Assembly (NCBI GenBank): GCA_951394405.1
Contig: OX596337.1
Span: forward strand, 3,472,001 to 3,536,000
DNA: 64,000 bases
Origin: Coprinellus micaceus
Lineage: Eukaryota; Basidiomycota; Agaricomycetes; Agaricales; Psathyrellaceae
Reading direction: 5' to 3'
Shown: in pieces, positions 1 through 64,000 of the stretch
Layout of the letters: each line of letters starts with the position of its first letter
How positions within the stretch are numbered: position 1 is the first letter of the stretch
The notes under the pieces: generated by a model
Told to the model about the DNA's origin: nothing
What the model saw: the letters and a program-made list of their open reading frames with translations, nothing else
Databases searched by the model: none
Made by a program: the position numbers and the translations under genes

Positions 1-623
1 GCACAAGAACCGTTCCGCGAGGGTTATGAGGCTTGGGCGCACACACCAAATGCGAATACTCGAACTGCATTTCCTCGGGGGCTGGTGCTCTGAGCAGGAA
101 ACGGAAGGATTGCCACTGGGGTGTGCAGGGACCCGAACGGTCGGATATGCGGGACCGGTGAATGCCGAAAGCAGACCAAAGACCAGGCACAGAGCCAGGA
201 ATTCGCACGCAAGCCAAGCGCAGGGCCATAGCATATTTGCACGACGCTGGCAGCCCACGAAGGGTGTCCATCGGGAGAGTCAAGCAACGGCGCTGTGCGA
301 GCCAAATATACAGGGAGAAGCAGCAAAGAGACCGCGGGGAGAGGCTGAGGGAGCCAGACCCGTGGGCCCGTGTGTGGGCTTGTTTGAAAGGGAGAAACGC
401 GTTTTGATGAGGGGAACAGGGTGTTCGGGGGCCGGCTGGGGGTTCTGGGGGAAGCGCCCATCCCCATTGGGCAGACAGGATCGGGGTGTCACGCGTGAGA
501 TTCCCTGGAGATCGCAATCTCGCTTGTGGCCCCAGCCCCGCTTTTGGAAATGAGGTCTTGTTGAAAATACCAAGGTGGTGGCCGGCCAAAGGAAAAGGCA
601 GCCCAGTTCCTTTCGCTTGAATA
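1..623. other. upstream region of the GATA factor gene
   Basis: No convincing coding exon is seen on either strand. Open frames here have low-complexity composition and no recognisable domain. The last part is probably the promoter and 5' leader of the GATA factor gene that starts at 624. Confidence 0.5.
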
Positions 624-2313
624 ATGGACTCCCTGCACTTTGACGGCTACGCCTCTTACTCCGACTCCTCTGCGCCGCGCACCCCCTCCCCCAACCAGCC
701 GCCCCTCATGAACATGGCCTTCTCCATGAAGCAGGGCCTCATCGACGAGCCCGTCCGCAATCTCTTCCACGGGGACCACCACGACGACAATGCTGTTATC
801 GTCCACCCGGAGAATCCCTATGGTTGGGCAGGTCCCCAGCCAGGGGCTAATATCCACTTCGCGCACAACAATGGCTCCCGCGGCTCTCTCCTCCAGGATC
901 TCTACAGCGACCACGACATCCCGGACCAGCACCACCAGCACCACCTCACCCCTGAATTCCCAAATGCCGAGCCCCAGTATGTCACCGACAATTGGAGCCA
1001 CCAGCAGCAGCAGAATTCGCGGCAGCATGACTTCCAGGCCATGCGGAGAGCCACTTTCCCGTACGTTCGTCACGACCGCGAGGAGGCTCTTCCCCCTATC
1101 CCCCAGCAAGTCCCCCACTTTTTCCCTCACCACCAGCAGCAGCAGCTCCACCAGTTCTCCTCCCGCCACGACCCCATGTACCCTGAATCCATCACGCTTC
1201 CCCAACCCGGCGACCCCTTCTCCTCCCCCCAGCCGCACTATCAGGAGTTCGACGAGGGCGCCAATATCAAGCTTGAAGACGGCTCGATGATGATGCCTCC
1301 ACAGAACTTCTACCGCTCCCAATCATCCTCCTCGACATCCTCAAACATGTGCCATCCCATGACCATGTCCTACTTGTCTCCTCACACGGGCCTTCCCGTC
1401 CAGCACACGGACGATGCAGCTTCTAAGGAGACGCAGTACCTTCGACGGAGGTGCTTCAATTGCCATACGACTGAACCTCCAAGCTGGCGCCGATCAACCC
1501 TGAATCCTGGCAAAATCGTCTGCAACAAGTGCGGCCTTTACGAACGCACCCACTTGAGGCCGCGACCCTTGCGGTTCGACGAGCTCAGGGCCGGGAACAA
1601 GGCGCGCAAGCAGAACAAGCGCACTTTGAGCCCGAAATCCCGAGTTGGCACCGCGGCAGCGGCGGGCAATGGAGGCGCTCCTGGATCTCCGAACCTCATC
1701 AAGAAGGAGCCTCGAGAATTTGGCCTGGTTCGACGAAGCTCCGTCTCCTCAATCTCCTCTGCCCAATCAGGCAGCGGGGCGAGCGACTGGGACGACAATG
1801 GTAAGCATCTGCAACAATTCCCGAGCCTTCGGCAATTTACTCACTTTACGATTTGTAGTGTCGCTGTACTCCTCCGGGTCTGCCCCTCCAACGTCGTACA
1901 ACTCTCCTGCTATCTCGCCTTACCCACTCTCCCGCGATGACTCGTCATCGCCCAACGGCGGTGGCGTGTCTGGCATTCGCCTCCCCAACGCTCCGCTCTC
2001 CGACATCGCCTCTATCAACCCCATCTCTGGCTCGCCTCAACTTCATGCATCTTCACCGTCTGCGCTTCCCGGGACTCCCAACGTCCCCTCAAACAGCTCG
2101 AGCAACTCCAACTCCCCCCGTCGCAGCCAAACATCCCCCGAAGCCTACTTCCCTCCAGCCTCCACCGGTCAGGACGACTACTTCATGATGAGGCGGCGAA
2201 CGGAGTCTGTTGGCAGCGTACACAGCCAGCACGACGGAAACGGCCAGCTCCTCAACGACCAGCCTGCTTCGCAACTTCTCGCCAGCCCCGCACCTACGCC
2301 AGTCGTATCGTGA
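624..2313 (+). CDS. GATA-type zinc-finger transcription factor
   Basis: Exons 624-1800 and 1859-2313 give a 543-residue protein; the 58-base intron has GTAAGC and TAG ends. A single GATA-type finger has cysteines at residues 277, 280, 300 and 303, followed by a basic tail (GNKARKQNKR) of the kind that contacts DNA. The N-terminal half is rich in Pro, His, Gln and Ser, and the C-terminal part is Ser/Pro-rich, as in fungal transcriptional regulators. GATA factors bind WGATAR sites and in fungi control nitrogen use, light response, iron uptake or development. No PAS, LOV or second finger is visible, so a light-sensor or siderophore-repressor role is not supported. The start was chosen because it opens the long frame directly after a plausible leader. 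The long frame on the opposite strand is a shadow. Confidence 0.88.
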
Positions 2314-5300
2314 GGACCGAGATTATACATGGATCGGCAAGGCTCGCCTATATCTGGTTCATGCTCACTTGCTCTCATTGTCGTTTTGGACGGTGTAGCA
2401 GCTATTTTGACGCGCATATAGCCTGCTCACTGTGTTCATGATGGAGGAGATGCAAGACGCGTCAGTGGAAGAGTACCAAAGCAAAATTAATCAGGCTTTA
2501 TATTTATTTATTTCATTATTTCGACCATCATTCTTGACAAGCCTGACGCTTCGCGACACCTCCCTCATCGTTCTCATCTACGCATTGCCCGCACATCTTT
2601 TTTTATTCGACCTATTTATTCGATATCCACCGTCCCATTGGATCCAGTCCTGTACACCACACACCGTCCCCGCATCTCAAAACCAGCTGTGTATTATCAT
2701 CTCAACCAATCTCACTATATCCCTTAGCAGCTATCCTTTCGCGTCTCCGTCAGCATTGGAGCCTTCTGTTCAGTCTTGCCTCGTTTCGCTTTCTTCTTCA
2801 GAGCATCCCTTGCCTTATTTCTTGGCCTCCCGGCCCTCGGCTTCTGGTGCTTCCGGCGCACAACATAAGTTGTCGTTACTTCGAAGCAGATTTATCGAGT
2901 TTCTTTCTTGGTAACAAACACTTGTTGTACGAGTACGCCTCCATTTTGCTTGTTTCGTCCACAAAGATAGTCCGCTTTCTAGTCACTGTAGTGCTCCCTC
3001 TGTATATACCACCTCGCATCATCATAGTATTCGTCTCGCAATCTCAATATACCGTATTTATTGTTCCTTGTATAGACTATCTTTCGAAGCTTCCAGAGTC
3101 CCCTCCCCGTTAACCCTGACTTCATTCGACGAACGCGTCGTGGAACGGGCGTGTGCTGATGGAACTTGAGCTTGAGCTCGTGTGCCCTCGTCCCGAACGT
3201 TCGTAAGCACACGCGACGAGCCAATTAAATAGGTGACGACCACCGTAGCGAACGATTCGTACGGAGCTCACGGCCGCCACTGGCACATGCGTAGAGCATG
3301 TCAATTCGGCAGGGGCGGCAATTCCCCTTCATTCAATGGTGTCCCACAGCGTGCCCATGGTAGCCCCGACAGGTGGTCATTACAGTCGGAGGTCACACAA
3401 ATTTCTATACGCGCATGGGAACTACACAGTGGCAATTGTCTTTTTTCGGGGCGAGGCATAGCAAATTTGCCGGCAAGTGTGCTCGCCAACGCTCAAATTT
3501 TCCAGATTCCTTGGATGGGCATGTGGTACGTGTGCTTGTGTGCGGCCCGAGTGGCATCGACAGCGAGCCCCTTCTCGTAACCTGCCTATCCGCAGCGTCC
3601 GTCATGGTCGGCCACAGAGTCGTTCTTTTTTCGAGTGTCACGATATGCGAACTATCGGCGCTGGTGCAGCCTCGGTGCCTGGGGCCTTCAGGGACCAGCT
3701 GGCTTCAGGTTCAAAGTCTTGACGGTCGCTTACGACGGGTTTCGACCCCTCGTTATCGTTATACTCTAGCTTTACGAGGCTCGAACCGGGCAGTGCGAAT
3801 TCCACCAACGAAACAATCACAAACGCTCCTGTAGTATCACGACTCTCTCATCGACGTAAGCAATGTACAGTCCTAGCTCAATCGACACTCTTAATGTAGC
3901 TGAAGAACTCGTGCGGACCCACAACCTTCGGCCATGGTATTTGTTTGAGGAACCCGAGAAGCACAGCCATAACTATTGTCTGGAAATGCGGAGACCTGCG
4001 GTCTAGTTCAGGAAGCCCTGGGGAGGCACAAGAGTGGTGCGAAGGCTCCCAACTACGCTTGAAAGTTACATTCTAATGTTACTTGCTCCATGAGCCCACG
4101 AGGGAAGCTCCGGAAGGCGACTCGAGAAAGCCAAAATTGGGTTTGTGTCAGGTGGACTCTGGGCGCTCATCCGCCGTCAAAGTTTATGTATCATCTGCCC
4201 ACCTTCGAAAGGGATGCATAACATAGAGTTGCCGCCCTCAAACTACAAAATGGAGCTTCGCAGATCCTCTCGTCCGAGGGTTACGTGAGGGTCTAGAATG
4301 GCTGTAAATTCTTACGTTTCTTTACAAAGAAAGGGTCCCTTGTAGGAGTCCAGGAGCCTGGAGGACATCAGTCGTGTTAGAGTTTGCCTCTGTTGGCACG
4401 CGCTAATTACCGTGGCAAGCGCCCAAGCCGGCCTAGGCGCCCGAGCACGGCCGCATCAACCGGGGCTGTCAGCGAACGCACCAGCATGCATCCCGGTGTT
4501 CATCTCCAATTATTCCTACAGCGGCGGAGCGTTATCGTTCGCCATAGCATTGTCCAAGCTCGAGTTGAAGCGATGACAGTGGCGGTAGCCATATCGACAC
4601 GCACAGACTGAGCGACAGACGCGAGCTTTCCAATAGATAACGACAGTTTTGTGCAAATGAGGTTTTAGCTCGGATCGTTCGATAAAGACTCAGCTTATCT
4701 CTGACCCGCAGGCCACGCGAGTTGGGCGATTCGACGAGTCGCAGTGAGCTATGGAGTGTGAGCTCCGCTGTATCATTACGCACGACCGTGTCCGAAAGTT
4801 TAACCCTGTACGGACGTTGGCCTAATCAGCGTAAGAGAAGACGGTGGTGGGTACTATAAGGCAATCCGGGGTATGTCATTGATAGCACTTCTTGGAAAAA
4901 GACTCCAGGCGAGAAATGTCTGCAGCTTCTAATGGAATATTCCACGATACGGGGTAGTGTCTCATCCAAGCACTTTCTTGTGGCCCACTTCGTCAATTGA
5001 GTCCTGCGGCTTGCATTCCAAGCGAGATAAGATAGGGGAACGAGGGTGCTATTCTGGTGTCGGACGATTCATTGTATCGGAGGCTTTGCTTCGCACGCTA
5101 CCTGCTATGTGCGTCATTGGCGCATTGAGGAGCCCAGGAGGAGGGACCCTCCTCCGATAGCCACTTGCCTGCGTACGGCCGAACCCTTGGTGAAGCGGAT
5201 GGGCATTGTGGTGTCCCCGCTTAACGATTGTTCCGTATTGCGCTTGGCCTCCTTTGGGAAGCGTTTGGGATTCTTTAGCGACAAGACCCCGGCAATTTCC

Positions 5301-8300
5301 GCGAAGCACATTCTACACATTCTGACCATGTGGGGTTGGACCGCGACTCCTCCTCGCTACATCAGTCCTCCATTCACGCTGCTCAAGGATAAGCAGACCG
5401 ACCGACCATCGCGCAAGGTTGGGTTCGTGCATCGGCCTGGATATATTTATGCACATCGGGGGCGACTCAGCCCGGTAGCTTGTCCATTATATCGTTGGCC
5501 CTACGCGATTGGGGTACTTCCTTAGAACTTATTGCCCTGGGCCACGAGTCGTCGCGCGTAAGAGTAATCAAACCAATGCCTTTCTTCAGCTTGCCCCGGA
5601 GGCCAGCCTCGGCCAGTCATAAGGTATCGTCTCGAAGGCGCCGAGTTTACCTCTACTCCGCGCACGAGGGTCCTTCGAATTGATTTCCAATTGCCATCCG
5701 GGAGCCTTGCCATAATTCAGGACCGAGGACGACCCGACGTTCGGAGGGCTGGATTGTCCAGTTGCAAAAGCAACCCAAAAGGCCGGACCCCGCTCGGTGA
5801 ACCCTTGCATTCGTGAGGCGCAGCGGGTCGTACATCTTCGTACATTCGCCTGGATTTGCCTCCGCAACGCGTTCATCTGTTCCGTCGATGCAAGAGGCGC
5901 CCGGAGTGATCGAGGATCAATTGATGACGAAGGCCACGATACCGACACGCGTCACGATTCTAGCATCAACAAGCGCCCATGTCCAGAAAGCACTGGAAAC
6001 TGGCTGCGGTACACACCTAGGAGGCGGGTATACTTCCACATATAGTGTAAATTGGGTGGTAAACGTGCCGAAGTTTGAGGAGAGGAGTAGCCCGGCATAA
6101 GACCTTCTTTATGGGTGCTGGGGTCGGTAAGCAAGCTAATCGTGAATAGGGAGATAACCATTCATGCGGGAACCAATCGGGGTATAAGTACGACAATTGG
6201 ATGCCCTTCATTGAATATTGAGTTTGTATACTTCTATGGAAGCCTTCTCGGGAAGCTGGTCCGACGTGCGCCCCCTGCCAAAGGTGACTTCGCAATATGT
6301 ACAACCTGAGGTTAGTATTCCCTCAGGAAGCCAGCTGACTCGGCGGGCGTCCCGCACAAGCCCGTGTCACTCACCAGACGCTGTGGTGTGCTGAAAGGTC
6401 CATTCACGTTCGAGGGACCTCAACGTCAAGGACACAGCAACTGATTGCGGCAGTGAGTGACGTCGCCGCCCCGTATACATTTCGAAATCCCACAGACGCC
6501 AAAAGTCTCTCCTGTAGGGCTGGTCGGTGAAATATGAAGGGACATATAAACAGATTCAGATTGGCTCTGGGCCCCATATTCAGTGACTCCGGACATCGCC
6601 CAAAGTGAGTATATGGAAGTACCTTTCAGCCGTGTGACCAAATACCAGGGCGAAGCATTCTGCTTCGGGTTCTTTCCCCATTCCCGATTTGCCTTAAACT
6701 GCAGTCTGAAACACTTCACCTGAGCCAAGGCGCAGTCCTCCCTCATTCAATGAGCAATTGAAAGACCTTCTTCCCCTGTGGAAGTTCCAGCACGGAAGCT
6801 TGGATTTCATAATGGATCTACGCCGTTCGTGGTGTAAAGTGAGGCGGCGCAATTCTATTGAGTACCCTTCTAGCGCGAGCGCTTTAACAGCAAAAGGCAT
6901 GCCAGAATCCATCCACTGCGCACCACATGATTCAAGGCGCCAAGGTCTATGTGGGAAGGCTATCGGGCAGGAGCGAGCTTGCTATCCGCGTTCCTGAGAG
7001 AAGCGCTGGAGAAGCACGAAGAACTTGCCGAATCTACACCCGGTCACCGAGAAGAACGCCAGTACCACCCGACATGAAACATGGAAGACTGTCATGACAC
7101 AGGTCCTCTTCGGGACGGTTAAGAAATTCTCACTGAAGCGGTCCAGCGGGAATAGACTAAGGGAAGAAGAGACTTCTCCTTTTTCAGACGTTCTGGGGTA
7201 AAATGGCGGAATCACAGGCGGAAGGAGCAGCCCAGACGCTTCTCCGTGAGCGTAACGCTGGTGGGCTGTGCGCGCCCTTCTCCCTGTCTCCCTGAAGGCC
7301 GATGTCATGTACCGCCGAGTGAAACGGGGAACTTGGAGGAGCACAACGTCATACGCGTGCTTTGACGTGCGTAGAAGCGCATAGAAGTATAGCGGAGGAG
7401 CACCCATGTTCCACCGTTCCAGAGTCCTTCGATCCATGGAAGCAGGAAGTCAAAAAGGCATAGCGCTGGAAAGGAATCGCCCTTACCATTAACGGGCCGC
7501 CGAGTGGAACGCAATCCAGAAGTTTGCACAGTACTGTGATACGTATTGAGCTTGAGAATCGCGGATATGCCATATGGCTAATTGAGTTTACTGGCACTTA
7601 GGCTTGCATCGTGGCTCGCCAGACGATGAGGGTTCTGGTTTGCATTTTCGTGAGCTGTGACGAACAAGGGGGCGGGTCAGAGGCCATGCACACCCCACTG
7701 CTATGTATTGTTTCAGTCGGAGAAGTCTCTAGCACTGGCAGAGACAAACATACAAAATTGCGATGTGAGAGAGGGCTCTCACAGCGGAGCAAAATGGTAA
7801 ATCTGGGATTGGCGCTGTCGTGGCGCCCATCCATGGCGCCGAAAGCAATCCCGACCGGCAGACCGCAGGAGTTAACCATAGTCCTCGGGTATGATTGGGA
7901 CGGGCGAAGGGGAGGGGGTGAAGCCTCGCTCGAAAACGTCAATTGGTGGCAAGGGTAATTACCTGTTGGGGGAACGTTCTTGCCATGGACCAAGTGTCAC
8001 TATAGGGGAACCATGTATTGGAACCTTGAGAGAGTAATTACACCGATCCGGCGAGCTCGTATATTGTGCTAACGCCGGTCGGTTATAGGCGGGGGGTGTC
8101 GATAGGAATCAAGTAGGATCCTCCGGCTCATGAGGGAACAGGTTTGCCAGGCCTGCGTGTCCCGGCACAATTGACGGCGGAGGGAAAATCGCCTGAAAGG
8201 AGATTGAGTGAGATGGGCCGAAAGGAATGGAACATTACTTTACTGTAGACCAGCGAATGTCGGATATCTGGGGAACGTGAGTTCGCCAAGGGTAAGGAAA

Positions 8301-8337
8301 ATACTGGTCCTACCACACCGACCGCAATTTCCGTCTG
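2314..8337. other. about 6 kb without a convincing gene
   Basis: The first 700 bases are T-rich with pyrimidine tracts and repeats of ATTTATTT, consistent with the 3' UTR and terminator of the GATA gene. From about 3.1 to 8.3 kb both strands hold only short open frames with no domain, no codon pattern like the neighbours, and no clear intron-exon chain. No terminal repeats, target duplications, tRNA or satellite repeats were seen. It could be decayed transposon sequence, a long regulatory interval or a noncoding transcript; none of these can be shown from sequence alone. Confidence 0.5.
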
Positions 8338-9415
8338 CTAACTGGGGTAGCCATACTCTATGTCCCGACCGGGTGGTGGTTTGTAGTTCGGGGGATACTT
8401 GGGTTCAGGTTTCAACTGTGGTTTGCTGGTAGGAAGGAGGTTTGACAGGTAGGACAGACCAGTTGCGGCGAGTCGCGTGCCAATCCATTGTGCCAGAGAG
8501 ACTCCCGGTACTAGGCCCATAACGTCCTTGACGTCCCAGAAGTCGCGGTGGTGCGTTATCCGACCTTGTTCGTTAAAGGAAAGGCGAGATATAATCCGCA
8601 GTTGGCTGTGGAGCGGTGAAGGCACAGATATGGACGTCCCTGGTATTGGAAGCGATGGTATCACGAACGGTGGGGGGGATTGCAGGGCTGCGTGAGGGGC
8701 GAGGGGCGTTTGAGGGAGGTTAATGACCGAATCCGAGGTTGAGGGTTGTATAGCGTGTGATAGAGGGCCTTCGCAGTGAACGCCAGGCAGGAGCAAGATA
8801 TTGAGGGTGTGTTCGACTATCACTTTCCGATTACGGTCTTCACCAACGGTCAGCGACTCCTTATGAGTGATGTCCGCAAGGACTTACCGAAGCTTTCGCT
8901 CTCGCAGACATCGGAAACGTCTGTCCAAACCCGCAGAGCCTGAAATAGAGGATTGCCCAGTAGATTGTCCACAGTCCGGAGACGAAACAGAGTGGATAGG
9001 ACTGCAAGAGGTCGAGGGATGTTGACAGTGCTCATCTGTCTCGATAGCCGATGGATATCCCCTATCACAGACCGTGAACTGGCTGTTATGAACGGATTCT
9101 CGTAGCTGCACATGCGTTCAGGGGTTGGGAGTTACTTCGCCAACTAAATGTGCTTACACTGTCGTAACGGTTAGAATAGACGAGAGGATCCGTGCTAAAT
9201 GACATACCAGCATTGACCTCATACAGGTCTTCTAATGAGCTTGTGGAAGGAGTCGAATCACCGTATACGGTATAACACACATCCAACGCCGTTGCGCGAT
9301 TTGTTGTCGATGTCACTGAAAGGTCTGACAAGCTTTGGCGATCGAAGGCTGCGCCTTGCGAGGCATGTAAAGGCTGTATACGATTGAGACTGTCGTTGGC
9401 CGTCGACGATATCAT
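8338..9415 (-). CDS. NTF2-like fold protein (DUF2358/SnoaL-like), first splice junction unresolved
   Basis: Reading on minus: exon 1 is 9415-9208, exon 2 about 9105-8888, exon 3 8837-8338. Exon 2 (YENPFITASSR, then an IHRLSRQ helix) and exon 3 (RLSFNEQGRITHHRDFWDVKD) have the pattern of small alpha+beta NTF2-like domains in uncharacterised fungal proteins. Exons 2 and 3 join cleanly across a 50-base GTAAGT...AAG intron. Exon 1 ends at a good GTATGT donor after EVNA, but joining it to the best acceptor (...GTGCAG at 9106) leaves the frame one base short. An alternative acceptor at an AACAG downstream keeps the frame but loses the YENPF motif. The gene could therefore be a recent pseudogene, contain a sequence error, or use an unusual junction. 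It is divergent from NOP14, with 161 bases between the starts. Confidence 0.55.
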
Positions 9416-9576
9416 TTGAGATGACTAGTGTGAAGGTCGCGAGGACGTTGTGGTGGTTCAGGTTCAAGGTCGTCGACGATGGCATCAGGGCCAAAACACG
9501 TGGGTCCCATCAATGATCGCCCTGCCCAAAACTTTTCCTCTTGAGCGCTTGTGCACTTGCTCTCATCGCAATCGTC

Positions 9577-12500
9577 ATGGCCAAGGGCTCGCAGCTTGCC
9601 CAGCTCAAAAGCGCCCTCTCCCAGGCCGGAGTCATTGGCCAAAAACCCACTGGAAAGAAGCGGAAACGCACCGCCGCCCCGCTCGAGAAGGACAAGCAGA
9701 AAACAGCGGCCAAGCTCGAAGAGATCCACCGCAAGCTGAACCCATTCGATGAGAAGGTTACGAAGCTCAAGCACAATGTCGGAGGAAGGAAGTTGAAGGG
9801 TGTAACTGGAAAGCCCGCGCGGAGTAAACAGGCTGGACTGGAGCAGGTGCGTACAGATACCAGTGCTGGTCGGATGGAGGATTCAAACACCCCCAACAGC
9901 GTAAGAAGACATTGCTCAAAGAATGGGAGGAGAAGGACCGTGCTGGTGGTATCGTCGATCGTCGTTTCGGTGAAAATAACCCCAACATGAGCTTAGAGGA
10001 GCGCATGTTGGAACGTTTCACTAGGGAAAGGCAGCGCACCTCGAAGAGCTCTGCTTTCAACATTGAGGACGAAGAAGAGCTAACACACTATGGCCAGAGT
10101 CTTTCTAAGATGGATGACTTTGACGACGTTGCTCTCCGGTCAGAAGATGATGAGGACGAGGAGATGGCGTCGGGTGAGTGCCCCACGTTTTGGTCCATAT
10201 ATCCTGGCTGATCCAGCACAGGCAAGATTGGTAGGGACATTGTCAGTAGAGGTCACTTCGGAGGCTTTGGGGAGGGAGAAGGAGAGGAAGATGAGGACGA
10301 TGATGAGGAAGGAGTGGGTCGGTCCACTTCCCCTTGGAATGTAGCTGATATCTTTCTAGCCGGCCAGGAAGAAGAGCAAAGCTGAAGTCATGGCGGAGGT
10401 TATCGCGAAGAGCAAGGAGCATAAAGTGCGTACATTGTGGTGTCAACACTTGAGTATAGCTCATACGCGTCTTATAGATACGACGCCAAGTGGAGAAGGA
10501 TATGGAGGATGGTCTCCGAACACAGCTCGACGACCAGTTCGCGGACCTCCGCGAGTTGTTGTTCGCTCCTCAACCCGCTCCAGGCCTTACGAATGAAGAG
10601 GCGGAGGCAGAGCAGGTTGAATCAGCAATTGCACCTGTAGCGAAGGATTCCGCTTACGACCAGCAAGTCCGAGAGCTCGCACTTGACAAACGCTCTAAAG
10701 CAAAGGAACGGACGAAGACTGAGGAAGAGTTGGCGTTAGAGGCGAAGGAGGAGTTGGAGAAGGCGGAGCAGCGGAGACGGCGGAGGATGGAAGGTCTCGA
10801 GGAAAGCGACGATGAAGAGGGCGGACGGAAGGGAAAGCGGAAGCGAGGAGGCGATGATTTGGAGGACGACTTTCTGGACGAGGAATGGGGGGGCTTGGGC
10901 GCGGGTTTGGGTGGGGCGAATGTGGATGATGAGGATGAGGGCGAAGTTGATGAGGATGATGGTTTCGAGGGCGAAGAGGGAGAGGGAGACAGTGGTGAAG
11001 AGGAGGGTGAGGAAAGTGGTGAAGGGGACAGCGAGGGGGAGTTCGAGGGAGAGGATGGAGAACACGAAGATCTGGCACCTGTGCTCAAGAAGAGCAAAGG
11101 GAAAGGAAAGGCAAGGGCAGTTTCCAGCAAAGAGCTACCGTACACATTCTCCTGTCCAGAGAACCACGAAGACTTCCTGGAGATCGTCGAAGGTGTCGCT
11201 GATCAGGACCTTCCCGTCGCCTTACAGAGGATGCGAGCACTGCACCACACGAGTCTGGCGCCTGAAAACAAGTTCAAGCTTCAGGTACACTATTCGAGTC
11301 TTCTTTGCACATACATACTGACTGCTTTTGACTCAGACCTTGGCGAACGTGCTCATTGATCACATCCTCTACGTTTCCTCGTCCTCGCCCGCTCGACTGA
11401 ATGTCATCACATCCATTTTCCCTCACCTTAACGCGATCGTTCGCGCGTACCCCATTCCCGCCGCCCGCCACTTTAACTCAAAACTCGCTTTGATGCACAA
11501 AAACCTGAAACGAGGTCTGTCCAAAGGGGCTCTTGAACCTGACTCGAAGACGTGGCCAGGGCTCCCCGAACTGTCTCTCCTCCGAGTCATTCCACAGCTG
11601 TGGCCGACTAGTGACTTGAACCACGCAGTTATCTCACCAACTCGCGTCCTCATGGGCTCGTACCTTGGACTATGCCGTGTACGTTCTCTGGGTGACATCG
11701 CGAGTGGGATGTTCCTTTGCACTCTCTGGCTACAATATGAAGCACTTTCCAAGCGCCTGGTGCCAGAGGCTGTCAACGTCCTGCTCAACGCAGTCCTTCA
11801 CATCGCACCTCACTCTTTCAAATCCGTCGAATCCTTACCCGGCGTCTTCCCTTCACCTGACTTCCGGTCTGACCTGTGCAAACCATTGAGGATGGCAAAG
11901 TCGAAGAAACCGACCGACACACAGCCTCCCAATCTACCAGAACTCATCGAAGCGGACCCTAATGACGACCAGGCCAAGGCCGATCTTCTGGGACTCGCAT
12001 TGACCCTTCTCGGACGCTTTGCAGACTTTTACAAGGGTCTAGACGGGTTTATTGAGCTTTTCTCCCCTGTGCAGACCGTGCTCCAGAGCGTGGACGGGAA
12101 GAAACTTGCCCCAAAGATCCAGGTGCGTCTAACTGATTTTCCCAAGGTATGTTGCCTCGCTAATCAACGCCGTTCTTCAGTCAAGGCATGCGGCACTCCT
12201 TGAATCTCTCGAACGATTGTTGCGGTTCGCTCAACAAGCCAGGGAGCCCTTGCGTCTCCAGGCGCACAAGCCCATCCCTATAGCGACCTACATCCCCAAG
12301 TTCGAATCATCAACCTCCAACTTCCTCCGCCAACGCGATCCTGACTACGAGAAGAACGAGGCCGCCAAGCTCAAGTCACAGTACAAACAAGAGCGGAAGG
12401 GCGCCATTCGTGAGCTGCGCAAGGACGCTCGCTTCCTAGCTTCCGTGGAACACCAAAGACAGACAGAGAAGGACAAATCATACCGCGACTCTATCAAGAA

Positions 12501-12591
12501 GGCGTTCACTTCGATAGAGGGCGAGCGTGCAGAGCAGAAGGCGATGGAGAGGGAAAAGGCTAAGGACAAGCGGAGGAAGGGCAAAAAGTAG
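9577..12591 (+). CDS. NOP14: Nop14, nucleolar 40S ribosome assembly factor
   Basis: Seven exons: 9577-9846, 9900-10173, 10222-10313, 10360-10425, 10478-11284, 11337-12122, 12181-12591; all junctions keep frame and give 901 residues (yeast Nop14 is about 810). Family features are a conserved N terminus with NPFD and a basic stretch, a long central Asp/Glu-rich tract (roughly residues 330-440), a helical C-terminal half, and a Lys-rich tail. Nop14 is a nucleolar component of the SSU processome (U3 snoRNP) and is needed for 18S rRNA maturation and 40S assembly together with Noc4 and Emg1. The start at 9577 matches the family N terminus [11 protein letters not shown]. An in-frame codon upstream is not ATG. 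Confidence 0.93.
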
Positions 12592-12939
12592 TCCTTGTCT
12601 CACCTATCCTTGTTTCTCACAGCTTTTGTGTATCATATACCTAGTACATATATACATCCACGTTTTACGCGTTTTACTGCGCTCCAAGGATCCAATCCCG
12701 AGATGAAAACCGCCAGATTATCCTCAGCGCGCGACCTGGAAATTAATGAGCCCCTGAGCGGCTGCCGGAATCTGGCCGAGTTTGTTGATGTGGTCACGTG
12801 GGCTAGACGAGTACGAGCGGCGACTCGAGTCTTCCTTTTGTCACCGCAACCACAACCATAATACACCACCCCACCAGCGTTTGAAGAGTTGCGCGTATCC
12901 TTAGAAGTGTTGCATCGCGAGCGCACAGATACCTAAAAG
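12592..12939. other. NOP14-PAP1 intergenic region
   Basis: This 348-base spacer carries the NOP14 3' end and the PAP1 promoter and leader. No gene or repeat is seen in it. Confidence 0.5.
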
Positions 12940-15562
<2,623 letters not shown>

Positions 15563-16296
15563 CGATCGCTGGGCGACCTTCGCTCTGTTCTCTCTTTACT
15601 GCCGTGCCCATCGCGCACTGCGTTTTCTGTTATTCTCCTCGTTGGGGTATTCAATGTCTTAATCTTCACAGGTCACAGGATCGTTTGGCACTGACTGTCT
15701 TGGGCCTCCCGGCCATGACTCTCGACGGTCGATTTTAAAACTTGAAAGCACGTCCTTTGCGTTCGGGAGCGTCGATATTGTATTTTCTTCTATTCATCAA
15801 GATATCTGAATGTACAGTACGGTATTAGATTCTATATTATATTGTATCCTGGTAACCCCCGATGCTCCCGCTGGTGCTGTTGAAGCTGTTGGGCGCTTAG
15901 CTAGCTTCCGCGCTCGACGCAAATGATGCTCGTTATACCCATCATGACTCGTTACAGTATGCTCGTATTTGGTACTGGACGCGTAAGCCTGAGGTATTTG
16001 AACCGAGGCTGCTGTACAAGACTAGTCCTAGCCTGTTCTGCCATCCGCCTTGACGATCGTCCCTTCAAGTCCGCCCACTTCACGACGAAGCTGGACTACT
16101 TGAGGCGCCTTCGCCACTGAAGAACCACAGAATTCCCTTTCTTCCTTGCTATTGTTGCCGCTGTCACTTTGTACTCTTGCCATTGCCTGCCTTCTTGAAG
16201 TGCCACTCGACCTGATTTTGCTCTTTGTCCTCTTCCATACCACAAGTAATATCGCATCTCTGCAAGGCCAGCCCCACAGCTTAACGGGTTACACAG
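15563..16296. other. PAP1-Argonaute intergenic region
   Basis: About 730 bases hold the PAP1 3' UTR, with AT-rich TATATTATATTG near 15835, and the Argonaute promoter. Pyrimidine-rich stretches precede the Argonaute start. No gene is seen. Confidence 0.45.
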
Positions 16297-19200
16297 ATGT
16301 CCTACAGAGGTGGTGGTGATCGCGGACGCGGTCGCGGAGGGCGTGGTGGTGGCGAGTTCAGAGGCCGTGGAGGCGGCCCGCCTCGTGGTGGGTTTGGCGA
16401 ACGTGGTGGCGGGCGTGGTGGGTTCCGCGGTGGGCCGCCTGGTGGTGGACGTGGAGGTTTTGAGCAAGGAGGGTACGATATTGCTGGCTCGCATCTACAG
16501 CGTACATGATTGACCCAGCCCCACCTACAGCGTCTTTCGCGGTGGTCCCGTCGAGATCGACGCCCGTTTGAAAGACAATACTCAGGATTCCATCATCGCG
16601 TCCTTGAAATCTCTCTCAATCGCTGACAATGACCTCCCTGTTCGGCCTGGCTTCGGCAGGGAGGGCAAACAGATGAAGCTACGCGCCAATTTCTTCCCTG
16701 TCAAGGTGCCCAAAGGCCCACTCCACGAATACGACATCGTCATTACCCCCAAGATTAAGGAGTTACCCAAGCGTATCAAGCGCCGTATCTTCCAGCTCGC
16801 AGAGAAGACACCTGACTGGACGAACAAAGGGTTGAAAGGCGCTGTCGCCCACGACCACTCTGCCAAGTTGATTGCGGCCAAGATTCTACCCCAGCCTCTA
16901 ACAATTGAGGTTCCCTACTACGACGAGGACGAAGACCCGCCCAAGAACGGAAGTGGCAAGAACTACACTATGACGTTCAACTACACCCAACCCCTCGATA
17001 CTGGTAACCTGATGAAGTGAGTGGCTCGTCCATCGGCGTGGCGTTCCTCCTAATTCCGATTCAAAGCCATCTCGTTGGGCAGCCCAACTACCGCGACTAT
17101 GACATTCTTCCCGTCATCTCAGCCCTGAACCTTATCCTCGGAGCCCATCCCAATAGATCGGACGGTCCAGGCGTCATGGTAGGCAGGAACCGATGGTTCT
17201 TCAAGAATCCAGGCGAACAGGCGTTTGACCTCGGCGTCGGGCTAGAAGCTTGGAAGGGTTTCTACTCTTCCGTGCGACCAGCGCATAATCAGCTCCTCGT
17301 TAACGTCAACGGTACTTACTCATCGCCCTTTCGCTCGTGCTGTGTAGCTGACATGCATCTCCTTCAGTGTGCACCACAGCTTTCTATACCCCGGGCAACC
17401 TTGCCGATGCCATCCAGAACTTCCAAAGGGCCACCTTCGGAGGGAGGGCTACGGCCTTCGTGAAAGGCGTCCGTGTTCAGACCACTCATCTTGGCTACAA
17501 GAAGACCGTCAAGTCGGTCTCCAACAAGACTGCAAAGACCCATAGATTCAAAGTTGAAGAGTACAACAATCAAGAGATGAGCGTCGAACAGTACTTCCAG
17601 CGCAGTAAGTCGTGACCATTCTTTGATCGCGAGTTTCTTGCTCACGAATAGATCAGAGTACCGCACGACCCTAAGATACCCCGATATGCAGTTGGTGGAT
17701 GTCGGCGGCGCCAAGCAAAACTTGCTGCCTGCCGAGCTCTGCATAATCTTGCCTAACCAAGCTTTCAAGGGCAAGCTAACGGACGACCAGACCGCTCAGA
17801 TGATCAAAGTGGCTGCGAAGCCGCCTAACATCAACGCGCAGGCCATCGTCAACCAAGGCATCAAGGAGCTTGGCTTCCTGAACGACTCCGTCCAGCTCAA
17901 CACCTTCGGCGTTGCCGTCTCGTCGGACATGGTCGTCGTGCCCGCTCGCAGGCTTCCCAACCCAGATGTTCACTATGCTACGGGCAAGGCTCAAGTTGAC
18001 GACAAGGCAAGCTGGAACTTGCGGAGCGTTAAGTTCACCAGAGGCGCGAGGTTGGACAACTGGGCTGTCCTCGTTATCCGTGACGGCGGGAGGGACGACT
18101 TTGAAAGGCCCGATGATCCTGGCCTCCAAGGTATCTATCGAGGTTTGGCTCAGATGTGCAAGCAGAGCGGTATGCACGTGGGTGCCACTGACCCCAGGGT
18201 CATTGCTGCGAACCTGCCGAGGAAGGATTCCGCCAACGATCCGACTAGACAGGCAGCCATCGCCACGATCGAGAACATGCTCAAGAAGAGTGGGAGCAAG
18301 CCATCGATTGTGCTCGTCATCCTCTCCAACGGCGATAAACATATCTACTCCGGCCTCAAGAAGCTGTGCGACACGGTTTTAGATCTACGTATGTTGACCA
18401 CGTCTTGGCTTTTTGCAGAACAGATTCTGAAGCGATGGGATTTAGCGACCGTTTGCGCGCAGGCCGCCAAGATTCGCAAGGAGAAGGGTGAGCATAACTA
18501 CTTGTTTTTGCTCGTCGTATTCAGGCTCACCACGATCTAGGCCAATTGCAATACTTCGCAAACCTTGCTCTCAAGTTTAACATGAAGCTCGGTGGGGTCA
18601 AGTAAGTTGCTTCGGAACCCCCACCAAATTTGCGCATGCATGAAGCTGACTCGCTTCTCACCAGCCATACCCTAGACAAAGACAGCATGTCTTGGTTCAA
18701 GCAAAAGCCGACGATGGTGGTCGGTATCGATGTCACCCACCCAGGACCGGGGAGTGTGAAGGCGACGCCCTCCATTGCGGCGGTCGTGGCTAGCTGTGAT
18801 CCTGAGTACTCCCAATTTCCATGCAGCATGGAGATCCAGGAGAGCAAGAAGGAGGTACGTCTATTCCATCCCTCTTCTTCGTGTGAGGAAGCTTATGCCG
18901 CCCTCAGATGGTGACCAACCTTGACTCGATGATGCACGAGCGGCTTTTATTGTTCCACCGCAAGAACAAATCATTGCCTGAACGGATTCTGGTTTACCGT
19001 GATGGTGTTTCTGAGGTAGGTGTGCTCACGGCTTTTGGTAGGAAGGTTAGCGCTGACACCTAGATAAAGGGACAATTTAAGACGGTCATCGCCGAGGAGC
19101 TTCCCCTAATCAAGGATTCCTTCCGCAAGTTCGACAAGCCAGGAAAGATGTACAATCCTACCCTCACCATCATCATCTGTGGCAAACGTCACCATACCCG

Positions 19201-19711
19201 CTTCTACCCCACCGACGCTGCAGACGCGGACCACAATGGTAACCCCAAACCTGGCACTGTCGTCGACCGTGGCGTTACCTCGATTTACCACTTCGACTTC
19301 TTCCTTCAAGGTGTGTTCTCAGCTCCATGTCCCATTCTCCCTGCTCACGATAAAATTTCCGATGCACATGCAGCCCACGGCGGCTTGCAGGGTACTACCA
19401 GACCTACCCACTACTTCGTCGTCCACGACGAAATTGGCTTCTCCGCCGACGCCCTCCAGAAGCTCACCAACGCCATCAGCTACATGTTCGCTCGTGCTAC
19501 CAAGGCAGTCAGTCTGGCATCTCCTGCATACTACGCCGATCTTGCATGTGAACGCGGGCGCTGCTACTTGCACCGGCTCCTCCAGGGCTTCAGGCAGGAG
19601 GGAACGAAGGCGAGCAGCGACAAGCCCGATGAGGTCTACAAGGAGGCGACGGGCTTGTGGAATGGTGGCGTAAATGGTACTGGGTTGAAGGATACCATGT
19701 TTTATCTCTAG
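16297..19711 (+). CDS. Argonaute (small-RNA-guided slicer)
   Basis: Eleven exons: 16297-16472, 16531-17016, 17067-17311, 17368-17604, 17657-18388, 18446-18487, 18541-18601, 18665-18854, 18908-19015, 19064-19310, 19374-19711, giving 953 residues. The first 58 residues are an RGG/Gly-Arg-rich tail. The N, PAZ, MID and PIWI regions follow in family order. In PIWI the catalytic aspartates are visible at Asp682 (GIDVTHP), Asp755 (YRDGVSE) and Asp897 (PAYYADLA), so slicing activity is expected. The C terminus ends MFYL, as Argonautes usually end in a hydrophobic dipeptide. Argonautes bind small RNAs and direct RNA silencing, in fungi against transposons, viruses and repeats (quelling). The last intron (19311-19373) is 63 bases with no stop, so its retention would not break the frame. 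A mobile element 30 kb away is a plausible target class, but this is inference. Confidence 0.96.
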
Positions 19712-19947
19712 TCGTTTGAATACCTCTGCTCGGTTGTATACCATCTGTCGCGTTTATTATATATTTCCCTTCCATGTACTTGTACCTGTATGTGTATCCC
19801 TCTGTATCTTCGTAGAGTTTCTGCTTTAAATGTATCTGTCGTTATTTCGTCTTGAGCCAGAAGTGGCCCCCAACAGGCACCGACGCGTTCGAGCGTCATT
19901 GCGACGTGGGACCATGTCACAACCCAACCTTTCCAAAAGCCACAACA

Positions 19948-20959
19948 ATGGCATCCCTCGGGCAGCGCTTGCTCACTGCTTCCAGGGTGAACCTCAGGAG
20001 AGTTCCCAATGTATCTCTCTTGAAATCCTCTTCGTTGCAAGCTCGTTCAGTCTTCACCGCGTCACGCTATGTAGCGAACGGAGCAAGCCCTTCCACCACG
20101 CCTACGAACACTGCCGCCAAACCTACGGCGCCTTCGCAGCCTGCAATGACCTCAGGAGGGGACAATGGTCCCTTGGATGGACCCCTACCACATTACGTTG
20201 GGAGCGACGGAGCGACGGATTGGTCTCGCAGCTACCACGGGTTGTCAACGCAGGCGTTTTCACCTGAGACGGCCGAGGTTCTTATGGCGCCCATAGTGCC
20301 CGAGGACGTTGAGATGAAACCTGGTGCGTGCGCAATGAGATGTTCGAAAGTGTCGTTGTGCTACAGCTAACCTCTGGATAGACGGTCTTTTGTACCTTCC
20401 GGAAATCAAGTATAGGCGGATTCTGAACAAGGCATTTGGGCCTGGAGGATGGGGACTTGCACCGAGGAGTGAGACGAGTGTAGGGCCGAAGATTGTCAGT
20501 CGAGAGTACGCGTTGGTTTGCCAAGGACGGTGCGTTATCCCAACCTTCACTGGGACGTCTGTCGTACTGATTCGATCAACCAGGCTTGTGGCTATTGCCC
20601 GAGGAGAGCAAGAGTATTTCGACCCCTCTGGTGTATCTACGGCGACTGAGGGCTGCAAGAGCAATGCTTTGATGCGATGCTGCAAGGACCTGGGTATTGC
20701 CAGTGAACTATGGTGAGCACGTTGGACTCCTCGACTGTTGAGTGGCTTTTGAAGGAGGATTAGGGACCCTCGGTTCATCCGTGACTTCAAGGCGAAGCAG
20801 TGTATTGAAGTGTTCGTTGAGCACACCCCGACGAAGAAGAAGTATGTTTTCTTTTCTGAGTTCTCGATTGATATTGACATCTGCCATAGGAAGAAGCTTT
20901 GGCGCCGGAAGGACCAGCCCCCGTTCGGTTACCCGTATAAGGAAGACAAGCCGTTCTAG
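19948..20959 (+). CDS. MGM101: Mgm101, mitochondrial Rad52-like recombination protein
   Basis: Exons 19948-20323, 20382-20529, 20584-20712, 20764-20841 and 20890-20959 give 266 residues (yeast Mgm101 is 269). The first 45 or so residues are basic and Ser/Ala/Leu-rich without acidic residues, a typical mitochondrial presequence. The core ([22 protein letters not shown], then [16 protein letters not shown] and [20 protein letters not shown]) is the conserved Rad52-type single-strand annealing domain. It ends in a basic tail with KKKKKLWRRK and then [12 protein letters not shown]. Mgm101 binds single-stranded mtDNA in nucleoids and promotes annealing, repair and inheritance of the mitochondrial genome. 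Confidence 0.94.
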
Positions 20960-21230
20960 GTGTTCAGTGCCTGACCACATCCCTACTTCTTAGTTTAGTT
21001 TGCCTGTACACCGCGTTATTCTTGAAATATAGACCCCACCCAACTCGCCATTGATTCCAAGACGCGTCCTGCGCGTTGACAAATTGAGTCAAACACGCGT
21101 GACCGACGCGCCACGCGACGAGCTCGAGGTTTTGATGTGCCGCTTTGACCACATCCATGAAATGACCTCTCAACCCGACTATATACCCTCAACGCACATA
21201 CCTCACGACTCATAGAAGAACACGACCATC

Positions 21231-24200
21231 ATGCAGCCCGATGCCACCAACATATTGGGAGTTACCGAAGGGGAGGACCAGGCGAAGCAACTACTAGCCC
21301 TATTGCGCGACTTGCTCGACGTGACGAGGGAGAAGGGCGTTAGGACACACCCAACGAGGGACTGGGTGAGAATAGTTCAAGGCGTGGCAGACGGAAACTT
21401 GCTCGATATCCCAATCCCAGGAAGCATGGCGTGGAACATGCTCGTTGACAAGATACACTACGCCGACTATGCGCTGGATCTTGTCCACGCTATTGTTACA
21501 GAGGATGAGGAGATATACCGCGCGGCAAAGGATATGCTTGAGAAGGTCGTCTTTCGGTTGCTCAATATCGCGTTCTCCGTGGAGTTGTGGTTGGACCTAG
21601 ACGTCTCTGTCGAGCCAGACCTTGCTTCGCCCGCTCAACTCAAAGAGAAGACCTCCAGAACACTGGCCGCCGTCATACATGGGATGGGGAGTGAGCTATA
21701 CCATGAGGATATCATACATTCCTCGTATGATTTCCTTCGCCGACTACCGTCCATCATCCTCGAACTGAGTCGAAGTGCGTTCTCTTTCACGATATCGGAG
21801 CGTATAACTACTGAAGAACACGTTTGGCAGGCCTATTGGCCCCTGCAGCGGCTTTCGCATATCCCGTCGCCATTGACTGGCTTGGAGAGAATGGAGTCAA
21901 GCCATTGAAAGGTGATGACCCAATACCTGTACGTTCCTTGTCCTAACCACATACCAGGGACTGAATCCGGGCATCTTCTTAGGAACACTCTATCGTGCTG
22001 TGGCGTGCTGCACACGCACCGGTCTTTCTGGCTAATGCACTGCGAACACTGACTCTTGCATTTTACCAGCAATTCCCTCAATATCACCTATTCTACGACA
22101 TTCGAGTAGCCCTTCTAGGAGGCCTCAGAACCTTGTTCGATCATTGCCTTACCCCTGCTTGGGCAACGACTAATGTATCGCGTTGTGGGATCCTTTCACG
22201 TTTCCTGAACCTTCACCAACAACTGTCCGCCCATCAACCGCACCCAGAAGTCTCTGAGACACTGCACTACATTGCCACACGCCTAGTGCAGGCTCGTATG
22301 GATGGCGTACTAGAGTCAACCCGTTGCCTGGATGACACTCTCATCGAGTTTCTTCGATCGCCTTCTACACACCCCTCAAGATCTCTCATGATCCAGGCCA
22401 CAACCATCCTCAAAGACGCCGAGGCACAGCGCCAGAATGGAGCGCTGGTGGTACGTTTGCCAACGCCTCAATGTAAAGCCGCGCTGACCGTACGCTAGGC
22501 TCTGTCCGCATCATACGTCAAGAGCTGCCTTTCCAACGCCGACAAAGGTACCTTGCAACTGCTCAATAGCGACCTGGGTGAAAGTAATAGTCCAGAGGTC
22601 AACGCTCTGAGGAACGAAATCCAACAATTGCCAAAGAAACCTACACCAACCCAACCTCAAACCCAGTCAATTGGAACGCAAGCAATACCTGGCCGACTAC
22701 GGATGAAAGATCACCTTTGGCGGAAAGCGATTAAGGAGCTGGTCACAACTATCATATCCCCGGACCCTCTTGCTTGGATGGACGATGAGTTCAGGCCCAA
22801 TGAAGACCATTTTATAAGGAGGGTACTGAATGACGTCTGCGATCGGTTCTCAAGGTGAGATTAGTTCGAACCATTTGCGGGTACGGCTGGCTTACGGCGA
22901 CAGGCCTATGGAGAGGGTGGACGAAAGGTCTCGGATTGCTCTCGCCCAGCAGCTTTCCCGCCTACCTTGCCTCCTCACGCTTTGCTCCGGGGAGGACTGT
23001 ACGGCTTTCCGAAGACCCGGTGCGTTCAAGATGGTCCATCTGTACCTACCCGTGATCGTGGGTTTGCTTCGAGGAGGCAACGAGGAGGTTACCCCTGCCG
23101 TTCGGAGAGCGGTCTTCAAGGCAATGTGCCCTATACTGCGGCACCGTAACGAAGAAGACCCAGGGCAAGATACGGTTGATGTGTTGTTCCGAGGCGTGGG
23201 GGACAAAGACCGTACTACGCGCCTGCAAGCTGGGTGAGTTTGTGCACATTCGAACACTGGGAGCCAGCTCTGACCAATCTATAGTGCTGCCCTCCAGGCC
23301 CTTTTGCAGGTATATGCTCATACCTCTTCGACAGGGAATCCCACAGCAAGCATATTCGATCGTCTCTACATCCAAATCGACGTAAGCACCAAACCTGTCA
23401 GGGAGGCGTTGATCGTGTCGGTTGGCAAGATGGGAATGTAAACCGTCGTCTTCCCCTATCACGGAGAGAAACTCACTGCTTCACGTAGGACAATCAACCC
23501 CCAGATCCTGGGAAACGTGATATGCCTCCTCGTCGCCCAGCTCGGACGACCCTCGGACATACTCATTCGCAGTCTAGCATGCACGCAGGTCAGGCTTTCC
23601 ACCACTCCCAACTACGCCCCGGTTTGATAGGTTTCCAGATACTTTCGCTCGCCAAGTACCACCAAAAGACGCCTTATTCTCTCATCCTGCCCTACCTGGA
23701 CCAAATCGCTCCCTTGATCGTCAGTCGCCTAACCTCCCAGCCCGCACTCTTGCAAGAGACCTGCAAATTAATGGGTTCCTCTCCGGTTGACTTTTTTTCG
23801 ATCAACCTGTCCAGGACCATTCCAGACGTGCTGGTCCGTTGCGACTTGCAGGGCTTAGATATCATCGCAAAGTTTCTCAATCGAGAGCGGCATGCCCTCA
23901 TTGTGGGCGAGCATATCCATTTGCACCTCGCACCCATCTTCCTCCTCAAGACACCCGCAGCGACGAACAAGTCGATCAACTTTGTGCTCCAAATATTGAA
24001 CGAAGCATCGTCCGTGAAGATCGACCTTCGCCAGGTCTTACCAGGGTGTACGACGGCTCTGCTGACGGAAATTATTGTGATGATGGGTGATCATGACCCC
24101 AGTGTGAACGAACTGGTAGGTCGCATGTGCGTATTCTGGGTATACCATATCTGACTCCCCAACCACAGGCCAAAGCTGCTATCAAAAAGGTCGAAACCGC

Positions 24201-27200
24201 TCTGAAGACCGGAGCGTCGCACCCCACGCAAGGGACAGACCCCGGCGCCTTCCTGGCATCCCAAATGCTGGGTATCATATCACGAATCATCGAAATGCTG
24301 CAGGATGTGCACGGCAAGAAATCGGTCCTGGTTAAGCAGAAGATCATTCGCAGCCTTGGCGCACTCATCGTTCTCATCGGTCCAGCTATTCATGGTGTTG
24401 CATCTCAGGTCAGTCTCCCCATCGTCAAGCTCACCAGGGGACCTAGGCGGCTGACGGAATCTCACAGATCATGGCAACATTCCAAACCATGATTTCGGTC
24501 CCTGAACTCTCTCAAGTGACTGTGGAAGGCTGGCATAACTTCCTGGTGACGATGGGGTCTGCGGAACTTGGTCCTCACTTAGGCGCAACGTGCGCGGCCT
24601 TCGTGTCATCCTGGCCCAACCTCTCACCGCAGTCTCGGGACGTAGTGCGCCAAGCGCTGCATCACGCCTTCTCCAACTTCAACGCCGACATGACAGCCTA
24701 TCTGGACGAAATTGTGGACCTCTCAACGGTAGACGAGCTGAAACCCTTGCAAGCTCACCTGGATGCTCTAGTCCCGAGGGCGTCAACAGAAGAAGCCTTG
24801 AGACCTCTCCTGGATCGGTGCAAAAGCAACAATCTTACTGTCGCTACCCTTTCCCTCGCCGAGCTCCTCAAGTTTGCTTCAGAGCATCTCGTATACATCC
24901 AGAGCTTGGCTTCCGGCGATGTGTTCGATCCCACAATCGGCCGAATCTTTTCCACTCTATACAAGGCGGCATGTCGGGACGGAGAAGGCGCAGACGATCT
25001 CCGGCTCCTTGCGTATCAGTGTATCGGAATGCTGGGCGCCATGGACCCCTACCGATTCGAAATGACAGACCTTCAATCAGACATAGTGGTGACGAAGAAT
25101 TTCACTGAAGAGAGCGAGACAATGGGCTTCGTCCTGCACCTCATTCAGGATCTCCTCGTCGACGCCTTCCGTTCGACAAGCGATATCAAGTATCAAACCA
25201 ACCTCGCTTATCCCATCCAGGAGCTCCTGAAGTATTGCGGATTCTCGTCAGACCTGGTTAACTCCGGTCGGTCAGCTCCGGTGAAGATACGGAACAGGTG
25301 GAACTCGCTGTCGAAGGACGTGCTCGACGTCATAACACCTCTTCTTGAAGGCAGATTCGCCTTCAGCCACCCTTCAAACGCTAGCATCCACACCCCTGTC
25401 TACCCCACCCAAGATAGCTATCGCGAGTGGCTTCAAGTTTGGACGACTCACCTGATTTCCAAGGTCTCCGGTTCGGACGCGCAAAGGATCTTCCGAGTGT
25501 TTCTGTCAGTGGTCCGGAGCAAGGATGTGGTCATCGCGAAGCATATCTTGCCTCACATAGTCCTCAACATCCTCATCGCAGGCAACCAGGATGATATACA
25601 GAGCATTCGAGAGGAGATTGTGCGGGTATTGGAGGATCAGGTCAACCCAGAGAGTCAATCCAAGACTGACAAGAAGCTGCTTAGCGCCCAGGTACGCACT
25701 TCCGCCTCGTCCTTTCGTATCAACAATTCAATCGATTCCACAGGCTATATTCACACTTCTGGACCATCTTAACAAATGGGTCCGGTTCATCCGACGACAA
25801 ATTGCTCAAAGGAAGGCGGAGAACAAGCGCCCAAGAGCCAGGGAGCTCGTGTACGAGATCGACGAACAGCTGACTCGTGTGGATTCCATTCTCTCCACGA
25901 TCGACCAGAATCTCATGGCCAGGGCGGCCTTCCAATGCAAAGCCTACGCACGCTCTCTGATGAACTTCGAACAACAAATCCTCTCATACCAACAGCAAGC
26001 CAACAACCACTCGAATCTGCAAAACTACTACGAGATGGTTCATGAAATTTACTCCCATCTCGATGAGCCTGACGGTATGGAAGGTGTCTCCACTCTGCTT
26101 CTGTCACCATCAATGGAGCACCAAATTCGAGAACACGAAAGTACAGGAAAGTGGACAGCGGCCCAGAGCTGTTGGGAGGTTCGCCTGCAGCACTCACCGG
26201 ACAAACTTGACTTTCACCTTGGGCTCTTGCGCTGCCTCCGGAATCTGGGCCATTACGGTAGGTCTCGTTTGCGATCCCCCAAAAAGCTGGATTGACACTA
26301 CGGCCTCAGATACGCTTCGCAATCACGTCAAGGGGGTATTGACCACCCATCCCGAATGGGAGTCCTCTCTGGCAGACTTTCACGTCGAGAGCTCTTGGAT
26401 GGTAGGCGCATGGGACGACATCAGCTCGCTCCTCGATAAGGTTGATTCGCAAACGCCTGGTGTCGTACTCTCCAAGGTCCTTCTTTCCATGAAGAGCGAC
26501 GACGACGATCGGGTTTCTTCGTCTCTGGCCAACGCGAGGCGAGTTCTGGGCGCCCCGATCACAGCTGCTGGCGTCGACGGATACCGACGAACGTACAACT
26601 CGGCTTTGAACCTCCATATGACCTATGAACTAGAACTTATCTACGACACCGCGAAGAAGATGCCCAAATCTACGTCAAACCGCCGCAAGGTGTTGGCGAG
26701 TCTATCGAATGTCTTGACTCAACGGCTCAATTCAACTCTACCGACGTTCAGGTGCCGAGAGCCCATTCTCAGTATGAGACGTGTCGGGTTCTCCCTTCTG
26801 TAAGCATCTTGAATGCTACCCTCACTCATGTGCTCATATCCTTTTTAGACCCCCTTCCCATCCTGAACTTAAAAAGGAGGTAGGATGTACATGGCTAACG
26901 AGCGCCAAAATCGCGAGGAAGGCGGGCCACTGGCAGACCGCGTACAGCGCCATGCTTCAATCTCGGCAACACGATGCCCAGCTTTACTGCTTGGAAAGCG
27001 CCAAACTGGTCAAGGCATCAGGAGAGCCTCTGCGAGCGTTACAAGAGCTGGAGAACTACATGAGCGCCTTTGGATTCGTAGACAATTCAACCGCAACAGT
27101 GTTAGACCTTACAATTGACGAGGAATCCATGACGAAGATGAAGAGCAAAGTAAGTTGACGCCGTCGCTGTACTACCCGTCAGAGGTTGACTATTTCTGCG

Positions 27201-29461
27201 CTAGCTGCATCTCCTCCGCGCCCGCTGGATGAACGAATCTAGCCGCTATGAAGCGACGTCGGTCCTGGATGCCTTTAGGACCGCCAACGATTTGGACAAG
27301 TGTGTTCTTTTAGCCCTCTACCCTGTTCATGATCTGAAGCTTCCTCAGGGTCGAGAGCTCCCATTTCTACTTTGGCAATTTCTACGACAAATGCTTCAAG
27401 GAACTTTCCAGAGATGACAAGCGGAATCGGTAGATCAATGATTTTTTTTGAACCCCGTTGCACTCTCTAACACGGACCTCTTCAGTGGTGTCAAGATGAA
27501 CATGTACACAGTTCGACACTACTCAAGGTCTATACGGCTCGGCTCCAAGTACATCTATCACACAGTCCCTCGCCTCCTCACTCTCTGGCTCGATAATGGA
27601 GAGGACAGGGGGATCGCAGGCATGGACAGCTTCCACAAGATCAACGAACTTATCAGCGGCGCGATCAAGGAAATCCCTGCTTTCAAGTGGTTCACCGCGT
27701 TTCCACAAATCGTGTCGAGGGTCGGGCACAGCAATGACAAGGTGTATGACCTCCTGTCGAAGTTGATTGTGGTGATACTGCAAGAGTATCCAAGGCAGGC
27801 ACTTTGGGGATTCGCGAGTGTGATAAAGAGCACAAAGGCGCAGAGGGAATCGAGGGGGAGGGTAATCTTAGAGCAACTGAGGGTAAGTCAAAGGCGACTT
27901 TCCAAATGCCCAAACTTGTTCTTACGTCAGATCTTTTGAAAAAACAGAGCGCACCCTCAAGTAACAAGCGGCTAGCACGACACATTGCCGATTCCGTTTC
28001 GATGATAAACGAGCTGCTACACCTATGCAACAGTAAAGGTGATGACGAAAGAAAAGCCTACAGCATGTCTCAACACTTCCCGAGGTTGAGGGATCTTGGT
28101 CACAGCGACTTGTTAATACCATTGCAAGAATCCCTCACCGTCACGCTTCCTTCATCATCCTCTGCTGAAGCGACGCATCAACCCTTCCCTGGTGATGCTC
28201 CCGCATTCAAAGGTATGCCCCCTCCCACTTTATCACGCACGAAGTACAGGAAATGACCGGACGGTGCAGGTTTCGCCGATGAAGTTGAGGTCATGAAGTC
28301 GATGGCTCGTCCAAGAAAAATCACCATCCATGGGAGCGATGGCCTCATCTACATGTTCCTAGGCAAACCCAAGGATGACTTGCGGAAGGATGCTCGCTTG
28401 ATGGATTTCAACTCGATAATCAACAAGCTGCTCAAGACAAATTCGGATGCTCGTCGGAGGCAGCTACACATCCGTACCTACGGCGTCGTCACCCTCAACG
28501 AGGAATGCGGCTTCATCCAATGGGTGCCCAACACCATCCCAATCCGGCACGTCCTCATGACGCACTATGAAAATCGGCGCCTCCGCCCTTGGAACCAAGA
28601 GTTGGCGGGGATCTTCGACAAAATCAAGGTCGTGAAGAGCGACAGTGAAATCGTAGACCTTTTCCAGAACAAGGTTCTGAGCCAGTTCCCGCCTGTGTTT
28701 CATGAGTGGTTTGTGGAAACGTTCCCTGAACCCTCCGCTTGGCTAGCTAGTCGATTGAGTTTCGCCAGGACGGCCGCGGTGATGAGTATGGTGGGATACA
28801 TTCTTGGGTTGGGCGACAGGCACGGGGAGAATATCTTGCTGGATTCGAATACAGGGGATATCATCCATGTAGACTTCAACTGTCTTTTCGAGAAGGTACG
28901 TAGTTATTCCTTGTCGCGCCGGCCTGATGCTAACACATGGGCTGGCCAACAGGGAAAGCATCTTGAAACTCCGGAACGAGTACCCTTCCGGCTTACCCAG
29001 AATCTCGTCGATGGGCTGGGTATCACTGGAGTCGAAGGAGTGTTTCGGATCGCTTGCGAAATCACGATGGGGCTTCTAAGAGAGAACAAGGAGAGTTTGA
29101 CAAGCGTTCTGGACGCGTTTATCCACGACCCCCTGGTTGAATGGGAGGACGAGAAACGAAAGAGGGTGAGTGAACTTACGCGGCCCTCGGTAACAGCGAT
29201 GCCTGACTGAAGATTGTGGATTCGTGAACACAGGACAGACAACTGCGTAATCAAGCCAAACCGCAGCTCACAGAAATTGCTAAAAATGCGTTGGAGCCAA
29301 TCTCCAGTAAGCTGGACGGGTACTACCAAGTGCTAGTCTCGAAGCATGAGCCGGTGGTGAAACTGTTAGAGACAAACAATCTGGTGGAGAGCCTGATTCA
29401 AGAGGCAACGAATCCCGCGAACTTGGCGAAGATGTATCCTGGTTGGGCTTCATGGATGTAG
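21231..29461 (+). CDS. MEC1: ATR/Mec1 checkpoint kinase (PIKK family)
   Basis: Twenty exons rebuild a 2399-residue protein (yeast Mec1 2368, human ATR 2644): 21231-21774, 21831-21928, 21983-22450, 22499-22854, 22904-23233, 23285-23437, 23489-23588, 23639-24115, 24169-24408, 24468-25691, 25744-26257, 26310-26799, 26849-27149, 27205-27299, 27349-27429, 27486-27882, 27948-28212, 28270-28895, 28953-29165, 29234-29461. The long N-terminal part is helical HEAT/UME-type sequence, followed by a FAT region. The kinase domain shows IHGSDGLIYMFLGKPKDDLRKD, catalytic GDRHGENIL and the HVDF metal motif. The protein ends with a FATC tail finishing in KMYPGWASWM. With its Ddc2/ATRIP partner this kinase senses RPA-coated single-stranded DNA and signals replication stress. 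It lies directly after MGM101 on the same strand. Confidence 0.95.
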
Positions 29462-29829
29462 AGGAGGCCGTTTTCGCTGCTGAGGACCTGATTCGAGAGT
29501 ACGAATATAATCCGACGCCAGACCGGATAAATATTATTGAAGTACCATCGCTTCGCGGCGGAGAATTCATGGCGAACAGGGGAAAGTGCAATTCACCGTT
29601 GTGGCGCTCGTTGCTCAATCGCCGGGGAGTAGCGTTTCTTTTATCTTGCGTAAACTACTTTTACCTACCACTGGTGTGTCGTGGTGATATAGTCAAGCTA
29701 GTTCGCCAAGGCGGGGGAGTCAACTCCCAAAGGTCACACTCGGATTGTGGCACAATAAACGAGGAACAACCTGCCGACGAAATATGGTGCTGTCAGTCCA
29801 CCAACCTCTGCTCGATCGCGGGCCAAGCT
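29462..29829. other. MEC1 3' flank
   Basis: This stretch has no convincing exon. It holds the MEC1 3' end and the region downstream of the F-box fragment on the opposite strand. Confidence 0.4.
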
Positions 29830-30315
29830 TCAAGCTTCAAGGATGAGCACCGTGGTACTAGTGGTACGAAAGTAAAGTCCAGGGTGGGATATTACTTTGG
29901 TTTTGAATATCCTAGACAACCCTTGTCCGTAGCTACTAGGGCAGGGGACTCCCCCTTCGAAAAATTGCTCGGGTACTGTGAAGGTATCCTCCCCGCTATC
30001 GTCGAACTTGATGGGAAATTCCTCCCGATGAGGGGCACCCGGAAGCGAGGTGGGCAGCACAGCTTCAAGTTCTTTTACTTGAAGAAAAAGGTCGACAGTC
30101 CGTGGTTGGTGCGTCCGAGCCGGGGTTTCCGACGGGACGCTGGTAAATAAATCGCGAAGGAGTTCCACGTCGTGGTACATCGAGTGCTGATGAAGGAGGC
30201 AAGTCGCCAACTTAACCTGACTCCCCTCAGTGCAGTGATCCCCCACCACGTGCAAGTTTTGGAAGCGAGCCCAGATGCCCCCGTCATCTGAACCGCCGCC
30301 ACCCCGATCATCCAA
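29830..30315 (-). pseudogene. fragment of an F-box/LRR gene
   Basis: The minus-strand frame contains a stretch from RTVDLFLQVKELEAVLP to PEQFFEGGVPCPSS. It aligns with the complete F-box gene next door (HTVDLDLEGRHIEDALP ... PSKFFKGGAPRLS), with conserved spacing through LPxSLxGAP. The F-box itself and most leucine-rich repeats are missing. The fragment ends in LSRIFKTK, which matches the C terminus of the cyclin gene at 32658-33656 instead. It is therefore a truncated duplicate fused to a copied piece of another 3' end, most likely nonfunctional. Confidence 0.65.
29852..29940. repeat. copy A of an approximately 85-bp repeat
   Basis: The sequence around GGTACGAAAGTAAAGTCCAG and ATATCCTAGACAA is shared in the same orientation with 32619-32705, with scattered mismatches and small gaps. 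The two copies bracket the F-box gene and its fragment. Confidence 0.6.
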
Positions 30316-30348
30316 GCTGCCCCCTTCTCGTCTTTCCGTCCCCTCAGA

Positions 30349-32280
30349 TTACACCCCGCCAGCTCGTGGGCCACCCCAACCATAACCGTGCTTCATCAAG
30401 TCACTCTCCCGGCCATCCCAAACGACATGGAGGCCTGGAACACCAGAGCTTAGCAGCCGTTTTTCTGCCTTTCTGAAATTCTTGCAAGACTGGAGCGACA
30501 AACGCTGGATTGGATGGGATTGCGATCGCGTCTTGAGGATCGAAATAAGGGTGGAGATATTTGCTTCCCTCCTTACGCCGTTGTCTTCAAAGTCTGTACC
30601 TCGACACTCAATCGATGAAAGTTTGGGGAAGTTGACTGGTGAGAAGGCGTTTGTTGGCGCACTACCCCGGGCTGTGTCGGGAGCTAATGGCCGTTCAGTC
30701 GACAACGAAAGCAATTTGAGCAAGTCTGGTATCTTGACGGAATCATCCACGGATAGTTCCTTAAGCTCTGGAAGCTTGCCGAAGCTTGCAGTGACGAGGT
30801 CCGGGGTCAAGGAAGGGGATGCGGTCAACGACAGTTCTTGGAGTAGTGAGAAGTCGAAGTCCTTATGGAGAGTAGGAAGGAGTTCTCGCAGGGGTAATCT
30901 GACCCCTTGGTGGTTCAGGATCATTAGACGAAGGTTAGGCTGCGATTTGTTGCATTTCTCGTCGGTGTGGAACCATACCATAAAAGAAGTGCCACGGCCA
31001 ACCTCGAGCTTCTTCGCCCTGCTGATAGCCTTATCCCGCCGATTTTGTCTCCACGAGGATCCTACACTTGAGAGGAGCTGATGCAAGGCAGCCACGTCCA
31101 AATCTGTTCCCTGTTCGCGGATGACGAAGGACGCTTTCTGCACGCTGGGGGCCCGTAATAAATTGAAAAAATTATTGAGGTATTCCGTAGTATCTTGAAG
31201 TCGCAGATCCCGAAGATGCGAAGCCGTGCTTGCTGCCGGTATCGAGGATGGCAAGATGCTCTCCGGGATGAAGGGAATGAACTCGGAGAGATCCAGGAGT
31301 TTCAGGAAAGGCATTTGGTTGAAGGATGTTATAAACACTTGGGCGGGAGGGCGCGCTTCTCCGTAACACGAGTTCAGCGTCAGATGTGTCATGGCGGGGG
31401 AGAAGGGAATTGTCATCCAGGAGAATCTGCATTCGTGTAGGGAAAGCCGGCTTAGGCGGGGGGCGCCGCCTTTGAAGAACTTGCTAGGCAGAGTGCAGCT
31501 GTCGTCACGGGCATAAATGGACAACTCTTCCAGAAGGGGTGCGCCCGCCAGCGAGGAAGGTAGGGCGTCCTCAATGTGTCTCCCTTCCAAGTCGAGGTCG
31601 ACAGTGTGTAATCGACTCGTTTCCGATAACCCGTCGTGAAGAACGTCGCAAAAACATCCGCCGAAGCAGCGTTCATCAAAGTACCGGATGTACAGAGGTG
31701 CTTTCCCTGACCGTTCGAGCATGAGGTAGGTGAGTTCGGGTTCATGGAATGAGAGATTGGCCCACAACTCTGTGCAGCCCAGCGCGATGGTCCTCCAGTG
31801 CTGACAAACGTGCGTGACCGAAAGCCAGGAAACGTATTCTGTGCTTTCTTCCTCCTCTTGAACGCCGAGGAAGATTTTGCATAAAACTTCTGGTGGTAAA
31901 CGGTAAATGAGGGAGATGGTGTTTTGACAGGCTTTGAGAGCAGCCATTTCGTGCTCCAGGATATAGAGGCGGTCGGAGAGCTTCTTGAAGTACGCGCTGG
32001 GGCTCGTGTGGTTCCCGCTATTGACCAACAGTCGGGTCTCCGGCGAGAAGAAGGTGGACACTGTTGAGGGACCGGGAGATGGGTTGCCGTCGGGACGCGT
32101 CATTTCTGGAGTATCGTTTTTTTTCACCAGACACACCGCAATTACTCTTTTGCAACGCGCGCCAGGAGGTGGCAGCTTGCTGATGAGCCTTTCCTGAGGT
32201 GAAGGACGGTGGTGGTCGTGGTCGTGGTCAAAGATCTTCAGGGCGAGATCGGGAGTACTATCACCGGACGGCCGGTACAT
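30349..32280 (-). CDS. F-box/leucine-rich-repeat protein
   Basis: A single uninterrupted minus-strand frame of 643 residues. An F-box lies at about residues 125-170 (LIYRLPPEVLCKIFLG ... WLSVTHVCQHWRTIALGCTELWANLSF), in the form common in agaricomycetes, followed by irregular leucine-rich repeats to the end. F-box proteins dock onto Skp1 and present substrates to SCF ubiquitin ligases; the LRR part would choose the substrate, which cannot be told from sequence. Members of this family are numerous and fast-evolving in mushrooms. The true start may be a later in-frame Met near residue 59 (MTRPDGN), since the first 58 residues are low in conservation. A truncated relative lies immediately downstream. 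Confidence 0.85.
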   Translation of the reverse strand: MYRPSGDSTPDLALKIFDHDHDHHRPSPQERLISKLPPPGARCKRVIAVCLVKKNDTPEMTRPDGNPSPGPSTVSTFFSPETRLLVNSGNHTSPSAYFKKLSDRLYILEHEMAALKACQNTISLIYRLPPEVLCKIFLGVQEEEESTEYVSWLSVTHVCQHWRTIALGCTELWANLSFHEPELTYLMLERSGKAPLYIRYFDERCFGGCFCDVLHDGLSETSRLHTVDLDLEGRHIEDALPSSLAGAPLLEELSIYARDDSCTLPSKFFKGGAPRLSRLSLHECRFSWMTIPFSPAMTHLTLNSCYGEARPPAQVFITSFNQMPFLKLLDLSEFIPFIPESILPSSIPAASTASHLRDLRLQDTTEYLNNFFNLLRAPSVQKASFVIREQGTDLDVAALHQLLSSVGSSWRQNRRDKAISRAKKLEVGRGTSFMVWFHTDEKCNKSQPNLRLMILNHQGVRLPLRELLPTLHKDFDFSLLQELSLTASPSLTPDLVTASFGKLPELKELSVDDSVKIPDLLKLLSLSTERPLAPDTARGSAPTNAFSPVNFPKLSSIECRGTDFEDNGVRREANISTLISILKTRSQSHPIQRLSLQSCKNFRKAEKRLLSSGVPGLHVVWDGRESDLMKHGYGWGGPRAGGV

Positions 32281-32657
32281 GACCGGTAACTACTATGCTC
32301 AGCTTAAGAGCACTGAAAGGAAACGTAGGAAAGGGCGGGGCTAACTTGAAATATACGCTGAGGCAAGGGTGTCACTCCGCATACTAAATATGTAGTCGTG
32401 ACGGTGCTGAGGAAGGGACTTGCTCTTTGCCGTTACTCGACGCGCCCTTCCACTCGCAAGACATTCAGTTAGACCCAGGGAATAATTGTGTGCCACGAGG
32501 ATGGCAGACGTATAAAGCAGGCTCGGACTGAGAATCAAATGGTGTTCTTAATAGTCGATCACACCCCTTCGATTGTGGCCAAGATCGATCGGTGAGGGTG
32601 CCAGTGGGTGCCAGTGGTAGTGGTACGAAGGCAATTAGCAAAGACCAGGGTAGGAAA
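32281..32657. other. F-box promoter and cyclin 3' flank
   Basis: This spacer lies between two minus-strand genes. It contains repeat copy B at its right end, and tandem GGTGCCAGTGG units near 32600. No gene is seen. Confidence 0.45.
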
Positions 32658-32705
32658 TTACTTTGATTTGAATATTCTAGACAATCTTGTACGTAGAGCT
32701 CTGGG
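32619..32705. repeat. copy B of an approximately 85-bp repeat
   Basis: Direct repeat partner of 29852-29940. It covers the last codons of the cyclin gene (LSRIFKSK) and its 3' UTR. Shared blocks include CCAGGGTRGGAWATTACTTT and CTAGACAA. Confidence 0.6.
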
Positions 32706-33656
32706 ATTTGAGCTCGTCGACTTCTGAACCTCCAGGAAGGTCGACTTCTCCGCATACGGAGCGGCGCGCACCGCACCGACAGACTCGTCCATATCTGTGT
32801 TGAAAGTATCTGGCCTTGTCCGATCCTGCATGTAATTCTCCCAGAGCGATGAAGGAGTTCGAGCTAGGGATAAGCCGGATGTACTTGGGCCGGATTCTCG
32901 TCTTGACCGGGTCAGGAATAAGGAAGGAGGTTTGGGAAGGGTCGATGAACTGCTCCCCGTGCCCTCGGACTCTGAGAAATCGCTCTGCCTAGAGGGAGAG
33001 TCCGCAGTGACGGACGAATGCGTCCACGAGAATCTGTTCGTGTTCGCCTCGGGGCTGCTACTCGGTTCTCCTTTCCTCTCCTCTACCGCCTCATCATACG
33101 CATTCCAAACCCCGTCGACAATCTCCATCATCCACCTATCCCAACTGACCGTAATCAGAAACTCCCTCTGCATCCAATTCACGCTCTTGTCTCCACACTT
33201 CTCCTTCAAAATGCTTGCCCATGGCACCGCTTTCAGGGGGCAGATAATTTTGGAAGCGACTATCAGTGCCGAGACAAAGAGCTGGTACGTGTCCAGATCA
33301 TGGAGAGGCTGCTCCGTACTCCGTGCGTAGCGCTCGAGGAGGGGTACGCAGCCAAACACGACGTATAGATCGAGGTTTGAAGCCGAGAGGACGGCCTCGA
33401 TCATTGACACGATGTTGTTCCACCAGGACACTACCCTTGCGGGGGTGTAGAAGTAGGTGAGCCCGAGAATCTTGAGCATCGACGTCGCGGCGAACTGGGC
33501 GACACGTTGCACGCATACCGGGGCCTTATCGACCCCCGCATTATCCTTGACGCGATAGCGAGAGGCGAAGACAACTGGTACCTGGTGCCCGAACCGTCAG
33601 TCTGTTAAATAGGAGACGAATGGTGACAGCGAGCTCACCGTGAGGTCGCCTGCCAT
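32658..33656 (-). CDS. cyclin (PCL/Pho80-type cyclin box)
   Basis: Exon 1 is 33656-33639 (six codons, MAGDLT) and exon 2 is 33581-32658, separated by a 57-base GTGAGC...CAG intron; 313 residues. One cyclin box is visible at about residues 60-165 (YQLFVSALIVASKII ... VPWASILKEKCGDKSVNWMQREFLITVSWD), the arrangement seen in fungal PCL/Pho80-like cyclins that pair with Pho85-type kinases. The C-terminal third is Ser/Pro-rich and presumably regulatory. The choice of the CACCAG acceptor rather than the upstream AACAG is forced by frame. The 3' end of the gene is shared with a repeat copy near 29.9 kb. Which kinase it activates cannot be told. Confidence 0.8.
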
Positions 33657-35552
33657 AGTGGCAGGAGGGGGACTGGCGTCCAGTGGGAGGTGGTGAAGGG
33701 ACGATCTGTCCTGTTAAAATGATCCAGGAAGGGCTATATGAGAGTTAGCGAGTTTAACACAAGCCTAAGCAGGGGGCTTATGAGAGAGGGGAAATGATGT
33801 GGGCAGTCTGGGGTCTGTCATCAGTCAGTCAGGGACACGGCATCTCATGCCTCCTTTTATATGTTTGAGTCGGGACTCTGCGCAGTGGTGTTTCTGGAAG
33901 GAGTACATACCGTGATAGGGTGATCTGAGGAAGGCCAAGCATACCCCTGCGAGCGCTCCGACCAAAAAGGAATGCGTTGATCCCCGCTTGTGGGCGCTTG
34001 CTATTCAGCGGAGGATGGAGAACCGCTGCCGGCCAACGGACGAGGCTTGGTTGTGGCGCCGTGTGGTGGCATCAGCCCTCATGGCTCATGAGAGCGCAGA
34101 ACAGTCCACTTGGTGGAGTCGCTGCGTTGGAGGTGTCCAAAGTCGTGAGGGTGTATATGCGCTAAGCGAATCAAGAGAAGCAGTTCGAGAAACCTACGGG
34201 GTATACATACATCATCTTCGTAAGTTTGAGATACTCAAACCAAAGGACTGGGCACCGGGAGAACGCGAAGGAAGATCGCGGCTTATATGATAAGTATGAG
34301 ATAATCATCGGACACCGTAGAGCCTCCGGCGACAATCTGTGCATCAGAAGAATATACATTCGGCTTGCCGGGGCTTGTAGCGCTTGTACAAGTCCCGACA
34401 AGCGCTCAAGCGCCCAAGAGTTGGGACTTGCGCAATTAACGGTGGGTTACTTGCGCAAGCACCTCAAGTACTCTGCCAAGCTCGAGCAAGGGTTCTGGCA
34501 AGAGTTTCTGTAAGCCAGATCTGCTGGCAATGGAGCGCCGGTTCTGGACAAAATTTCCTCTCGTTCTTGGCGGATTCATTTGCAGGGCAAAAATGAACAT
34601 TATATTAAATGCATTGGTGACTACATACAGGAAATCGTATCGAAAGAATTGTCCTATACTACAAAACAGCTCAAGCGTCCAGGGACGACGAGGTATGCCA
34701 GCGACGATGCGGCCCAATCGGCCGCACAGTGCTACGGAGCGCAGATAGTGATTAGACGTGGACAGATGCGATGGCAGCCCTACACCACATAACAGAGAAG
34801 TGAGCGGAATGCTAGATGTAGTCTTAAAGCCGAAGCACGTACCGGAGGACCTCTTCCCCCACACTCTCAACGCCAACCATCCTCACATCGTCACGCACCG
34901 AGCTTCTGTGCGTTCGTCGATACCTTGTCAAAACATCAGCTTTAGAAAGACTTGTCACGGGCGCAAACATACCTCCTTGTCCATGGGATGTGGTGTCGCC
35001 GGTGTGGTGGCAAGCGAGGTGGGTGGTGGTTGGGAAGAAGATGGAAGTGTGTGAATTTGCGAATAGGGCATGATGGCCTGGCGAACGCCCAGGCCCAGCC
35101 GATGGGAAGAAACCGGGAGCTGTATTGTGACTGAACGTTTTCAACGTCGAGTTTGGCGGAAAGCAGTCTCACTCACTTTTGCATTGGGATATCGCCATTG
35201 CGTTACCGTTTTTTTATCCGGCAGGTGGACGCGACTGAAGCCAAAATCACAGCATAGCCCCTCGAAAGTCTTCTTTTCCTCCCGCTGGTCCGCAACACGG
35301 AATATGTGCGTATTAACAGCTCACTCCCTCGAAAGAACGGTCCAAGCCCTGCAAGTCTAAAAGTGATCCAAGTGTCATTGCAAGGTCCCCACAAGGCGTA
35401 AGTCCAAGTAGAAGTCCCCCAAGGGCAAGGAGAAGGCGCATCAATCAAAAGTACGGAAGTATAAGCGCCTTCAAGCGATGTACATTCTTCTGATGTGGGA
35501 TCACCTTCCTGGGCGCTAATCCCCATCCCAAGAAGTAGAAGTAGATGCGGGT
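33657..35552. other. 1.9-kb intergenic region
   Basis: No exon chain or known domain is seen on either strand. The left part is the promoter of the cyclin gene, and the right end is the 3' flank of the cysteine-rich protein gene. A perfect hairpin, AGCGCTTGT/ACAAGCGCT, lies at about 34379-34407 next to CTTGCGCAA-type short repeats. Confidence 0.45.
34379..34407. repeat. perfect 9-bp inverted repeat (hairpin)
   Basis: AGCGCTTGT and ACAAGCGCT are separated by about ten bases in a gene-free stretch. There is no T-tract, so it is not a Pol III terminator. It may be a protein-binding palindrome or chance. Confidence 0.4.
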
Positions 35553-36832
35553 CTAGAGGTAGAAGGCCAGTACCGGGAGAACAGCGAGGAAGCAGAAAGA
35601 ACTTGAATCTGAAAGCATCGCCGACGTCCGCACGCCCATATTCCCCAGAGTCCCCCCTCCTCCTGCAGAAGCCTGAGCAACTGTGGCTTGACTGGAGGTT
35701 GGAGTTGTTGAATTGGCGCTCGGGAACGTCGACGTAGGGCCTAGGCCAGGGATGGAAGGGGTCGTGGTTGGGACTGTAGAACGTCATAATCGAGAGCACC
35801 GATCAGTCGTTTACCCTTAGGAATGAGAAATGAAAAACATACGAGGGTCGAACGTCACGCCAGTGCTGGTCGTGTCGATCGTCAGGGTAGGTGGCCTCGA
35901 GATGGAGATGGAGAACGAGGTGTATGTATAGGTGCTTGTCGAGGTCGTCCGCCTTGTCGTCGTTACACCACCTCCCCCAGGGCTGCCGCATGCTGGCCCA
36001 GTGCTGTCGCGGTAGCACCTGACACCTGTGGCTATTGAAGACGATTATCAGTCCGACGAAGTCTCTCGAGGGGTGCCTAGGTAGAAAGCAACTTACGGCA
36101 ACAGAAGTTCTCGCCAGGGCATGGGCTATAGCCTGTTCGGGTGCACTGGCCACTTGACCCGCTGCAGATCGAACCAATCTTGCAGCAGCCTCCGATAACG
36201 CAGTATTCACTACCCACGAGTTAGGAGCGCCTTCGTGGATGGCAGATAATAAGAGGCTTACTCTGAATCGCAGCATCCACCGTCTGAAGAGAAGCGCTGT
36301 TAGGGGTACATACTAACCAGGGCTGAAGAGAAACGGCGTACTTGAGCAACACCTGGCTCCAGGCGGACAACACCCTTGACTCGCACACCCTGTATTACCT
36401 GTGCGACAACAGACTATCGTCCAACGAACGCCGTCAGTCATCTCTAATTAACAAAACAAAAAGATATGAAAACATACTCTGCGACGTATAACACCAACTC
36501 CCGGCCCTGCAGCACCCACCACTCCTGCAACAGTCCCCGCCAAGAGGGCAGCACCTCCCGTTAGTACACAATCCATAACCCCCAGGGCACCGCTGCCTCT
36601 TGTCAAGGAGACCAGGGGCAATGGCTCGGGCCTCAAGCAAACCCTCGATGGTCCCGCGCCTCTCGACCTGCGAAGCAGGCTCCTCAACCCCAGAGGGGAG
36701 GTACGGGCGGATGCTGCCTGCGGCGAGTGCCTCAGGGGCGCCGAATTCCGTGAACCCTTGGGCGAGAACTAGGGAGGAGAGGGGGAGGAGGGAGGTCAGG
36801 AGGGCTAGAGATGTCAGCATTTTGGTGAGCAT
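35553..36832 (-). CDS. secreted cysteine-rich, Ser/Thr-rich protein with predicted GPI anchor
   Basis: Six exons on minus: 36832-36478, 36413-36342, 36283-36262, 36209-36097, 36031-35843, 35773-35553; every junction keeps frame and gives 323 residues. An N-terminal signal peptide (MLTSLALLTSLLPLSSLVLAQ) is followed by a prepropeptide-like stretch containing basic pairs (ERR, DKRQR). Next is a region dense in Cys pairs (GRCCPLGGDCC, GGCCRAG, QGCCPPGARCC, GGCCKIG) that recalls granulin-like spacing. A long Thr/Ser tract follows, and the C terminus ends in a hydrophobic segment without charged residues, as in GPI signals. A surface or cell-wall location is inferred. No family with known function was recognised. 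It could be a processed granulin-like or adhesin-type protein. Confidence 0.75.
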
Positions 36833-37551
36833 CGCGGGCAAATCAGGGGGGTGGGACGGGATGCAATGGTGAATTCAAATTCAATTCGACGCGAGAATTT
36901 TTATACTAGCGCGTGGTGGAGACGAATCGCGCCCTGTCACGACGGTCGCACCCCCAACTTTCGATCACGTCGTGGGTGGCGGGAGATCTTTATCTCCCCA
37001 TACCAAAAACACGAAAATTAAGCGCCCTGTTGCAAAACATGCTGTTAAACATTCCATTCAGAAAACAAGGTACATAAGTATACGCAATGGGTGAACTCAC
37101 TTCAAGTAACGCTTTTACGTGTGTTGAGGTGATAGAGATGTAGGTAGTAACCAACTGTCGAGAGACTGGCGAGCTTGAATGGCACTCTCCCGAGAACGCC
37201 AACATGTCCGAGAGGCCACATCGGTCAGATGGCTACCAAGCCAAGCGCCCACAGCATTCTTTATTCCAGAAACTCTAACGGCTCCACTCCAATTGAATGA
37301 GAACAACGGTGGGGTGAGCCGCCATCGCGATGAAAGAGCCGAAATTCCAACCGCGCAGGATAAGAATCGCCTGCTTATGGCCACAAGCGCCTCAAGGCCT
37401 CATCGTCAGTAACGCCATCGATCGATCGTCCTTCTGGGTGAGTCATCGCCAAAAACAAGACACTCGGATCGCATTCTGCACCCAACCCTCCTGGAGCCAC
37501 CCCCCTAAGCCCTCCTAAGCCCCGACTGACTACCGAACGCCTCCCAAACCC
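36833..37551. other. promoter side of the cysteine-rich gene and CSN12 3' flank
   Basis: About 720 bases with no exon seen. It holds the upstream region of the cysteine-rich gene and the 3' end of the CSN12-like gene, which lies on the same strand. Confidence 0.4.
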
Positions 37552-39252
37552 CTAAATCAACGCAAACGGATTCGGCCTATCCGAGACCTTCGGGAAAGAG
37601 TTCTCCTTCGCTAGCACAACCGTCTGCTTCTCGTGGCTGATGTACCCCCTCATAAGGCCCTTGTAGATCATATTCGCAACGTAGCATTCGGCCTCTTCGA
37701 GGGATACTTCGATCCCGGCGATTTGGAGGGCTGTGTGGAAGAGCGAGATGGGCATGCGCGTGGATTTATCGGTGGCGAGCCAGCTAGAGGGGATGTATAT
37801 CACGTCCATGAAACGGGTCAGATTAGGAGAGAGAAGGGGGGACGTACACCTTCCTGAACAACCCCCTCAAACATAATTCACGCGCCTTCTCCACGCTCAC
37901 CCACAAATTCAAGTCCAGCAACTTCGCCTCGTTCTCCTCCAGAGCGCGATCATACCCCTGAACATCTCCTGCTCGGATCGCGTTGATGAACGGGGTGTAT
38001 ATGGCGGAGATGTTGGGGAAACGGGAGAGGAGGAGGGCGGAGGGGAGGTTGCCCTTTAGCATCCGGAGCGGGATGAGGTAGGCGAGGATTCGTCTGTGGG
38101 GCGGTTACGTTGTGTTAGCGGTTCAGAGGTCGAAGGAACCAAAAGCGATGGGATGAAGCGTACTCTTTGTTTTTCTGAGCTCCGTTGTGACAGTGGTAGA
38201 ACGCGAGTGTGAGCTCTTGCTCTGCCTGATCGAACTCTTCGTTCAAGAACGCCAACATCCCGATGTAATATCGATACGTGACCTGGTGTGAACGCGGGTA
38301 CGAGGCGAGCGGAGGGATGTCATTGTTGGCGTGTAGGGCGCGGAGGATGTTTTTGGAGAGAGATATACGCTTGACCTGTTGTCCGATGTGTTATGGTTAG
38401 GTGGGATCGTGGAATGAGACGAGAAGAGGGAGGGGAAACATACCCGGAAATAACACTTCAACACTAGCACAACAACGTAGTACACTCCCCATTTCCGGGA
38501 CTCGTTTATTGGCGACGTCCTGTCCGTCATACACAACCCAAACGCCTTCGTGATCGTCCTCGCCGCTTCCTCCATCGAGTCTGTCTTTTCTTGGTTGCCT
38601 TCTCTTGACGATGCGTCTGCCTATTATCAATCCTCTGTCATTTATTTGAGAGGTAAGGGCGAAAGTGAGGTATGAGCGTACATCATGCGCCAGCTCTTTC
38701 AGGTCTTTGAGTATGGAGAAGAGCGCGGGGAGTGTCCAGCCTCGGTTTTCTGGGAAGAAGCGGTAGAATAGCCTGCGTTCGTCAGGCATGTTCATGATAC
38801 AGTCTGGAAGGGAGGTAAGGGGAAGAGACTCACAAAACTAGCTGCGACTCCTCCTTGAACGCCTCGACGTACCGCTTCTTCGCGATGTGCCCACACACAA
38901 GAACATATTGGATGGCGATCTCATCCCATGGGCTCTGCATGCTCCCTTCGTACCGGCTCAGCGCTGCTTTCTAGGACATACCCGTCAGTCCATTGCTATT
39001 CCGTGTGTCGTTCCCACCGCGATCCCCTAGTTTACCCTGCCTGCCCTCAGGAGCATCCACCCAGAAAGGCGCGGGATAGCGGCGAGGGTCAGGACATGGA
39101 AAGTGCAGACGTACAGTAGGATTCCGAAACTCCTTCACCAGGTCCTTCCCATGCGGCGACGTCGGCCTCAGCAGGTTCGCCAGGTTCGGCCCATTCTCGG
39201 CGTTGAGCGCGTCGTTCAGCTGTGTGAGGTACGTCGTGAATTGCATAGGCAT
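37552..39252 (-). CDS. CSN12: PCI-domain protein, CSN12/PCID2 (Thp1-like) family
   Basis: Seven exons on minus: 39252-39115, 38970-38834, 38772-38682, 38620-38444, 38375-38164, 38093-37848, 37783-37552, giving 410 residues, close to yeast Csn12 (423) and PCID2 (399). Diagnostic stretches are ESRKWGVYYVVVLVLKCYFRV, a TPR-like helical centre (FDQAEQELTLAFYHCH, ILAYLIPLRMLKG), and a C-terminal PCI/winged-helix part with AECYVANMIYKGLMRGYISHEK. Proteins of this family pair with Sem1/DSS1 and act in mRNA export (TREX-2) or associate with the COP9 signalosome and spliceosome. The CSN12 and Thp1 branches are hard to separate by eye. It is divergent from the thioredoxin-fold gene. Confidence 0.88.
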
Positions 39253-39633
39253 CTCGGCCCCGTTCTCTGTTCTCTCTCGCTCGTTTGTGCTTGCAGTCTA
39301 TCGGCTGGGGCTGGTCAGTTCGATTTACTCGCACCAGAGCCTTAGTAAGCCGGAGAGGTGAGGATTTTGAGGTGTGGGGGATGGAAGAGGGTGTAATGGA
39401 GGTGGACCCGAAGTCAATATGGACGTCGAGATCAAAGTAGTGTTCAACACATAGACGCCGGTGCCAAGCCCCGATCTAGGGTCACATTCACGTGACTTGA
39501 CGCGATCCTCAATTGGTTCCGCCGAGCCCCTATCTTTGGACATATCGTCATCCGAACCTCATCTCGCGTTCCTCGATAAGTAATCGCTCTTCGCTCTCTA
39601 CCACAACCTCGAGACATATCTGAAGCAGAATAA
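39253..39633. promoter_or_regulatory. shared divergent promoter
   Basis: A 381-base interval lies between the starts of the CSN12-like gene (minus) and the thioredoxin-fold gene (plus), so it must hold both promoters. No TATA box is obvious. Confidence 0.5.
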
Positions 39634-40480
39634 ATGGCTCTCCAACCCTCGCTCGCACCTCTCGTCGTCGCAGGCGACCCCACCGCCCCGCACACGCTCG
39701 ACATCTTCCGTTCGTCCTCTCGCTCCTCCCACCAAGGCCCCACCTAGGTATACTAACTACTATAACGTCTCCCCACAGTCGACTACACATGCCCTTTCTC
39801 CGCGAAACTGGCGCTGAACGGCATCCAGACCGTCCTTGCACCCAAGCTCTCTCCGGGAGGCCAATACGCAGGGAAAGTGAAGGTGATATTCCGACCCCAG
39901 GTGCAGCCGTGGCATTCGACGAGTACGTTGACGCATGAGGCTGGGTTGGCGGTGTTGAGAGCGGCGCCGGGGAAGTTTTGGGAGTTTAGTGTCGCGGTAC
40001 GTCCTTCTTACGACTCGCTGGCTCCTCAACAAGAGGATTCGAGCGATGCTAACGCGTACCGGGTACATAGCTCTTCAAGAACCAAGCAGACTACTTTGAC
40101 GGCCCCACACTGCACCTCACCACCGCGCAGATCCGGGACTCTCTCATCACGCTCGCGGGGACCATCATCAGTCCAGAGGAGGTGGAGAAGGTGAGGGGCC
40201 TGTTGAGGCTCGGGGAGGCGCATCCGAATGCGGGGACTGCAGTGGTCGATGATTTGAAGTATACCAGTACGTCTTGGGTTCGCTTCTTCGCTTCTTCTAT
40301 TGTTCTGTTGGTTTTGGGGGACATGAGATGCTAACGAGGAATATAGTCAAGTTCTCCAGGCAGAACGGTATCCATGTCTCGCCGACTGTGCTCTTCGATG
40401 GGTTGGTTGCGAATGAGATCTCGAGTGGGTGGGGAGAGGAGGAGTGGGCGAAGTGGTTGGCGGCGAAGGTTCAGGCTTGA
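39634..40480 (+). CDS. thioredoxin-fold protein, DsbA-like
   Basis: Exons 39634-39709, 39779-39996, 40071-40266 and 40347-40480 give 207 residues. The pattern is thioredoxin-like: an early strand and helix with YTCPFSAKLAL, a helical insert (LFKNQADYFDGPTL ... VEKVRGLLRL), and a C-terminal HVSPTVLFDGLVANEISSGW with the cis-Pro loop (SPT). The active-site motif is CPFS rather than CxxC, so it keeps only the first cysteine, more like GST-kappa/DsbA oxidoreductases using one thiol or a non-redox relative. The substrate is unknown. No signal peptide is seen, so a cytosolic location is likely. Confidence 0.75.
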
Positions 40481-40646
40481 GGTGGCTTTCGAGTCGCCTC
40501 CCCGTACCCTGGGGTAAAAAGAGAAGGGAAGGCGGAAAGGAAAGGAAAGAGGGAAATAATAAATGTACAGTAGTATTACACGCTTGGAACTTGAATGGGA
40601 GCAGATTATGATACAAACGGACAAAGCATAACACACCCTGCTGCTT

Positions 40647-41569
40647 TCACGACTCCGCCAACGCCTTCTTCAACCTCTCATACTCCTGCTCCTTCTCAAT
40701 CAACTCATTCCTCATCCTCTCCTGCTCCCCAATAACCTTCTTCCTCGCCTCATCCAACCTCTCCGCCTCCTCACTAATCATCCCCACCCAAAACTCCGGC
40801 GGCCCATCCCCCTCCTTCCCTTTACTCGCCTCAAAGCTCGCAGGGTTCGCCGTATGGAACGGCACCCTATTCCTCTTTTGCCTCGGGATCGGGGTGGGTG
40901 GGTGCGATGTGAGGAGGTTGAGGAAGTTCTGGAAAGGGTCGTTGAATACGATTTCGTCGTATTGCCAGCTGTGTACGGGCCCGGCTTTGAGTGCGATTTC
41001 GAGAGGGGGGATCTCGGGTTCGCCGGAGAGGGTCCAGGGGTGCAGTTTGAGGTGGTGCAGGAGGGTCATGGCCTTTTCGCCGGCTTCAGGGATGAAAGTT
41101 ATACGGACTATGATTTCGAATTCGCCCCATCCGGTTTCGGTGACTTCGAAGGGTGGTTTGTCGATGTCTATACGTTCCTTTCATCAGGATGCTTATTCTT
41201 TACGAGGAGCTGAAAAACAGACTTCTCGTATGATTCGGGTAGGTATCGTGCAACTTGAACGTTACCCTCTTGATGAAGTAGCTCAGATCATCTGCCCCAC
41301 CGACCTGGTCGCTCCCAGGTATGCTCGCAGCACTACGTACGGCGACAGTCCAGCGGTGGGTATGGTCAGGCGACGAGAGCCCATCGCGTTCCTTTTGAGT
41401 GAGTGCAACGGCTGTGTTGCCGTAGATTATGGGGCGGTAGATGCTGAGGCCCTATGACATTCGATCCATTGGGAACAGCTATCAGCTTTCAGTTCTTTAT
41501 ACTCGGATAGGAAGGAAGATGAAAGGAGAGGAGACTGACCCTAACGCGGACACGGTCATTGGCGGACAT
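40647..41569 (-). CDS. YAF9: YEATS-domain protein Yaf9
   Basis: Exons on minus 41569-41540, 41451-41223 and 41167-40647 give 259 residues (yeast Yaf9 is 226). The YEATS domain starts near residue 12 ([12 protein letters not shown]) and includes [28 protein letters not shown] and [15 protein letters not shown], the loops that form the acyl-lysine pocket. A C-terminal coiled coil follows ([33 protein letters not shown]). Yaf9 is a shared subunit of the NuA4 acetyltransferase and the SWR1 remodeller that deposits H2A.Z. It reads acetylated or crotonylated histone H3. The gene is divergent from the COX7-like gene, with 183 bases between the starts. Confidence 0.93.
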
Positions 41570-41752
41570 GGTGAAGAGTCGCGTCCAAGGCGCGAGCAGT
41601 CTCGGCTACCGGTCTTTCGGCGTCCCATCACCAACTCGCTTCAGGGCAAGCAAACTCCGCAACATCCCGGTGCGAGCCGCCTCCTGCCTCTCTTCCTCGT
41701 CGTCAACGCTCTCCACACCACCACTCAGTCGTCGCCTTTCTCCTACGTCGAA

Positions 41753-42436
41753 ATGGCATTGTTCTCGCCTCTCTACAACCGTACGTTGCTAGGACTCGAA
41801 TGAGGTGAAGAGGGGAGGCTGATGGGAGAATTTTGAATTGCGTGTAGTCCCCAACCACGTCCCCGAAAGACAGAAGAGGTACCAGGTACGCTTGCGTCTC
41901 TCAATGTGCTAATTTCAAAGGTTGGGATTTAACCTGGATTTCTGTGCTCCTTTTGTAGAATGACGCCCGCGCCATCTACCTCCGCACCCCTCGTGCCAAG
42001 CTCTACGTCGGTCAGTCTTCAGTCTCACTCCGCCCATTCGCCCCATCTCTTCCCATCCTCGACACGGACGCAACGCGTGCAGTTCTACCGCGTGATAGCA
42101 TTGTTTCCGACGAATTCTGTTCGAGCAGAACGAACTACGCGGTGTACACCAGGAGAGGGTCATATGCTCAATGAAACACGTTCTTCTTGCAGGTTCCTAT
42201 GTCGCCCTTTTCAGCGTCGGCATGGCCGCTACCACCATTGGAGCTTGGCAGATGATCAAGGTGCGTTCCTCTTCTTCCCCACTCCTTCACCTGCCCCCAC
42301 CTCGTTCCCCTCTTCCAAACATGTCGCGACATTCCCATCCTCCCCCTTCCCGTAATCCCTCTCACCCCCTTCGCCCTGCCTAAACGACCGTACAAATAAC
42401 AACCTACCCCCCCGAATCTAGGGCAAGTCCGATTAA
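41753..42436 (+). CDS. COX7: small mitochondrial inner-membrane protein, cytochrome c oxidase subunit 7-like
   Basis: Five exons 41753-41780, 41848-41885, 41959-42010, 42193-42260 and 42422-42436 give only 66 residues. The order is a short N-terminal matrix segment, then RTPRAKLYVGSYVALFSVGMAATTIGAW, one membrane helix, and a short tail ending KGKSD. This matches the size and layout of fungal Cox7 (COX7A family), which has a basic LYL/LYV motif right before a single helix. It would be a nuclear-encoded structural subunit of complex IV. The gene is easily missed because each exon is tiny. Every junction has canonical GT-AG ends and keeps frame. Confidence 0.8.
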
Positions 42437-43626
42437 ACGCATCCCTCAAGCCTAGACCAAGCCCATTAGCGGAGGTGGAGGACCTGGACAGGAGCCATTC
42501 GACATTCTTAGACGCAGATCTCAATACACCCATTCCAAATCCAATCGAACTTCCATTCGTTCATTCGTTGCCGCCCCCTGTCCACATATCCCGCGCCGCG
42601 CTCGATACTACCTGTTGAGGAATGTCCAAACCGTCGGGGTTAGAGGGTCAGATAGAGCATCTCTTGAAGCCGTTGGGTCGCCAGCACCCAGCGAATGCGC
42701 GCTCTCCAGTGTGGGCCAGGCTGGGTAGCGAGGGGTGTGCAACCTTGGCGAGCCCAGCGCTCAGCGGCGTTTCTTGAGTACGCCTCGTTTTCTCGGCATA
42801 AGCGATTTGGCGAATCTAGATCTTCCTCACCTCTAGAGGTGCGCTGATAAGGTCTACTTATTGTACACATTCAACGCGTTTCCGGACCATGACCATGTTC
42901 TAACTCATCCATATCTTATTGCAATATTCCTTACGCCGCCAGTCTCCGCTTGGGCGCTGAGGATGAAACGCTGATATAGATCCTCGCCCTCTGATCATCG
43001 AGCACAGCTTCATGCTTCATTGACCTCCCTCCCTTGCGAGATGAATTCAAGAAGCAAGGGGCGTTCGTTTCTCGCTGATATCACACCCATACATAGTTCA
43101 TGACCATCTTTTCGGGCTTTGTATCCCGTTTTCTGGCGGTGTGTTGGTGTGCACCTACCTTCGTTGAGTACAGCCAGGCTCTGAAACTCCGTCCACTGGG
43201 GGTCAACTCCGTTTTCTGTTGACAGAATCTTCTCCCCAAACTGTAACCGTTTCGGGGGATTTGGCTTGGGAGATTTGATAGGTATACTTACCGTATACAT
43301 ACCGTGGATAAACACGGTGTTCCCGAGACAATGGGCTTTTCTTGGGGGGGCTGGGCTCGTGAGCGCCTAGTTGAGCCTTTCTTCTATACCACCACTCAGC
43401 TGCGTCCTGCGGGGCGGTCTTTTGGCGCCGTCCTTTCACCTCATTCCCTCCCTCCCTTTACCTGCTTTCCAGCGCCGTTCTCCGATATTACTTGTGACCC
43501 CCAAACCTACGCCCGCTCAGCAGCCACGACCCGACTATTAGTATATTGAGAGTGTAACCACAACAACAACGTCGGACGACTGGCGACTATCGCCGCTCCG
43601 CGCAGGAAGAACTGGGGAAGGAGATC
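42437..43626. other. 1.2-kb intergenic region
   Basis: No exon was recognised. It includes the COX7 3' flank and the promoter of the Gln-rich gene. A GC-rich patch at about 42660-42780 (GCGAGCCCAGCGCTCAGCGG) could fold but has no recognisable RNA motif. Confidence 0.4.
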
Positions 43627-46233
43627 ATGTCGTTATCGTACTCAAGATTCGTCGAGTTGCAGAGTTCGACGTCCCATTATGATGAAAAGTATCCGCCGGA
43701 TTATGAGCAGGCTACCAGGTGAGTCCCCGTAGTTCGTTCGTTCATGGGCCTTTGAAACTGACGATACGCTCCAACCCATTCCTCCTCGTTTCTGTGCTGT
43801 GGACGATTGATCACCTCGTCTCCCGCTATTTGGCCGGCGCTATGATCTATTGAATACCCTCTGCTGCTCTCCGACCGCGTCCATTCTCCCTGTGGCCACT
43901 ATGACTCTTGCTACCTTGGCCTACTGTTTCTGAATCTGAAGCACCGCCGCCCTAAGCGACACCTCCTCCATCCGACCACTCAACACCGGTATCCCCGGCA
44001 GCGCGTCCACCGTCCCTCCAAGCTCCGCCTGGCCAGGGTCGCCGTTTGCTGACCCTGTAGGCTCGAACCCTAGGCTTAGGTGCGTTCATTTGCTTTGAGG
44101 AGGAGCGAGATGAGTTGAGTGGTACTAATCAACGAGCCCTCTATCCTACCCTCTCGATACAATTTCGATCTATGGACCCCACCGCGTTGCTCTGGCGCCT
44201 CACTCCCCACCTGGATTGACCGACGACGTCGGGATGGGATAAAACAGCCCCGAACACCGACACCCAAACGCCCACTCACGCCAATTCTCCGTCCGCCGGC
44301 CTCTCCCCTCCCCTCGCCCGGTCTCCGCGCAAGGAACACCCCCAGTTGCCTACAACAACAATACCGCATCTTCTCCTCAACAACAACAGCAACAACAGTA
44401 TCTGCAAACGCACGGCCGCGCGGCGTCGTTGTCGCAAGTGTCTCTGCACCATACGGGGCATACACAGACGTCGGGGTACAGTGGGACGGTGAATCCGAGT
44501 CAGCAGCAGTATCAGAATGGGGCGGGGCATGGGCAGCAGCAGGTGCCTTCGTATCAGAGCGCGACGGGGCATGGACAGCAGCAGCAGCAGCAGGAGCCGG
44601 CGCAGAGACAGGGACCGGGAGGGGATGGGTATGAGAGATGGGTGTATACGTATAGATTGGTGGCGGGGGGTGCACCGGTGCAGGTCTTGATCTCGTATGT
44701 GGTTTCTCTCCTCCCCTCTCTCATTCCCTGTATCCCCTCGCCTTTCTTCCCTCCTCTCCCCCCTGCCCTGCTCTGGGGAGACGAGCTCTCAACTCCTTTC
44801 AAGTTCCTTTCGAGGCATTGTCCGTTTCGTTTCATCCCACACCATCTATCTCATTTCCGCCATCCATTTTGCGGTGGAAGAGCGGTCTTGCTGATTATAA
44901 TCCCTTGCTTCTCGATGTGCCTTAATGCGGCGATCCTCTCCTGTGCGGTGCTTCGACGGTTTACGAAAACAACGTTCGCCCTCGTGGTGCCTTGCTTCGA
45001 CGTATGCGACATACGACATACGACAACCCGGATTTCGGACCCGGCGTCGACATTCACCTATCCGCCTCTGTGTCCTTTCTCAAACCCCATCTTACGCGTA
45101 TTTTGCGACGATGTTCGAATTGAATAACGTAGAGTGGAGTCGTCGACGGGTCTCCCTACGGTAGGGGCCGTGTACACCTTCCGGCTCTCGATGAAAGTGG
45201 GCGGGATCGAACGTCCGTTGGGCGAGGGCGTGGAGAAGACGTTGAGGGTGGACCCCAGAGGGCTGGAATTTGTTGTATTGTGCGTCTTTTCGCATCCCCT
45301 TACAAACCCCAATCGTGGACTCACAGCACATCACCCCGTAGCGTGTTCCCCGGAAAATCCTCGCTACCATCTGGGTGTCTGTGGTCCCTCCGCGTCTGGC
45401 TCCGCGTCAACTCCATCGACCACCGGCTTTTCGGGGAAGATGAAGTGTGGGTGGGGAAGGATCCTGATTTTAATGCGATTGGGGATGCGAGTTTTGCGAG
45501 ACTGAAGCATCAGAATGGGTCGAGTGGGAATGGCGGTGCAGGGGGCGAAGGAGAGATGGTGTATCAGTTGTATGTGGGGAGGGCCCCAGTAGCGTTTACT
45601 GTCAAGTGAGTCTTTGGTTTTGTCTTTGTGTATGAGAGGGGATGAATGCTAACTGGAGGCGGAATCGTATGTAGGTGGGCGAGGATACATGGAAACTTGT
45701 TCAAGTATTCGATGGAGTACGAGGCGGGGGGTGTTGGGGGTCTTCTCTTTGAAGATGTGAGATTGAAGCTGGACGTCGGTCCTAGAAGCGTTGGGTTCCT
45801 GATTTTGTGAGTCTATCTCCCGTCTTTCGCTCTATCAGCAGCGTTCCTCACCCCAGGCCTACCGCCCCACAGCACCGTCCCCTCCAACTCCGTCCCCCCA
45901 GGCGCCTCGCACAAACTCCGCGTCTGGATCCGCACACTCGTGCCCCCCTCCTCCCTCGTGCCCTCCCTCGACCCCTCCCAACCGCAACCACAAAACTTCA
46001 CGGGGCTCCCCTTCAACGACTCGTACCTCTACCAGCGGCTTTTCAAGACGGATGACTTTAAAGTTGGAGCGCATTTGCAGTTTGAGGTTTTGGGGCCGAA
46101 GATGATTATGGCGTTTAGTATGGGGGGGCCGGAGGTGGTGGGGTTGGCGCATGCGCCGCATGGGGGAGGGGGGAAGGGGAGGAAACATTCGGGGTCTTTG
46201 AGTAGTGTGGATGAGGGGGGGTATGACTTTTGA
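43627..46233 (+). CDS. Gln/Ser-rich protein of unknown function
   Basis: Seven exons were rebuilt, with phases that all agree: 43627-43718, 43942-44079, about 44251-44694, 45133-45279, 45342-45605, 45675-45806, 45873-46233, giving 525 residues. The N-terminal 40 percent is disordered, with Gln repeats (QQQQQQQY, GHGQQQ). The C-terminal half is rich in beta-type sequence (YTFRLSMKVGG, WSLRVWLRVNSIDHRLFGEDEVWVG, YQLYVGRAPVAFTVKWARIHGNLF, KLRVWIRTL). This half looks like a folded domain, possibly a beta sandwich, but matches no family I recognise. It is probably a regulator. The third exon start and the 438-base intron at 44695-45132 are the least certain parts. Confidence 0.6.
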
Positions 46234-46749
46234 GGGGTGATGGGAGTGTGGTGGTGGATAGGGTGGGAGGAGATAGATGAAGAGGGGGAGGTGGGTGTGT
46301 CGTAGGGGAGGAGAATGCTGAGGGTGGTGGCTATGGGGGTGGGGCGGCTATTAGCTGTTGGATATGGGTAAAATTGGATGTGATCCTGGACTAACCTATG
46401 GATGGAACTCGGAAGGACGTGCATCACCATGTATCTCTATCTTCGACTCTGATTCTCGGAATCTACTTCGACTTTCGTTACGTAGTTCGTTTTGTTCGCC
46501 TTCATGTTGTACTAGTACTATGTAGTGTAGTAATGCCTCTAAGTGTATAACAGTATTCCAGCTCATTTGTTTATGTGATTTTGCAGTGACTCGGAGAGTC
46601 GGAGGGGAGTCCGAGTTGCTTCGACCTGGCTCACGTGCTACAATCAAAATTGGCAGGCGGCCCGACAGAATCCGGGGCATTCGGCTGGCGTCGCGGTTGC
46701 TGTCCACGACCTCTCCTTCCTTCCTCCCGCTCCCCATCTCCTGGTCAGG
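46234..46749. other. intergenic region before bL28m
   Basis: About 515 bases with the G-rich 3' end of the Gln-rich gene (repeated GGGTGG) and the promoter of the ribosomal protein gene. No gene is seen. Confidence 0.4.
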
Positions 46750-47437
46750 ATGTTCGCGACGCTACTTCGACTTGGGGAGTTTTCTCAACCCTTCAAGAGG
46801 GCAGAGTTTGGTCTCTTCGGCGGCAAGACCAAGCAATACGGAAACAACGTTCCTTTCTCGAAACACAAAACCCGACGGACGTGGCTACCAAACGTTCAGC
46901 GCAAGCGCTTGCCTTCAGAAGTCTTGGGAGAGAAATTGAGGGTGAAGGTGACCACCCGGGCGTTGAGGACTATCAAAAAGGTGCGTCTGACGCGGACTAG
47001 ACCTTCCAGGCGCACACGTTGAATCGGTTGTTTGCAGTACGGTGGAGTGGACAACTACTTGTCCCAAACCAAAGCGTACAAGCTGAGCCATGAGGGTATG
47101 AAGCTGCGACTGCGGGTAAAGGATGCGGCACAGGAGCAGCGGGAAGCTTTTCTGAAGTCGCCTGAGGGTAAAGCCGAGGTCATGAAGCAGTACGAGAACA
47201 AGCCACTATGGACGAAGGTTCAGGGAAGCCTATACGCCCAGATCAAGAGAGCTAACAAACTTTTGGATGACACCGTACCGGGCGCTGCGAGGAGGGCGAG
47301 GAGGGAGGCCTCCAAGGCCTTAGGCTTGATGGAGAAGTATGCCAGGTGCGCGCTATGGTTGTGTGGTTGTGAACGAACATCCTCATTTCATTTGCAGTCC
47401 GACGCAGACGATGGAGTACCTTCAGAGCCGCCCATAG
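46750..47437 (+). CDS. mitochondrial ribosomal protein bL28m
   Basis: Exons 46750-46980, 47038-47345 and 47398-47437 give 192 residues. The bL28 core is clear: YGNNVPFSKHKTRRTWLPNVQRKRL, then VKVTTRALRTIKKYGGVDNYL. It has a short mitochondrial-type N terminus (MFATLLRLGEFSQPFKRAE) and a long basic C-terminal extension usual in fungal mitochondrial homologues. It is a structural protein of the large subunit of the mitoribosome. The final exon is only 40 bases (SPTQTMEYLQSRP), joined by a canonical TTTGCAG acceptor. Confidence 0.9.
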
Positions 47438-47938
47438 ATCAGCTCACTACTCTATTTCTATTTACTAAATTTAACACCCTGTTATCCAATCTACCGACAT
47501 CGTGTCGTTCATAGGCCTTGGTTTTGTGCTTGGGTATCCGACAGGTTCCCCCGCTCCAATTTCGTCTGGACACCCGACTTCCCCCCCCCCCCCCCCTCCC
47601 CCCCTTTCGTTTCACCCTCTGGCTTCTATAGTCCACTCTTAAAACTCACCTGAGTGATTTACGAGTTGGCCTCGAGTATGCAGGCTCCAAATTCAAAGGG
47701 CCCAAAGTGAGCTCAGGCTTGTTTTCTCGTCGGTATCATCGGATGCAAGAGCGACGTGGTGCTAGGAAAGCTGGGGTCTTCCTGTTTTCCATCCTTTCGA
47801 ATGGTCGAAAGAAAGACGGTAAAGATGGTCTCTGCCTATTGGACGCTACGTCTGTACACCTGATGCAACTAACTGGATGACTGAGGCTGGACCCAGGGGC
47901 AGGGCAAACTCGTATCGGGCCCTCGCGGGACCTACTGT
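47438..47938. other. intergenic region between bL28m and HNH gene 1
   Basis: This is a convergent 3'-3' interval of 500 bases with no exon. It contains the cytosine homopolymer listed separately. Confidence 0.5.
47581..47604. repeat. poly-C tract
   Basis: Sixteen C, one T, then seven C. It is an unusual homopolymer for this window and a likely spot for length variation or sequencing error. Confidence 0.9.
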
Positions 47939-49200
47939 CTAACGACTGGTGGAAACAGATGCGCGCCAGCTCCCAGCGTGACCAAGGAGTTGAGCATGAG
48001 GAGGGGGGATTGCTGAGCCATCCTCCTCGACGGCGGAATCATTGAACGTGACTTGTTTCTTGAGCCCGACGGCGATGGGGTTCAATGATTCGGAGTGGCA
48101 GATATCGTATGTGTTGGGTATAACATGGCCGGGATTCAACTTATCCTAGGGAAGTCATGGTTAGCATACCCATCGTGATACCAAACACGAATTCGAAGCG
48201 AACCGCCGCACCTCTGTAGGCGTGAGCCATAGCTCGAGATTGTCGAAATGATGGTGCGCCGTATCTCCTGCGGTTAATGCATTCAAGGGGCTGTCAACAC
48301 CATTGCTACCCAACACGTCCCCAGGCCTGAAGCCTCCGTATTGTTCAATGACGGAAGTCGTGCTCGCGACCCATGTATCCTGTGGATACAGGAGAACAAG
48401 GAGGAACCATTGTTGAGATGTATAGCAAGATTGCGGAACTTGGGGATTCTTACCTTGTTGGCTGCGTGAGCCCCGCTCGTGCTGACCGAGTGGCTGATGA
48501 TATGAGCGACCACGGTGGTAGAGCACCGGTCGGATTCCGAGCCTCGCAAGTGAGCGAACTCGGAGTCGAACTCACCCGTGAAGACACAGCGGGGTTGGTC
48601 GCGATTGTGGACCTGCCAGTGAGGAAGGCATCAGCAACCAAAGGCATATCCGTACGAGCGCATCTCACAAGCGTCCGGAGTTTTGCGGGAGTGGTCCCCA
48701 CTGGACGAGGGAAGGGCCTGGTACTAGAAGGAGGGGTGCCTGCTGGCTCAAAGAAATGATGAGCTGAGAGAGTGGGAATTCGGCCTTTGGGATTATAGAC
48801 TGGGGATAAAGGTAAGGCTGATCAGACGACCTTGCACCGTTCTGATGAGAGGATAGCACTCACAAATACGGACCAGGGCATACACGAGCAAGTGAGCGAG
48901 CTCTAATAACTCGCCCTCGTCACCTTTACACTTGTTGATCTCCACCGCCAGAGCTGAGCTCCCCGTTTCGGCAGGGGCGAACAAAAGAGCATAACCAAGT
49001 ACACGAGCAGCCGATGGTGGGTCGAGCTGGTTCCTCATAGACTCTGAAAGCTCCCCCTGCAACCCGGGTGCGAATGTGTCCCATGCCGCTCTCGCCTCTA
49101 AGTGACGGCACTCCTCATACGCTGCGTGTCTTGCTGTACCCATCGGGAACTCGTTCACGGGTAGAGATTGAGGATGTCGCTTGCTGTCCGGAAGGAGCAT
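47939..49200 (-). CDS. HNH-nuclease domain protein, paralog 1
   Basis: Five exons on minus: 49200-48864, 48799-48669, 48612-48454, 48379-48212, 48145-47939, giving 333 residues. After a helical N-terminal domain (ARVLGYALLFAPAETG) comes the HNH core. DQPRCVFTGEFDSEF opens it, AHIISHS holds the first catalytic-type His (His193), and SPLNALTAGDTAHHHFDNLELWL supplies the Asn and later His. The last exon (HVIPNTYDICHSESLNP ... IPPPHAQLLGHA) is shared with the paralog at 56920-58216. Intron phases (1, 0, 0, 0) are identical in the two genes. HNH domains cut or nick DNA using a metal ion. In mushrooms this family is large and uncharacterised. A role in mobile-element biology is possible but unproved. 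Confidence 0.78.
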
Positions 49201-49441
49201 GGTAGTGGTAGCGGCTAAGGGACAGGAGTTGCTTCCCAAGCTTTAAATTTGAAGTCCATCCTCATGTTTCAAGCCAGCCTCCCCAATCGCAACCAGCCGC
49301 CGGAATATCGATAGGAGGGGCTCTTCGAGTCGGGATGACAAAAGCTAGACTAGCTCCATGACATGACGTGCTTGACAGATAGTAAACCCCCAGTTCCTAA
49401 TGCGAGCAAGGGGTTGAGGGGTTGCCAGTGAAGCTGGAGTA

Positions 49442-49803
49442 CAGTGCTTTGCATAAAAAACTGCAGGTCATGGAAACAATTCCGGCTTGTTTGGCGTGTT
49501 TGTTCCTGGCCAGAATTGGTCGTGATGGTCGGCTGCGGTCCTCGGTCGAAGATATGACAAGAGGTGAGGGGCCATGGGCGAGCCTAGGTTGTTGCGAGGG
49601 ACTCTGCGATTCACCCCATCGGGTCTATGTAGACCTCCATACACGCTGACGTTGGAGGCGAGGAGCACCACCCAAGTTCACTGCTCTCGTTGCTGGGCCG
49701 CTGCATCGCGCACTCGGTTGTTGTTCCCTTTCTGGGCGCTCGCAAACAAGCCAAACAATCGGAAATTGATTCCACGACCTGCAGATTTTTATGCAAAACA
49801 CTG
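49442..49803. mobile_element. MITE-like foldback element with TA target duplication
   Basis: The ends form an inverted repeat, CAGTGCTTTGCATAAAAA on the left and its near-complement on the right, continuing through CTGCAGGTC and onward for about 90 bases. The 362-base unit is bordered by TA on both sides (49440-49441 and 49804-49805), the target site of Tc1/mariner elements, whose ends commonly begin CAGT. No transposase is encoded, so it would be moved in trans. It lies upstream of HNH gene 1. Confidence 0.75.
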
Positions 49804-49918
49804 TAAGTTGGGCGAAGATATCAATAACTAAACTCCCGAATTCCTTACAGATGGGTGGGCTCTTACTAATCGTAACCAGCGTCCACGAGCTCCTTTATTT
49901 GGTAAACGGTGCCAATAC

Positions 49919-49925
49919 TAATAAA
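49919..49925. repeat. target-site duplication TAATAAA (left)
   Basis: Identical to 56823-56829 and directly abuts the TGGGGG start of the left inverted end. Confidence 0.8.
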
Positions 49926-49991
49926 TGGGGGTGTCCAATCCCTGTATGTCACGCGGCTGGCCTGTGTCACACTTCGTCACAGTGTCACGCG
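49926..49991 (+). repeat. outer terminal inverted repeat, left
   Basis: Starts TGGGGGTGTCCAATCCC and carries GTCACGCG boxes at 49948-49955 and 49984-49991. The partner is 56760-56822. Confidence 0.75.
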
Positions 49992-50395
49992 GAAACTCGA
50001 AATAGGGGCACTTGTGAGCACCTTTCGTGCCTTTCCGTCTCTCATCCCTTAGATATAAATATCGGGAGGGTAGAAATCAATTTAACATGTATATAGACAG
50101 CCAATAGAACTCATTTCACTGTGCCAACATGCGTGTTCAGTCAACTAGAGGACCAAAGGGCTCTGAGGCGCTCGTGTCACTGCTGTATTTCCATTTTTGG
50201 CCATGAGCCTGGTCGTGCTGATCACGAACGTCCGGCACCTTCTGCCCCATAGCTCTCCACTGAGTCCACTTGGAGCCATATAAAAGGCACATTCGTAAAG
50301 CTAAAATGATACTCTATGTTTCTATTTTAGTTTGGTGCGATTTATATACTTTGGTGTAACGCAAATTTGAGTATCGCAAGGGGCAACTGGACACT

Positions 50396-50679
50396 CTTGT
50401 AAAGAATAGAATTCAGTACGATCTGCTCAGACGAGCAGGGTTTGAACTTTGTAGAGACTTTCATCTCCGGCGGCTTCTGGCTATAGAACTCCAGGATTCG
50501 ATTTTTGATTAAAGGCCTACAAGTGTCAGATACTACCCAGTGAAAGGAGGTATCTCAGGAGGGAAGAAACCTACAAAAAATCGAATCGTGGAGTTCTGTT
50601 AGAATCCCTCTTCGCTACAAAATCGGTCTATAAATCATCCCAGTACGTGCAGTCGTTGTTGAGTTCTATTCTTTACAAG
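50396..50679. mobile_element. foldback (MITE-like) insertion inside the left arm
   Basis: Ends CTTGTAAAGAATAGAA and its inverse TTCTATTCTTTACAAG. A second internal pair (GAACTCCAGGATTCGATTTTT and its near-complement) lies at about 50486 and 50575. No target duplication was found. It falls inside an approximately 0.86-kb stretch that separates the outer and inner repeats on the left but is absent from the right arm. Confidence 0.6.
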
Positions 50680-50894
50680 TTTTCCCTGCCAAATTGGCCG
50701 TGACTTGAGGTGAATTCCCAGATATCTGGTCCCATGCCTGGCTTAAACACTTTTAATTTTACCAACGCACTAATCTACCATGTGTACATCTATTCCGCAT
50801 TTTATTTGAGTTGGATCTGCCGTGTAGAGCCTGCAGTCGAGCAAAGCACTCTCGGTTTCACCTATTGGCCTGTGACACGTAGACCTGTGACTGG

Positions 50895-51004
50895 CCCCTC
50901 TATGAGGGGGACCTCGATAGAGGGACCTGCGGTTTTAATATAATTTTTGGCCGGAGCCCGCGTGGGAACGAATTGCCCTCCTGATAAGCCAATGCCACAA
51001 CTGC
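50895..51004 (+). repeat. inner inverted repeat, left (next to helicase start)
   Basis: Contains CCTCTATGAGGGGG, GACCTCGATAGAGGGAC and TTTTTGGCCGGAG, and ends AAGCCAATGCCACAACTGCC. It matches the complement of 56627-56746 over most of its length. It ends 75 bases before the helicase start codon and so overlaps its promoter. Confidence 0.8.
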
Positions 51005-51079
51005 CTAATCCGGCAACGGCTGATGATTCGCGTCGCGCCTGAGTGACGCGGCGCAATTCCTTGCCTCTCTACACTCACC

Positions 51080-53194
51080 ATGTCCCTCGTTGCCGGTCTT
51101 TCACGCGAGGAATGCTTTGAGACTATCAACGAAGCCTCTGCTGAGGACCTGGACATCTGGTTTCGAGTTTTGCCTCCGGAAAAGACCCCAACGGCATACT
51201 TGGATCATTTGCACTCTGCAGAGCGGATAGATGACGAAGTGCATGCAAAACGGCTCTGCCTGCTCATCTGGATTGCTAGCGACTTCAAGCAGGTCCCTAA
51301 GGCCAAGCAGCTCGAGGCTGGACTCGCTTTCTACCTCAAGAAGGACTCGCTTGTCAAGGCCCAGACTGGATTTGGCAAGACTCTCATCCCGGTCATGGCA
51401 CACATCGTCTCGGACCCCAAAGAGCCTTTTATTACGTTCATTATATCCCCTTTGAAACGTCTCCAGTCCTCTCAGGCCGAAGCTCTGTTCACAACCTATG
51501 GCATCTTTACTCTGGCTATCAACGAAGACACCACATCAAGAATGACCAACTCTGACTGGAATGCACGTTGGCCCTGTATGACTCGGCGGCTTGTACGGAT
51601 GTGCTAACCCTCTTGGATGATAGAACTACATCTACAATGCTTCAAAGCGACGGCTCGGAACGTGCAGAAACTATATTGTTACCCCTGAGCAGTTCACACG
51701 CGACAAATGCAGCAACATAATGCCCCGATTTGGCGCTATCTGTCGAGACGTACTGGAATTCCGACGGGCCATCAAGCATGTCTTCATTGACGAAGCACAC
51801 TTCATCTATACAGCTGGACACTCAATTAGTGGGATGCCTGCGTTCAGACCTGCGTGGGGCAATTTGAATCGGCTCAAGCTTCTCCTTCCCAAGGTGACGA
51901 ACTGGCACGCACTCACTGCAACGCTCCCTCCATACATGGCGCAGGTCGTCCAGAAGAGCGTACTCAGCAAGGACTTCGTCTATGTCTGCACCACCTCCAA
52001 CCGCTCGAATATTGTATATGCAACGCATACAGTGATCGATTCGTTCGACAACATGAAGAATTTCGACTGCTTCCTTGTCAAGCCCTTTGATCCGCTGAAG
52101 CAGCCTCGCGTCCTCTTGTTCTTTGACTCGATCTCATTGGAGCGAAAAGTCACCGACTATCTGAAGGCCTCTGCCGGCAAGTATGCGGAATCGGTTTCGA
52201 TTTATCACAGTGAGATGTCTTCGGAGGCCCTAGAGCGGACGTACAAGGGATTCACAGCCAAGGATGGACATGTTCGCATCTTATGTACAACAAGTGGTCA
52301 ATCGACGGTGAGCTCGGATCACTATGAGTGGTTTCTTCCCTGACAATGTTTCAGGGGATCGACTTTCCTGATGTTGACATTGTCTGCGCTGTTGGCTTTC
52401 CTGGAACAACGACCGAGCTACTGCAACGTGGTGGTCGGACCGGACGGGCTGAAGCGTCTACAGGTCTTTTCGTTACCTTTCTCGAACCTTGGATGCAGGA
52501 GATTGAGCTTGAGGAGTTTGATACTGGGTACGATAGCACCAACCCTGATCGAACACGTGCACCTCTCAATGCACGTTCAACGAAAAGGGAGCGTGCAACA
52601 TGCTCTGGAGTCAAACTGGCACAGCTTGAGGATGAGGCTTGTATTCGAGTCCATTTCAAGGTGGAAATGGGAGATGAAAGTGACGGTGGTATGTTTAGCA
52701 TTGGTGGTAGATGTGCTTGGGGGACTCCACTGACTGTATGCTTGTGGATAGCGCTCGACTATGCCCTTGCAGTGTTCTGTTGCAACAAGCATCCAGCAGG
52801 TGGTGGCCGCCTTGAACTTGGATCTCTCTTACCCTCTTCACTCTATCTTGGCTATGATGGACAAGAGCATATGACAGTGGAGACTGTGAAGAAGACCCGA
52901 AACACCTATCGAAAGCCCAAATTCCGCACTGCACTGGACGAGGAGTTGATTGCGTGGCTTTGCCTTGTCACTCAAAGTGATGACGAGACGGTGAACTATG
53001 GGGTCGCATACCCTTATGACATCCTCTCAGATCTGGCAAGGAGGAAGCTAGTGTGGGCTAACCCTGCCACCATCAACACTCCAGATGATGTTGTGAGGAC
53101 GCTTGGTGAGGATGCTGATTGGGCAGGGAAGTGGGCACAACAGATTTTTGACATTGTTTCCGCATACGATCGCAAAATAGCTACTCAAAAGTGA
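51080..53194 (+). CDS. RecQ-like superfamily 2 DNA helicase of the mobile element
   Basis: Exons 51080-51562, 51624-52307 and 52355-53194 give 668 residues. Helicase motifs are present in order: motif I AQTGFGKT (Lys100), Ia ISPLKRL, II DEAH (residues 217-220), III TATLP, V GIDFPDVDIV and VI QRGGRTGRA (from residue 413). A Cys/His patch (FCCNKHPAGG) follows. No HRDC domain is seen. RecQ helicases unwind 3'-tailed DNA using ATP. Here the likely job is help in element transposition or repair (inference). The first intron has no GT donor that keeps frame; a GC donor (GCACGT at 51563) does and joins DWN to NYIYN. An optional in-frame intron is possible near 52686-52751. The stop lies 26 bases from the stop of the convergent DUF6589 gene. 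Confidence 0.88.
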
Positions 53195-53220
53195 TGCCCT
53201 ACATGTACACAACAGTGTAT

Positions 53221-56200
53221 TTACAGCGCTAAATTGACAGTTTCCTCCTCATCAACAAGCAGGCTATACTGGGGCATGTCTGGACCATCCAACTCATCCT
53301 CCTCCTGCAAGACTTCATCCTCCGCAAGCTCAAATGTTGGCGACTTCATATCCCTGAGCTTGGTGTTAAATGCTGCAAGTGATGTTGATTCAATCCTCTG
53401 GTACCCCACTGCACGTAGATCTGGCTTCAATGTTGCAGCATCCTGGCGGTCAGAGCACACCATATGCAGCTCAAGCTCCTTGGCCTTTGTGCACATGCGC
53501 TCGACCAGTGCTCCAGTCTTTGCTTCGGTATGTGCAGAACCCTGGTACCGAAGGTTCACAGACTTTGCAACCTGGCGCCGAAGCAGCATGACAAGATTGA
53601 TGGATGCTGAGATGTGCCCAGCACGTTCCCACTTGGAGTAGATGCCCTTTGCGGTGAAGAGTGCCTTGAGGTACCGTATGAGATGTTCAATGTTGAGGTC
53701 GATTCCCATGCCGTGTCCAGCGTTACCGGAAACGTTAATGATGAGGGTAGAGCGGACAATTGCTGCAAACTTCTCGCTCCACACATACTTGAAGCTGTGG
53801 ATGAGGTGAAGAATCTCCGTTGAATAATTGTTCGAGCCTGCACCACGGAAGGTAAAGACAAGATCGGGTAGCACACACTCAATCCGGCCAAAGTCACCAT
53901 CCTTGATAGCTGAGACAAGCTCAACCACCAGCAGCAGGTCACGCGTGAGGCGAACAATATTCTCCCGGACTGGGTCTTGAGGATCTTGAGAATCTTGAGG
54001 TGCTTGAGATGGCGTGGCAGAGGGTGAAGCCCCAGAAGCAGTTGATGTTGGCAGTTTGCGAGGTGTATAGGCCGGGGTGAATGAAGGGGAGGGTGTGGCA
54101 TGGTTCCTGATGATGCGCTCAGCGATTTTGAGGAGCTCCTCCTGGGAGGGCTTCGACTCTGCAAATGTGTCAAGGCTTTCGAACCCACACTCGGCCTCCC
54201 AAACGTTGAGAATGAGACCTTCAAGAACTTGGGTTAAAGCAGCCAGGAGAGTGTGATAGTCAGGTTTGCTGCCAGCGAGTCGAGTCTTGTCAAGGAGGGA
54301 GAAGAGTTGTGCAAGGCTGGCGGTCTCGTGAATGGTCCCATAGTGCTTCTTGTTGAGTGCCCAGATGAGATTCATGACCATGTGGAACAGTGCGATGGCG
54401 AGTTCAAGGAACTGGCGTGTGTTGAAGCCACCATCATCATGCTTGCGGTTGATTTGGACAGAGCGGATACGCGAATTTGTGAGCTGATCATTACAGCTGA
54501 TGACAGCATACTTGTTCAGCTGCTCAAGCTTCTTTAGAAGCTGCGCAAAGTAGATGTTGTCGATGACGAGGTTGTTCCCTTTCATAGACGCCTCTTCAAT
54601 TGGGACGACGTAGAGAGGCCAGTACTCTGTGCGATAGTGCTCAGGTAGGGGGCCAATGGGGATGTGCTGGAGTTCTGCCAATGTGGTGTATTTCATGAAT
54701 CCGGGGACATGCTTGCACAGGATCTTGATGATGTTGACCTTCGTCTGGTGGCGGTATGCCTTGAGCTGCTGTGGACTTGCTCGAATGTCGCTCATCTTCA
54801 AGTCTGGAGCGTTCTTGCGTGCCTCTGCAATGGGCTCAAGGAGCATGTCCTCAAGTGTGGCCATAGGAGGGGCCTTGTAGATGACTGGGAAGGTTCCCGA
54901 TTGAACCTTGGGCCGGGTGTCGTCCGTCTGCTCAACGAAGATGGAAGTCGAAATCTGGACATTGTCCCAAGCGCAGATGTGTGGGCCATCGGCAATGATA
55001 CGCGCCTTGTCAAGGCCTCGTTCACTGACAATCTCAATGGCCTTGAGGTTTGAGGAGTGGCATCTCACTAGCGCTGATTGGTGCAGGAGGTCGTTAAGCT
55101 GCTGGGCACAACCGTTTGCCCACGCAACAATTCCGAAGCCAAGTTGAACCTTGCACGAGAAATGCGAGTGAAGATAATGAATCTGCGACGCGATGATAAG
55201 CCGAGACTAGGGTGCGTCAGAATGACACACTGGATCACCCAAATTAGAAGACTCACCACAGGCCGGTTGCGTCCTTCATTCTCCTTTGCTTCTGGTTCGC
55301 ATTCATCAGCTTCGTCGTCACCCTCAGACTCTGTCTCCATTTCCGCCTCCTTCTTTTGCGCCAAGGCAGGTGGTGGGTATTTCGTTGAAGTGGCAGTTGT
55401 CAGAATACGGGTCAGCGTGGGCGTCTTCTCAACAACAGGCTCCATGATACGTTGAATGCTCCAGTCCTCCACATACTCCAGTGAGATATCCTTGGTCTCC
55501 ATACGCAGCAGGGGCTTCGCAGCTACCACTTCATCATACACCTTGCGAGAGACAAGCTCAATCGCAGTTGGAGCCACCCAGTCCTTGAACAGTTGCGCCG
55601 TCTTCTTGTGGTCCTTCACCTTGTCAAAAATTGAGAGAATACGTTCGTGGTTCGGCTCATCGTAGAACTTGTTACGGAAGTCAGTCAAGTCAAGGTTGGT
55701 GATGTCGAGAATGATGGTGAGCATTTCCGTCGGAGTGATTTCTGCTGTTCGCAGCTGTCCGAGAATTCTTTTCACCAGCTCGGGTTTGGATTCCTTTGGT
55801 TCCTTCCAGGAACTCGGACCAGGGGTAGACTGGAAAGGGATGTCAAAAGTAGGCCCACTGGGAGAATAGAGGAAGCCAGTATCGTTCAGACCCAAGCTTG
55901 AACTGAACGAGCCATCCATCCGAAGCGATCTGTTCGGGTTGGACAGTGGGGTGATATTGGGGTCAAGCGGGCTGATGTTGGTCAGTTGAGCTGGTAAACT
56001 CGTTCGTCGTAACTCAGGTGTCATTAACGGGCCAGGCCCTGCTTCGTAAATGTCACCAAAGCTAGTACGGCGGAGATCTGGACCCACACCCCGGTGACTG
56101 ATACCCATCAGTATGGTAGCAACGCACTGGAACTCAATCCAAAACACACCTGGGGCCATCCTCAAGGGCAGGAGCACTGGGAAGTGACCAGACAAACGAC

Positions 56201-56526
56201 CCTCCAAGCATGGGCTCGCTGGGCCCACCGCCGAACGTGGCAGGTGCTGATGCAGTTGAGAGAGGTGTGCACACACCGCTCGCAGTGGATGCGGGGGTAT
56301 TGGGCATCGTGGTGTAGGCCTGGGCCACAGGAATATCAATCCTCAGCTCATATGGCTTCTTCTTACGAGGCTGAACATCCTCCTTCTTCTTTCGCTTTCG
56401 CACAGGACGCTCGGGTTGCCCAGGGCGGAAGGGTCGTAACATTACACCTCCCGGGGACTCTTCAGGGGATTTATTGGCGAGATCAGGGTGGTATTCGACG
56501 TTGAAATGGGTAGGGTTGTGTTCCAT
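53221..56526 (-). CDS. DUF6589-family protein, candidate transposase or recombinase
   Basis: Exons on minus 56526-56150, 56097-55257 and 55206-53221 give 1067 residues. The N terminus has basic nuclear-signal-like clusters (RPVRKRKKKE, PRKKKPYE), then a Pro/Ser/Thr-rich region and an acidic stretch before residue 400. From about residue 407 the pattern matches DUF6589: SRLIIASQIHYLHSHF, AWDNVQIS (from residue 485), and the late NYSTEILHLIHSFKYVWSEKFAAIV ... NVSGNAGHGMGIDLNIEHLIRYLK. DUF6589 is known as a fungal family of unknown function, abundant in basidiomycetes. Its place inside matched inverted repeats with a target duplication suggests it is the recombinase, but catalytic residues cannot be assigned. 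The promoter lies in the inner repeat at 56627-56746. Confidence 0.82.
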
Positions 56527-56626
56527 GCTGTTTTCCAGGTTCTCGTGTTACAGGGTGAGGTGTAGCGAGAGGTACGAGGGCAAGCCTGCTTGGGCGCCCA
56601 CGGATTTCACAGCAGTGTCCCAAAAT

Positions 56627-56746
56627 GGCAGTTGTGGCATTGGCTTATTAGGTGGGTAATTTGTTCCCACGGGGCCTCCGGCCAAAAATTAAATCAAATT
56701 CACCAGTCCCTCTATCGAGGTCCCGCTCCGCGGCTCATAGAGGGGG
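56627..56746 (-). repeat. inner inverted repeat, right (next to DUF6589 start)
   Basis: Complement of 50895-51004 with scattered mismatches. It begins 101 bases upstream of the DUF6589 start, so the two element genes have related promoters. Confidence 0.8.
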
Positions 56747-56759
56747 TGGTTACGAGTCT

Positions 56760-56822
56760 ATGTGACACGCGCGTGACGCCTTTGTCACGCGCGTCGGCCG
56801 TATAGGGAATTGGACACCCCCA
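56760..56822 (-). repeat. outer terminal inverted repeat, right
   Basis: Ends ...GGGAATTGGACACCCCCA and contains two oppositely oriented GTCACGCG boxes (56770-56777, 56784-56791) within a CACGCGCGTG palindrome. Confidence 0.78.
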
Positions 56823-56829
56823 TAATAAA
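56823..56829. repeat. target-site duplication TAATAAA (right)
   Basis: Identical to 49919-49925 and directly follows the CCCCCA end of the element. Confidence 0.8.
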
Positions 56830-56919
56830 GTATGTAAGCACGTGCCACCGCCACCGACTCTCGATGGCTGATTTTGAAACAGGGTCTCAGCCAACGCCTT
56901 TCCTGTTTCTTCCACCACA

Positions 56920-58216
56920 ATGTCGCCGCCAAAAAATCCGTACCCCAAGCCTCTACCTGCGAATCTGTTCCCTCCAGGTACAGAAAGCCACGATGCGTAT
57001 CGCGAGTGCCTCCGTTTAGAGCAAATGTCCGAGTCGGCGTGGGACACATCCTTGCACGACCTGGGTCCGGGGATGGTTGCTCGGGTCCTCGGTTATGCAC
57101 TATGTCTCTCCCCTAATGATGTGGGGCGCGGTGCTTTGGCGAAGGAAATCAACAGCTGCAAAGGTAGCGGCGAGTTGCTAGCAAGGCTCGCCAATTTGTA
57201 TGTGTACGGGTTAATCCGTACTTGTGAGCACGAACTTCAACTTCGAGCCGGAGCACGTCGCGTCCGCGTGACTGACCCAACTCTTTCCCCCCAGTTTACA
57301 ACCCTAGAGGTTCGACCCCAGGAGGGAGTCCCGGGTCCTTTTTGGAACCCATAGAATTTGATGGCGAAATTCGGGTTGATAGTATGCCGGACGTAACGAG
57401 TGCCATTCAGAATCTTGTGAGACTCCGCTCGTCTAGGTACTACTTCGGTTACTGACGCCCCATTCCAGCTCGACATCCGCGACCAACACCGCTGCGTTTT
57501 CACAGATAGGACCGATTCGGATTTCGCTTTCTCGCAAATGCATAACGGCGTGAAATTCGGCGAGTGTTCGTGTTCTATCACCGGCATCGCCCACATCATC
57601 AACCAATCGATATCCTCGGACGGCGAAAGTGACACTTTAGGTACAAACACCAAGGTAAGGAGCATAGCTTTGTCCATTCTATTGTACAACTCTCACAGTC
57701 GCCGGACGCTAGTTTCCGTGCACTTCGAGCGTGATCGGAAGATTCGGCGGGTTCTGCGCCGAAGACGTGCTGGGTGAAGACAATCTCAGCAGCCCCTTGA
57801 ATGCCTTTACTTTAGAGGCTTCGTCCTACCACTATTTTAGCTCCCTGGATCTGTGGCTGGTACCTTCGAAGGTGCCGTGATTTTTTCCTCCAAGTTTGCG
57901 CCCGACATTGGCATTCTGACCATGCGTTATGTAGGATATCAACGGCCATGTTGTACCTAACATGTACAATGTCTGCCACTCCGAATCGCTACACAGTTAC
58001 GCCGTCCAAGGGATGAGGATCAAGTCACAGGTAGCCTTTAATCACTCCGCCATCGGGCGGGATGGCTCCATGATCCCCCCTCCTGACCCTCGACTTCTCG
58101 CTCTCCACGCTACATGTGCTCAAGTTGCACATTTGTCTGGGGCTATTGGGCATCTACGCAAGCCCTATGAAGACGCAACCGTTGTGACTGAAGGCGGTGA
58201 GTTCTCCAAGTTGTGA
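56920..58216 (+). CDS. HNH-nuclease domain protein, paralog 2
   Basis: Exons 56920-57223, 57295-57416, 57469-57654, 57713-57871 and 57935-58216 give 350 residues. It shares the full layout of the gene at 47939-49200. The N-terminal helical domain has ARVLGYALCLSPNDVG. RDQHRCVFTDRTDSDF is followed by AHIINQS with His184, then SPLNAFTLEASSYHYFSSLDLWL. The C-terminal exon has HVVPNMYNVCHSESL and IPPPDPRLLALHA. The TG of the usual CVxTG motif is TD here, a change next to the active site. The start codon lies only 90 bases outside the element's right target duplication, so the insertion sits in its promoter. Same intron phases as paralog 1. Function unknown beyond the HNH fold. Confidence 0.78.
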
Positions 58217-58425
58217 ACAGTGAAGTGAGCGGAAATTCCGAAGGGAGCAGTGTGGTGGTGGAGTGATGAGGACCTTCACCGGGTGGAGAGGCTGTTAGCT
58301 ACTCGAGGAGGTCGATGGCGCCTCATAGGACATCTGGTGATCGTGAAACACGTCGAAGTTACATTTGGCTGGAACAAAGTTGACAAGCGGGGTGCTCCAG
58401 GGACGTCCAAGGGGAAGAATATAGA
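58217..58425. other. HNH gene 2 3' flank
   Basis: No exon is seen on either strand between the HNH stop and the minus-strand frame that follows. Confidence 0.4.
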
Positions 58426-58930
58426 TCACAAATAACTCAAATCCCTTTCGCGATCCTTCAAATTCAAATACGGAAACGATGTAATACTATTCAGTTCAGC
58501 CCTCAGCACTCTGGTCTCACCTTCCTGTTTCTGCCCCGATAATATCCAACGTAGGGAGGCATCCGCCGATTGCTCGCCTCCATTATCAAGCTGCTGATGG
58601 ACTCTTTGGGGGGTCGGTTTCTTAGTGTCGGATCCTTTCGAAGGAGGGGCCGGCACGCTGTGGAAGACGTCAGCTTGTTGAAGCCGGTGGAGACAACTGC
58701 CCAGCTTCAGGAAAGTTGCCATCGTGGAGTTACTCGTCTTTATGTAAAAGTTGGCGGACATTGTGGCAATTGGCCTTGTTTGGCCACAGGCGTCTAAGGA
58801 AGCCTGGATGGCTCGTCGCGCGTCGTGGTAGGAGGCAGTCTTGAAACGAACAAAGGGAAATATATAGCCATTAGGATTTACGGGGAAATTGGATGGGCAC
58901 GGGTATAAAGCTGGACATATCCTGCAAGGA
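58426..58930 (-). CDS. open exon of unknown function downstream of thioesterase 1
   Basis: A minus-strand frame stays open from about 58930, after a CTTGCAG acceptor, to the stop at 58426. It reads as protein-like sequence (YHDARRAIQASLDACGQTRPIATMSANFYIK ... FLKLGSCLHRLQQADVF). It could be a separate short gene starting at an internal Met (58761 region). It could also be a 3' extension exon of the thioesterase gene just upstream on the same strand, since a weak donor in that gene's last exon would keep frame. No domain was recognised. Confidence 0.35.
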
Positions 58931-58951
58931 GACCGTAGTGTTATTCCCGAT

Positions 58952-59826
58952 TTAGAGTTTCGAGGACACCCTAAACCCCTCTGAGGGAGGGATCAGCCTG
59001 TGTGACGGGGGCGATGGTCGAAATTGCAAAGAGGCGTTCAATACCGAGGCACGCAGCATCTTGCCAGGTGCATTGATCAGAGATTGCGTGCCGGATACGC
59101 AGAGGCTGTCCCCATTCCAGATCTATTAAAGAGGCTAAGTGACGCTCTCTGCGTTAGGGCCGAAGGGTCGCCACTTACCTCTGTTCGGCATGTCCGTGTG
59201 CGACCGTGGAGACTGACAGAGGTGTTCACAATGCGAAGCGCGGATCCCCTGTGGAACGGGAAAGGCGTATGGTTAGTCGATGCTGGCACAACGAACGGAG
59301 TGGGGCATACTGAGGCGCTGCGTTACTCCAGATGATGTTCATCGACTGAGATAAACCAGTCCCATCCCTTCCCAGGTGGGTACCAAGCGCTACTGTCGAG
59401 CTAACCGAGCAACTGGTGGTAACGAGTCGGGCCGTGGTACGGGTGATAATTGGAACAAGTACTAACTGGTCGATGAGATACGCGGCGCATCCGCCGTGCA
59501 TAATGCCAAAGATGTTGCACATATCTGTTCATGAATTGTCAAACCCAAGCCGAAACGGCAGTCGACGACGATGGCGTACCAGGAGTGAGTCCGATTTCGA
59601 AAACGGTTTCTGCTTTCGCTGACGGGGATCTAGCGTCTCCCCATATGTTCACCTCTTTCAACTCTACCCGCTTTCCAATCTCGTGATTGAACCATGGTTC
59701 GTGGCCAACGAAGTGCTGGAAAATACCGTAGACGTAGTTCTTCGCGTCGTCCGGTGCGTTTCCCCTGACCTTGGAAACGTCGAATGATTTGAGTTGACCT
59801 TCATACTGGGGGGCTACAAGGACCAT
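58952..59826 (-). CDS. hotdog-fold acyl thioesterase (4HBT/PaaI-like), paralog 1
   Basis: Exons on minus 59826-59580, 59524-59467, 59400-59311, 59248-59179 and 59122-58952 give 211 residues. The hotdog core shows DMCNIFGIMHGGCAAYLIDQ, the central helix with the HGG motif, then DGTGLSQSMNIIWSNAAPQ and LRIVNTSVSLHGRTRTCRTE. Such enzymes hydrolyse acyl-CoA or related thioesters; the substrate is unknown. Its C-terminal exon (from IWNGDSLCVSGTQSL) is diverged from the paralog at 60513-61374, where the usual SGGQMTMPPSLPGK ending is kept. Intron phases (1, 2, 2, 0) are the same in both genes. Confidence 0.78.
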
Positions 59827-60512
59827 AGCGATCGTAAGAGGCGAGGTGGTGTGCTGAAGAACGCAGGGAATTGGCAGAGGCTTGAAAGAGGAGGAACTCA
59901 AGCTGAGTTTGCAGCTGGTGGCAGTCTCGGTTTTTCTACGAGGGATCCACAGATTGCTGCCTATCGCTGTGATCTCAAGTGTCAATGCATTGGGCGAACA
60001 GGGTAAGATTGGGTGGTTCGTTTGATTTCGAAGGAAATCAACTGCGAAGCCCGGGAGAAGGTTAAACGCGCTGCATGCGTCGGCGCCCTCAACAGAGTGT
60101 AGGACCGTATATTCCCCGACTCTCATCAACGCATTGAATGAATCCATTCGACCAAAGGGTTTCAAAGTGGGAAGGAAGTGCTAACTCCCATGAGGATGAA
60201 CGGATGGGACAAGAAAAGGAACCAAGCAAAACAAGCGCCGGAACCTCGCCGGAATGATAGCAAAGGCACGCAATCACCGGATCCGGCTTCTCCCCTATAC
60301 CGGTGGCTGCAGCCATTAACGCCTGGTATCACTTCCAGGCGTTCAGCAAAGTTAACATGTTATTTCTCTCCATCGACATCGCAATTAGCCAACCCCAGAT
60401 TACTGAAGGACTGGGTTTAGCGCCCTACCACGACTCTCGATCACAGCTGCCCTTCATACCCGGCCGTCTTGAGCCTTAGAAGCGTCCCATCGTAGCGACT
60501 TCGCAAAAATAA
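59827..60512. promoter_or_regulatory. shared divergent promoter of the thioesterase pair
   Basis: A 686-base interval between two head-to-head paralogs. Open frames here give no recognisable domain. It must contain both promoters. Confidence 0.45.
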
Positions 60513-61374
60513 ATGACCGCTATCCCGTTGACCAAGCAACAACAGGCGACCCAAGCCTTCCTTTCGACGCCTTTGGACCCATCACTAACAGATGACATCC
60601 TCGGAAACGCACCTATCTCTGTGAAGGAACTCCCCGTGAAATGGCTGGCTATCTTTAGAAGTCGAGGAAACGGATACTGCAACAGCATCGCAGAGAAGCT
60701 CAAGGTTACGGAGGTCTCGATTGGGGCGAGTGCGGAGGATCCTCAAAAGCTGGAGGGGATGACCGCTTGCGAGGTCGAGGTTACACCAGGTGCGCCGACT
60801 ACGCGCGGTCCTCGGGTTGGACACAACATCTCACTCCCTGCACTGTACTTCCAGACATGTGCACCGTTGAAGGAATTGTTCACCAAGGGGTGATCATGTT
60901 CCTCATAGATGAGTTAGTCCCTATGACCTTTCTCTCGATTGCCCACACCTCATCGTGGCCACAATTCTTTGACAAAGGTGTTCAACCCTAGCCATGGTAA
61001 CAGCGAGTGCTGCTGAAGGGCGAAATTCAGCACCCGGGGTATCATGTACGATCAACGCTCTGTACCATGGTACAGCCCTTTCGTGAGTAGCTGTTATCGT
61101 GTCCTGCAACCCTGGCTCGTTCGTGCTCACGGGAGCTTGCACCCAGCGGCGCGACGCTGCGAATTGTGAGCCGGTCGCTTGTGGTGGGCCACGAGTCCAA
61201 TTCTGCTAGAGTCGAGGTGCGCCATCCAAACTATGTGCCTTGCCGGGTGTCTCCATGCCCACATACCACCCTCCTCACAAATAGGTCTGGGACAAGCAAA
61301 AACACAGGCTGATCGCAAGTGGGGGCCAGATGACCATGCCTCCCTCCCTTCCAGGAAAATGGATGAAGCGATAG
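60513..61374 (+). CDS. hotdog-fold acyl thioesterase (4HBT/PaaI-like), paralog 2
   Basis: Exons 60513-60789, 60855-60912, 60978-61082, 61147-61216 and 61285-61374 give 199 residues. Core: DMCTVEGIVHQGVIMFLIDECSTLAMV, with HQG in place of the usual HGG, then NALYHGTALSGATLRIVSRSLVVG, and the ending VWDKQKHRLIASGGQMTMPPSLPGK. The substrate is unknown. The first glycine of HGG is changed to Gln, which may affect the active site. All junctions are canonical and phases match paralog 1. Confidence 0.78.
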
Positions 61375-61429
61375 GCGCCCAATATTTTGAACGGACGGAT
61401 TGCCGAGACCCAGTTGGGATATTCGGGTC

Positions 61430-62053
61430 TCAATTGATGCGTAGGAAGAGTCCAATGTAACGCCGTGGTCACCCCAGGTGTTAATCTGAAACGATATCTG
61501 CTTGGGGGAGAAAAAAGGGTCGAGGGGAAGGTCGTTTGACAACTTGAACGGGGTTCCAACTCCGGGCCAAGGATCAAGGCAAGGAATCCTAATCGCGGAA
61601 GGCCCTCACGCCAGAGACCGTACTCCTTGGCTACTTCGTGGACCTGAGCATATCTGGAACAGGTCCCACTGCACGGTATGGCCTTGACTTTCAAGCTCAT
61701 ACCGTGCAAGGCGACGTATTCCAGTCGTTCCGTCCCACGAGATGCCGTCAGACAATGGCAGAAACATTGCACCAGGGTGTGGGGCTCCAGAGAGCCTACG
61801 GAAGCGGAGAGTAGCCAGCCCATTTTCGGGATGTGGGCATCCAAGAAGCATTGAAAACAACGCTAGAACTGGGCGAACCTCTGTGATTCCGGCGTTGTGA
61901 GTTTATTTGAGTTTGGGGAGATAACCAGAAATACCTGCGAAAAGACGTGCGGACGCTGGATCCGTCAGCGACTGCCGTCGCCTGAGACCATCCTGTGAAC
62001 GACCTTGAGAGAGGGCAGGACAAGAGACGCACCTCGAGATTTATCGTCTTCAT
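61430..62053 (-). CDS. probable gene of unknown function, exon structure unresolved
   Basis: On minus, a start at 62053 (MKTINLE), a small exon (GLRRRQSLTDPASARLFA) and a longer one join with canonical sites. The longer exon reads EVRPVLALFSMLLGCPHPENGLATLRFRRLSGAPHPGAMFLPLSDGISWDGTTGIRRLA. After that the frame switches at least twice (VHEVAKEYGLWREG, then DPWPGVGTPFKLSNDLPLDPFFSPKQISFQINTWGDHG), and I could not find a chain that keeps frame to a stop. No family was recognised. The left limit is approximate. Confidence 0.35.
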
Positions 62054-63007
62054 CGATATGGTTCTATTGAAAGGAAACCCCGGCTCCGAGTCACTCGGAA
62101 ATTCTCTGGGTCCCTCACGATCACGACGGAGCCTGAACCAGTTCTCTCTTTCCCACTGCGCTCATCCTCCCACAAGGCGACACCGAGCGATCTCTCTAGG
62201 CGCCCACTGCCACTAGGAAGTAGCTTGATTCTTCTTCTGTCGGGGTTTGGCGCGGAGATTCGACGGGGTCCACTCAGCTACTGCCGGCGGTTGTGACGAT
62301 CCACCGTGACTGGATAGTAGATGCTCTCGTCAGGAGCGAAGCGTGCTACACGCCCACAGCCCCGATTGGGGGAATTCAACGGTTCTTTCTGGTTCTCCAC
62401 CAGAAGGAGGACTTCGCGCTCTTCAAACGTGCCTCTGCGGTGTTCCAGCTCCAAATGCGGCAGGGGCGATGTCAAAGCTCTCAAAAGGAGTGCTCTTTGT
62501 TGCGGAACTGGAACGCTCTATTCGACTCCGCCCCAATCCCAGTTCTGCGCCGACATACGTACACCGGGGAATTCCAGGATCTCGCGTTACAGCAGCCCCA
62601 CCATCTGCTCCAAGCACCCGAGTCCCAGGTATAGCTCTCTCGCTGGTTCCACGCGTCCGGCGTTCACAGCGATCTTCGTTCACCAGCGCTCGCTTCAGCA
62701 CCACGGTGCCGCAGGTCGTGCAGTGGTGTTCTTTGCCCTTTAGGCTGCGGTTGGCCTCCAGAGTCGTCACCGCTAATCGCCGGATCGTCGCCCCCATATT
62801 TGTATCGCCTCGACGAAGACAAACGAGCTTGGCCATTGCGGTCGTCGATCCTGACCTTTTAGAGATGCCACTCAAGTTGAGGTGAGCGCTTTCTGATCCA
62901 ATTTGGTTCCGTACATACCTTTCAGAAGCCCCAGGACGAGAGAATGACGTTGACGCTGTTCATTTTACTGCAATGATGTTCTGAGCCCAGACGACTAACC
63001 CATGCGG
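62054..63007. other. region before the RNase III gene, not resolved
   Basis: Both strands have medium open frames (for example 62343-62885 plus and 62423-62875 minus), none with a recognised domain. The 5' exons of the RNase III gene may lie in the right part, but no start could be fixed. Confidence 0.35.
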
Positions 63008-64000
63008 ATATAGCCCCGACTTTGGACCAAGTTCGTGCAGGCTCCCGCCTCTTCCTGTCATTCGAGACCAGAGAATCGAACAGCAAGTCTTTACACACCG
63101 AAGCGTCGCCCAACGTCTCACCCACATCTTCGAGGACCACCCAGATGATCCCAGCCCGGATAACGAAAAGTGAGCGCTCCATACCCGCTCTGGAATGGGA
63201 GTCGAGTGAGGCGGGCAGATGATTAAGCCCTATGCTGACTTCCATTCTCTCTGCACCTTCTGGATGATGTGTCTAGGTACGAACATCTCGGCGACTCCGT
63301 GCTTGGACTGGTCGTTACCAACATGATGTTCGAGCTGTACCCTGGACTCCGTGTGGGACCGTCGACGAAGATACGCGCCTTGGTCGTGAACAATAGCACC
63401 CTAGCCGACATGTACGTTTTCCAAGCCACATTTTAGTTTTTTCCCTTCTTATCACAGAGCACAAAAAAGCTGATCTATATCTTGCCCCCATCTTTTCCTG
63501 ATTCGAAAAGATCGAAGCGATACAAGCTTCCAGACCGCTTACGGCTGCACCAAGCGCAGGCTCTCACTCTCCGAGCGTCAACCCACATCCAAGGTTAGTC
63601 GTCCTTTACCAATCCCTACTTTCTCTTCACACTCTTTCCTATCACGATGGGTTGCTCCCAGCTTCAATTCTTACACGATCTCACCGTCATTGCACAGCCG
63701 ATGTCTTTGAGGCCTTCGTAGGCGGCCTCTTCCGCGACCAAGGGCTACACGCCGTCCAAGCGTGGCTCCGACCGCTCTTCGAGCCCTTTGCACGCGACGC
63801 CTACCGTATCGTCCTCGCCCAACACACCCTCCCGCCCCTCCCTCCCTCCATCGCGCACTCACCCCACACATCAACCTCCTCGGGCTCGTCCCCCTCCCCG
63901 ACCGACTCGTCGGCATCTTCAAACTCCTCGGGAGGCTCTGCCGCGTCGTCCGTTGCGCCTGCGAGCGGGGGAGTCGTAACATGGGGAGGTCCTCCGAGTA
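63008..64000 (+). CDS. RNase III domain protein (partial, runs off the window)
   Basis: Visible exons: about 63008-63169 (start unresolved), 63277-63410, 63511-63593 and 63698 to the window end, in one consistent frame. The N-terminal part reads LPPLPVIRDQRIEQQVFTHRS. The RNase III signature is YEHLGDSVLGL, then STKIRALVVNNSTLADI, and the second acidic pair is in ADVFEAFVGGLFRDQG. The needed Glu and Asp residues are all there, so the domain should be active. A Ser-rich linker follows; a double-stranded-RNA-binding domain would be expected after it but is outside the window. No helicase or PAZ is visible, so it looks like a simple RNase III rather than Dicer. Roles could be rRNA or snoRNA processing or RNA silencing. 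Confidence 0.85.

What the first reader, a model, noticed from the sequence alone, without database searches (positions are those of the whole stretch)
49919..56829. Complete RecQ-DUF6589 transposon with matched ends and 7-bp target duplication
Inverted tips TGGGGGTGTCCAAT, a perfect TAATAAA duplication on both sides, and two cargo genes fully inside make this a well-delimited mobile element. DUF6589 is, to my knowledge, a family without assigned function, so this copy suggests it may be a transposase/recombinase that works with its own RecQ-like helicase. A helicase-plus-recombinase pair within TIRs is not the layout of hAT, KDZ, Tc1/mariner or Helitron elements.
Basis: partly seen in the sequence, partly recalled or inferred. 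Interest (0 to 1): 0.88.

Follow-up and report, generated by a model that had tools for sequence, protein, structure and literature searches.

The report
Helicase transposon nested in another transposon
What looked like one new helicase-carrying jumping gene is really two: a 5.9-kb fungal transposon, probably of the known AcademH type (helicase plus DUF6589 protein), that landed inside a small 1-kb transposon of a different family, whose ends were mistaken for its own.

Summary
The tips TGGGGGTGTCCAAT and the TAATAAA duplication are real, but they do not belong to the helicase-DUF6589 element. They bound a 1-kb non-coding element with at least 24 copies here. All 22 other copies fetched lack the genes; 20 carry one intact TGTGACACG, one a single-base variant, where the window copy has the insert.

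The gene unit is its own transposon at 50880-56760, flanked by TGTGACACG (9 bp). A second copy, 99.86% identical, stops at those ends elsewhere, with its own 10-bp duplication. Of 12 elements with such TAG... tips, nine have 9-bp (eight) or 10-bp (one) duplications; three show none. Published AcademH transposons encode a helicase and make 9- or 10-bp duplications; fungal KolobokH also pairs transposase and RecQ helicase.

Verdict: most likely an AcademH element nested in an unrelated short element, a new member of a known kind. Modestly new: DUF6589 is probably the AcademH transposase, by context only; its fold could not be tested. A side find is a transposase-like family without a Pfam model, with 7-bp duplications, that probably moves the outer element.

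The parts
49919..49925 (.). Left 7-bp target duplication TAATAAA of the OUTER element
   Evidence: Read; exact 7-bp duplications flank 17 of 21 other copies scored
49926..50879 (+). Left part of the outer 1-kb non-coding element (tip TGGGGGTGTCCAAT at 49926-49939)
   Evidence: Matches 23 other places at 72-98%
50871..50879 (.). Left 9-bp target duplication TGTGACACG of the INNER element; also part of the outer element
   Evidence: Present once in uninterrupted copies; exact 9-bp duplication
50880..56760 (.). Inner transposon, AcademH-like, 5,881 bp, tips TAGACCTGTGAC / TAGACTCGTAAC
   Evidence: Second copy L058 ends at the same two bases at another site, 99.86% identical, 10-bp duplication
50880..51022 (+). 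Left terminal and subterminal inverted repeat of the inner element (imperfect)
   Evidence: Inverted-repeat pairs I1 (119 nt, 82%) and I2 (35 nt, 77%)
51080..53194 (+). RecQ-like helicase gene, at least three exon-sized open frames (51080-51575, 51624 to about 52308, about 52356 to 53194; limits read by eye). I found no canonical intron that joins the first two in phase, so this copy may not be intact
   Evidence: Pfam DEAD and Helicase_C; TIGR00614 recQ_fam E=3.2e-10
53221..56526 (-). DUF6589 gene, candidate transposase: last exon 53221-55206 with PF20231; upstream exons to an ATG at 56526 inferred by eye from open frames
   Evidence: PF20231 E=7e-101 at residues 131-559 of the 661-aa frame; frames
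56610..56760 (-). Right terminal and subterminal inverted repeat of the inner element
56761..56769 (.). Right 9-bp target duplication TGTGACACG of the inner element
56761..56822 (+). Right part (62 bp) of the outer element, ending in the inverted tip
   Evidence: 93-100% identical to the right arms of the 22 fetched copies
56823..56829 (.). Right 7-bp target duplication TAATAAA of the outer element

Best explanation
The finding is a nested insertion. First, a 1-kb non-autonomous element with TGGGGGTGTCCAAT tips inserted and duplicated TAATAAA; it was probably moved in trans by a transposase of a family (up to 1034 aa) found elsewhere in the genome. Later a 5,881-bp AcademH-type transposon (RecQ-like helicase plus DUF6589 protein) inserted near its right end and duplicated TGTGACACG (9 bp). 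The DUF6589 protein most likely binds the TAG... ends and does the cutting and joining, with cuts staggered by 9-10 bp; the helicase probably helps by unwinding ends or target. Shown: nesting, both sets of ends, both duplication lengths, linkage of the two genes. Inferred: that DUF6589 is the catalytic transposase, the role of the helicase, the mover of the outer element, and AcademH membership.
For: Second gene unit L058 matches window 50876-56760 only (of 48000-59000 compared), 5,885 bp at 99.86%, and lacks the outer tips. Of 22 fetched uninterrupted outer copies, 21 match a pattern for the empty site: 20 with TGTGACACG, L026 with one base changed; L029 gave no match. Nine of 12 TAG-tip elements examined have exact target duplications, eight of 9 bp and one of 10 bp with tips set at TAG; shifted control 0 of 144. 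These include four short copies (49, 81, 134, 140 bp) that keep little but the ends. AcademH makes 9- or 10-bp duplications and encodes a helicase (PMC10045372 passage). AcademH is low-copy in Basidiomycota, Ascomycota and Mucoromycota (PMC10799480 passage); this genome holds 26 hydrophobin and 2 Mating_N matches, as a mushroom-type fungus should (that meaning is recalled). Helicase and DUF6589 are paired and convergent at 9 of 15 DUF6589 loci.
Against: No AcademH reference sequence could be compared: the 2020 AcademH paper is not held, and the protein database was switched off. The single-sequence DUF6589 model is uninformative (mean pLDDT 34), so an RNase H-like fold is untested. The helicase searches found no partner at 6 of 15 DUF6589 loci, and two of the nine partners are weak (E about 1e-4). 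No duplication was found at 3 of 12 TAG-tip sites (C12, L073, L076). In L059, L074, L075 and L078 the repeat could be drawn 1-2 bases longer if the tip is shortened.
Confidence: 0.88

Rival explanations
1. One transposon: a 6.9-kb RecQ-DUF6589 element with TGGGGG ends and 7-bp duplications; the 1-kb copies are internal-deletion derivatives that arose through the 9-bp repeat TGTGACACG.
For: The 1-kb copies share about 954 bp of the left and 62 bp of the right end, and the breakpoint lies at a 9-bp direct repeat.
Against: The other near-identical gene unit ends exactly at that repeat with different flanks and a different 10-bp duplication. Three more divergent gene-bearing units (L057, L059, the C6 copy) have TAG ends with unrelated 9-bp duplications. 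All 22 other fetched outer copies, down to 72% identity, lack the genes.
Confidence: 0.02
2. Nested as described, but the inner element is a KolobokH transposon (Kolobok with RecQ helicase, reported only from fungi).
For: Same pairing of transposase and RecQ helicase, in fungi (PMC9587614 passage).
Against: Kolobok makes TTAA-specific 4-bp duplications; here they are 9-10 bp of varied sequence.
Confidence: 0.03
3. Nested as described, but DUF6589 defines its own transposase superfamily that converged on a helicase partner and 9-10-bp duplications.
For: DUF6589 has no assigned function in Pfam and no paper in the held library names it; no sequence link to Academ was made here.
Against: Duplication length, helicase and fungal host all match AcademH as described.
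Confidence: 0.1

Closest known systems
AcademH (Academ superfamily DNA transposons with helicase; Kojima 2020, paper not held; described in passages of PMC10045372 and PMC10799480)
   Same: Helicase-encoding DNA transposon, 9- or 10-bp target duplications, fungal host, few copies
   Different: No difference found; sequence relationship of DUF6589 to the AcademH transposase not tested
KolobokH
   Same: DDD/E transposase plus RecQ helicase in fungi
   Different: TTAA 4-bp duplications against 9-10 bp here
AcademX
   Same: Same superfamily as AcademH
   Different: 3-4-bp duplications and a nuclease instead of a helicase
Helitron
   Same: Element with a helicase, known in fungi (recalled; named with AcademH in PMC10799480 passages)
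   Different: Recalled: Helitrons lack inverted repeats and target duplications; this element has both

Membership tests
AcademH | Target duplications of 9 or 10 bp | tested here: met
   9 of 12 TAG-tip elements: eight 9-bp, one 10-bp; three without
AcademH | Encodes a helicase | tested here: met
   RecQ-like by TIGR00614 E=3.2e-10 (below its cut-off), DEAD and Helicase_C by Pfam
AcademH | Encodes an Academ-type DDD/E transposase | tested here: inconclusive
   DUF6589 is the only other gene recognised; conserved acids exist in the alignment (D240 and E464 invariant, a D-N at 81-82 in 6 of 7), but the fold model failed and no Academ sequence could be compared
AcademH | Groups with AcademH in a transposase phylogeny | not testable with these tools
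KolobokH | TTAA-specific 4-bp target duplication | tested here: not met
   9-10 bp, varied sequence; Kolobok rule from PMC9587614 passage
AcademX | 3-4-bp target duplication and a nuclease (XPG type, recalled) | tested here: not met
   9-10 bp; no XPG match among the Pfam hits of the six open frames scanned
   L058, L057, L059 and the C6 copy have TAG ends and 9-10-bp duplications

The most novel reading that the evidence does not exclude
DUF6589 is not an Academ transposase but founds its own superfamily of DNA transposases, regularly paired with a convergent RecQ-like helicase and making 9-10-bp duplications at TAG... ends.
Probability: 0.1. Interest if true: 0.65.

Novelty: new member of a known kind. 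Interest (0 to 1): 0.35.

Why it matters
It removes a false new transposon type built from two nested elements, and gives true ends and duplication lengths for a helicase-DUF6589 transposon family. If confirmed, it assigns a function (AcademH transposase) to a Pfam family of unknown function, so proteins carrying that label can be recognised as transposon genes. It also shows how a nested insertion can imitate a single element with perfect ends.

Tried and rejected
Single-element reading: rejected by the second gene unit. Internal-deletion reading of the 1-kb copies: considered, rejected. Fold of DUF6589: single-sequence model unusable (mean pLDDT 34), so no fold search was run. Sequence search for solved relatives of DUF6589, of a helicase piece and of the outer-family transposase gave nothing credible. 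Profile comparison between the two transposase candidates gave no relation (probability 0.3, on a scale to 100). Relatives in viral contigs and prokaryote genomes: none confirmed. Left end of the L031 element not found. Other fungal genomes, and empty sites of the outer element in related strains, could not be examined: the tool says this genome has no relatives there.
Full report
Observation. The 14-base tip occurs 41 times in the 50.3-Mb genome and its reversed control 0 times, so it is a true mobile-element end. DUF6589 matches its Pfam model at E=7e-101. The other gene is a RecQ-like helicase: TIGR00614 at E=3.2e-10 for the middle piece (39.4 bits, below the curated cut-off), DEAD 7.4e-7 and Helicase_C 1.6e-5 for the outer pieces.

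The ends belong to another element. A search with the left 954 bp found 24 copies including the window's, at 72-100% identity, plus one 70-bp terminal match and one weak partial hit; counts are lower bounds. Twenty-two of the other 23 were fetched (16 with both exact tips; six with one exact tip); C1:5338919 was not. The 16 are 997-1,001 bp long. Each of the 22 consists of the window's left arm joined to its right arm of up to 62 bp, with none of the genes (L027 lacks the first 36 bases). Of 21 copies whose two ends could be scored, 17 have an exact 7-bp duplication. L012, L025, L026 and L028 do not; a spurious second row for L025 was dropped, and L027 could not be scored. The window copy (TAATAAA) is counted apart. 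The same comparison at shifted offsets gave 0 of 110, over all 22 rows. The duplications lean to a C-T...A-G palindrome: C first in 13, T second in 13, A sixth in 13, G seventh in 11 of 20 sites, which include the window's and those of L061 and L062.

The gene unit is a separate transposon. A second unit at C4:4.207 Mb is 99.86% identical (8 mismatches in 5,885 bp) over window 50876-56760 only, out of 48000-59000 compared with 8.5 kb. Beyond that range nothing aligned except its own inverted repeats, and the TGGGGG tips are absent. In the window the unit is flanked by TGTGACACG on both sides, in L058 by CCCAGTCACC on both sides. A pattern for the empty site matched 21 of the 22 loci L009-L030: 20 with TGTGACACG and L026 with one base changed; L029 gave no match. 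This is a filled site and its empty counterparts in one genome.

The inner family. Exact target duplications were found at nine of 12 TAG-tip elements examined: window (9 bp), L058 (10), L057 (9), L059 (9), the C6 copy (9), and four short copies of 134, 140, 49 and 81 bp (9 each). The C12 copy, L073 and L076 gave none. Lengths are for tips set at TAG; in L059, L074, L075 and L078 the repeat can be drawn 1-2 bases longer with a shorter tip. The shifted-offset control was 0 of 144. The short copies keep little but the ends, so the ends appear to suffice for movement in trans. Not all gene-bearing copies are intact: stops interrupt the helicase stretches of the C8 copy (L057) and some others. In the genome there are 15 DUF6589 loci by my grouping of 25 matched stretches. 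Two helicase queries hit next to nine of them; all 18 stretches returned by the two searches lie beside a DUF6589 locus, tail to tail. Two of the nine partners are weak (E about 1e-4) and six loci gave no helicase hit.

How it works. The best reading is cut-and-paste or a similar DNA transposition: the DUF6589 protein as the enzyme, cuts staggered by 9-10 bp, with the RecQ-like helicase as helper. The catalytic assignment is inference. Seven aligned DUF6589 frames share invariant acids including D240 and E464, and a D-N pair at 81-82 in six of seven. The structure could not be modelled. By eye, no canonical intron joins the first two helicase frames in phase, so it is open whether this copy makes a full helicase.

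Comparison. PMC10045372 (passages seen) states that AcademH generates 9 or 10 bp duplications and AcademX 3 or 4, and links the difference to helicase versus nuclease. PMC10799480 (passages seen) says AcademH is low-copy in Basidiomycota, Ascomycota and Mucoromycota and ties DEAD and Helicase_C domains to AcademH and KolobokH. PMC9587614 (passages seen) describes KolobokH with a RecQ helicase, found only in fungi, and says Kolobok makes TTAA duplications. The claim of a new layout therefore fails. The AcademH paper itself was not available; two further papers only cite it in the passages seen. Bivalve Academ elements average 5,565 bp (PMC10294476 passage), near the 5.9 kb here. Membership rests on duplication length, helicase and host. 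The word DUF6589 occurs in none of the held papers; that is one search of one open-access library.

Side find. The outer element shares 70 terminal bp (81%) with L031, where a 1034-aa open frame with no credible Pfam match lies beside one TGGGGGTGTCCAAT tip. Its other end was not found. A protein search gave relatives. L061 (972 aa) lies between perfect TGGGGGTGGG tips with duplication CTATTGT, and L062 between TGGGGAGACG tips with CAATAAG; the other four of six loci scanned gave nothing on their own. A cross-pairing control gave one hit in 30. That hit is best read as the two outer ends of a third relative split by about 32 kb, since L063 and L064 hold the two halves of one protein on the same contig (duplication TAAACTG). 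The alignment of three shows D339, D429 and E838 invariant with a C-x-x-H between the last two. [quoted passage not shown] The family is the likely source of enzyme for the outer element; that is inference.

Verdict. Nested insertion: near certain. AcademH: likely. The finding as stated is a composite; its parts are a new member of a known kind and a possibly undescribed transposase family worth its own study.

Noticed in passing
L031:5778-8882 (+), L061:1055-4736, L062:1084-4675, L063/L064: Transposase-like open frames (up to 1034 aa) without a credible Pfam match for the one scanned (L031); three relatives lie between TGGGG... inverted tips with 7-bp duplications. Invariant D, D, E with C-x-x-H suggests a hAT/P/MuDR/Kolobok/Dada-like transposase; likely mover of the 1-kb outer element.
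   Followed up: partly
L063/L064 (C4:3119881-3154260): One such element appears split into two halves by about 32 kb of other sequence, with matching outer ends and duplication TAAACTG; content of the 32 kb not examined.
   Followed up: no
window 49926-50879 and copies L009-L030: Target duplications of the 1-kb family favour a palindrome-like C-T-n-n-n-A-G site.
   Followed up: partly
L012 (C3:2224504-2225504): A copy 98% identical to the window's outer element with perfect tips but no matching 7-bp flanks; perhaps recombination between copies.
   Followed up: no
L074, L075, L077, L078: Very short (49-140 bp) derivatives of the inner family with exact 9-bp duplications, little more than two ends.
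   Followed up: partly
window 50396-50679: Two nearly perfect inverted-repeat pairs (22 and 20 nt, 95%) inside the non-coding outer element; role unknown.
   Followed up: no
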